Source: a virus
Virus record (IMG/VR): IMGVR_UViG_3300022837_000041
Span: 1-32,916 of that record
Strand: one strand, 5' to 3'
DNA length: 32,916 nucleotides
Position 1 is the stretch's first letter; every line of letters begins with the position of its first letter. The notes under the pieces are model-generated. The model was not told the origin of the DNA. It ran no database searches and worked only from the letters and a program-made list of their open reading frames with translations. A program made the position numbers and the translations under genes. Shown piece by piece: positions 1-32,916 of this stretch.

Positions 1-14
1 GTGCCGAGTATACC
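1..14. repeat. terminal direct repeat, left copy
   Basis: The first 14 bases, GTGCCGAGTATACC, are identical to the last 14 bases of the window. Such a match exactly at both ends is not expected by chance. It means either a circularised assembly or filled-in cohesive ends of a cos phage. The position, between the end of the early operon and the packaging genes, is where a lambda-like cos lies. Confidence 0.8.
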
Positions 15-223
15 TAGCTGGGGCGGCTGTGGCGTAGGGTTCCCGTGTGGGGGGTGGGGTCTGGCATCGCTCCGGTTCGGGTAGGAGTGGCCCGACGTTG
101 CCCGACGAATGGCTTTGATTGCAGGGTGATAGAAGGCTCTTGTCATGGAGAAATAGAATTCCTAGAGGATTATTCTTGACGAGTTGGAAAAGTTGACGTT
201 ACCCTTTTTCCAGAAAGTTCCGA
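1..223. other. gene-free end region, possible cos/packaging region
   Basis: No convincing gene is present here. Joined to 32839-32916 it makes about 300 non-coding bases separating the end of the leftward early operon from the late operon on a circle. The plus strand is G-rich at about 20-65. GCCCGACG occurs twice, at 90-97 and 100-107, 10 bases apart. TTGACG occurs twice, at about 174-179 and 192-197. Terminase binding repeats and a late promoter would be expected here, but I cannot assign them. Confidence 0.4.
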
Positions 224-736
224 TCAAAGCGTCTGGTAAAGTTCCGCCATTGGTTTCAGCCGCGCTTTCAGGGTCAGGCGCTGAACCTCTGGCCACTCTT
301 GGATAGCCAGCCGTTCCTTCGCCTTCGAGATTTCTTCCCATGATTTACTCAGAGCAGCAAGCCAGCGTTGAGCGTCTTTGTGCGCGGTCTGGCTACCTGG
401 CTCCCGCTCTTGAGTTGGCAACAGGTCGAGAGCAAGGAATGCCTGCTTGGTGCTGGTGATAGAGTCAAGAGCGTCCTCAGGTATAGCTGCCAGCCGTATC
501 CAGTCAGCGGCCCGACTTGGTTTGATGTTGCCTAGAGCTTCGGTGTTGTCAGCGATCCAGACGACAAATTTGCCGGCGGGCAGGTTTTCTTTTGCGGTTT
601 TCAGGAATTGTCCGCACTCACGCGCCTTAAGAAATGCGGCTTTGGCGTGGTCATTTGCCTGTCCGGCTAGGGTCATTGCCTCAGTAAAGGCGGTGGAGAT
701 TTGTGAGCAGAGAGATAGTTGCAGTTGATTTTCCAT
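224..736 (-). CDS. DUF3102-like phage protein
   Basis: This 170-residue soluble protein is last in the leftward early operon, 5 bases after the 80-residue gene. Residues about 29-85 (an Ala/Lys-rich helix, then GQFLKTAKENLPAGKF, WIADN and SRAADWIRLA) resemble phage and plasmid proteins of the DUF3102 type, which pair a helical region with a helix-turn-helix-like segment. The rest is helical and charged. The start has a short GGG-containing leader overlapping the preceding stop codon. No catalytic motif is visible. A DNA-binding or regulatory role is inference only. Confidence 0.6.
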   Translation of the reverse strand: MENQLQLSLCSQISTAFTEAMTLAGQANDHAKAAFLKARECGQFLKTAKENLPAGKFVVWIADNTEALGNIKPSRAADWIRLAAIPEDALDSITSTKQAFLALDLLPTQEREPGSQTAHKDAQRWLAALSKSWEEISKAKERLAIQEWPEVQRLTLKARLKPMAELYQTL

Positions 737-741
737 GATAC

Positions 742-984
742 TTACCCTTTGATTTTCAATGGATTCTTGCCTTCAAGTTGCAAACTTTCCCCGATGAATG
801 GAATTGTCGGGCGCTCACCTCTGATGGCTGCATATTCCAATTCAAGCTTTAACGAGCCGAGAACCTTCCCGGCTGTGTTGCTGAGTTCCTTGACTTGATT
901 GTGACGGCGAGGATCGGCTTTCAGCATTGCGTATGCTTCAAGTAGGTCTTCGCGGAGTTCTTTTAGGTTCGATGGTGTTTTCAT
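742..984 (-). CDS. small conserved phage protein, unknown function
   Basis: This 80-residue protein is helical at its N terminus (LKELREDLLEAYAMLKAD). It ends with a pattern I recognise from many small phage proteins: a helix ending in KLELEYAAIRGERPTIPF. Function is unknown. The ATG overlaps the stop codon of the upstream repeat-protein gene by 4 bases (ATGA), so translation is probably coupled. The A/C-rich leader in front of it is also the coding end of that upstream gene. Members of this family usually sit among nucleic-acid genes, as here. Confidence 0.65.
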   Translation of the reverse strand: MKTPSNLKELREDLLEAYAMLKADPRRHNQVKELSNTAGKVLGSLKLELEYAAIRGERPTIPFIGESLQLEGKNPLKIKG

Positions 985-1595
985 TTTTGGTTTGTTGGTT
1001 TGGTTTTTCTAAGTTCTCTTAAAAGTATAATGTGAGCCCGCTTTAATTTAATCATATCCTCAGAAACGTATCCTTTATCAATCTTGGACTTGCCGACAAT
1101 CAAGAATGATACATAGCTGTACGATAGATTTGATCTTAATTCACGTTCCTTTTTGTAAATTCTATTCTTATTTTTACTGCGATACTCTATGCTTCTGGCT
1201 TTGATTTTATCCTTGTTTTTAAGCCGCCACTCTGCGGCCCGAGTTTTGATTTCATCTTTGTTTTTTCTCCTGTAGTTAAACTGACTCACTTTAACTTTAA
1301 CCTTGTTTTTGATGGCCCATTCCTTATTTGCGTAAAGTATCTCGCTTTTACGTTTAAGGTAATTTTTCTTTCTATTAGCGCGGAGCTTGTCTCTATTTTT
1401 GAGACGATACTCCTTAAACCAAGCCCTAAATTTTTCTTTGTTTTTCAAACGACTAGCCATTTCCTTCGCTAGAATTTCTTTTTTGTTTTTTATTCTATAT
1501 CTCTTCGCGTAGTCATTTACCGCATTCCTATTTTCTAGATCCCATTCTTTCTTGCGTGCTTTTTTACGAGCGGTAGCTTCATTATTCTCTCTCAT
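981..1595 (-). CDS. lysine-rich protein with nine 15-residue repeats
   Basis: This 204-residue, strongly basic protein consists of nine consecutive 15-residue units (residues about 19-153). The consensus is roughly R-x-K-N-K-[DE]-[KE]-[IL]-x6-[YW], followed by a unique C-terminal part of about 50 residues. That tail (LSYSYV, then EDMIKLKRAHIILLREL) resembles a C-terminal segment seen in several phage proteins and HNH-associated small proteins. No HNH cysteines or histidines are visible. The gene is clearly more AT-rich than its neighbours, suggesting separate acquisition. The start overlaps the upstream stop by 4 bases. DNA or RNA binding through the basic helices is inference. Confidence 0.65.
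   Translation of the reverse strand: MRENNEATARKKARKKEWDLENRNAVNDYAKRYRIKNKKEILAKEMASRLKNKEKFRAWFKEYRLKNRDKLRANRKKNYLKRKSEILYANKEWAIKNKVKVKVSQFNYRRKNKDEIKTRAAEWRLKNKDKIKARSIEYRSKNKNRIYKKERELRSNLSYSYVSFLIVGKSKIDKGYVSEDMIKLKRAHIILLRELRKTKPTNQK
1137..1541 (-). repeat. nine tandem 45-bp coding repeats
   Basis: These bases encode nine degenerate 15-residue repeats in the lysine-rich protein. The units keep register without insertions. The asparagine of the K-N-K core and the aromatic residue at the end of the unit are the most constant positions. The DNA copies have diverged, so the repeat is old or under protein-level selection. Confidence 0.75.
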
Positions 1596-2122
1596 CCTTC
1601 AGAAAGTTGAGATTTGCGATTGTCCGAATAAGCGTTGCGGGCCTCGACACTCTTTTGAGCACCGATGGCTGGTAGGTTGTTTTGGCGTTGGAAGGCCAGC
1701 TTGTGCGCTGAGAAGTTGGCTCTGGTGACGTTGTGGTGAGTGACCTTTCCGCATTCCTTGCAGCTATGTTTTGTGGCTAGGGACTTTGCCAGGTCTGAGT
1801 CTGATTGGCCTGCACATGATACGTGACTGAGTGCCGACGCCACTGAGAGTGCCCTGGTTGCCAGTTCTGAGTTGTTATTCGATTCCCGCAAGAATCCGAT
1901 TACTGACTGCATCCAGATAAAGGCGTCGCGAAAAATTGCGAGTTCGCGGCGGTGTTCCCACTCTTCGCGGGTCTCCTCCCGGTCCTCGTCCTGTGATTCA
2001 CGGCCATCCTGGCAGCGGTCGTCAATGCGGTCGTCGTCGTATTGGCTCATTGTGTTGGAGTGCCTGGCCGTGGAACGCTGCATTTGATTTCCATTTGTCC
2101 GAAATGCGCGATTGCGGTGCAT
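1592..2122 (-). CDS. putative HTH DNA-binding phage protein
   Basis: The frame gives 176 residues. Internal starts at 2083 and 2050 are possible and none has a clear ribosome site. The N terminus is very acidic and arginine-rich (about residues 25-60, DDDR and DEDREETREEWEHRRE). Near the C terminus, LAKSLATKHSCKECGKV, then TRANFSAHKLAFQRQ and NNLPAIGAQKS, resembles sigma-region-4/helix-turn-helix proteins of phages, in which 'TR..(F/V)S.H' is the recognition helix and a 'LPP...QKS..AR..Y' tail follows. Two cysteines (C-x2-C) interrupt it. It overlaps the next gene by 4 bases. Role unknown; transcriptional regulation is plausible. Confidence 0.5.
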   Translation of the reverse strand: MHRNRAFRTNGNQMQRSTARHSNTMSQYDDDRIDDRCQDGRESQDEDREETREEWEHRRELAIFRDAFIWMQSVIGFLRESNNNSELATRALSVASALSHVSCAGQSDSDLAKSLATKHSCKECGKVTHHNVTRANFSAHKLAFQRQNNLPAIGAQKSVEARNAYSDNRKSQLSEG

Positions 2123-2140
2123 TTGTAAAGCAATTTATTT

Positions 2141-2842
2141 TTATGGTCGCGCTCTCATCGACGGCCAGTTGCAGGGGACGATCATTCCGTGCTCCGATAA
2201 ACGTGAGATGATAGAGTCGTCGGTGTTTTGCTCGAACTCTACAGCAGACTCATTGCTGATGATGATAGTGTCTTTTTTGGCGGAATATCTCCGATCAATG
2301 ATGTCAGTCAGAATCCTCGGAGCGACATTAAGGGCGTTTGCGTCGTGTTTTTCATCAATTATCAGGAGTCCAATTGAGCATAGCGCGTCCCGCATTGCCA
2401 CCAGCGAATCGGTCCGAGTTGACCCGTGATCAGAATAAAGTGGTTTAAGAATCTCAACGATAGAAAGCATCTTGCGGTATATCGGGAGGCCAATCGGGGC
2501 ATTCTCGCGCCGTTGCGACTGATTCCAGTAGGCAACCCACTCCTCAGCAATCTGGATTGCAATTTGCGCTGAGATGGTAGTTTTCCCGGTACCACGGATT
2601 CCTACTAAGGCGATGATAGCCCCTTCGCCAAGAAGTTTGGATCTTACCACCCGGAACACCTTTTTCTGATTCGGCTCCAGATTCCAATCGGCCCGTTCTC
2701 GGAATCGTCCATCAAACCCGGCATCGGCAAGAATCGGGCGTATCTCATTGCGCCAGGTCCATTCGCGGATCTCGGCGTCGGAGCGCACCGGGATTGCGCT
2801 GAGCCTGCTTAAAATTTCAGGGAGTTGTAAATCTGTTGTCAT
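2141..2842 (-). CDS. DnaC-like helicase loader ATPase
   Basis: This 233-residue P-loop ATPase has Walker A GIRGTGKTT (residues 81-89) and Walker B GLLIIDE (about 158-164). A sensor-1-like IIISNE and an arginine-rich ISRLSEHG segment follow, as in DnaC/IstB-type AAA+ loaders. Such proteins load the replicative helicase at the origin. The gene follows the replication initiator with a 4-base ATGA overlap, matching the lambda O-P type order. There is no helicase gene in the window, so the host DnaB helicase is the probable partner. Confidence 0.8.
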   Translation of the reverse strand: MTTDLQLPEILSRLSAIPVRSDAEIREWTWRNEIRPILADAGFDGRFRERADWNLEPNQKKVFRVVRSKLLGEGAIIALVGIRGTGKTTISAQIAIQIAEEWVAYWNQSQRRENAPIGLPIYRKMLSIVEILKPLYSDHGSTRTDSLVAMRDALCSIGLLIIDEKHDANALNVAPRILTDIIDRRYSAKKDTIIISNESAVEFEQNTDDSIISRLSEHGMIVPCNWPSMRARP

Positions 2843-3717
2843 TGGTTTTCAGGTGTGTTGGGGTCAAATACAAGGTTCTTGTATTCACCGGGTTTGATTG
2901 CGTTGTCCGTGGCGGTTTTTTGGTTTCCTCGACGGTTGGTGAATGCGCCCTCGATGATTTCCTCAACCTTGCCGGGTCGCAAAAACCAATTGATAGTTGC
3001 CACCCATCCACGGTCATTCTTACCGGTGCAGAAATCGCTCTTGGAAATGAGTTGAATTGCCTGCAATGCGTGACATTTAAAAAATGGGTCGCGCATCCTT
3101 GCTGAAAATATCGCTTTGCGCTTTGCCCCCAGGTTCGAGACTTTGGGGAAACATCCGCACAAATTCCACGCAGCAATGATGGGAGGAACCGTAGGTTCCG
3201 GTAATTCTTTTTCTACATCTACATCTACATCTACATCTACATCTACATCTACATCTACATCTACATCTACATCTACATCTACTATGTGTGCATTTGATAC
3301 ATTTGTAGCTGCCTGTGTATTTGTGTCATTGACAGTCATTGACAAGGCATTTGCTTTGTCTTTTGCCCGATACTCCGCTTGTTTACGGCGGTTGTATTCT
3401 CTTCTCTCTTCGGCACTTAGGAGAGCGCAATACTTCCCATGATTGAGCAAAGCCCAGCCGCCATCTATCACTTTCACACGCTTTCCTTCGTGGTCTTTCG
3501 TCCGACTATAGGGGTCGGGCGTCTGAAAACTGGTCAAAGCTTCCTCGCATTGTGGAATCGAAACCCCGGTTCTAGCGGCGAGGCCGGGAATGGATGCGTG
3601 GACCTCACCATGACGGTCAACCATGGCCAGCATCGTAATCCAGGTAAGTTTAGTGTGGGCGGGTTCCTGCCAGATCGTGGAATCTAAAATTGAAGAAAAA
3701 AGTTTTGTAAAGTGCAT
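2839..3717 (-). CDS. replication initiator-like protein with Val-Asp repeat linker
   Basis: From ATG 3717 the protein has 292 residues. Its N terminus (KLFSSILDSTIW, then a winged-helix-like region including GLAARTGVSIPQCEEAL, about residues 33-53) looks like phage replication organiser proteins that bind the origin. A charged helix (EERREYNRRKQAEYRAKDKA) leads to a linker of eleven Val-Asp pairs, then a C-terminal domain probably contacting the helicase loader encoded next. An alternative start at 3759 overlaps the upstream stop by 4 bases and would add 14 residues. I prefer 3717 because the family usually begins at the KLFSSILD segment. The intervening bases hold palindromes. Confidence 0.75.
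   Translation of the reverse strand: MHFTKLFSSILDSTIWQEPAHTKLTWITMLAMVDRHGEVHASIPGLAARTGVSIPQCEEALTSFQTPDPYSRTKDHEGKRVKVIDGGWALLNHGKYCALLSAEERREYNRRKQAEYRAKDKANALSMTVNDTNTQAATNVSNAHIVDVDVDVDVDVDVDVDVDVDVDVEKELPEPTVPPIIAAWNLCGCFPKVSNLGAKRKAIFSARMRDPFFKCHALQAIQLISKSDFCTGKNDRGWVATINWFLRPGKVEEIIEGAFTNRRGNQKTATDNAIKPGEYKNLVFDPNTPENQ
3213..3278. repeat. hexanucleotide repeat, eleven CTACAT units
   Basis: Eleven perfect copies of CTACAT (plus strand) lie in frame in the replication initiator and encode alternating Val and Asp. Because the unit is six bases, gain or loss of units changes linker length without shifting frame. Perfection at the DNA level points to recent slippage. Confidence 0.95.
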
Positions 3718-3756
3718 TTTGTCAAAGTTTTGTGTATAAAAATATACACCGTGTAT
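3685..3756. promoter_or_regulatory. AT-rich iteron/palindrome cluster, candidate origin or operator
   Basis: This is a markedly AT-rich stretch. TTTTGT occurs three times (3703-3708, 3717-3722, 3728-3733), twice followed by AAAG or CAAAG. GTGTATA (3732-3738) pairs with TATACAC (3743-3749) around AAAA, and the ATACAC arm also pairs with GTGTAT (3751-3756). So one motif appears three times in alternating orientation. The cluster lies directly in front of the replication initiator. Origin iterons or an autoregulatory operator are the two readings. Confidence 0.5.
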
Positions 3757-4343
3757 CATTTGCAAGTCCGGCCGGATATGGCAAGCGTTTTCTTCCCGTC
3801 GGTGTCGGCGAGAACCTGGTTGATTTCCTCGCAGACCTGTCCGCGAGTCATGCGACAAAACGGGTCTCGGATCTTGGATAAAAGTCCTCTGGCTGCGGCG
3901 AGTTGCTGCGCTAGGGTCGCCGTCACGGTTAGGGTGCTGTCTTCCAATTCAGCCAGGTGGTCCAGCCCTTCCCGGTAAGAGCGAATGACCCGGACGATAG
4001 CCCCGTTCGGAGCCGCCGCCAGTTCCCGGTGGCATTTGTATTGCTGCGGAGTCGGATTCTTCCCCGGCAATTTCACTTCCCAGTGGACGCTCAGGCCGTG
4101 AATTTCAAAGGCGATGTCGGGCATCCCTGGCGCAATTTGGCTGCGTTTTCGGGTGGGCTGCATTCGGGGCCGGTGCCCGCGACGGTATGCCAGACTGTAA
4201 AGCTGCCCCTGCAATTCCATTTCGGACTTGGCAACGGCACCCGCTTCAGCCTCGTCGTATGTCACTCCAGATTTACCAAAGGATTTCCGGTCCTTGGTGG
4301 ACATCATGAGCTTTTGCTTGTCGGTCAAATCTCGGATATTCAT
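3756..4343 (-). CDS. VRR-NUC domain nuclease
   Basis: This 195-residue protein has the VRR-NUC pattern of the PD-(D/E)XK superfamily: SEMELQGQLY (residues 40-49), GMPDIAF (73-79, putative catalytic D76), and WEVKLPG (88-94, E89 and K91), then TPQQ and a C-terminal helix. Phage VRR-NUC proteins are structure-specific nucleases, probably acting on branched DNA made during replication and recombination. It sits between the SSB-like/recombinase genes and the initiator. Its start overlaps the stop of the 60-residue gene by 4 bases. C-terminal residues about 140-195 are not conserved in any way I recognise. Confidence 0.85.
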   Translation of the reverse strand: MNIRDLTDKQKLMMSTKDRKSFGKSGVTYDEAEAGAVAKSEMELQGQLYSLAYRRGHRPRMQPTRKRSQIAPGMPDIAFEIHGLSVHWEVKLPGKNPTPQQYKCHRELAAAPNGAIVRVIRSYREGLDHLAELEDSTLTVTATLAQQLAAARGLLSKIRDPFCRMTRGQVCEEINQVLADTDGKKTLAISGRTCK

Positions 4344-4522
4344 TTAGCCTCCCGCAGTCCAGCGTTGTAAGCTCGCAACAAATCCAGAGTCGCGATGTCG
4401 TCAAGGCATAGGCAAAGGTCGCTGCAAAGGTTGCGGTAATAAAGTTCGTGCATAAGTTCTGATTTGGTTTTGGTTCCGTGGATTTTGTAAAGCTGAAGGA
4501 TTATTAGATCACGCTCAGTCAT
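4340..4522 (-). CDS. small hypothetical protein, 60 residues
   Basis: This short, helical, leucine-rich protein begins MTERDLIILQLYKIHG and has three cysteines (C33, C37 and C39). It resembles the first half of a winged helix, but the match is too short to name a family. It is held in the early operon by a 4-base overlap with the VRR-NUC gene. A hairpin with a short U-run precedes its start, so its expression may differ from that of the upstream genes. Confidence 0.6.
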   Translation of the reverse strand: MTERDLIILQLYKIHGTKTKSELMHELYYRNLCSDLCLCLDDIATLDLLRAYNAGLREAK

Positions 4523-4526
4523 AATT

Positions 4527-4563
4527 AAAAAGGGGTCCCGGCTGGGTGTTGATGCCCAACCGG
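4527..4563 (-). terminator. hairpin between SSB-like gene and 60-residue gene
   Basis: On the minus strand CCGGTTGGG (4563-4555) pairs with CCCAGCCGG (4546-4538), nine pairs with one G-U, loop of eight. Six bases later comes TTTTT (4531-4527). The spacing before the T-run is longer than ideal, so this is a weak terminator or a leader hairpin for the next gene. Confidence 0.4.
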
Positions 4564-4570
4564 AGATTGC

Positions 4571-4852
4571 TCAAAACGGGAGTGCCTTTGAGTCGTCTTG
4601 TTCGGTGGTAGGTTCATGACTGGCAGCGGGAGCTTTCTTAGTTGCGATCTCTTTCCAGTTGCCAAGGATCGGCCCTTTCTCGCCAGCTTCCCGCGCTTCT
4701 TTTCCAAGGTCTTGCACGATGAATCCCATGTTCCCCCACTCGTCTTCCCCGTCTTTGTTCTCGAAAAAGGTCAGGTCCAGGTAAGTCCCTTTTTTACCCT
4801 TATAGAGTTTTTCTTTGATGATTTTTGTAACGTCGATTTGTGCTTTTCTCAT
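4571..4852 (-). CDS. SSB-like small phage protein with acidic C-terminal tail
   Basis: This 93-residue protein belongs to a phage family I recognise by the segments KGKKGTYLDLTFF, WGNMGFIVQDL, KEAREAGEKGPILGNW (residues about 19-67). The compact beta-rich N terminus and a terminal DDSKALPF resemble the acidic DDDxPF-like tail by which single-strand-binding proteins recruit partners. It lies directly downstream of RecT and the YqaJ exonuclease, where phage SSBs often lie. The leader is A/C-rich without a Shine-Dalgarno site. A single-strand-binding role is inference from size, tail and context. Confidence 0.7.
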   Translation of the reverse strand: MRKAQIDVTKIIKEKLYKGKKGTYLDLTFFENKDGEDEWGNMGFIVQDLGKEAREAGEKGPILGNWKEIATKKAPAASHEPTTEQDDSKALPF

Positions 4853-4882
4853 GATGTTTTTATGTTTGGTTTTTGGTGTTGG

Positions 4883-5518
4883 TTACTGATTGGGAATTTT
4901 GAGCCGTGGGAGAGCGTCGGCATAAGCCGCCTTATAGCTCGCCACAAATTGCGCTAGAGCGGTTCCGAGTTTTGCGGTGTAGTCGTTTCGTTTAACGATG
5001 ATATGCAACGGCATCAGGCCTTTTGCGTAGCTCCAGAAGTGCCATGTATCCAAACCGGTGATTGCCATAGACCCGTGAACTTGCTGAATATATGCATCAG
5101 GAAGAACGCCATCTCTAATATATCCAATGTGAGTCTTTGGGCGTGGACACTTGATCTCTACACCGGAAATAATTTCCTCTCCCGCCATAATTAATCCATC
5201 AGGAGAGCATCCGACAGTTGGATCGTCGCCTATCACGAAGCCCGCTTCCCTCACCGCTAGGCCAGTATGCTTTGAGAACTCTAACCTTGCCTCTGCCTCA
5301 TACTCCTTCCCCCACTCCATCCAAAAGTTTCCAGACCATGACGGGAGGTTCTTAAAAAAGCATTCCTCAATTAATTCGTTTATAAAGTCGTCGGACTGCT
5401 TGGAGATTGCGCAGGTTTTGGCGGTGATGATCTTATCGAGATTTGAGGCAGTAATTTTCCCTTTCCTTATACCAATCCAATCATCTCCACCTTGAATTAT
5501 ATCCCAAATTACATTCAT
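4883..5518 (-). CDS. YqaJ/lambda-type exonuclease
   Basis: This 211-residue viral recombinase-type exonuclease would resect double-stranded DNA to give single strands for annealing. The N-terminal DDWIGIRKGKITAS (residues 12-25), GKEYEAEAR (about 70-78), GCSPDGLI (103-110, D107), GVEIKCP (119-125, E121 and K123) and YIQQVHG (about 143-149) are the standard YqaJ motifs in order. Catalytic D, E and K are all present. It is translated after RecT with a 4-base overlap, giving the usual RecE/RecT-like pair. Confidence 0.9.
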   Translation of the reverse strand: MNVIWDIIQGGDDWIGIRKGKITASNLDKIITAKTCAISKQSDDFINELIEECFFKNLPSWSGNFWMEWGKEYEAEARLEFSKHTGLAVREAGFVIGDDPTVGCSPDGLIMAGEEIISGVEIKCPRPKTHIGYIRDGVLPDAYIQQVHGSMAITGLDTWHFWSYAKGLMPLHIIVKRNDYTAKLGTALAQFVASYKAAYADALPRLKIPNQ

Positions 5519-6171
5519 TCTCCGTCCTCCATATCGACGCTGTTTTCTGGCAACTCAGGCGGAGTAAACGGGTCAAGCGGTTCGGAAATCGCTTGCACTT
5601 GCTTTGCCGTCTCGAAGCCTTTCACGTCGCGCAACTCTTCCGCCGTTTGCATTCCCAACGTAATGTCCGGTGCATAGATTCGCGCGAAGAAAGCTCCTGC
5701 TCGATAGCGAAGCATCAAGTCAGGCATGGTCTTCCATTTGCTGCCCGCCTTTTCCGACCAGCCTTCTGCCTTAGCCATCTGCATTGAGACTTCCGGCCCC
5801 TCTACGATCTCGCCGCTTTCCTTGTCTGTCGTGACCGCAACGCAAGTTTTCGTCATGCCCTCGCCCGTCATCTTAAATTTCAGCGGGGTGAATCGGCCAC
5901 TAGCGTTGACCATCGCAATGAGGAACGACGCTCTGAATCCTGGGCGACCGTGGATGATGTCGATATTCTGAAGGACCATGAACGGGTCAGCCCCAAGACG
6001 CTTGGCGATATTAAGGCCGATGGCGCAGTTAGACATATTGCCCTGGAATTCCTTCGGGATGAGGGTTGATGCTGCCAGCATTTTCGCTTGGCGTTGGACC
6101 AGTTCAAACGCCTCCGACTCGCGGGAGATTTGAAATTGCACGTTAGTGATTTGGGTCTCGGTTGCGCTCAT
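5515..6171 (-). CDS. recT: RecT-family single-strand annealing protein
   Basis: This 218-residue protein has typical RecT features: KMLAASTLIPKEFQGN (about residues 29-44), NCAIGLNIAKRLGADPFMVLQNI (about 47-69), IHGRPGFRASFLIAMVN, a central region with KTCVAV and EGPEVSMQMAKAEGW, and MLRYRAGAFFARIYAPD. It would anneal the single strands made by the adjacent exonuclease. The acidic C-terminal tail (residues about 195-218) may bind partners. Both ends overlap neighbours by 4 bases, indicating tight co-translation. Confidence 0.85.
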   Translation of the reverse strand: MSATETQITNVQFQISRESEAFELVQRQAKMLAASTLIPKEFQGNMSNCAIGLNIAKRLGADPFMVLQNIDIIHGRPGFRASFLIAMVNASGRFTPLKFKMTGEGMTKTCVAVTTDKESGEIVEGPEVSMQMAKAEGWSEKAGSKWKTMPDLMLRYRAGAFFARIYAPDITLGMQTAEELRDVKGFETAKQVQAISEPLDPFTPPELPENSVDMEDGE

Positions 6172-6443
6172 TTCGATTCCTCCTTAACGAGTGTCATTCC
6201 GATAAGAGCAGCTTCTGCCCTCAGGTTTTTGATGCGCGTCCCCTCAATCAGCTTTGAGGCGTCGATAGCCTTTTCCAGCGTCGTGCCACTCGCATTTCCG
6301 GTGCGTGTGAAAACATTCCAGAATGGCCCCCCCGACCCTTTCGTGATGAGGAGGCAGACTGATTCAATCCCCTCGCGGTCTGTCGCAGCTTTCATTTCGG
6401 CAATGATGTCTTTTGGCGTTTCCGCCGGTGTTGTTGTATTCAT
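6168..6443 (-). CDS. hypothetical protein preceding RecT
   Basis: A start at ATG 6443 gives 91 residues. The longer frame would overlap the upstream gene without support. The 6443 start has the A/C-rich leader seen elsewhere in this genome. The sequence looks like a small alpha/beta protein (MKAATDREGIESV, LLITKGSGGPFWNVFTRTG, then a helix with ASKLIEGTRIKNL). I do not recognise the family. Coupling to RecT by a 4-base overlap suggests a function in recombination or replication. Confidence 0.65.
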   Translation of the reverse strand: MNTTTPAETPKDIIAEMKAATDREGIESVCLLITKGSGGPFWNVFTRTGNASGTTLEKAIDASKLIEGTRIKNLRAEAALIGMTLVKEESK

Positions 6444-6465
6444 GATTTTGGTTTTAGTTGGTGGT

Positions 6466-6732
6466 TTATTCTCTGGGGCCGTCTTGGATGAGATTGTCCT
6501 CAATTGAGCTGAGGATGTCCGGGTCTATATAGTCCACGATGTCGAGCCGAGCGGTCGAGAACTGGCCAGTGACATCTCGGGTCTGGTGGACTAACTCGAT
6601 ACTCTGGATCTCAACCCCTGGGTCCTCGCCGGGGTAGCAGTCCTCAGGAGCCCCTGAGATATATGGTTCCGTGCCTGGGTCGTAGTCGTATTCGATTTCG
6701 ACTTCGATTTCGATTGTTGTTCTTTTCGTCAT
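6466..6732 (-). CDS. small acidic phage protein
   Basis: ATG 6732 gives 88 residues. It starts with a beta-strand-like alternating run (RTTIEIEVEIEYDYDPG), then a Pro/Gly/Asp segment and a charged helix (YIDPDILSSIEDNLIQDG). Similar short acidic proteins are common in phage early regions, with no known function. The longer frame back to 6903 runs over a different small gene and is rejected as a start. The leader is G-poor and A/C-rich. Confidence 0.65.
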   Translation of the reverse strand: MTKRTTIEIEVEIEYDYDPGTEPYISGAPEDCYPGEDPGVEIQSIELVHQTRDVTGQFSTARLDIVDYIDPDILSSIEDNLIQDGPRE

Positions 6733-6763
6733 TTTTTTATGGGTTTGATTTGGATTCTCGGGG

Positions 6764-6937
6764 TCAGGGTCTGTTGCCGTCGCGGTCCAGCCCGTCTGGC
6801 CCGGCTCCATGCCGCAAATTTTCGCACCATTCGCGCCATTTGAGGTCCTGCTGCTTTTTGGTGGCGAGTTCGGTGATTTTGCAGGAGGCCGCAAATGATG
6901 CAACGATCAGGCAGATAAGTGATAAGAGTTCGATCAT
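6764..6937 (-). CDS. 57-residue single-pass membrane protein
   Basis: The N-terminal hydrophobic helix (IELLSLICLIVASFAASC, residues 2-19) is a clear membrane segment or signal anchor, followed by a hydrophilic tail rich in K, Q and W and ending in Asp/Gly/Arg. The ATG overlaps the upstream stop by 4 bases (ATGA at 6937-6934), matching the coupling used all along this operon. The two longer frames covering this stretch lack such features. Function unknown; small early membrane proteins may inhibit host processes or superinfecting phage (inference). Confidence 0.55.
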   Translation of the reverse strand: MIELLSLICLIVASFAASCKITELATKKQQDLKWREWCENLRHGAGPDGLDRDGNRP

Positions 6938-7143
6938 GATATTTTAGTTTTGTTGGTGATTTTGTTGGTGATTTTAGGACGCCAGCCCTTGCCAAAATTA
7001 AAGTTTCTGCCTTTTTCGTATCCGTCTTCATTTTTCTCAAGCCAGCGTGTGCAGGCAGCCCCAACGTCTGACAAGGTTTCACGGCCCATTCCCTCATGGC
7101 CGTCAGGGCTCAGGGTGAGGTCACGCCCATTCATGCGTTTCAT
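6934..7143 (-). CDS. small hypothetical protein, 69 residues
   Basis: The frame is open back to 7278, but ATG 7143 overlaps the stop of another plausible gene by 4 bases (ATGA), so I choose it. The protein has a central helix (TLSDVGAACTRWLEK) and a basic C terminus with a repeated TNKITNKTK. No known family is recognised. Its stop overlaps the ATG of the 57-residue membrane protein by 4 bases, which supports both genes. Confidence 0.5.
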   Translation of the reverse strand: MKRMNGRDLTLSPDGHEGMGRETLSDVGAACTRWLEKNEDGYEKGRNFNFGKGWRPKITNKITNKTKIS

Positions 7144-7301
7144 GATTGTTTGTGGGCCGAAAAAGCCATGAAGAATTGAGAGGGAGTCCCGAGCCAAGAA
7201 TGTTTCGTGCCCCAGGTGACGACCCGGCGCGGAGATGAGGAAACGACCCGGTGGGTCTCGCCGTCTTTGTGTTTCCATGAGGTGTGGGTTGCCGGGATCA
7301 T
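7140..7301 (-). CDS. small hypothetical protein, 53 residues
   Basis: The residues form a short beta-rich pattern (TSWKHKDGETHRVV, RRVVTWGTKHSWLGT, PSQFFMAF) like a small family of phage proteins with W-x-H-[KR]-x-G at the start and WLG-x-x-x-x-F at the end. Function is unknown. The start overlaps the stop of the ribbon-helix-helix gene by 4 bases, and the stop overlaps the next start by 4 bases. The competing frame beginning at 7278 is less protein-like in this stretch. Confidence 0.5.
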   Translation of the reverse strand: MIPATHTSWKHKDGETHRVVSSSPRRVVTWGTKHSWLGTPSQFFMAFSAHKQS

Positions 7302-7456
7302 TTCGATTCGAGTTCTTTTCGGAGCAACCGCGTCACAAAATGGCTGAACGATTGATCTAAATTGGCTGCAGTTGTTTGCCCCTTTTTCAGGAGCGGTGAC
7401 GGGATGGAGACGCTCACGCTGGTTCGCGTCTTTTTGGGCGATGCTTTTTGTTTCAC
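7298..7456 (-). CDS. ribbon-helix-helix repressor-like protein, GTG start
   Basis: From GTG 7456 the protein has 52 residues. The layout is that of Arc/CopG/MetJ-type repressors: a basic N terminus (KQKASPKKTR), a beta strand (TSVSVSIP, residues 12-19), helix A (PLLKKGQTTAANLDQ), and helix B (SFSHFVTRLLRKELES). Such proteins dimerise and bind palindromic operators with the strand. The frame is open upstream to a stop at 7540 without any ATG, and that part also looks coding (SYEERVKNNKKYLDLLF). So either GTG is used, or an unusual start or sequence error hides a longer form. It is first in the leftward operon and lies beside a palindromic promoter. Confidence 0.6.
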   Translation of the reverse strand: MKQKASPKKTRTSVSVSIPSPLLKKGQTTAANLDQSFSHFVTRLLRKELESK

Positions 7457-7563
7457 AAGCGAAACAATACCATGGCGGAATAATAGATCAAGATATTTCT
7501 TATTATTTTTTACGCGTTCTTCATAACTCGCTAGGAATCAAACTCATCCACGCGAAAAAAGTT

Positions 7564-7591
7564 TTGACTCTTAACGCGGTTAAGGTATGAT
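7564..7591 (+). promoter_or_regulatory. sigma-70-like promoter for methyltransferase operon
   Basis: TTGACT (7564-7569) and TATGAT (7586-7591) are separated by 16 bases, placing a start of transcription at about 7598 and the ATG of the methyltransferase at 7623. Both hexamers are close to the sigma-70 consensus. A palindrome fills the spacer. Confidence 0.7.
7570..7584. promoter_or_regulatory. palindromic operator between -35 and -10
   Basis: CTTAAC-GCG-GTTAAG is a perfect inverted repeat with six-base arms, exactly inside the promoter spacer. A bound repressor would block RNA polymerase. The ribbon-helix-helix protein encoded about 110 bases away is the obvious candidate ligand (inference). 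Confidence 0.6.
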
Positions 7592-7622
7592 TCTCGCAAA
7601 TGACCCCAAAAATTGATCCCGC

Positions 7623-8792
7623 ATGAAAAAGCATAAATACAACATTCTCCCCGAAGCGCAACCCGACGAACTGGCCGAGCTTATTGCCGACATGACCGCG
7701 CACGGTTACGACGCCAAGCAGCCGATCACAGTCTATCAGGGCGATATTCTCGACGGATGGAATAGGCATTGCGCAGCGGTTGCGGCTGGCGTGTCGCCTA
7801 CTATTGTCACATTTACCGGCACAGATGCAGACGCCGTGTTTTTTGTTTTGCGAATGGGTAAGCGACGGAACCTGAACTCGGGACAGCGTGCAGCCGTGGC
7901 AACCGAAGCAGAAGACCTGCTGAAGGTGATTGCGGACGCCGTGGATAAGGAGCGCCGGGAGAAACAGGCAGCGGAACTAACCAAGACGCACGCGATGAAA
8001 GCCGAAGGTGTTTGTAACAATAAATTGTTACAAATAGATAAACGCGATCCCAACGCCGTTTCAACGCCAGCCAAAGCCGCCGAGATGTTCGGCACAAACC
8101 GCACCTACATAAACCAAGCCGCAAAGCTCAAGGCAACGTCACCGGAAACACTTGCGAAAGTGAAGGCGGGAACTGTAACAATGACCCAAGCCCTTCGCGA
8201 AATAAAAGAAGCCAAGCGTGAAGCTCGCCGCGAAGAGAACCGGGCAAAGGTCGCAATGGTTGAATCCCCTGCCGACGTTGCGGAATCGGGTGCGAAGTTT
8301 TCCACCATCGTCATTGACCCGCCGTGGGATTGGGGCGACGAAGGCGACAACGACCAACTCGGACGAGCAAAGGCTGATTACGCCACCATGAGTTTTTCGC
8401 AACTTATGGACCTTCCCGTTGAACCGTTGGCCGATGACGATTGCCACCTGTATCTCTGGATCACGAACCGTAGCCTGCCCAAAGGATTTTCACTCATAGA
8501 AAAATGGGGATTCCGCTACGTCACTGCGCTAACCTGGGTCAAGCCACATTTCGGAATGGGCAACTACTTCCGGGGCCAAACCGAGCACGTCCTTTTCGGT
8601 GTGCGGGGAAGCCAGCCGTTAAAAAGAAAGGACGTGGGGACCGTGTTTAGCGCGTCGCGTGGACCCAACGGACACAGTTCAAAGCCCGTCGAGTTTTACG
8701 ACCTTGTGGAAAGTTGCTCCCCTGGCCCGTACCTCGAGATGTTCAGCCGATCAGATCGGCAGGACTGGCAAACGTGGGGGGAGGGAGCATGA
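7623..8792 (+). CDS. ParB-like/MT-A70 DNA adenine methyltransferase
   Basis: This is a 389-residue two-part protein. Residues about 8-100 form a ParB/sulfiredoxin-like N-terminal domain (PITVYQGDILDGWNRHCAA, then VLRMGKRRNLNSGQRA). A helical, HTH-like middle follows (AAEMFGTNRTYINQAAKL, about residues 155-172). From about residue 222 comes an MT-A70 methyltransferase domain with DPPW at 232-235, the family catalytic motif. HLYLWITN, ALTWVKPHFGMGNYFRGQTEHVLFGVRG and HSSKP continue the fold. It should make N6-methyladenine in DNA, perhaps guided by the ParB-like part. It heads the rightward operon behind an operator-bearing promoter and is coupled by a 4-base overlap to a nuclease-like gene. 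Confidence 0.9.
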   Translation: MKKHKYNILPEAQPDELAELIADMTAHGYDAKQPITVYQGDILDGWNRHCAAVAAGVSPTIVTFTGTDADAVFFVLRMGKRRNLNSGQRAAVATEAEDLLKVIADAVDKERREKQAAELTKTHAMKAEGVCNNKLLQIDKRDPNAVSTPAKAAEMFGTNRTYINQAAKLKATSPETLAKVKAGTVTMTQALREIKEAKREARREENRAKVAMVESPADVAESGAKFSTIVIDPPWDWGDEGDNDQLGRAKADYATMSFSQLMDLPVEPLADDDCHLYLWITNRSLPKGFSLIEKWGFRYVTALTWVKPHFGMGNYFRGQTEHVLFGVRGSQPLKRKDVGTVFSASRGPNGHSSKPVEFYDLVESCSPGPYLEMFSRSDRQDWQTWGEGA

Positions 8793-9343
8793 CCTACGAC
8801 TTCCAAGAGCGCCTAGAATTCTCGAAGGGATCACGCCAAACAACCGATGCTGCCACAATAATGCAACTTTTGGATGGGTGCGCTTCCGTAGATTCTGCGA
8901 CAACTGAGATGGACAAGCGGGGCGTTGATTATATCGCCCGGCTCAGGGGCGGGGCAAATGTATTTGTGGACGCAAAAACGCGGTCAAAAGGTTGTTCAAA
9001 ATACTGGCAGGGGCAGCCGGAACTAGCAATCGAGAAATGGTCAGTCATGCCGGGGGGGAAGTTTGAGACGCGGACGGGGAAGGCCGGATGGTCGCTAGAC
9101 GAGGCGAAGCTGTGCCACATGATTCTTTACACATTCGACCCTTCGGACAGTGAGTTGGCGTTCTTGATTCCGTTCCAGTCACTCAGGATGGCCGCCCGCA
9201 GAATGATTAATGATTGGATGGGGCGCTTCAAAGTGGACGTGCAAACAAGCGGCGGTTGGCAGTCACAGGCCGTATTTGTGCCAGCCTCGGAAATCATAAT
9301 GGCAATGGAAGAAACGTATTCAGCAATAACCAAAATATCATGA
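8789..9343 (+). CDS. PD-(D/E)XK nuclease-like protein
   Basis: ATG 8789 (in a 4-base overlap with the methyltransferase stop) gives 184 residues. The motif RGVDYIARLRGGANVFVDAK (residues 44-63), with D47 before D61-x-K63, fits the D...(D/E)xK active site. LAIEKWSVMPGGK, then GWSLDEAKLCHMILYTF, FLIPFQSLRMAARR and a C-terminal SGGWQSQAVFVPASEI match a family of phage and mobile-element proteins I recognise but cannot name. Physical coupling to an adenine methyltransferase suggests a restriction-modification-like pair, host-DNA degradation or a repair role. Function is inference. Confidence 0.7.
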   Translation: MTYDFQERLEFSKGSRQTTDAATIMQLLDGCASVDSATTEMDKRGVDYIARLRGGANVFVDAKTRSKGCSKYWQGQPELAIEKWSVMPGGKFETRTGKAGWSLDEAKLCHMILYTFDPSDSELAFLIPFQSLRMAARRMINDWMGRFKVDVQTSGGWQSQAVFVPASEIIMAMEETYSAITKIS

Positions 9344-9498
9344 AAACCTACACCACGAACGACTTCAAAAAATGGGGCTCACAAGGCGGCACCAAGAGCC
9401 GCAGGACATTAACCACCGGGCAATCGCAGGCCATGTTGGCGGCAAGAGAGGCGAAGCGCAAAGCCAAGGAGATTGCTGCCACTGAAAAAAAGATTTGA
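9340..9498 (+). CDS. small basic protein, 52 residues
   Basis: ATG 9340 overlaps the nuclease stop by 4 bases. The protein has a KKWGSQGGTKSRRTLTTGQS segment and a basic helix (AMLAAREAKRKAKEI), resembling small 'GxxGG...R' basic proteins common in phages. A second protein of the same general style is encoded at 10761-10916. It is the last gene before an intrinsic terminator. DNA or RNA binding is plausible, function unknown. Confidence 0.6.
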   Translation: MKTYTTNDFKKWGSQGGTKSRRTLTTGQSQAMLAAREAKRKAKEIAATEKKI

Positions 9499-9577
9499 CA
9501 AATTTAGGTCAATCGCGCAGATTGGCGACGTTCGATGATTGGAAAAGAATCATACGACGAGTCACTTTCTTGAAATT

Positions 9578-9619
9578 GCCCCGCCTGAGTACTTTTCCTA
9601 CCAGCGCGGGGCTTTTCTT
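9578..9619 (+). terminator. intrinsic terminator of methyltransferase operon
   Basis: GCCCCGC (9578-9584) pairs perfectly with GCGGGGC (9606-9612), followed at once by TTTTCTTT. The loop is 21 bases. It lies 80 bases after the last gene of the operon. Confidence 0.7.
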
Positions 9620-9757
9620 TCCTGTTACCTACAGGGCGGACAAAGATCCCAGCAGGACTGAGCCGGTCAACTCTCCGTTGGGAGGGCGGACGCGGGCAAG
9701 AACTCTCGGCGCGGAGGTAAACACCACGGCCCCGGTCACAGATAGTTGAAAAACGAT
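9620..9757 (+). other. gene-free segment between terminators, possible small RNA
   Basis: This is the core of a 490-base stretch (9499-9988) with no convincing gene. The open frame 9499-9749 crosses a terminator and has no family features. The segment is GC-rich, with short self-pairing stretches such as CTCC-GTTG-GGAG (about 9673-9684) and TTACC/GGTAA (about 9625-9629 and 9715-9719), and is closed by two more hairpins with T-runs. A small RNA is possible, but no promoter of its own is evident. Confidence 0.3.
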
Positions 9758-9792
9758 CAGCCCTAAATCCACGGATCGGGCTGCGGTTTTTT
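9758..9792 (+). terminator. intrinsic terminator-like hairpin
   Basis: CAGCCC (9758-9763) pairs with GGGCTG (9778-9783), then CGG and six T residues (9787-9792). The stem is short but well formed. It is the second of three terminator-like elements in the gap. Confidence 0.6.
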
Positions 9793-9794
9793 AA

Positions 9795-9830
9795 CAATCC
9801 ACGTAAGGGGGGCGGGGGATTGCGTTTTTT
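9795..9830 (+). terminator. third terminator-like hairpin
   Basis: CAATCC (9795-9800) pairs with GGATTG (9817-9822), followed by CG and six T residues (9825-9830). The loop holds long G-runs. Together with the preceding hairpin it would insulate the downstream promoter from read-through. Confidence 0.45.
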
Positions 9831-9948
9831 AGCTCTCTTCTTCTTTCTCACTTCTCAGAGCGAATTCTGGCAACGACCCCCGCTACAAATCAGCACGGAA
9901 ACAACGCGGCACCCTCCGGTTATCGGTCCCGAAAAATAAATGAAAAAT

Positions 9949-9982
9949 AAACGTTGACTTGGCGCAACGTCACGTTTATATG
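9949..9982 (+). promoter_or_regulatory. promoter with inverted-repeat operator
   Basis: TTGACT (9954-9959) and TATATG (9977-9982) are 17 bases apart. AAACGT (9949-9954) and ACGTTT (9972-9977) form an inverted repeat spanning the -35 and reaching the -10, with additional TTGAC/GTCA symmetry inside. The first gene starts only 7 bases after the -10, so the transcript would be leaderless or start very close to the ATG at 9989. Confidence 0.65.
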
Positions 9983-9988
9983 TATCTC

Positions 9989-10228
9989 ATGAAAAGAATA
10001 CCACTCGCAAAACTCCGCTACAAAAACCCCGTCACCGTCGCCACTCTACCCGGCATGAAGGCAATCATTCGAGTGGACTCCGCCCGGCTCGTTAAATGGT
10101 ACCTCATGATTCCAGCAATAGGGGACGGTGATGCAATGTGTTTCCTGATCCAGCAAGCGCCATTGTGGGAGTTGATACACGTTGTAGAGGCCCAATTGAT
10201 CGCCGAAGAAACCGCCCGCTACGCCTGA
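9989..10228 (+). CDS. small hypothetical protein, 79 residues
   Basis: ATG 9989 is chosen because the promoter -10 ends at 9982; an upstream in-frame start at 9959 would lie inside the promoter. The protein looks alpha/beta (YKNPVTVATLPGMKAIIRVD, then AMCFLIQQAPLWELIHVVE). I do not recognise it. It is first in the second rightward operon and may be translated from a leaderless or nearly leaderless message. Confidence 0.55.
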   Translation: MKRIPLAKLRYKNPVTVATLPGMKAIIRVDSARLVKWYLMIPAIGDGDAMCFLIQQAPLWELIHVVEAQLIAEETARYA

Positions 10229-10252
10229 CCGGAACCGCAACCAATCACGAAA

Positions 10253-10519
10253 ATGAAAAACATCACCGAACTCCTCGCCGAAGCTCAAATGTCCGCCGTT
10301 ATGGTGGCCGAGCAAATCGACTCCAAAGATTGCACCTCCGAAGCCAACGACGCCTACAATGCGCTCGCCAAGGCCGAGGATTGCCCAACCCCGGCCAACA
10401 ACGCCAAGGCCGACAAGGCCGCATTCGCTTGGATCGCTGCCAACGAGGACAAGGCCCGCGAGATCATCATGCGCCGCATTGGCGTCCGCGCAGCGTCCGT
10501 CGCCCGCCGAGGATATTAA
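10253..10519 (+). CDS. small helical protein, 88 residues
   Basis: This alanine-rich, all-helical protein (LLAEAQMSAVMVAEQI, AYNALAKAED, KADKAAFAWIAANEDKARE) ends in a basic tail with RRIGVRAASVARRGY. No family is recognised. The first 14 coding bases, ATGAAAAACATCAC, are identical to those of the gene at 10546, and both follow A/C-rich leaders, so the two share a translation start region. Confidence 0.55.
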   Translation: MKNITELLAEAQMSAVMVAEQIDSKDCTSEANDAYNALAKAEDCPTPANNAKADKAAFAWIAANEDKAREIIMRRIGVRAASVARRGY

Positions 10520-10545
10520 CTGCACCCAACCAACCAACCAAAAAA

Positions 10546-10764
10546 ATGAAAAACATCACTACACCATCAGACATCGGAAAAGCCGTCGCAAGCGGTCAAC
10601 TCATCGAATCCCACACCAGCCTGGCCCGCGGATACGTGAGTCGCAAGGGACCCGGATCTGTGGCACCATACAAAGGCAGATTTGGCTCCGGATACGTCCA
10701 CCTGGCCCCATGCTGGAAAAGCTCACGTTACTATTTCCGGAGCTATTACCTTTTCGTACAATGA
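10546..10764 (+). CDS. small hypothetical protein, 72 residues
   Basis: It starts after a leader of repeated CCAA units (CAACCAACCAACCAAAAAA). The C-terminal half is rich in Gly, Tyr and Arg (RGYVSRKGPG, RFGSGYVHLAPCW, SSRYYFRSYYLF) and may form a small beta structure. No known family is recognised. The stop overlaps the next ATG by 4 bases. Confidence 0.5.
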   Translation: MKNITTPSDIGKAVASGQLIESHTSLARGYVSRKGPGSVAPYKGRFGSGYVHLAPCWKSSRYYFRSYYLFVQ

Positions 10765-10916
10765 CCGCGACCGAAATGCAAAAACGATCCGCCATCAAGC
10801 GATGGGCCGGGAAAACTGCGGAACAAAAATCCGCCGCAATGTCCAAGATCCGCAAGGCCGGGATCAAAAATGCGAAGGCGAAAGCCACGATCACCGATCC
10901 GCATGGCAAAGCCTGA
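10761..10916 (+). CDS. small basic protein, 51 residues
   Basis: This protein has the helical, lysine-rich run KRSAIKRWAGKTAEQKSAAM, then SKIRKAGIKNAKAKA. It is similar in style to the protein at 9340-9498 (a Trp-Gly core followed by basic helices). The start overlaps the upstream stop by 4 bases, and its end overlaps the next gene by 14 bases. Nucleic-acid binding is a guess. Confidence 0.5.
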   Translation: MTATEMQKRSAIKRWAGKTAEQKSAAMSKIRKAGIKNAKAKATITDPHGKA

Positions 10917-11202
10917 TAAATACCACGACTGCGGCCACAAGCTGCGAATAAATGACAAGCGAAAAAGGTCAAGTCCCGCGAATGTCGAGAGGGTGGATCG
11001 TGCTGGTATGCGTATCAGCGTGGCATCGGAGGTGTGCCATAAATGCTGGAGCACAGGCAAGGTAAACGCCATCAAGATGACCAATAAAGACGGAGAATGG
11101 GAAGTACGCGGCGCGACTTGCGAAGACTGCAACGGCACAGGTGCGGTCCGCGCGTATGCGCATACCGCAAAAGTCAGCCACAAGGGAGCAAGAAACCAAT
11201 GA
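10903..11202 (+). CDS. DnaJ-like zinc-ribbon small protein
   Basis: ATG 10903 gives 99 residues. Two CxxC pairs, CHKCWSTGKV (C45, C48) and CEDCNGTGAV (C73, C76), match the CxxCxGxG repeats of the DnaJ cysteine-rich zinc domain; there is no J domain. A further HDCGH at residues 8-12 may add ligands. Phage proteins of this type may bind unfolded protein or nucleic acid. The start overlaps the upstream gene by 14 bases and the stop overlaps the next start by 4. Confidence 0.65.
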   Translation: MAKPDKYHDCGHKLRINDKRKRSSPANVERVDRAGMRISVASEVCHKCWSTGKVNAIKMTNKDGEWEVRGATCEDCNGTGAVRAYAHTAKVSHKGARNQ

Positions 11203-11465
11203 AAACTAAGTCCGACATAGATATTGGAATCGCGGTAGCATGGGCGACCACGCCTCCCGGATCACGCCGGACCCTCGAAGAGATCGCGGCATTCTGTGGG
11301 GTGGGGAAAAGCACGATCTACATGATCGAGGTTGCCGCTCTCAGAAAATTACGGAAGGCGCTCATGAAAACCAGAGACCCAGAGCTGCGGGAACTCTTGG
11401 CCGAAGTCTTTCCTCATATTTTTCCGAACACCACGATCACCAATCCATCCCAAAAGAAATCATGA
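11199..11465 (+). CDS. sigma-70 region-4-like HTH protein
   Basis: This 88-residue protein has residues about 25-55, TLEEIAAFCGVGKSTIYMIE followed by VAALRKLRKAL, which have the layout of sigma region 4 (first helix, turn, recognition helix with STIY, then the A-L-R-K-L-R signature). There is no region 2, so it is not a complete sigma factor. It could be a transcription regulator of middle or late genes (inference). Coupled on both sides by 4-base overlaps. Confidence 0.7.
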   Translation: MKTKSDIDIGIAVAWATTPPGSRRTLEEIAAFCGVGKSTIYMIEVAALRKLRKALMKTRDPELRELLAEVFPHIFPNTTITNPSQKKS

Positions 11466-11788
11466 ATACACCAAGCGACAATCAAACAAGTGAAAACCCC
11501 ATCGAAACCCCAAGTCTTGACGGGGATGGATTGGGTGCAATGGACTGTTCGCGGATTTTAATCGACTGCCCCCGATGTGGGGCAAAACCCCCGATTGCCC
11601 ACGATCTAGGAGGTGGTCCGAGGTTTGCGGGCGTGCGGACCTGCGGCAATGGATGCGGCACATGGGACGACGATGACCGCCAGAACTGGGGATATATTCA
11701 TTCACAGAACACACCAGTCAGCCAGCCCGGAAACGACTCGGAAAATCTGAGTGGACGCGGGACGGGCTTGGCTGCAATGGACTGTTAG
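11462..11788 (+). CDS. zinc-finger-like protein, 108 residues
   Basis: The protein has a C2-C2-type arrangement: CPRCGAKP (C36, C39) and CGNGCGTW (C61, C65), then DDDDRQNWGYI. This is similar to small phage zinc proteins with Cys-Pro-x-Cys and an Asn-Trp end ('restriction alleviation-like' Lar proteins have this type of layout; assignment tentative). Flanking regions are low-complexity and carry duplicated GLGAMDC and GLAAMDC segments encoded by a DNA repeat. Start overlaps the upstream stop by 4 bases. Confidence 0.6.
   Translation: MNTPSDNQTSENPIETPSLDGDGLGAMDCSRILIDCPRCGAKPPIAHDLGGGPRFAGVRTCGNGCGTWDDDDRQNWGYIHSQNTPVSQPGNDSENLSGRGTGLAAMDC
11531..11559 (+). repeat. imperfect direct repeat, copy 1
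   Basis: TTGGGTGCAATGGACTGTTC and the following 9 bases match 26 of 29 bases of the stretch at 11768-11796. It encodes GLGAMDC-like residues in the zinc-finger gene. Confidence 0.75.
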
Positions 11789-11796
11789 CGGTTTTT
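11768..11796 (+). repeat. imperfect direct repeat, copy 2
   Basis: This is the second copy of the 29-base repeat, 237 bases downstream of the first. Here it ends the zinc-finger gene, with the stop inside the repeat, and runs into the leader of the next gene. A degenerate third protein-level version (GTGLGEME) starts the following gene. Confidence 0.75.
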
Positions 11797-11801
11797 TTAC
11801 C

Positions 11802-12086
11802 ATGAGACGATACGACCCAATACAACGATACGACCAAGGCGGAACTGGCCTTGGAGAGATGGAGCAATGCCACGACGGAGAATATGTCCGGTTCGAGGAT
11901 GCCAAGCGGATGGCGCAAGACGCGGAAAAGGTAATGAGGCACTGCCGAATGTTTCTCGCTGACCGGAGGGGATACCATGCCGATGAATCTTTGGAGCGAG
12001 CGTCAATCATCGGGGGCATCGACGCCTTTATTTCAGCTAACACCTTGATAACCTCAACGCAGCACAAGCAAACCGACCCTAAATGA
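11802..12086 (+). CDS. conserved phage protein with YVRFEDA motif
   Basis: ATG 11802 gives 94 residues. The motif GEYVRFEDAKRMAQDAEKV is one I recognise in many small phage proteins ('G-x-[YW]-V-x-[YF]-E-D-[AV]'), usually followed by helices as here (VMRHCRMFLADRRG, then ASIIGGIDAFISAN). Function unknown. It is the last well-supported gene of the rightward operon and converges on the lysis genes. Confidence 0.65.
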   Translation: MRRYDPIQRYDQGGTGLGEMEQCHDGEYVRFEDAKRMAQDAEKVMRHCRMFLADRRGYHADESLERASIIGGIDAFISANTLITSTQHKQTDPK

Positions 12087-12205
12087 CTCGCAGCAAACGA
12101 GAACGGCTCAAACGTCGCCAAGAGGCCGGAAGGGGGCATCAATGGGTGTACTCAAAATGCATGGCATCCCTTGACCAGAACGCCCCGGCTGATAACCAGC
12201 CATGA
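12083..12205 (+). CDS. possible 40-residue basic peptide
   Basis: ATG 12083 overlaps the preceding stop by 4 bases, as with most genes here, and the first 19 residues are basic (MTRSKRERLKRRQEAGRGH). However the frame runs 67 bases into the convergent endolysin gene, whose C terminus carries essential residues, so this is uncertain. Confidence 0.3.
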   Translation: MTRSKRERLKRRQEAGRGHQWVYSKCMASLDQNAPADNQP

Positions 12206-12708
12206 CGCGAGAACACTTCCATAATTTCAATCGGCATCGTGGCAACGAGCGGCCAGTGAGTGCGGTTGCCATTGTTTCCTGCGTCGAGGTCGATGGCTGC
12301 CCCTCTAGCGTGGAGGGATGGCGTAGAGCCGCCCCGCATGAGGCGATTATTGTAACAGCCGTCATAGGTTGTAGCGGCTTTCATGATCTTTTTGTTGTTG
12401 CCATATAGGGATTTGATCTCAGTAAAGACATCGAGCAGCGTCGGAACGCACTCCCGATGCACCCTTGTAAAATTCACTGGTCGTCCCTCGTAGTACATGG
12501 GGATCGGAAATTGCATCCGTTCGAGTTTCGATTCGTCGCCCGCTTTACCATAAAACGCCGTCAGCGATCTCTGGTCGGAGCGGGGTGCTGGGTTCGGCTG
12601 CGGCATCATTGCCAAGAGGTGAGCTTGGCAGGCAGCGGTGGATCTCGGTCCCCAGAACCCATCTGGGTTAGCTCCCACGCGTTTTTGCAAATCGGCGATG
12701 TCGATCAT
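12139..12708 (-). CDS. M15-family peptidase endolysin
   Basis: This 189-residue cell-wall hydrolase has a short peptidoglycan-binding-like N terminus (LQKRVGANPDGFWGPRSTAA, residues 7-26). A D-Ala-D-Ala carboxypeptidase/endopeptidase domain of the M15 type follows, with SLHARGAAIDLD (zinc ligands H133 and D140) and RDAMHFE (H184, with acidic D181). It would cleave peptide crosslinks of peptidoglycan at lysis. No signal peptide is present, so a holin is needed. It is the last gene of the late operon, coupled to the small membrane protein gene by a 4-base overlap. Confidence 0.85.
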   Translation of the reverse strand: MIDIADLQKRVGANPDGFWGPRSTAACQAHLLAMMPQPNPAPRSDQRSLTAFYGKAGDESKLERMQFPIPMYYEGRPVNFTRVHRECVPTLLDVFTEIKSLYGNNKKIMKAATTYDGCYNNRLMRGGSTPSLHARGAAIDLDAGNNGNRTHWPLVATMPIEIMEVFSRHGWLSAGAFWSRDAMHFEYTH

Positions 12709-12851
12709 GGAGCGGAAAGGTCAGGGGTTGCCGTGATGTCTGGATAAACGGGGTCGAGATGGCAGCGGGAAAAAGTCATGGCGACGATTCCGGCCAGGAT
12801 TATGACGAGGAAAACGGCTGCCCAACGCGAAGAGTTTGTTGCGGTCGTCAT
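12705..12851 (-). CDS. small membrane protein, Rz1-like candidate
   Basis: This 48-residue protein has one hydrophobic helix (AAVFLVIILAGIVAMTF, residues 11-27), then FSRC and a proline-rich tail (DPVYPDITATPDLSAP). Size, cysteine after the helix and proline-rich end recall the outer-membrane spanin Rz1, but the lipobox is not canonical. ATG 12851 overlaps the upstream TAA by one base (TAATG), and the stop overlaps the endolysin ATG by 4. An earlier ATG at 12857 is also possible. Confidence 0.55.
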   Translation of the reverse strand: MTTATNSSRWAAVFLVIILAGIVAMTFSRCHLDPVYPDITATPDLSAP

Positions 12852-13066
12852 TACCATGTCGCGTGGGTTTGAATTTTTGCGGAGAAAATCGGATACGGAA
12901 TCCCGCTGTCTGAAACTTTCCATCCAGTGACGATTTTGCCCTCTGCGTTTTCGACCAGCTGAGTAAAAAAACCGCGCTGGTCCTCGATGGGAACGAGTTG
13001 AAGGATATCGTCAGGCACTTTGCCAAGAAACTCCCCGTAGCGGTCAACCTCGAAGCCGCGATTCAT
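12851..13066 (-). CDS. hypothetical protein in lysis cassette, 71 residues
   Basis: ATG 13066 overlaps the stop of a 30-residue membrane peptide by 4 bases, so I prefer it to the longer frame beginning at 13183. The product is soluble and compact (VDRYGEFLGKVPDDIL, QRGFFTQLVENAEGKIVTGW, KVSDSGIPYPIF). Family not recognised. Its position between holin-like and spanin-like genes suggests a lysis or late host-interaction function, without direct evidence. Confidence 0.5.
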   Translation of the reverse strand: MNRGFEVDRYGEFLGKVPDDILQLVPIEDQRGFFTQLVENAEGKIVTGWKVSDSGIPYPIFSAKIQTHATW

Positions 13067-13155
13067 AATGTCAGTGGGAATCGCCAGAGTATGAGCGCGA
13101 TAAATGCAAACGTTGAAAGGATAACTGCGGCGACGTGCATTGTGATAATGTTCAT
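13063..13155 (-). CDS. 30-residue transmembrane micropeptide
   Basis: The whole peptide is one hydrophobic helix (HVAAVILSTFAFIALIL, residues 7-23) with a short WRFPLTL end. Both ends overlap neighbours by 4 bases (ATGA with the upstream holin-like gene and with the downstream 71-residue gene). This makes translation likely despite the tiny size. It may be a holin helper, an antiholin or a spanin-like component; function is inference. Confidence 0.5.
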   Translation of the reverse strand: MNIITMHVAAVILSTFAFIALILWRFPLTL

Positions 13156-13409
13156 GGCCGCCTCCCTGGCTTGATCTCAGCATGAGGATTAAAGGGACCC
13201 CCGGGAATAGTTTTCCCGATTTGATCCTTTGCTCGAATGCGTCCTGAGATGGTGACGATCATTGAGACCAGAGCAATCGTGGCTAATACCGCATCTGTGA
13301 TCTGCCCCGCGAATTCCTGCACGTCGTATTTGAAAAAGATGGCGACGATGGCAAGGATGCCGGACACAAGCGCGGCAAGAATCGTGCGCGATGAATACCA
13401 AGGTTTCAT
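13152..13409 (-). CDS. holin-like protein with two membrane segments
   Basis: The 85-residue protein starts at ATG 13409; a GTG just upstream at 13412 is also in frame. Two hydrophobic segments (ILAALVSGILAIVAIFF, residues 10-26, and AVLATIALVSMIVTI, about 40-54) are joined by a short hydrophilic loop, with a basic, proline-containing C terminus. This is class II holin architecture. It overlaps both neighbours (TGATG upstream, ATGA downstream). It would open the inner membrane for the M15 endolysin. Confidence 0.65.
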   Translation of the reverse strand: MKPWYSSRTILAALVSGILAIVAIFFKYDVQEFAGQITDAVLATIALVSMIVTISGRIRAKDQIGKTIPGGPFNPHAEIKPGRRP

Positions 13410-13711
13410 CACATTTTGCCGCGTGCGATAAGGTTTTGAAGTGCAAGTTCCACAGTGGCATTGACGACCGAGGTGGACGCCTGAATTCCGGTAGCAATGG
13501 CCCGAGCTTGGATCTCGTCAACGGCCTGCTTGCGCTTGATTTCCCCGGTGGCCTTGCTGTCTGCAAGAGATAGGACAACATCAAGAGCGATGGGCGCGAG
13601 TTGCTCCAAGAGGGTTGCCGCAGACGATGCTAGGATCGGCGCGAGGAAATTAAATAATGCAACGGATGAGCCAGTAATCCAGGCCCATAGTCGGAGGAAT
13701 GTGTTCTTCAT
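13409..13711 (-). CDS. LLH-type holin-like protein
   Basis: This 100-residue protein has a hydrophobic/amphipathic N terminus (TFLRLWAWITGSSVALFNF) and then a long helix. The C-terminal half (GEIKRKQAVDEIQARA, GIQASTSVVNATVELALQNL) resembles the Holin_LLH type, where a conserved 'G..K+..A......G......+....E.A+..+' region follows one membrane segment. Start coupled by 4-base overlap. A structural or membrane-anchored late protein is the alternative. Confidence 0.5.
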   Translation of the reverse strand: MKNTFLRLWAWITGSSVALFNFLAPILASSAATLLEQLAPIALDVVLSLADSKATGEIKRKQAVDEIQARAIATGIQASTSVVNATVELALQNLIARGKM

Positions 13712-14013
13712 AATTTTTCTTTGACGTGTTCGAGAGCCCGCGTGTTGTCCGCAAGTGCTTTAGTTGTTCCGGCCAGCAATATAGCAAGCTCCCGGTTGGT
13801 GGTGATGAGATGCTCCGTAAATTCTTTACTCAGCACCGCAAATTCCAGTCGGGCTTGGTGGATTTGCGCCGTGAAATATCGAGTCATCCACGCGCCGCAA
13901 ATCAGGAAAATTACCAGCATGGCGACGAACATCCAGCGGTCGGTTTGTTGGGCCATAAAATTTGCAGTTTCAAAGAGACCAGGAAGGTCGGTGGGATCGG
14001 GGATAGGCGGCAT
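13708..14013 (-). CDS. membrane-anchored coiled-coil protein, spanin or holin candidate
   Basis: This 101-residue protein has a short N terminus with Pro-rich MPPIPDPTDLPG, a membrane helix (RWMFVAMLVIFLICGAW, residues 26-42), then a long helix to the end (FAVLSKEFTEHLITTNRELA, residues about 58-77, and KALADNTRALEHVKEKL). Topology is like an inner-membrane spanin (Rz-type), although it lies far from the Rz1-like candidate. First gene of the lysis block, 29 bases downstream of the secreted protein gene. Confidence 0.55.
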   Translation of the reverse strand: MPPIPDPTDLPGLFETANFMAQQTDRWMFVAMLVIFLICGAWMTRYFTAQIHQARLEFAVLSKEFTEHLITTNRELAILLAGTTKALADNTRALEHVKEKL

Positions 14014-14042
14014 GATATAAAATTGCTAAAGAGCACTCAGCC

Positions 14043-14459
14043 TCATGGTTCTGGCGTTGGCTCCGGCACGGGATCAATCGTCACGGTGCCGTCTTCGTTG
14101 ATCGTGATGGCGGGAATGCGGCCGTTGATGGCGGCGAGGCGAGCGAGGCCAACGGCGTCCCCTTGCGCAGTGAGGAACCCGGACACTAGCTCGCCAAATG
14201 CCTGATTAATAGCAAACACCGAAGCGGCCTTGTCGCCCAGCGCGGCCAGCACGGCAGCGGGATCGGGCGCGGACCATAGTCGCTGGCTGGCATCGTCGAG
14301 TTGGTTAAGGAGTGCGTCGCGAGTCTGAGCGGGCGCAATGAGCAACTCGCGCGCCGTCCGCTGTGCTTGCGTCTCTGGCTCTGTGGTCAGGAGAGATTGA
14401 GCGTGACCGTGCAGGGTGAGGGCCGCAAGGGCCGCGAGGATTGGGATTAGGTTTTTCAT
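14043..14459 (-). CDS. secreted late protein with signal peptide
   Basis: This 138-residue protein has a Sec signal peptide (K2, hydrophobic LIPILAALAALTL, then HGHA with cleavage before Q21). The mature part is helical and alanine-rich (TRDALLNQLDDASQRLW, ASVFAINQAFGELVSGFLTA), with a short acidic/proline end that repeats the PEP motif. It lies directly after the tail fibre gene, which also has a signal peptide. It may be a fibre chaperone, a tail-tip cap, or a periplasmic protein involved in lysis or exclusion; family not recognised. Confidence 0.6.
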   Translation of the reverse strand: MKNLIPILAALAALTLHGHAQSLLTTEPETQAQRTARELLIAPAQTRDALLNQLDDASQRLWSAPDPAAVLAALGDKAASVFAINQAFGELVSGFLTAQGDAVGLARLAAINGRIPAITINEDGTVTIDPVPEPTPEP

Positions 14460-14465
14460 AAATTC

Positions 14466-16061
14466 TTACTGCTCGGTCACGCGGACGGATTGCAGATAAA
14501 GGATGTCCGTGTTGGTGTCGCCGCCGTTCGTACGGATGGCATAGGCACTAATAAAAATTTGCACAGCCGTTGAGGGGATTGCCACGGATGCCGATTCGAT
14601 CAACAGGGGATTGCCCGCCGTGGTCGGGGCGGCGTAGTCTGCTCCCGTTGCGCCATCTCCGAAGGTGGCTGTTGCGTTTCCTCCCGCCGTCATAAGAAAT
14701 CCGCCATTACCGCTCCCGTTGATGGCGGCGGCGTTAAGGCATCCGCCTCGTAACCGGAGCCTCAGATTGCCGGCACTGGTGCCGCTAACTGCCACTACCA
14801 ATCCGATTTTGACCGTTTTCCCGGCCCATTCTGCCGGGTTAAGCTCGGCTTCCAGGACCGCGCTATCGGCACCGTCAGCGAAGCTCACGACTTGGGCGGT
14901 GTAAGCACTGGTGACAGTGAGTGCTGCATTGCCGTAAGTGCTCATCTTTGCGGCACGCCACGTGAGACCGGCCTTCGTGCGCCGGAAGTAGGCGTTGGGG
15001 GTGGTGACTGTCCCCGCGTTGATCGTCACGGAATCTCCGCTGGCGTCTCCAAGGGTCGTGTTGCCATCGACTAGGACCGAGCCCGTAACAGTCCCGCCAG
15101 CCAGTGGCAAGGCATCCGTGATCCCGTAGCCGGAGAGCGTCGTCGGAGTGCTGCCGATCTGCGACCAGATCATGCCCGTGAGCCCGGAGCCGTCGCCGAT
15201 AAACGCCCCGCCGCTGATCGTGCCGGTGTTGATCGTCGTGAGCGCGAGCGTCCCGCTGGTGATGGTGCCCCCGGCTGCTGCGACACCGCCGAGGCCAACA
15301 AGCGTCTGATTCCCGGTGTTGAGGCCGGAGGACGTGCCGGAGAAAATGCCGTCCTGCGTAGCGAGAGTGCCGAGGCCGAGGGTGCCCCGTCCGGCGGTTG
15401 CGTCGGCATCATCCAATAGGCTTAGGCCGAAGGCGCTGGCTTGGCTGTCGTCGAGCTTTAGATCCAGCGCGGTCTGACCTGAGGTGGAGACAGGCTTGGC
15501 CGCATCGGATGTGTTGTCCACATTTCCGAGCCCCACGTCACCTTTGACGAGGCCCGTAGGGGTGGTGATTACCGGAGATGTCAGGGTCTTGTTGGTGAGC
15601 GTTGCCGTCGCAGCGTCCTTTGTGGCATCGCTGGTGTTGTCCACGTTGCTGAGGCCAACCTGCGATTTGGTCATGTCGGTGAGCGCGGAGCCATTGCCGT
15701 TAAATGATCCGGTCGCAGTCACGTTGGTCGCATTCACGTTGGTCGTATTCACGTTGTTGGTCGCATTCACGTTGTTTTCCGCATACACGTTGGTCGCATC
15801 CACGTCGCCGGTCGCAGTCACGTTGCCGCTCGCAGTCACGGTGACAGGCGTGAGAGTCCCCCCGCTGATCGTGCCGGTGTTGATCGTCGTGAGCGCGAGC
15901 GTCCCGCTGGTGATGGTGGTAATCCCGGTAAAGGCATTGGTGCCAGTCCATGTTAGCTCTCCCGTGGCGGTCCCGTTAAATTTCGGGGACGAGATGTTGT
16001 TTTGAGCATGGACGGACCCCGAAATGAAAAGGATGGCGAGAATGTATTTAGGCAATTGCAT
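14466..16061 (-). CDS. tail fibre protein with signal peptide
   Basis: ATG 16061 gives 531 residues. Residues 1-19 form a Sec signal peptide (KYILAILFISGS, cleavage after VHA). The body is Gly/Thr/Asn-rich with repeats: Asn-Thr/Ala-Asn-Val runs, two NVDNTSDA units with TLTNKTLTSPVI, and two LALTTINTGTISGG units, as in trimeric phage tail fibres. The C-terminal third (residues about 365-531) looks like a beta-sandwich that could bind a host glycan. The start lies 14 bases inside the preceding gene; the longer frame to 16130 would bury the signal peptide. Confidence 0.75.
   Translation of the reverse strand: MQLPKYILAILFISGSVHAQNNISSPKFNGTATGELTWTGTNAFTGITTITSGTLALTTINTGTISGGTLTPVTVTASGNVTATGDVDATNVYAENNVNATNNVNTTNVNATNVTATGSFNGNGSALTDMTKSQVGLSNVDNTSDATKDAATATLTNKTLTSPVITTPTGLVKGDVGLGNVDNTSDAAKPVSTSGQTALDLKLDDSQASAFGLSLLDDADATAGRGTLGLGTLATQDGIFSGTSSGLNTGNQTLVGLGGVAAAGGTITSGTLALTTINTGTISGGAFIGDGSGLTGMIWSQIGSTPTTLSGYGITDALPLAGGTVTGSVLVDGNTTLGDASGDSVTINAGTVTTPNAYFRRTKAGLTWRAAKMSTYGNAALTVTSAYTAQVVSFADGADSAVLEAELNPAEWAGKTVKIGLVVAVSGTSAGNLRLRLRGGCLNAAAINGSGNGGFLMTAGGNATATFGDGATGADYAAPTTAGNPLLIESASVAIPSTAVQIFISAYAIRTNGGDTNTDILYLQSVRVTEQ
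15211..15267 (-). repeat. 57-bp exact direct repeat, copy 1
   Basis: These 57 bases are identical to 15862-15918. They encode the SGTLALTTINTGTISGG type unit in the fibre gene. The two copies are in the same reading frame, about 650 bases apart. Confidence 0.9.
15862..15918 (-). repeat. 57-bp exact direct repeat, copy 2
   Basis: Identical to 15211-15267. Recombination between the copies would delete 651 bases (217 codons) of the fibre gene in frame. Confidence 0.9.
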
Positions 16062-17613
16062 AATAATGGAGCAGGTAATTGGCTGAGTCTGTGGGGCCGG
16101 AGAAATTGGCGGTGAAGCCAGTAGTGGCAATGCTTGCGGCCTCGATGGCTGCGTAAATCAAACCCTCGCCGGAAGGCGCTTCGATGGTGCAAATGATCGT
16201 GGTCGGCGCAACCGTCAACGCGGTGGAAAAGGTGACGTCTAATGTTGATACGCCGCTCCCGATGGCTTCCGCGCCGTATCGTCCCACGCCCGGAACCGGG
16301 GTTGGGCTCAGGTTTCCAGCCTTGATAATGTCCTCAGAAATTGAGACGGAAGCGGAATAGGTTTGGATCTTGCCGGACTCTGTGACTTCAACCTCGAAAA
16401 CCAAGGTCAATTCGCTGGCCCCACTAACGTCAAAAAGGTCCTGAAGTGAAAAGGTGGAAAGCGTCAATGTCCCGGTCTTGCCAAGCGGTGCGGAAAGGAT
16501 TGCGTCCTCGACCGTGATTTGCGGAAAGTTTGCGTTTTGTTTGCTGCCCGTAAAGCTCAAGACGTACGCGACGCCAGGGGTCCCGCTCACGCTGACGTTA
16601 TCGGTCCCGATAGTATCGATAGCAACGAGCGCGGTTTGAACTGCGGAGACGGAAGCGTCAAAATCAATTTCGGCGGTCGTCCGCGCGGGAGTGGTGATCG
16701 TGCCAGTTCCCGAGTCGGCGGTGGCTGTGGTTATCGCTGCGCCGCCTGAAGTGGCTGCAATCGTGAATGTGGTTGGAGACGGTGCCGCTACAATATAATA
16801 AGTGGTGCCCTCTGTCCAGTTGGCCTCGTTAGTAAATCCCGTGCCGACTACTGGCTGGCCGACCGCAAAGCCGTGATTGGCCGTGGTGGTAAAGACTCCC
16901 GCAACAACTGCCGCCGTGACGGAGCGCGTATCCGAAGGGATAGTAATGGAGAAAGTTCCGCCAACTGGAGCGGGCGCGAAATCAATTTGCTGGACCTCAC
17001 TGGCCGTCAATGTCCCGGCAGTGACTGTGGACGGGGTAGCGGTGACGGTGCTGGCCAGGTTTGTAAAGCTGGTTTGGAGCGCGACGGGATCTGGCGAAAG
17101 AAAGATTTCCTGAACTTCCTGCACTGACCCCGACCCGGCAATGCGCTCAGAAACGATTGCAGTGGTGTCAGGGACTAGCGAGCTGTCTGTGACGGTGAAC
17201 GCCGCCTGTGCTGCCGCTGTGACGAATGTAATGGCGTAGCGCGAACCGAACGCCGATTTGGTGATGGTGACGCCGCCCGCACTGGTGACAGATGCCAGAG
17301 CATTGACCGCCGTGGAGAGCGCGGCCGCAGTGATATTGTAGGCCAGCGCGGCGGTTGTGTCCCCGCTGAGAGTGATTGTCCAGGTGCCGCTGGTGGGAAC
17401 TGCCCGCAAATCGCCGAGCCCAACTTTGATGCTGGCACCGGATTTATCCAGATACGAATACGGCCGGCCAAAAATGCCCGTTTGTTTTAAGAAATGGACT
17501 TCAACGGTGTCAGAGTCGCCATTGAAAAAGTCCGCCGGAAGCAATCTGCCGGAATCTGTATCCGACTTGACAAACGCAAGGTCGGTTGTATCGATGAAAA
17601 ACTTGCGAGCCAT
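16048..17613 (-). CDS. large beta-rich tail tip or fibre protein
   Basis: This 521-residue protein is rich in Thr, Ser, Ala and Val with little helix. Its N terminus (KFFIDTTDLAFVKSDT, then LLPADFFNGDSDTVEVHFL) looks like an attachment domain. Several internal segments repeat a pattern ending in a phage-type 'ALNTLxSV..AG.V+V' (TAVNALASVTSAGGVTITKS, and VQTALVAIDTIGTDNVSVSG), common in tail/baseplate proteins with Ig-like repeats. The C terminus is a small beta domain ending LLHYYAIA. It would sit between the tail tip and the fibre encoded next. The product name is inference from position. Confidence 0.6.
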   Translation of the reverse strand: MARKFFIDTTDLAFVKSDTDSGRLLPADFFNGDSDTVEVHFLKQTGIFGRPYSYLDKSGASIKVGLGDLRAVPTSGTWTITLSGDTTAALAYNITAAALSTAVNALASVTSAGGVTITKSAFGSRYAITFVTAAAQAAFTVTDSSLVPDTTAIVSERIAGSGSVQEVQEIFLSPDPVALQTSFTNLASTVTATPSTVTAGTLTASEVQQIDFAPAPVGGTFSITIPSDTRSVTAAVVAGVFTTTANHGFAVGQPVVGTGFTNEANWTEGTTYYIVAAPSPTTFTIAATSGGAAITTATADSGTGTITTPARTTAEIDFDASVSAVQTALVAIDTIGTDNVSVSGTPGVAYVLSFTGSKQNANFPQITVEDAILSAPLGKTGTLTLSTFSLQDLFDVSGASELTLVFEVEVTESGKIQTYSASVSISEDIIKAGNLSPTPVPGVGRYGAEAIGSGVSTLDVTFSTALTVAPTTIICTIEAPSGEGLIYAAIEAASIATTGFTANFSGPTDSANYLLHYYAIA

Positions 17614-17640
17614 TTACTAGCGGACTGGTGTCAAAGTTGA

Positions 17641-17868
17641 TTACGTGTTGAGAGCACTATCGCAACAGCCGCTGGCCCTTGGAGCGGTTGCAGGGTGGCT
17701 TCTCTCGGCTCTTGCGAAAAGCTCTGTGGCGAATTCTTGAGTGTTATTCCCGGCAGCGATGCATGATTGGCATTGTCCAAGGTAAGGCTTGCCGCCGTAG
17801 AGATGGAGAGCACAAAGTCGGCGTCCAGTGTCTTTGCCGGGTGGCTGGGATTGGTGTGGGCAGGTCAT
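17641..17868 (-). CDS. small cysteine-rich tail-region protein
   Basis: This 75-residue protein has a Cys-rich N terminus: MTCPHQ, RRLCALHLYGGKPYLGQCQS, CIAAG, with spacing like small zinc-binding phage proteins in tail operons. The C-terminal half has a helix (EFATELFARAERS) and a GCC pair. The ATG overlaps the upstream stop by 4 bases, which selects this frame over the other open frame at 17631-17813. Function unknown. Confidence 0.6.
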   Translation of the reverse strand: MTCPHQSQPPGKDTGRRLCALHLYGGKPYLGQCQSCIAAGNNTQEFATELFARAERSHPATAPRASGCCDSALNT

Positions 17869-18500
17869 GCGGATATAACTTCGAAATAGCGTTCAAACAC
17901 CCTACAGTCAAACAACCAATAGGGACCTATCGGGGAATTTGCCCGATGCCCACAAAAAGATCTCTTCTCCATCGTTCCGCCCCAACCATACTCCGGCGCA
18001 CCTGGCTCTTCACCAAACAAGCCCCCGAAACAGCTCCACCCTATATCATAAGGATTGAACCTTAGAAACCCAGACCATTCGTTTTCCCATCGGCACAATG
18101 ACACTCTGTGAACCAACACCTCCTCAAGAACTTCATCGTAGTCGACCAGCCTAATGATATAAGTTGCCGCAAACTGATCCTCTACGGCATTGTCTCCCGG
18201 CGTCAGGTTGCCGTCTCCCCCGATCAGGCAGGCTTGAGTTGTCCTGACTCCGCCAACATATTTCGCCCACGTGTCAGTTTCAAAAATCACTCCGTTTGTC
18301 GTGTCGCCGTAGCTGGTCCCTGAGCGCGACAAGCTGCCGACCCCAAGAAGGGTGATTGCGTCCGGCAAATCCTCTGCAATTAATAAGTCACCAAGGGGCG
18401 TAGGTTTCGCCGGATACATGCAGCAACCTCCGCAGCACTCACAAGAAGCCTTCCCGTCTTTCAGGACAACCTTTCCGTCAGATAACTTGATCGTAGCCAT
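17865..18500 (-). CDS. cysteine-rich tail-tip protein, unknown function
   Basis: This 211-residue protein has an N terminus that is a short beta motif (IKLSDGKVVLKDGKA) followed by CECCGGCCMYP (six residues from Cys to the pair), a cysteine cluster I associate with tail operons of environmental phages. The rest is a globular alpha/beta part rich in Trp and Gly (GWSCFGGLFGEEPG, YGWGGTMEKRSFC). The cysteines could bind metal or form disulphides in the tail tip. Lies between the tape measure block and fibre genes. Confidence 0.55.
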   Translation of the reverse strand: MATIKLSDGKVVLKDGKASCECCGGCCMYPAKPTPLGDLLIAEDLPDAITLLGVGSLSRSGTSYGDTTNGVIFETDTWAKYVGGVRTTQACLIGGDGNLTPGDNAVEDQFAATYIIRLVDYDEVLEEVLVHRVSLCRWENEWSGFLRFNPYDIGWSCFGGLFGEEPGAPEYGWGGTMEKRSFCGHRANSPIGPYWLFDCRVFERYFEVISA

Positions 18501-18503
18501 AGC

Positions 18504-18764
18504 CTAGCAAGCCTCTGTTTCAAGCAAGGTAAAGACGCCATCAATAAACCCGAGAACATACGTGCCGGTGGCCGGGACATCAAACCCGAAGCCTAACTCG
18601 TCACTCAGCGGAAAGTTTGGGGTGATCGTAAACATTGCTTCAACCGGTGAAGCAACCTTGAGCCGGACCGCCGTGAAATTCTCGTCAATCTCGCGTGCCA
18701 CAATTGGCTTCACTCGCCCCTCCGGCGACTTAACCTTGTCCTGAAATTTGTATAGCTCAGCCAT
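18504..18764 (-). CDS. small tail-region protein, 86 residues
   Basis: This beta-rich protein has an N-terminal segment (YKFQDKVKSPEGRVKPIVAR) followed by ENFTAVRLKV and a C-terminal beta hairpin (FGFDVPATGTYVLGFIDG). Family unknown. The ATG overlaps the upstream TAA by one base (TAATG), and only three bases separate it from the cysteine-rich gene. A minor virion protein is the likely role from context. Confidence 0.55.
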   Translation of the reverse strand: MAELYKFQDKVKSPEGRVKPIVAREIDENFTAVRLKVASPVEAMFTITPNFPLSDELGFGFDVPATGTYVLGFIDGVFTLLETEAC

Positions 18765-19369
18765 TATGATACGCTATTTCTCCCTATTACGTTATATTTC
18801 CATGATTCAATTACGGTTTCATATTGTCCGTAATTAGATATTACAGTATCAATGATTTGCCAGTTGCCGCGCACGTGAAGAAGACGAAGTAGCGTTGAAG
18901 AGGGATCATCTGATGAAAATATTATTGGTTCCAAAATTATTCTTTTCACGCTTCGCAATGGCGCATTAACTTGCTTTGTATAAAAATACCGATGAGTTGG
19001 GATTGTGCGAGAAATAACTTCGCCTAAGGGCCTGATTATTCTTGTAGTTTCAATCGTTACATTTAATGTCTCATAGCTTTCCCCTCGCCCGCCTTCAGAG
19101 ACCCCGGTGACGCCATAAAAAACGCAGTCGAAATAAACGTGGGTTGCGTCTTGCGTCTCTATTGGCGGATTGAACAAATAAAGATTTGCGTATCCTTCCG
19201 CCCTGTAGCCCGGACGCAAGACCTGCCTGGCGTCCTTAATCTTATCTTTTCGGATAGCGTATCGCCGTTGCAACTCGGTCAGGTTCGATTGTCCAGTTGT
19301 AACCTTGTCCCCGGCCTGCCGGATAAGCGTGTCCGCGCCTAGATATTTGATGTTAGCGCCGTTGTTCAT
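18764..19369 (-). CDS. tail protein downstream of tape measure
   Basis: This 201-residue protein has a charged helical N terminus (SNLTELQRRYAIRKDKIKDA) leading to a beta-rich body (NLYLFNPPIETQDATHVYFD, TLNVTIETTRIIRPL, YFYTKQV). It occupies the position of distal tail or tail-tip proteins. No family recognised. The gene is more AT-rich than its neighbours in the fibre region. Start coupled to the tape measure stop by a 4-base overlap. Confidence 0.55.
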   Translation of the reverse strand: MNNGANIKYLGADTLIRQAGDKVTTGQSNLTELQRRYAIRKDKIKDARQVLRPGYRAEGYANLYLFNPPIETQDATHVYFDCVFYGVTGVSEGGRGESYETLNVTIETTRIIRPLGEVISRTIPTHRYFYTKQVNAPLRSVKRIILEPIIFSSDDPSSTLLRLLHVRGNWQIIDTVISNYGQYETVIESWKYNVIGRNSVS

Positions 19370-21300
19370 GCCATTACCTGTTGCGGGAGTTTGGGTTCAA
19401 TTTTTTCAAGAATTGCCTTGATCGCGGTTACGATTGATTCCATGGATTGCGCTTCTGGCTTTTTGGAGTCTGGCCCCTTGCCTTTTTTGCTCTCGCCTTC
19501 GCTTTCCTTTTCGGCTTGTTTCTTTTTTTCAGACTCCCCCTTCATCGCATCCATTCGCGCATCAAGCTCTTCCCTAAGAGTGCCGCCCTTTGTCCTGTCG
19601 GCCATTGGTATATCCCGATCAGCGTCAATTTGCTTTTGCCTTGCGGACTTCCCACTGTTTGTGATTTTATCTTTTTGCGGCTGGCGACGAATTGACGGTT
19701 GATCGGATTTGCTATCGCTAAAATCAGACGAACTTTCGCCTGTGCCGCTATCGGAAATAAATTTGTCCGCAATTTCTTTGCCTGCCGCTTCCGCCGCTCT
19801 TCTTGCATCGTTAGCTCTTGCTGCATCCCCTTCGGCCAATCCGCTTGATGCAGCTTTGTTTTGCTCGTCATTAAGTTGATCCAGCGTCGACAAAACTTCC
19901 TTCAACTTGGCAATTTTTTCGTTGTAGGATTTCACCGCCTCATCGTTTCCGGCTTTCTCGGCGTCGTTTGCAAGTTTCCGAGTTGCGTCAATATCATCGA
20001 GCACTTCCAGCTTTTCTTTTTGAATCTTGATCTCACGGTTGGCTTTTTCAAAACCGAAATTTGCGTCGGCAGCTTGCTTTTCTGTTAGTCGCCCGGATTC
20101 CAGCAAGAGAGCGATTTCCGCAGTCGCAGCATCGAGTTTCGCTGCCGCCAGTCGAGTCTGGGCAGAGTCCAGTTCAGAAGTTGCTTGCGAGACTCCTTTG
20201 ATTGCTGCCGCCGCCTCATCTGCGGCCTCCTTAATCGCCTCCATTTCCTCGGCGGTTTTCGCCGCTGGCTCAGGATCAACGTCGCCAGTAGCGGTTACAA
20301 GGTCTTCAACCGGCGGAACGGCATTTGCCGCTGCGTCTGCCAGATTGTCGGTCGCGCCCATCAATTTATTAAACAGGCTTATTGACGGCGCAAAACCTGG
20401 GATTGCCGCAAACATTCTTAAAAAAGATATTTTAGTTTCTTCCACGCTAGTATTCACGCCGTCAATTGCTGGAACCATTCCGTTGAATGCTGTAACTAAT
20501 GTATCCGCCGCCCCAACCTCATTTATGCTTGCCACCAAAGCATCAAGGCTTTCGATATATTTCATCAAACTTTTTCCGAACGCAGAACCTGAACCCGCCG
20601 CATCCAAATTTACAAAGGTATCAACAAGCTTATTTAGAGACGGCAAAACTTCCGAAAGAAGCCCAGCAGAAAATTCTGTGCCTTTACTTTTAATGGCAGC
20701 AAAACCATCGCCAAAATCATCAAACGCTTGATTTGATTTATCCAAAACGTCAGGCAGGCTTCCAAGCTGATCTTTTGATCGCTGGATTTGCCCATCAAAA
20801 TCTCTCAAGAGCGGAAGCAATTTAGACCCGGACTTTCCAAAAACGCCCATGGCTGCGGCGGCTCTTTGTGTCGGGTCATCAATTGCAGCAATCCCGGCAG
20901 ACAGGATTTGCATTTGCTCCGTGGGTAATTTGCCCTCCAGGTCGGCGGCGGTTAGGCCCATGAGCGCGAGCGCGTCAACCGCCTCGGCGGTTCCTTCGGA
21001 CGCGTCTTGGATAGACTTCTGCATTTTTGCAATAGCCGGACCAACCTTCTCAGCTCCCGCTCCTGCATTTTGAAACGACCTTTCCAGAATTGCCAGATTG
21101 CCAGCCGTGTCTCCCGTGCTGGAAGCCAAGTCGTTCAACCGTCCTCCCATGTCGAGCGCGTCGGAAAATGACGAAATGACTGCCCTCACCGAAATAAAGG
21201 CGGCAGCCATTCCCGCAATCGACCCCATCGCGCCCTTGATGCCGCTGCGAAAAGCCTTTGTGTCGGCCCCTATTTTGAAACTGAGTGCTTCAACGGCCAT
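19366..21300 (-). CDS. tail tape measure protein
   Basis: ATG 21300 gives 644 residues. The N terminus (EALSFKIGADTKAFRSGIKG, then a hydrophobic AGMAAAFISVRAVISSF) is typical of phage tape measure proteins. A globular segment with ASSTGDTAGNLAILERSFQN (about residues 56-75) is the conserved PhageMin_Tail-like part. A long coiled-coil region follows (about residues 365-500), then a Ser/Lys/Glu-rich end. Length of this protein sets tail length, so a fairly short siphovirus tail is predicted. Overlaps the upstream gene by 11 bases. Confidence 0.85.
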   Translation of the reverse strand: MAVEALSFKIGADTKAFRSGIKGAMGSIAGMAAAFISVRAVISSFSDALDMGGRLNDLASSTGDTAGNLAILERSFQNAGAGAEKVGPAIAKMQKSIQDASEGTAEAVDALALMGLTAADLEGKLPTEQMQILSAGIAAIDDPTQRAAAAMGVFGKSGSKLLPLLRDFDGQIQRSKDQLGSLPDVLDKSNQAFDDFGDGFAAIKSKGTEFSAGLLSEVLPSLNKLVDTFVNLDAAGSGSAFGKSLMKYIESLDALVASINEVGAADTLVTAFNGMVPAIDGVNTSVEETKISFLRMFAAIPGFAPSISLFNKLMGATDNLADAAANAVPPVEDLVTATGDVDPEPAAKTAEEMEAIKEAADEAAAAIKGVSQATSELDSAQTRLAAAKLDAATAEIALLLESGRLTEKQAADANFGFEKANREIKIQKEKLEVLDDIDATRKLANDAEKAGNDEAVKSYNEKIAKLKEVLSTLDQLNDEQNKAASSGLAEGDAARANDARRAAEAAGKEIADKFISDSGTGESSSDFSDSKSDQPSIRRQPQKDKITNSGKSARQKQIDADRDIPMADRTKGGTLREELDARMDAMKGESEKKKQAEKESEGESKKGKGPDSKKPEAQSMESIVTAIKAILEKIEPKLPQQVMA

Positions 21301-21913
21301 TGACGTATAGCCCCGGATATTTTGCGGCAATGTCTTTGGCTTTCTTAAAGACGCCTTTCCGCATATTTGTTTTGAAGAATGAAAGTCTGCCTCTGATCGC
21401 GCCAGACAATGCCCGCACGATTCCGGGAGCGTAATTTCTTAGAGACGTGCCTTGGATTGTGTATCCCGATCCGCTCCCGGTCTCGCTGCCGCTTGCGTCG
21501 ATGGGGTAGTCTCCCTTTTTGGTTGTTGCCTTCCGAACTTGTCCGGCGACCTTGATCGTCAAATTAAGTTCCTGCGCAATTTGCAGCCAGATTTTGCGAG
21601 CCAATCCCCGCACTTTCAACTTCTCGACGAGGCTTCGTTTTTGCTCACGCTTAATCATTGCCCAGGTTGCGTCTGGGTATTTGTGGCTGAGCTTGTAAAG
21701 TTTCCCGTTGATGTTTTTCCATCCCTTCGCTTCCTGCGCGGCTTTAATGTCTTTGGCTTGCGCCATTGATGTACGCCGAGCCGCCCCTTCGAGAATCTTT
21801 TCCGTTTCGTTTCTAACGACTGTTCGGAAATCCTTGCCGGAAACTCGCGCCAATTCGCGCAAAGCTCCAGCCATTCGGCTCGCGTCCATCTCGATTGTTA
21901 CAGTCTTAGCCAT
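21290..21913 (-). CDS. putative minor tail or HK97-gp10-like protein
   Basis: ATG 21913 gives 207 residues. The N-terminal pattern (TIEMDASRMAGALRELARVS, then DFRTVVRNETEKILEGAAR) resembles HK97 gp10-type tail/neck proteins, which begin with a beta strand and a long helix. Lysine-rich middle and C-terminal FFKTNMRKGVFKKAKDIA. Located between the tail chaperone and the tape measure, so a minor tail role is likely. The start lies inside the final 8 bases of the -1 frame chaperone extension. Confidence 0.5.
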   Translation of the reverse strand: MAKTVTIEMDASRMAGALRELARVSGKDFRTVVRNETEKILEGAARRTSMAQAKDIKAAQEAKGWKNINGKLYKLSHKYPDATWAMIKREQKRSLVEKLKVRGLARKIWLQIAQELNLTIKVAGQVRKATTKKGDYPIDASGSETGSGSGYTIQGTSLRNYAPGIVRALSGAIRGRLSFFKTNMRKGVFKKAKDIAAKYPGLYVNGR

Positions 21914-22519
21914 CAAATATAGAGTCTATGTCAACACTGTCCCCGGCCCACCTTAGCCCTACGCCTGCGCGGAAAAGAATCGTGTCGTGAATTTGGATGA
22001 TAACCGCCGCTGGAATTTCCCACATTATTGATTGATAACTCCATCCGGTTTCCTTGGCGATTGATGAAACTACCCACGCTGCCCAACCCGGCGACCAGCT
22101 TTTTTTTTAGGCCCCGGTGCGTCTGTGGACTTGGTTTGGATTCGAGCAAAATCTTGGCACATTTTCTGAATGATTGGGGTGAGCTTGGAAATGTCTGCCA
22201 GGATCGCTCCGTTTTCGGTCAGATATTCATTTACGAATTCGCGCCATGCCACGCGCCCTTCCCATGCCATGTACCGCGCCCGCCTTGCTGCCTGTTTGTC
22301 GGCCTGGTGGATTAAAAGGAAACCAATGACATCCGAAACGCCAGCATTTTTAGAGCTTCCAGTGAAGAATCGGTTTTGGGTTTCTTGCAGCAAATCCAGC
22401 GTCCCAAAGGATAGCGGGGAAAGCGCAATTCCATTAAAGGAAATGGAATCATGTTGCGTGAATGCCCTTCGCTGGGGCGCGTCGTGGTCGTCTTCGAGAA
22501 AGTCGGTGTCGTCGTTCAT
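21906..22519 (-). CDS. tail assembly chaperone, -1 frameshift fusion (GT-like)
   Basis: Slipping back one base at the A9 run (22108-22100) joins 140 residues of the zero-frame chaperone to 64 further residues, ending at TAA 21908-21906. The extension is protein-like (SWSPGWAAWVVSSIAKE, TGWSYQSIMWEIPAAVI, HDTILFRAGVGLRWAGD) and fills the otherwise empty 156 bases before the next gene, overlapping its start by 8 bases. Lambda gpG/gpGT and many siphoviruses make a short and a frameshifted chaperone at exactly this place, upstream of the tape measure. Fusion length 204 residues. Confidence 0.8.
22070..22519 (-). CDS. tail assembly chaperone, short form (G-like)
   Basis: ATG 22519 gives 149 residues; the frame is open further upstream but overlaps the preceding gene, and 22519 has the A/C-rich leader typical here. 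Helical protein (LDLLQETQNRFFTG, VSDVIGFLLIHQADK, RRARYMAWEGRVAWREFVNE) ending in a basic segment PGPKKKAGRRVG. Terminates 9 codons after the AAA AAA AAA run. It would coat the tape measure during tail assembly, as lambda gpG does. Confidence 0.75.
   Translation of the reverse strand: MNDDTDFLEDDHDAPQRRAFTQHDSISFNGIALSPLSFGTLDLLQETQNRFFTGSSKNAGVSDVIGFLLIHQADKQAARRARYMAWEGRVAWREFVNEYLTENGAILADISKLTPIIQKMCQDFARIQTKSTDAPGPKKKAGRRVGQRG
22100..22108 (-). promoter_or_regulatory. programmed -1 frameshift slippery site
   Basis: Nine A residues on the minus strand are read in the zero frame as CCT AAA AAA AAA GCT. Any A-AAA-AAA heptamer in it permits both tRNAs to slip back one base. The following zero-frame stop comes at 22070, while the -1 frame runs on for 64 codons. 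Downstream GC-rich bases could form a stimulating structure. Confidence 0.75.
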
Positions 22520-22539
22520 TTGGTATTTTGGTTTAGTTT

Positions 22540-23013
22540 TTAAGAGTGATTGATAAGTGCGGTCAATTGTTCGCGGTTGGCCCCCTCGCGATAAATCACA
22601 GTTCGACCGCCAGAAATTTCCTTGGCAATCATCGCCTTTTGATTGCGACCGCAATGCATAAGCGTCGAGCCGTTGTTGAGCCCGGAGCGGGCTGCGTCAA
22701 AAGCAATTAAAACGTACTCCTCTGCGGTGACTCCGCGAGCAGCTAGAATTTCATCAACGCGGCCAGGCAGGTCCACCTTGTTGTTGAAAGCGTTGAGCAT
22801 ATCCACCGCCTTCACTCCTTGGTGCTTAGGCTCAAGTCGGAAAGATAACGTCTCCCGGCCCTTAGCGATGATTCTGGAAATACCAGTGATTACTTCTTCG
22901 CCGTTTTCAATTGCGGTTTTCAGTCCGAAGCCTGCCGCCGTCATTGCTGCGGCGAGCTTTAGGTTATCGGTCAAAAAAAATTGATCGCGTTTTTCCTGCG
23001 GGAGTTTGTTCAT
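22540..23013 (-). CDS. hypothetical tail-region protein, 157 residues
   Basis: Soluble alpha/beta protein: LTDNLKLAAAMTAAGFGL, GEEVITGISRIIAKGRE, TLSFRLEPKHQGVKAVDMLN, and a C-terminal helix/strand with GGRTVIYREG. I do not recognise the family. Position between the tail-tube candidate and the chaperone suggests a tail assembly function. Leader CATATACCAA before the ATG without a Shine-Dalgarno site. Distance to the chaperone gene is 20 bases. Confidence 0.55.
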   Translation of the reverse strand: MNKLPQEKRDQFFLTDNLKLAAAMTAAGFGLKTAIENGEEVITGISRIIAKGRETLSFRLEPKHQGVKAVDMLNAFNNKVDLPGRVDEILAARGVTAEEYVLIAFDAARSGLNNGSTLMHCGRNQKAMIAKEISGGRTVIYREGANREQLTALINHS

Positions 23014-23049
23014 TTGGTATATGTCGGGCCACGAAGGGCCGGGTCATTT

Positions 23050-23385
23050 TTAAGCTGAGATGCCGCCCCATGAGGTCAAGCTGATGGTCACGCGTTGGAA
23101 GTCCGTATTGCCGAGCTTGAGTCCTTTTGCAGTGATGTAATACGTGCCAGCGGGAGCCCCGGTTACGGAGAGCGCGTCATTGATTGCAAGGGCCTCGGAG
23201 TTGTTCACCCCTTCAATTGTCCCGGTGATTTTGGGGGCGTAAATTGCAGCGGAAACAAAGTCTCCATCTTCATCAGCAACTTCCGCAATGCTGCGGATTT
23301 CGTCAAAAGAAGCGGATTGAACCACCAATCCGGTGACGGTTGGAGCCCCAAAAGGAAGTGCGGTGCCGAGGACAGTAGAAGCCAT
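23050..23385 (-). CDS. putative major tail tube protein
   Basis: This 111-residue beta-rich protein (TGLVVQSASFDEIRSIAEV, DGDFVSAAIYAPKITGTIEG, GTYYITAKGLKLGNTDFQRV, TISLTSWGGISA). Its length and single compact beta domain, and its place after the tail terminator candidate and before the chaperone, fit a short major tail protein. No sequence motif proves it. As the most abundant tail protein it would be expected at high level; no separate promoter is visible. Confidence 0.55.
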   Translation of the reverse strand: MASTVLGTALPFGAPTVTGLVVQSASFDEIRSIAEVADEDGDFVSAAIYAPKITGTIEGVNNSEALAINDALSVTGAPAGTYYITAKGLKLGNTDFQRVTISLTSWGGISA

Positions 23386-23405
23386 ACCACTGCGGCGGTG
23401 TCAAA

Positions 23406-23834
23406 TTAACGAAGCCCGCCGTGCAAGGTGAGGTTGCGCGTCCTCACGAAACGATTCCCTTCGATCGCTTGCTCTCTGCCCCCGGTGACATCACCATAAA
23501 TTGCGAGCGTGCTAGTCGTTAGCTTTGCCGAAAGTCCTGAGTCCTCCACCACACAATCTATTCCAGAAACGATCCGGGTGTCTTTGCTGGACGAGTTTTG
23601 CTGTTTGGCGTCGATGTAGGTTATGATTTCAACCGCCACCTCGTAAACATTTACCGAAATGAGATCGGGCGTCTCTAGGATTTCCGCTCTCACCACCACG
23701 CGGGGAAGGATTGCATTATCTTCGTCGCCGCCTTGCATATACGGTACGACCTGGACGCCGCCAGTGATCGGCATTTGCCTAGTAATAAGCCTGCAAAGCC
23801 CGTCCTCAATTAATCTGTCCAATGTGTTGCTCAT
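23406..23834 (-). CDS. putative tail terminator/completion protein
   Basis: This 142-residue alpha/beta protein begins with a helix (LDRLIEDGLCRLITRQMP), followed by ILPRVVVRAEILETPDLIS and VYEVAVEIITYIDA, then DCVVEDSGLSAKLTTSTLAI. The helix-then-beta-sheet layout with 'P.+vvra' and 'v..v.+.i' strands is like gpU/tail terminator proteins (also phage gpU-type DUFs). Preceded by the connector gene with a 4-base overlap. Assigned by position and layout. Confidence 0.5.
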   Translation of the reverse strand: MSNTLDRLIEDGLCRLITRQMPITGGVQVVPYMQGGDEDNAILPRVVVRAEILETPDLISVNVYEVAVEIITYIDAKQQNSSSKDTRIVSGIDCVVEDSGLSAKLTTSTLAIYGDVTGGREQAIEGNRFVRTRNLTLHGGLR

Positions 23835-24142
23835 GAGTAGGGAGCGACGAGGGTAAGAAACCAGGAAACCTCGTCTTTAGTGACTGGCCTTCCGACTTTA
23901 TGCAGGACTTCGTTTACGAAAATATCTTCGTCCGGCTCCGGGTCACCTCCAAGAACCTGAGAAAACGGGATCAAAATGTTCCCGGTCAGCTCTTGCTCAA
24001 ATCCGCCAGCGGCAAGAACGTCCGATTCAGAAAGCTCTGAATAAATGCCGGTGAATGATTTGTTCCGAAATGTAAACTTTGTCGGAATCTCCGCCACAGT
24101 CTGCGCCAATCCGGCGGCCATCAAATCGGAAAATTCGCTCAT
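23831..24142 (-). CDS. putative head-tail connector protein
   Basis: This 103-residue protein starts with a helix (EFSDLMAAGLAQTVAEI), then beta strands (KFTFRNKSFTGIYSELSES, NILIPFSQVLGG), an acidic segment (PEPDEDIFVN), and a final SWFLTLVAPY. First gene after the coat protein and its terminator, the place of head completion/connector proteins of the lambda gpFII kind. No catalytic motif. Coupled to the next gene by a 4-base overlap. Confidence 0.5.
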   Translation of the reverse strand: MSEFSDLMAAGLAQTVAEIPTKFTFRNKSFTGIYSELSESDVLAAGGFEQELTGNILIPFSQVLGGDPEPDEDIFVNEVLHKVGRPVTKDEVSWFLTLVAPYS

Positions 24143-24164
24143 ACAAAGGGCACGGTGTCACATT

Positions 24165-24203
24165 ACAAAAAAGACCTCGGAGCGGGATTGCTGCCGAGGT
24201 CTT
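24165..24203 (-). terminator. strong intrinsic terminator after coat protein gene
   Basis: On the minus strand AAGACCTCGG (24203-24194) pairs perfectly over ten bases with CCGAGGTCTT (24180-24171), loop of 13, and the stem runs into a U-rich tail of six T residues. It lies about 20 bases after the coat gene stop and before the connector gene, so it would set the coat protein mRNA above that of tail genes. Confidence 0.85.
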
Positions 24204-24223
24204 AATTTGCTGGGGTGAATTAC

Positions 24224-25378
24224 TTATCCTAGGAGGATAGCCGCGTGCTCTGGTTTTTCCATCGCCCAGCCCCAAAGGGCATGAACGCGGTAGAGCACCA
24301 TTCCGTCGCCAGGATAGACGCGGAGATCAAAGCTGATTCCGGTGCGGGGATCAGTGATGATCTCGCTATCAATGGCAAGGTCGCCTTGGCGAGGGAAGAT
24401 TGGCAGACGAGTGGCGAGGGTAAGCGCGTTGGCCGAGAAGGCCAAGTTGCGGACGCTGGTAGCGTTAACCGTGATTGCCTTAGTGGCCGCGCTCATGGCG
24501 ATTCGCAACCCAGGGGCTGCAATGGTGACGGTGCCGCCGCCAGAGACATCAGCGTCTCCACTGACCACCACGTATTTGTTTACGTCGCCAACGAAGGAGA
24601 GGATGTCGCCAGCAACAATCGTTCCGGTCCCGGCAGAAGCCAAGGTCAAGACGGTTGCGCCAACAGCGTACCCGGCAGTGTCAGTGGTTGCGCTCGATCC
24701 GGTTCCGGCTGTGCCGTTGTAAATCTGAGCAGATTCACGGACTGCGAATCCGTGAAGGCTCAGAAGCTCGCCATCGCGAAGAGTCATCGTGGTTGCCGCC
24801 TCGTTGGCTTTGGTGAGTTGTCCCAATGATCGGAGAGCCGCGCCTGCGCTGGTGTTGATAACCAAAGACCGACCGGAAGCCGGAGCACCATTATCGTCAA
24901 GGATTTTCTTGGCTTGCGCCGAATCTCCGAGAGTGGTGGCAAACGGGGTAGTGCCAGCAGTGCCATAAGCGCGGGAAGCGCCAAGGGCAAGTGCGTCGCA
25001 AACATCGTTTTCCATCTCATTGACCAAAACCCGAAAAGCCTGGGCGATTTGGTCTTGCTGGATGGACATCGAACCGGGGCCTTGGTCCACGCCGTATTCC
25101 TCTTCGCCGGTCCAAGAAAAACCTGCGTACTTGTTTTTCGACAAGGACAACTCGACATTTCCGACCGTCTGATCAATGGCAGCGGGGACGCTCATTGCCG
25201 GAGTGTACGTCGCAGTCGTATTGACTGGGACAACGGACGACCGAAGGGTTTGTCCGGTGGCAAGGCGGTCGGCCTTAGCGTTGCGATTGACGCCGGGAAT
25301 CGCTCCAACGAGTTCGCGAGAAACTACGTCGAGGGCTTCGTAAACGTCGGGGATCAGGTTTGAGAGGGTGTTGGCCAT
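24224..25378 (-). CDS. major capsid protein, P22 coat-like
   Basis: This 384-residue protein is like the P22 gp5 coat family: N-terminal NLIPDVYEALDVVSRELVG (residues 7-25), VGNVELSLSKNKYAGFSWTG (about 72-91), QAFRVLVNEMENDVCDAL (about 113-130), SLVINTSAGAALRSLG (about 171-186) and a C-terminal 'DLRVYPGDGMVLYRVHALWGWAMEKPE'-type end seen in pieces as RVYPGDGMVLYRVHA. Residues about 218-305 form a Gly/Thr/Val-rich inserted beta domain, as the I-domain of P22. A/C-rich leader without Shine-Dalgarno. Followed by a strong terminator. Confidence 0.85.
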   Translation of the reverse strand: MANTLSNLIPDVYEALDVVSRELVGAIPGVNRNAKADRLATGQTLRSSVVPVNTTATYTPAMSVPAAIDQTVGNVELSLSKNKYAGFSWTGEEEYGVDQGPGSMSIQQDQIAQAFRVLVNEMENDVCDALALGASRAYGTAGTTPFATTLGDSAQAKKILDDNGAPASGRSLVINTSAGAALRSLGQLTKANEAATTMTLRDGELLSLHGFAVRESAQIYNGTAGTGSSATTDTAGYAVGATVLTLASAGTGTIVAGDILSFVGDVNKYVVVSGDADVSGGGTVTIAAPGLRIAMSAATKAITVNATSVRNLAFSANALTLATRLPIFPRQGDLAIDSEIITDPRTGISFDLRVYPGDGMVLYRVHALWGWAMEKPEHAAILLG

Positions 25379-25408
25379 GGTATTTTATTTGTGTGAGATT
25401 GGAGTTTT

Positions 25409-25576
25409 TTACTGGTTGGAAGTGATGCCGCATTTTTCGCGGAAAGATTGCTTTTCTTCGTCGGTCATTGCCTCGACTTCGGCCATAGTTTTAATGAGCG
25501 GATCGGAGGCGGGCGCAGGCGCGTGCGCGACTTCTTGAGCGGATTGTTTCGGCGCGTTATATTTTTCCTTTGCCAT
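25409..25576 (-). CDS. 55-residue head-region protein
   Basis: This short protein was found by reading the gap between scaffold and coat genes. It has a basic start (MAKEKYNAPKQS), an Ala/Pro linker (HAPAPASDPL), and a C-terminal helix (KTMAEVEAMTDEEKQSFREK) ending CGITSNQ. It fits exactly between the scaffold stop (25579) and the coat start. Possibly a head decoration or a small scaffold-related protein; family not recognised. Confidence 0.6.
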   Translation of the reverse strand: MAKEKYNAPKQSAQEVAHAPAPASDPLIKTMAEVEAMTDEEKQSFREKCGITSNQ

Positions 25577-25578
25577 AT

Positions 25579-26013
25579 TCAGGAAATTTTGCCGCCGGAT
25601 TTACAGAAAGCCAAACGGTGGGCGGGGCTCATGGCATTAAATTCGGCGCGGTCGATAGGCTCGGCAGATGCGACAGGTGCTCCGCTAACCACGGTCTCGA
25701 CGGGAGCGTGTCCGTTACTAGCAACCACTCGGGCAGCTTCGGCATTTACTTTTTCAGGGAGCGCGGCTACTTCGGCAACCGCCACTTCGAGCTTGCCGGA
25801 AAGGTCAATCTTTTCGGCTTCGAGAGCGTCAATGGCTTCCTGTTTAGGAGCGGTTTCGATCTTAGCTTCAAAATCCGAAACGCTGGATTTCAGCGCGGAG
25901 ATTTCAGCGTCTTTTAGTTCGACGGTTGCAAGCGCCTCCGTAAGTTTTCCGACAACTGATTCGAGTCGGTCCGACTGGCCGGTGATTTTGGAAAGGAAAT
26001 CTTGTAGGTTCAC
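25579..26013 (-). CDS. putative scaffolding protein
   Basis: GTG 26013 gives 144 residues. The N-terminal half is a long coiled coil (DRLESVVGKLTEALATVELK, then DAEISALKSSVSDFEAKIE and DALEAEKIDLSGKLEVAVAE). A flexible Ala/Pro/Val stretch and a short helical end with AEFNAMSPAHRLAFCKSGG follow. The layout and location between protease and coat protein fit a scaffold cleaved by the protease. No strict motif identifies the family. Confidence 0.6.
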   Translation of the reverse strand: MNLQDFLSKITGQSDRLESVVGKLTEALATVELKDAEISALKSSVSDFEAKIETAPKQEAIDALEAEKIDLSGKLEVAVAEVAALPEKVNAEAARVVASNGHAPVETVVSGAPVASAEPIDRAEFNAMSPAHRLAFCKSGGKIS

Positions 26014-26033
26014 GCCATGGTTGGCGTGTCAAA

Positions 26034-26843
26034 TCAGATTGCCGCCGGGGAGGCCCCCACAACGTCCGCGAGCCCAAGCAAAACTGCATCGCTGCCGCCA
26101 TACCAGCCAGCGCGGAAAACCTCATCATGCACCTGGCGATTTGCAGAAACGTGGGAGCGAAACATCCCGCCCATGCGATTGACATTATCTTGCAGGAATT
26201 CGCGCTGGTCTTCGGTGAGGCTCGGCCCGTGCATTGTGCTTTTAAGATCGCTCCCCTCGCTGACGATAGGATCGAACTCCAGCCCCATCATTTCCCATGC
26301 GCCTGACGAATCCACCCAAGGGAGTATCACGCCTATGTTGCCAACCATTGCGCTCTCGGTCGCAACAATAGCGGTGCATCCTGCGGCTAGGTAATAAGCA
26401 GCGGAGCACATTAGCCCATCGGTAAAGGCTACCGTGATAATACTGGTCTCAGCCCGGAGCCGTGAAATGGCCTGCGCCGCCTCATGGCAACCCATGCAAG
26501 CCCCGCCTGGTGAGTCAAAAAGAAAGTTGATGCGGCTGGCCCCGGCAACCTTGGCTTGCTCGATCTCCGCCACGATGTCGCCGTACGAAGTATTCCCGCA
26601 CGATTTCTCAATGTTTGACAGGTGCGGCCCCAACACGCCGAGAACGTAAATTGTCGCTGTCCCGGTCATTTGGTCAAAAGCCATGTCTGGACGCTGCCGG
26701 ATAAAATCCGCAAAATCTTCCCCGATGTCTGCGCCGGTTTTTGCCATTGCGTTTTCCAGCAATGCCCGGACTGAGCTATAACCCGCCGAGGAAATGAACC
26801 AGGGCTGATGATTGACGGCTTCGTGAATGCGTTGGAATCTCAT
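26034..26843 (-). CDS. S49-family head maturation protease
   Basis: This 269-residue protease is related to SppA/SohB. Its landmarks are the strand IYVLGVLGPH, FLFDSPGGACMGCHEAA (oxyanion region, about residues 107-123), FTDGLMCSAAYYLAAGC (nucleophile S147), ESAMVGNIGVI, and EGSDLKS with K201, which corresponds to the catalytic lysine of the Ser-Lys dyad. It would process scaffold or coat during capsid maturation. The stop is 20 bases before the scaffold start; its own start overlaps the portal stop by 4. Confidence 0.85.
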   Translation of the reverse strand: MRFQRIHEAVNHQPWFISSAGYSSVRALLENAMAKTGADIGEDFADFIRQRPDMAFDQMTGTATIYVLGVLGPHLSNIEKSCGNTSYGDIVAEIEQAKVAGASRINFLFDSPGGACMGCHEAAQAISRLRAETSIITVAFTDGLMCSAAYYLAAGCTAIVATESAMVGNIGVILPWVDSSGAWEMMGLEFDPIVSEGSDLKSTMHGPSLTEDQREFLQDNVNRMGGMFRSHVSANRQVHDEVFRAGWYGGSDAVLLGLADVVGASPAAI

Positions 26844-28363
26844 GGGGTTGTAGTCTGTGTCTTGGTCTCCTCTGTCGTGTCAGTCGTGGTCGCCATATCA
26901 TTTGGGGTAAACATTTTCATCTCCCGATCCTCAATAATGATTCCGGTCTCTTTCTCAACTGCGGCTTGCGCCCGCTTACGCGTAGCAACGTCCATTGCCC
27001 TCTTCCGGCAAAAATCTGAATAGGTGGTATTGCCGTCCTCCTCAACAATGGTCGAATCGAGAATCAGTCCAAATTTGTTATCCTCCCGGCGCTGTTGACG
27101 ATCCCGGCCTTCGTCAATTGAGATCCGGGGCGGTTTCGTGAATCCCCATTTGAGAAATCCGCCCTTGTCCTGCCCTGGGTAAGCCGGGAGCATTCCGTTT
27201 TTGATGGCAACTGAAATTGCGTAGCCAACTTGCCGACGAGCGCAAGGTTCCAGCAGCGATTGCCGATCAGTAACCGCGATGCGGGCCTTGGTGTTTTCGG
27301 TGCGTTGGCTGGTCCCGTTCGCTTCGCCGGGTTTCCAGCCCCACGAATAAGGCCAGTTTGCCGCCGCTAAACATTTGCGATACGTCCGGTCCTGAAATGA
27401 TTCCCAATCTGCGCCGGGACGATTGTTAATATGTTGCTCCAATTTTTGCCCGGAGCTTGCCTTCATGTATCGGATCAATCCGCCGTACATCGTCTTGACT
27501 TCCATTCCGTCCGGGGTGCCGTCGTTAGATTGCAGAGAGAGCGGGTCATCCTCAGATGTATCGCCCTCGCCGGTCTCGTTATATTCGAGCAACCCGATGG
27601 CCGAAGCAATCAAACCGGCTTGCTGTTCCCATTCGTCCGATTGAGCAATCACGCGGAAATCTTCAATGCAGGAAGAGAAAATCGGGAAACCCCGAGCCTG
27701 GTCATTCCATTTTGGCTCGAAAGTGTGGACAACATAATTTGCCGCCAAGTCTTCAAATTCGCCGTTTGTCTCGCCGAGTTTTCGATAAGCCATCGGTCGC
27801 TCGTTGCGGGTCATGATTACGCCGTTGCGCATGATAAGTCCTTTATAGTCACCGTCTTTTAAAACTTGGTCGGCTGCGGAAAACCTTTCCCATTGGCCGA
27901 TTTGGCGATTAGGAATGTCCTGAACCATTGGCCATCCATTGTCAGACTCCGAGAGCATTTTGATCGTGTCACCAGCCCGGTCAATGGCAACGGATTGCTG
28001 ATAAAGATTCGTCACAAAATCGTAATTGGTGCCGCGAATGTCGCACGTCGGGTACCATTCTTCGATCAGCCACCTTCGAGCTTCCTTTCCCCATTCTTCG
28101 TCCGCGCCAAAAAACACGGGGAGCCATGCATTCCCGACCGCAAACATTGCCTTTTGGCAAATCACGCCTTCGACGACGCCGAAATTTGCATAAAGTTTAT
28201 CGGAAAGAAATGATGTCGTGAGCCAGTCCCGATAGGTAATCAATTTCTTGAGCGGGTCAAGCACGCGGAGCGGAACAGATGGGACACGGCCACCGCCATT
28301 TTCTGCCGCTTTTAGAAAAGTTCGGGAAGAAATTGCGTTGCCGTATTGATCGAGGATGGCCAT
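26840..28363 (-). CDS. portal protein, lambda gpB-like
   Basis: This 507-residue protein occupies the place of the dodecameric portal through which DNA enters. Lambda-family character is seen in the N-terminal PLKKLITYRDWLTTSFLS segment, the middle strands (VQDIPNRQIGQW, VIMTRNERPMAYRKLGE, NYVVHTFEPKWNDQARGFPI), and the long stretch SQRTENTKARIAVTDRQSLL. The C terminus is acidic/Thr-rich. The size is typical for the family (about 500). Follows the terminase and the small head-joining gene. Confidence 0.8.
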   Translation of the reverse strand: MAILDQYGNAISSRTFLKAAENGGGRVPSVPLRVLDPLKKLITYRDWLTTSFLSDKLYANFGVVEGVICQKAMFAVGNAWLPVFFGADEEWGKEARRWLIEEWYPTCDIRGTNYDFVTNLYQQSVAIDRAGDTIKMLSESDNGWPMVQDIPNRQIGQWERFSAADQVLKDGDYKGLIMRNGVIMTRNERPMAYRKLGETNGEFEDLAANYVVHTFEPKWNDQARGFPIFSSCIEDFRVIAQSDEWEQQAGLIASAIGLLEYNETGEGDTSEDDPLSLQSNDGTPDGMEVKTMYGGLIRYMKASSGQKLEQHINNRPGADWESFQDRTYRKCLAAANWPYSWGWKPGEANGTSQRTENTKARIAVTDRQSLLEPCARRQVGYAISVAIKNGMLPAYPGQDKGGFLKWGFTKPPRISIDEGRDRQQRREDNKFGLILDSTIVEEDGNTTYSDFCRKRAMDVATRKRAQAAVEKETGIIIEDREMKMFTPNDMATTTDTTEETKTQTTTP

Positions 28364-28364
28364 A

Positions 28365-28658
28365 TCAGCAAAAGAAAACTCGCGCTTTGTTGGTGGCGCG
28401 ACGGGTTAAAAATGACGCAAGCTCGGCAGTGGTGTGAGAATCAAACCAGGAAAGGGTTTTATCCGCCGCCGTCATAATCACGGCAACCGAAAGCGCGGGG
28501 TCAACCTGAAATGAAAAGCTCTTGTTTGTTGCGCTGGCGGAAATCATGACCTTGCCGGAACCTTTAACAATCTCGAACTGGCCAGTCACAAGGGCCTCGA
28601 TTACGCCGCGCCCTTGGAGGCTGGCTATCCTGAGTAAAACGCTAACGAGTGGAGTCAC
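28365..28658 (-). CDS. putative head-tail joining (gpW-like) protein
   Basis: GTG 28658 gives 97 residues. It is a small alpha/beta protein: helix (LVSVLLRIASLQGRGVIEAL), beta hairpin (GSGKVMISASATNKSFSFQV), then helices (IMTAADKTLSWF, TAELASFLTRRA). Position between terminase and portal is that of lambda gpW, but residue similarity is too weak for a firm name. Ends one base before the portal ATG at 28363. About 120 bases upstream of it have no clear gene. Confidence 0.5.
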   Translation of the reverse strand: MTPLVSVLLRIASLQGRGVIEALVTGQFEIVKGSGKVMISASATNKSFSFQVDPALSVAVIMTAADKTLSWFDSHTTAELASFLTRRATNKARVFFC

Positions 28659-28781
28659 ACACTAGAGAGAGTGTCAAAGGCAGGGCGGGTATTTCATGCG
28701 GATAAATCAAACAAAAACCCGGCCGCGAATTTCTTCAACGAACCTGCCCCGCGCCCCGCCTCTGACAAGACTGCAGCCGTG

Positions 28782-30593
28782 TCAATGACTGCTTTCTTCG
28801 GGCTCCGGCTCCGGTGCCCCTACCAACTTGTAAAGAAACGCCATGAAGGTAATTCCGATCTCGCAATCCCAGTAATGGTTGGGACGCTTTCCGATCTGCC
28901 GCCAGATTCCGCGCTTGCTGTCCTTCGCCTCTGACTCCATCGAATCGACGTAAAGCTGGCAAATGTCGTCGGGGATCTGGTGCTCCTCCATCGCCCGCAA
29001 CCGTGAGAAAACGTCTTTGAAATACGTGTTGGAAAACTCCAGCACCTTGATCTTTTGGCCCTTTACGTGGTGCGCCTTGCCTGTCATGTATTCGATTACT
29101 CGCTGATACGGGACAAGCAAGGTCGCCCGTTTCCCTCGCGTCTTGGTAAAGTTGTTGATGTCCCGGCCACGCATTGCGCTCCATTTGTATTGATGGCAAA
29201 AATCCAAAGCGTCTGATTTCCAGTTGCCGACATCGAGCGCGAAGGCCCCTGACTTCAGACCGTAATGCTTTACCGCCTCGTCCACCTCCTCAATTTTCTG
29301 CAACTCCTCGCAATACAGAAGCCGGGACCCGCCACCGCCAAACGCGCGAATGCAAACAGGGAATCGGTCCTTTTGCATATCCGCAAAACCAAACCTCTGC
29401 TCTTCGCCGTTAATTTGCGGTGCCTCTTCAGCCGCGCCTTTGTCGTAGTCCTCAACCCGGTAGCCTGCCGCGCCCTTAGTGTTGACTATCGGGATATCTT
29501 TGTCCTTGATCGTCCAGAATTTCGCCTCTTCTTTTTGAGTAAATGCTTTCAACTCCTCAATGCTCCCGCGCCGCAAGGAATCTTTTGCGCGTAAAAAGCT
29601 CTCGATTATGTCGGCCCAATCACGCCACCAAAGCGTATAGCCGGAATATCGGAACGATTCATGCCCCGGAGAATTGTTGAAATTGGTTTGCACGTACTTC
29701 CAATTCTGCACTAGTTCCCGGCGCACTCGCTCACGGTTTTCAATCACGCCGTCACACTCGGGGCATTGCATTCTCACCGTCTGCCGGACCGCTTTCCAGT
29801 TCCATTCTTTGGTTTCTATGTTTCGAGTTTCTGGAGTTTCGTCCCAGCACAAAATAAATTTCCCGTCATCTTCCCGCCGAGTCTCCGGTGAAAAATACTT
29901 TTCGCAATGCGGACATTGAACATGAAAAATTTTCTGCGTCCCTTGATGCCACCACGCGCCCCATTCATCCCAATCAGACTCCCCATATTCATTTGCAATC
30001 TGTTCGCCACCCTGTGAAACACTCAGCACTTTCTTATTTCTGACTGCATTTGCACGGCGCAAAATCTCCGCCATCGTTCCCTTTTTCCACCGCCACATTT
30101 CGTCATTCAGAATGTAGTGAATCGTTTTTGATTGCAGTCCGGAGAGCGATGGTCCTTGGATCTGAATAAACATCGCGGGAGTGATGATGTGTTCCTTGGT
30201 AATGTCGTCCCGCCCAAGCCCTGCCACGATGTCCCGCGTGCCTGGAGACTCACGCAGGCACGGAAGAAGCTTCGTCTTTGCGAAAAACGCGGACTCAGAA
30301 TCCGTCTGCGTTGTAATCATCATATTCCCCGGCCTCTTCTTTAGCGCCCTGGCAACCGCGATTTGCTCGAAGCCTGTCTTGCCGCCTTGCACCCCAGCCA
30401 GCACCGATACGCCCCATATCTTCGGATCGTCCCATGCCCGCATTGGTTCAATGAGCATCGGGATATTATCCCGCCTAAAGTCCTCAGCAATCGGCGAACC
30501 TGGGAAGCGCACGTACTTTTCCGCCCACTCATCCAACGGCAAATCGTCATCTTCGGGAATTGAAGCGAGCAGGGATTTAGAAACGAAGCTCAT
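28782..30593 (-). CDS. terminase large subunit, GpA family
   Basis: This 603-residue packaging motor/nuclease has the Walker A-like GVQGGKTG (67-74), Walker B YILNDE (160-165), two CxxC pairs CPHC (227-230) and CPEC (277-280) forming the zinc ribbon seen in GpA terminases, and nuclease acidic residues around D405 (FGFADMQKDRFP) and ALDVGNW (D454). GpA-type enzymes cut at cos and package unit-length DNA, so cohesive ends are expected. Follows the small subunit after two bases. Confidence 0.9.
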   Translation of the reverse strand: MSFVSKSLLASIPEDDDLPLDEWAEKYVRFPGSPIAEDFRRDNIPMLIEPMRAWDDPKIWGVSVLAGVQGGKTGFEQIAVARALKKRPGNMMITTQTDSESAFFAKTKLLPCLRESPGTRDIVAGLGRDDITKEHIITPAMFIQIQGPSLSGLQSKTIHYILNDEMWRWKKGTMAEILRRANAVRNKKVLSVSQGGEQIANEYGESDWDEWGAWWHQGTQKIFHVQCPHCEKYFSPETRREDDGKFILCWDETPETRNIETKEWNWKAVRQTVRMQCPECDGVIENRERVRRELVQNWKYVQTNFNNSPGHESFRYSGYTLWWRDWADIIESFLRAKDSLRRGSIEELKAFTQKEEAKFWTIKDKDIPIVNTKGAAGYRVEDYDKGAAEEAPQINGEEQRFGFADMQKDRFPVCIRAFGGGGSRLLYCEELQKIEEVDEAVKHYGLKSGAFALDVGNWKSDALDFCHQYKWSAMRGRDINNFTKTRGKRATLLVPYQRVIEYMTGKAHHVKGQKIKVLEFSNTYFKDVFSRLRAMEEHQIPDDICQLYVDSMESEAKDSKRGIWRQIGKRPNHYWDCEIGITFMAFLYKLVGAPEPEPEESSH

Positions 30594-30595
30594 GA

Positions 30596-31279
30596 CTAAA
30601 TGGTTTTCAACATATTCTTGAAATCGTTTTTAAACTTTTTCTTGCGGGGTTGCGCAAGCGATTCAATTTCAGGAAGGGATCGGTCAGAATAAATTAATGG
30701 ATGATCTCCGAATTCTTTTTCAATTAAAGAATCAAACTTTGCCATGATTGATTCGCACTCCTCTTTGATTGCCGACTTTAAAACCACGGCGTCGCTTTCC
30801 CGAGAAAAACGAAGCTCTGCAAGCATCCTTTGCGCCCGGACCAACCCGCGCTTTTCTTCGAGAATATCGTCAACCTCATCCGCGAAATCTTTGGAGTTTT
30901 GAATAGCCCACCTGCCAAGCTCCAGCGCGTTGATCCGCCCGTCGTCACGAAATGCCGAGCATCCCTCTTTCTTCCATCGGCCTAAAGTCCGCCGGTCGCA
31001 CCCAATATGTTTTGCCGTCTCTGATATTGACTGGAACCATTTCGGGGCTGTCTTGATAACCTCAGGCATTCCAGACATCTCATCCATCGAAGCATCCTGT
31101 TCCTTCTCGGCCAGTTCAACGGCTTTCTCTTCCCGCGCCGACAGCGACTTCCCAGCCTTTACTTTTTCGAGTGCTCGATTGAGCGTGATCCTCTCGTTTG
31201 CTATCCGTACCTTTTCGGCAATCTGAGATTTTGACGACTTCTCTGCCGTCGCTGGTACCTGCTTTTTTTTTATCGCCAT
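30596..31279 (-). CDS. terminase small subunit, Nu1-like
   Basis: This 227-residue protein has a charged helical N terminus (residues about 1-70). A winged/HTH part (SISETAKHIGCDRRTLGRWK, residues about 84-103, then GRINALELGRW) resembles Nu1-type DNA-binding domains. A helical region and a Lys-rich end (RKKKFKNDFKNMLKTI) follow, probably contacting the large subunit. It would bind the packaging site near the window ends. Gap to the glycosyltransferase gene is 54 bases. Confidence 0.75.
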   Translation of the reverse strand: MAIKKKQVPATAEKSSKSQIAEKVRIANERITLNRALEKVKAGKSLSAREEKAVELAEKEQDASMDEMSGMPEVIKTAPKWFQSISETAKHIGCDRRTLGRWKKEGCSAFRDDGRINALELGRWAIQNSKDFADEVDDILEEKRGLVRAQRMLAELRFSRESDAVVLKSAIKEECESIMAKFDSLIEKEFGDHPLIYSDRSLPEIESLAQPRKKKFKNDFKNMLKTI

Positions 31280-31333
31280 GCAATTGCGTCAATGTCAATG
31301 GAAAAGCTCATCGGCGAAGGGCTGCGGGCGAGG

Positions 31334-32212
31334 TCATAGATCGGAAGGCGGATGATCGTTTAGTCTCACTAACTTCATTCCGTAGTTGTTTATTCCCTTC
31401 GGTATGACAATACCAGGCTTTCTGATAAGCCTGTTTTTTTTAAACGGCTTATAATTCACATGATGCTGCCAACGGCCCCAGCGTCGCCTTATTGTGCATA
31501 CGTCGGGATGTTGCCGCTGCAAGGATTTTGCCATTTCAAGACGCCCATCAAACCCTGCGTCCTGCTTGTAAAGTAGATCGGTGTTCCCGCCTTTCATCTT
31601 TAGTGTTGCCTGCTTGTTACACAAAAAACCGTTAAACAAAATGGTGCAATGTCCATCTTTCAGAATTCTCAAACTCAGGTCGGTATCTTCATTGTATCTT
31701 CCCCGCCAACGATAGCTGATTTTATTTGAAAGAAGTATGCATGAATAAATTCTTGCATTCAGGCAAAATGGAGTCTTGACCGTGCCTTTAGCCGTTGATG
31801 ATTCGACCACCGCGAATGATCCATATTGAAACCCCGCCATATGAACATTCATGTACCTCTCAACAAATCCCTCGGCTATCGCAAAAACAGACCCGTCAGA
31901 AACTTTAATCTTGTCTCCTTTATACAGCCGGACAAACCCTCTCAGGTTGTCATCCATAATCCAATGTCGACCGTGGCCTTCGCTTATCGAATGTTCCCAA
32001 ACCCAATTTCTCGCAGGTATGCCGCCCTGACCTAAATTCGAGAAAGGTAAAACAAGAATCTTTTGTGGATCAATCACCGATGCATATTGCGCAAATTCAT
32101 GCGGCTCAATTACAATTCGATAATCAACTCCAATTGATTCTAGCGCGATGCTTGTATAGCGAGTTTTCCACCGTCCCTTGCTGATTATATAAATCGGGAA
32201 TTTAGGATTCAT
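31334..32212 (-). CDS. TET-associated-type DNA glycosyltransferase (TAGT)
   Basis: ATG 32212 gives 292 residues; it overlaps the ParB-like gene stop by 4 bases, while the longer frame from 32272 would bury 60 bases in that gene. The protein matches the TAGT family I recognise: FPIYIISKGRW (residues 5-15), LVLPFSNLGQGGIPARNWVW (53-72), WIMDDNLRGF (84-93, the DDN metal/sugar motif at 87-89), LNARIYSC (151-158), and GRYNEDTDLSLR (171-182). It should glycosylate a hydroxymethylated or otherwise modified base in phage DNA. No TET/JBP enzyme or base-synthesis gene is in the window. Confidence 0.8.
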   Translation of the reverse strand: MNPKFPIYIISKGRWKTRYTSIALESIGVDYRIVIEPHEFAQYASVIDPQKILVLPFSNLGQGGIPARNWVWEHSISEGHGRHWIMDDNLRGFVRLYKGDKIKVSDGSVFAIAEGFVERYMNVHMAGFQYGSFAVVESSTAKGTVKTPFCLNARIYSCILLSNKISYRWRGRYNEDTDLSLRILKDGHCTILFNGFLCNKQATLKMKGGNTDLLYKQDAGFDGRLEMAKSLQRQHPDVCTIRRRWGRWQHHVNYKPFKKNRLIRKPGIVIPKGINNYGMKLVRLNDHPPSDL

Positions 32213-32838
32213 TCTGGTTGCCCAATAAATTGAGAGTCTTTTTCGTTGCCCTTTGGTCGCGATGGATACCAAATAAATTTAGCGGAGTCCGGGAGCAATT
32301 GACCGATACATTTTCCAAATGCAATCACCGCGGCCTCGCTTGGAAAATGTACAATTATTGTTCGGACTCCTTTTGGCTGGTTTTTATATTCGGGCATATC
32401 TTCCCATTCCTGTTCTGGATTTTCTACAAAATCGCCCGGCGTGATGATGTTTTCCAGTTCTTCGTCCGTCCATCCGCTGAACGTCAAGCTCGTTAAGTCG
32501 ATAGACTTTAATTCAGTGATTTCGATTTTAAGCATCTCGTCATCCCACCCCCCGCCAATTTCCGAAAGCCGATTGTCAGCCAGGATATACGCCCGCCGCT
32601 GCGTGTCGGTAAGGTGGCCGAGCCTGATGCACGGCACGTCCGCCAGCCCGAGAGACTGCGCGGCCAGCACCCGCCCATGACCCGCGATGATGCCGTTGTC
32701 TTTGTCAACGAGCACCGGGTTGCAAAAACCGAACTCCCTGATGCTCCCGGCAATCTTCGCCACTTGGCCAGCGTCGTGTTTCTTTGCATTTCTGGCATAC
32801 GGCACCAGCTTTTCAGTTTTCAGCGTTTCGATTTTCAT
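32209..32838 (-). CDS. ParB N-terminal-domain protein
   Basis: This 209-residue protein has a ParB/Srx-type N-terminal domain: PYARNAKKHDAGQVAKIAGS, IREFGFCNPVLVDKDN, GIIAGHGRVLAAQSLGL (residues about 47-65, the nucleotide-binding loop type), and RRAYILADNRLSEIGGGWDDE. The C-terminal domain (GVRTIIVHFPSEAAVIAFGK, then IGQLLPDSAKFIWYP) is a small alpha/beta module that often accompanies this family in phages. GGAAAATAATTT precedes the ATG, a possible ribosome site. It is the first late gene from the cos-like end and is coupled to the glycosyltransferase. Probable role: DNA binding or modification targeting (inference). Confidence 0.8.
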   Translation of the reverse strand: MKIETLKTEKLVPYARNAKKHDAGQVAKIAGSIREFGFCNPVLVDKDNGIIAGHGRVLAAQSLGLADVPCIRLGHLTDTQRRAYILADNRLSEIGGGWDDEMLKIEITELKSIDLTSLTFSGWTDEELENIITPGDFVENPEQEWEDMPEYKNQPKGVRTIIVHFPSEAAVIAFGKCIGQLLPDSAKFIWYPSRPKGNEKDSQFIGQPE

Positions 32839-32902
32839 AAATTATTTTCCAGCCATTTACTGGGACATCTTATTTTTGGGTTGCGCGCTCGTTTTGAAGG
32901 GG

Positions 32903-32916
32903 GTGCCGAGTATACC
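32903..32916. repeat. terminal direct repeat, right copy
   Basis: GTGCCGAGTATACC, identical to bases 1-14. The preceding bases are GG and, further left, an AT-rich gap of about 65 bases leading to the ParB-like gene. On a circle, one copy would remain. Confidence 0.8.

Follow-up and report, generated by a model that had tools for sequence, protein, structure and literature searches.

By sequence, the array of nine 15-residue units in the 204-aa protein studied here belongs to a class of arrays known from phage HNH-linked proteins. Our computational analysis found kinship of the array with these proteins, no HNH motif in the protein itself and a gene body that differs between related phages. 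We consider the chances about even that the protein is a nuclease-free member of a broad phage class with arrays of 15-residue helical units and would serve as a nucleic-acid-binding accessory. Although the array is widespread in phage proteins that resemble nucleases, the protein encoded in the window (the whole 32,916-bp stretch of viral DNA analysed) matched nothing in Pfam or NCBIfam, and the PHROG that fits it is of unknown function. As a natural nuclease-free version of 25 kDa, it would be a clean object for finding what the array does. The coordinates of the gene and of the features around it are presented in Table 1.

Table 1. Features of the array gene and its surroundings in the window
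Feature	Position	Strand	Basis and remarks
170-aa gene	224..736	-	homologous gene (E 4e-16) in the L012 cassette; DUF3102 match below threshold (E 0.066)
80-aa partner gene	742..984	-	overlaps the array-gene stop; homologues in L005, L012, L057 and L060
Array gene, 204 aa	981..1595	-	ORF; start and stop each overlap a neighbouring gene as ATGA
C-terminal tail (residues 149-204)	984..1151	-	low-confidence stretch, then predicted helix 179-198; common to the L005 and L012 alleles
Segment without blastn match (E 1e-5) in related phage L005	1059..1591	-	lies between flanks 95-96% identical
Nine 15-residue units (residues 14-148)	1152..1556	-	autocorrelation against shuffles; block HMM; predicted helix
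176-aa upstream gene	1592..2122	-	overlaps the array-gene start; weak profile matches; homologue in L012, E 3e-12

Periodicity and composition of the array

The extent of the gene had been given correctly by an earlier sequence-only reading, which had left out the strand. The nine units that it proposed are real: their spacing is exactly 15 residues, the motif triplets begin at residues 21, 36 and so on to 141, and the BLOSUM autocorrelation of the protein reaches 0.68 at lag 15, 0.73 at lag 30 and 0.49 at lag 45, against a maximum of 0.46 in 5000 shuffles. The proposed K-N-K-[DE] core was recovered in part, with exact KNK in six of the nine units and ENR, KNR or KRK in the others, and with an acidic next residue in four of the nine only. 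The aromatic residue, which had been placed at the close of the unit, occurs as Tyr or Trp at unit position 5 in seven of the nine. The protein is strongly basic, as previously noted (68 Lys and Arg, 24 Asp and Glu, pI 10.6), and the gene is indeed AT-rich, its GC content being 34.8% compared to 52.3% for the window, with none of 647 sampled 615-bp windows as low.

The repeat exists mostly at the protein level. Tandem Repeats Finder detected no 45-bp array at the array gene, and what recurs in the DNA, 45, 90, 135 or 225 nt apart, is limited to short stretches of 19-26 nt; for these reasons a DNA tandem-repeat artefact was rejected.

Array relatives among phage nuclease-like proteins

The array had initially been taken as undescribed. 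It is instead present in many phage HNH and endonuclease VII-type proteins, a link of the kind that the earlier reading had itself named as refuting its view, though no named domain was found to cover the array. An HMM built from the window's own 3-unit blocks matched the Bacillus phage gp156 'endonuclease' (E 8.5e-8), a Vibrio phage protein with an HNH-like C-terminus (E 4.2e-6) and the L012 allele described below (E 5.1e-4; Z=10000 throughout), the best of 120 shuffles giving 8.2, and at the level of 3-unit blocks the window protein thus contains the same-unit 15-residue array as the HNH and endonuclease VII proteins. A profile of a single unit, the search that had been suggested, failed to set relatives apart from shuffles: L012 scored 0.082, Vibrio 0.096 and Bacillus 4.2, against 0.3 for the best shuffle. 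Bias corrections were large. The Chlorobiaceae array protein P0001 was absent among the listed matches of either HMM.

A repeat-only scan of viral contigs confirmed at least 37 loci among 599 candidates, and a single scan of bacterial genomes confirmed one locus out of 110, an HNH protein in an Opitutales MAG (L056); together they yielded at least 28 distinct array proteins. For comparison, 33 proteins were assembled, comprising the window protein, its L005 and L012 alleles, three proteins from phage records and 27 of the 28 scan proteins (the truncated L036 was left out). The block HMM matched 41 of the 66 sources searched, including the window and all 37 viral array loci, which is a matter of consistency and no independent test, since these loci had been fetched for such repeats. 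At E 0.01 it missed the proteins of L005, L012, L015, Tenacibaculum phage JQ (L057) and contig L060.

When JQ and L060 were added to the 33 proteins, the best period was 15 or 30 in 33 of the 35. The periodicity beat all 200 shuffles in 25 proteins, reached only the 95% level in six (L005 among them) and was not significant in L012, L031, JQ and L060. The most frequent residues over 137 units give the consensus Y-x-K-E-Y-[RY]-L-[KN]-N-K-E-K-I-x-x; the selection of these units required an aromatic residue or Cys at position 5 and Asn followed by K/R/P and then by one of D/E/K/N/S/A, so that consensus positions 5 and 9-11, as well as part of the acidic moment reported below, are imposed.

By a loose regular expression, an HNH-like motif was found in 24 of the 33 proteins and was missing from nine, namely those of the window, L005, L012, L015, L017, L022, L023 and the nearly identical L034 and L035. 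Pfam HNH, HNH_5 and Endonuclease_7 were each matched by two members at E 0.01. Matches to PHROGs comprised phrog_17714 in 27 of the 33 and phrog_1035 (endonuclease VII) in 22, and may rest partly on the array. Among the proteins compared, most 15-residue units are joined to a domain of HNH or endonuclease VII type, and some to a zinc knuckle.

The window protein has no HNH (beta-beta-alpha metal) motif and one His in 204 aa, and with no Cys it has no CxxC...CxxC zinc knuckle; an active HNH nuclease was rejected on account of the missing motif. No match to the protein was obtained in Pfam, NCBIfam or PDB, and the array profile found nothing convincing in PDB (best E 0.36). Residues 12-82 match phrog_17714, a family of unknown function (E 1.1e-6), the match being limited to profile positions 16-86 of 129 and lying within the array.

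The proteins of Vibrio phage 207E29.1 (QZI90313.1) and of the Opitutales genome (L056:2992-3678) resemble the window protein in the 15-residue period, the aromatic residue at position 5, Asn at 9 and Lys at 10. The array-bearing HNH and endonuclease VII-type proteins, however, have an HNH-like C-terminus and in some cases a zinc knuckle, whereas the window protein has neither. Gp156 of Bacillus phage 000TH009 (QQO40850.1), whose array is the part matched by the block HMM, likewise has no HNH motif, but it carries an N-terminal CxxC...CxxC knuckle, and its array reaches almost to the end of the protein, without the tail of the window protein. The Chlorobiaceae phage protein QOE32027.1 (L015, 2213-2827), which has no HNH motif, consists almost entirely of a very regular 15-residue E-N-P-E-K array.

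A search for phrog_17714 in 286 genomes of the L056 class gave one match, L073, which by eye is a 15-residue array without HNH; the genome holding L056 gave no match in that search, so its sensitivity is low. The whole array protein had no match by tblastn in 50,697 phage records at E 1e-5, and none of the 19 candidates from a single-protein scan of viral contigs was confirmed. Among the titles and abstract openings listed in literature searches, for which coverage of subscription papers was thin, none described this array.

Predicted structure of the array

Structure prediction, which had been proposed as a check for a continuous helix, gave a long helix over the array. In the AlphaFold2 model (24 rows), the array blocks were all helix with a mean pLDDT of 95-98, and the pTM was 0.48. 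AlphaFold2 tends toward over-confident helices for charged repeats, and we therefore regard a continuous helix as likely, as a prediction. The model has single-residue breaks at N67, N97, N112, N127 and N142. Each of these is the Asn of its unit; five of the nine units have such a break and four do not. In the tail, pLDDT drops below 50 at residues 169-176. The model of the Opitutales HNH protein contains a similar helix with breaks at 20, 35, 46, 87 and 102, each of them an Asn, and its array is followed by a low-confidence region and then by strand-strand-helix.

The suggestion that basic faces may line up along DNA was not borne out. No significant basic moment at 3.75 residues per turn was detected in the nine units (p=0.73) or in the 137 units from 26 relatives (p=0.58), and a basic face along one side was rejected, as the basic residues have no preferred side. 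Acidic residues prefer one side in the 137 pattern-picked units (p=0.001), with p=0.087 for the window's nine. Single alpha-helix (charged ER/K) domains have a balanced E/K salt-bridge pattern; the window protein, judged by composition only, is in contrast unbalanced (K+R 68, D+E 24). VASP-type 15-residue right-handed coiled coils are characterized by a hydrophobic stripe at 15/4 residues per turn, which the window array does not have (hydrophobic moment p=0.75 for nine units and 0.21 for 137 units). A Foldseek search with the model gave no match in PDB and eight matches in BFVD, all with E of at least 2.9.

In the reading that we prefer, such a helical rod would bind nucleic acid, DNA or RNA, with its phosphate contacts distributed around the whole rod; binding of DNA in particular is putative. 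Basic helical rods bind RNA no less readily than DNA, which would also suit a protein that acts in RNA binding or as an RNA chaperone and not on DNA; many of the relatives, however, resemble DNA-cutting enzymes, and we consider a role on RNA instead of DNA very improbable.

Alleles in related phages

The related phage L005 (IMGVR_UViG_3300028228_000421) is 96.3% identical to the window over positions 1-1058 and 95.0% identical over 1592-3756. Its allele encodes a 214-aa protein with a weaker 15-residue period that shares the last residues (40% identity over 83 aa). L012 contains a third allele, 32% identical over 94 aa, in which approximately three units can be made out by eye; its frame (L012 3697-4212) continues approximately 210 nt past the partner-gene start rather than ending there. 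In L007, which is 92% identical over window positions 2147-3798, the place of the array gene is taken by an Sf6-type small terminase gene, and the L007 record, a fragment, contains no match to the array protein. At L007 6209-7941, the DnaC-like gene is followed by two terminase genes, the small one of Sf6 type (PF20901, E 9e-32) and a large one of the Terminase_6N family (PF03237, E 4e-9), an exchange of modules at the boundary that the array cassette occupies in the window. Most of the array-gene body is different DNA in L005, and comparison of the alleles points to an array that is exchangeable, with tail and partner retained.

Alternatively, the gene could be what is left of an HNH homing endonuclease with such an array, now decaying or domesticated, after loss of the nuclease domain; the array itself would then be functionless, and the gene would be subject to turnover by recombination. 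The HNH-like motif in most of the compared relatives, together with their PHROG matches, the AT-rich, foreign-looking DNA, the divergent gene body and the absence of the gene from its place in L007 and from the rest of that fragment are all consistent with a remnant. However, in all three alleles the reading frame stays open across the tail that they share and overlaps with the partner gene, the other alleles are likewise nuclease-free and tail-bearing rather than empty sites, and six more array proteins have no HNH motif (L015, L017, L022, L023, L034 and L035); we consider the remnant explanation unlikely.

A different gene body between flanks 95-96% identical would also be expected of a fast-changing host-takeover or anti-defence protein, in which a charged rod sequesters or mimics a host nucleic-acid-binding factor and alleles are swapped. 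Some array proteins do match PHROGs named Srd anti-sigma, sigma70 decoy and Lar-like restriction alleviation, but these matches are few (5, 3 and 3 of the 33 proteins, respectively) and may reflect composition or a zinc knuckle. Moreover, DNA mimics are acidic proteins, unlike the basic array protein, and the array gene stands beside helicase-loader genes. We consider a host-takeover or anti-defence role distinctly unlikely.

Similarity of the C-terminal tail

A short C-terminal part had been described as recalling known phage proteins. This holds only in part: the tail matches that of one HNH_3 protein (L061), and none of the seven HNH_3 tails tested from phrog_2044 records matched. L061 emerged from an alignment of the JQ and L060 tails as one of 89 candidates; its protein belongs to PF13392 HNH_3 (E 5.3e-14), has by eye an HTH-like N-terminus and ends in such a tail. 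The tail HMM of the three alleles matched it with E 4.3e-4, and none of 1000 shuffles was as good. The same HMM gave E 1.7 for the JQ tail (13 of 1000 shuffles as good), and for L060 397 of 1000 shuffles were as good. In the reverse direction, with a profile of the JQ, L060 and L061 tails, shuffles as good numbered 73 per 1000 for the window tail, which is not significant, 10 for L005 and 0 for L012, the best of the three. The hhalign probability for the two tail profiles was 33, compared with 0.4 before L061 was added. Further tail searches gave no match in two cases, L012 only again in one and five records with a best E of 0.8 in another, and the L061 tail recovered four Klebsiella RIIA-like phage records (best E 0.1). 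These comparisons support only in part a homology of the tail outside the three alleles.

The partner gene and its two-gene unit

In the window, L005, L012, JQ and L060, the gene directly upstream overlaps the partner gene. The L012 partner is 77% identical to that of the window, and the JQ homologue (L057 3001-3213; record 32262-32474) is an ORF without annotation of its own. Directly downstream of the HNH_3 gene of L061 lies a small gene that the four-row partner HMM matched with E 0.0038 (0 of 1000 shuffles as good); a two-row profile gave no significant match (E 1.7; 10 of 1000 shuffles did as well).

The two-gene units of Tenacibaculum phage JQ (QIG62331.1) and of the IMG/VR contigs L060 and L061 resemble that of the window in having a partner homologue directly downstream and overlapping. 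They differ in the upstream protein, which has zinc knuckles in JQ and L060, an HNH_3 domain in L061 and the array in the window. Besides the zinc knuckle, the JQ and L060 upstream genes encode a basic region and a similarly patterned tail, the similarity of which to the tails of the window alleles is not significant. We read the array gene as occupying a position next to the partner in which other phages have zinc-knuckle or HNH_3 proteins, the window protein retaining a tail and the partner and carrying the array where a nuclease would be.

The small gene of L061 belongs to phrog_2044 (E 3e-27), a family annotated 'RNA polymerase beta subunit' and present in 185 phage records. The window partner itself has no phrog_2044 match and is tied to the family only via L061 and a weak match of JQ (E 0.021). 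In all eight phrog_2044 records fetched, a Pfam HNH_3 gene directly follows the phrog_2044 gene, so that the HNH gene comes after the partner there, whereas the array gene of the window comes before it. The upstream genes scanned in such records (L062, L063, L066, L067 and L068) belong by their matches to different families, and three of these genes resemble regulators or sigma factors.

The DNA retrieved for the 37 viral array loci and for L056 contained no partner match, which indicates that array and partner are not generally linked. Searches without a positive control in genomes of the L056 phylum gave no matches with the partner HMM (387 genomes) or with phrog_17069 (194 genomes). Weak phrog_17069 matches were observed for the partners of the window (742-984), L012 (4001-4240) and L057 (3001-3213), with E of 0.036, 0.0089 and 0.0058, respectively; all three fall in the same C-terminal third of the family (approximately positions 86-137 of 145), a hint of a fused form elsewhere.

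With the array as a nuclease-free accessory, the tail would dock the co-translated partner of approximately 80 aa or a replication or packaging protein, and rod binding combined with tail docking would make the pair an accessory nucleic-acid-binding module rather than an enzyme, presumably to the benefit of the phage. A broader version is doubtful in our view, in which the unit is an unnamed helical repeat with Asn at a recurring break that forms a general nucleic-acid-wrapping rod; it would be fused to many nucleases and occur as well in a nuclease-free, exchangeable cassette with a fixed docking tail and partner, the length and sequence of the array tuning where or how tightly the partner complex sits.

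Genomic neighbourhood and other features of the record

At its 5' end the array gene overlaps the stop of the 176-aa gene, and at its 3' end it overlaps the partner-gene start. The profile matches of the 176-aa gene are weak, the best being to phrog_31011 (E 0.019), with phrog_1368 (regulator) at E 0.029. In L012, homologues of the 176-aa, array (E 2e-10), partner and 170-aa genes lie side by side in a different order, and on homology the four genes are a conserved cassette. Upstream of the array gene, the window has DnaC-like and DnaD-like helicase-loader genes, and elsewhere it encodes RecT, exonuclease, terminase, portal, protease and tape-measure proteins. An exact 14-bp direct repeat at the two ends (1-14 and 32903-32916), together with L005 spanning the joint, makes it probable that the record is complete and was assembled as a circle.

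Within the replication-initiator gene, the hexanucleotide TCTACA is perfectly repeated (3212-3282, 11.8 copies) and encodes an Asp-Val run. The repeat is shorter in L005 and L007, the contigs L008 and L009 (100% identical over 5.6 kb) end in it, and in L010, a more distant relative, the corresponding protein contains a run of Ala-Asp. Two further proteins possibly serve in DNA modification, namely a DNA methyltransferase that also has a ParB-like match (7623-8792) and a glucosyltransferase-like protein (phrog_842; 31334-32272).
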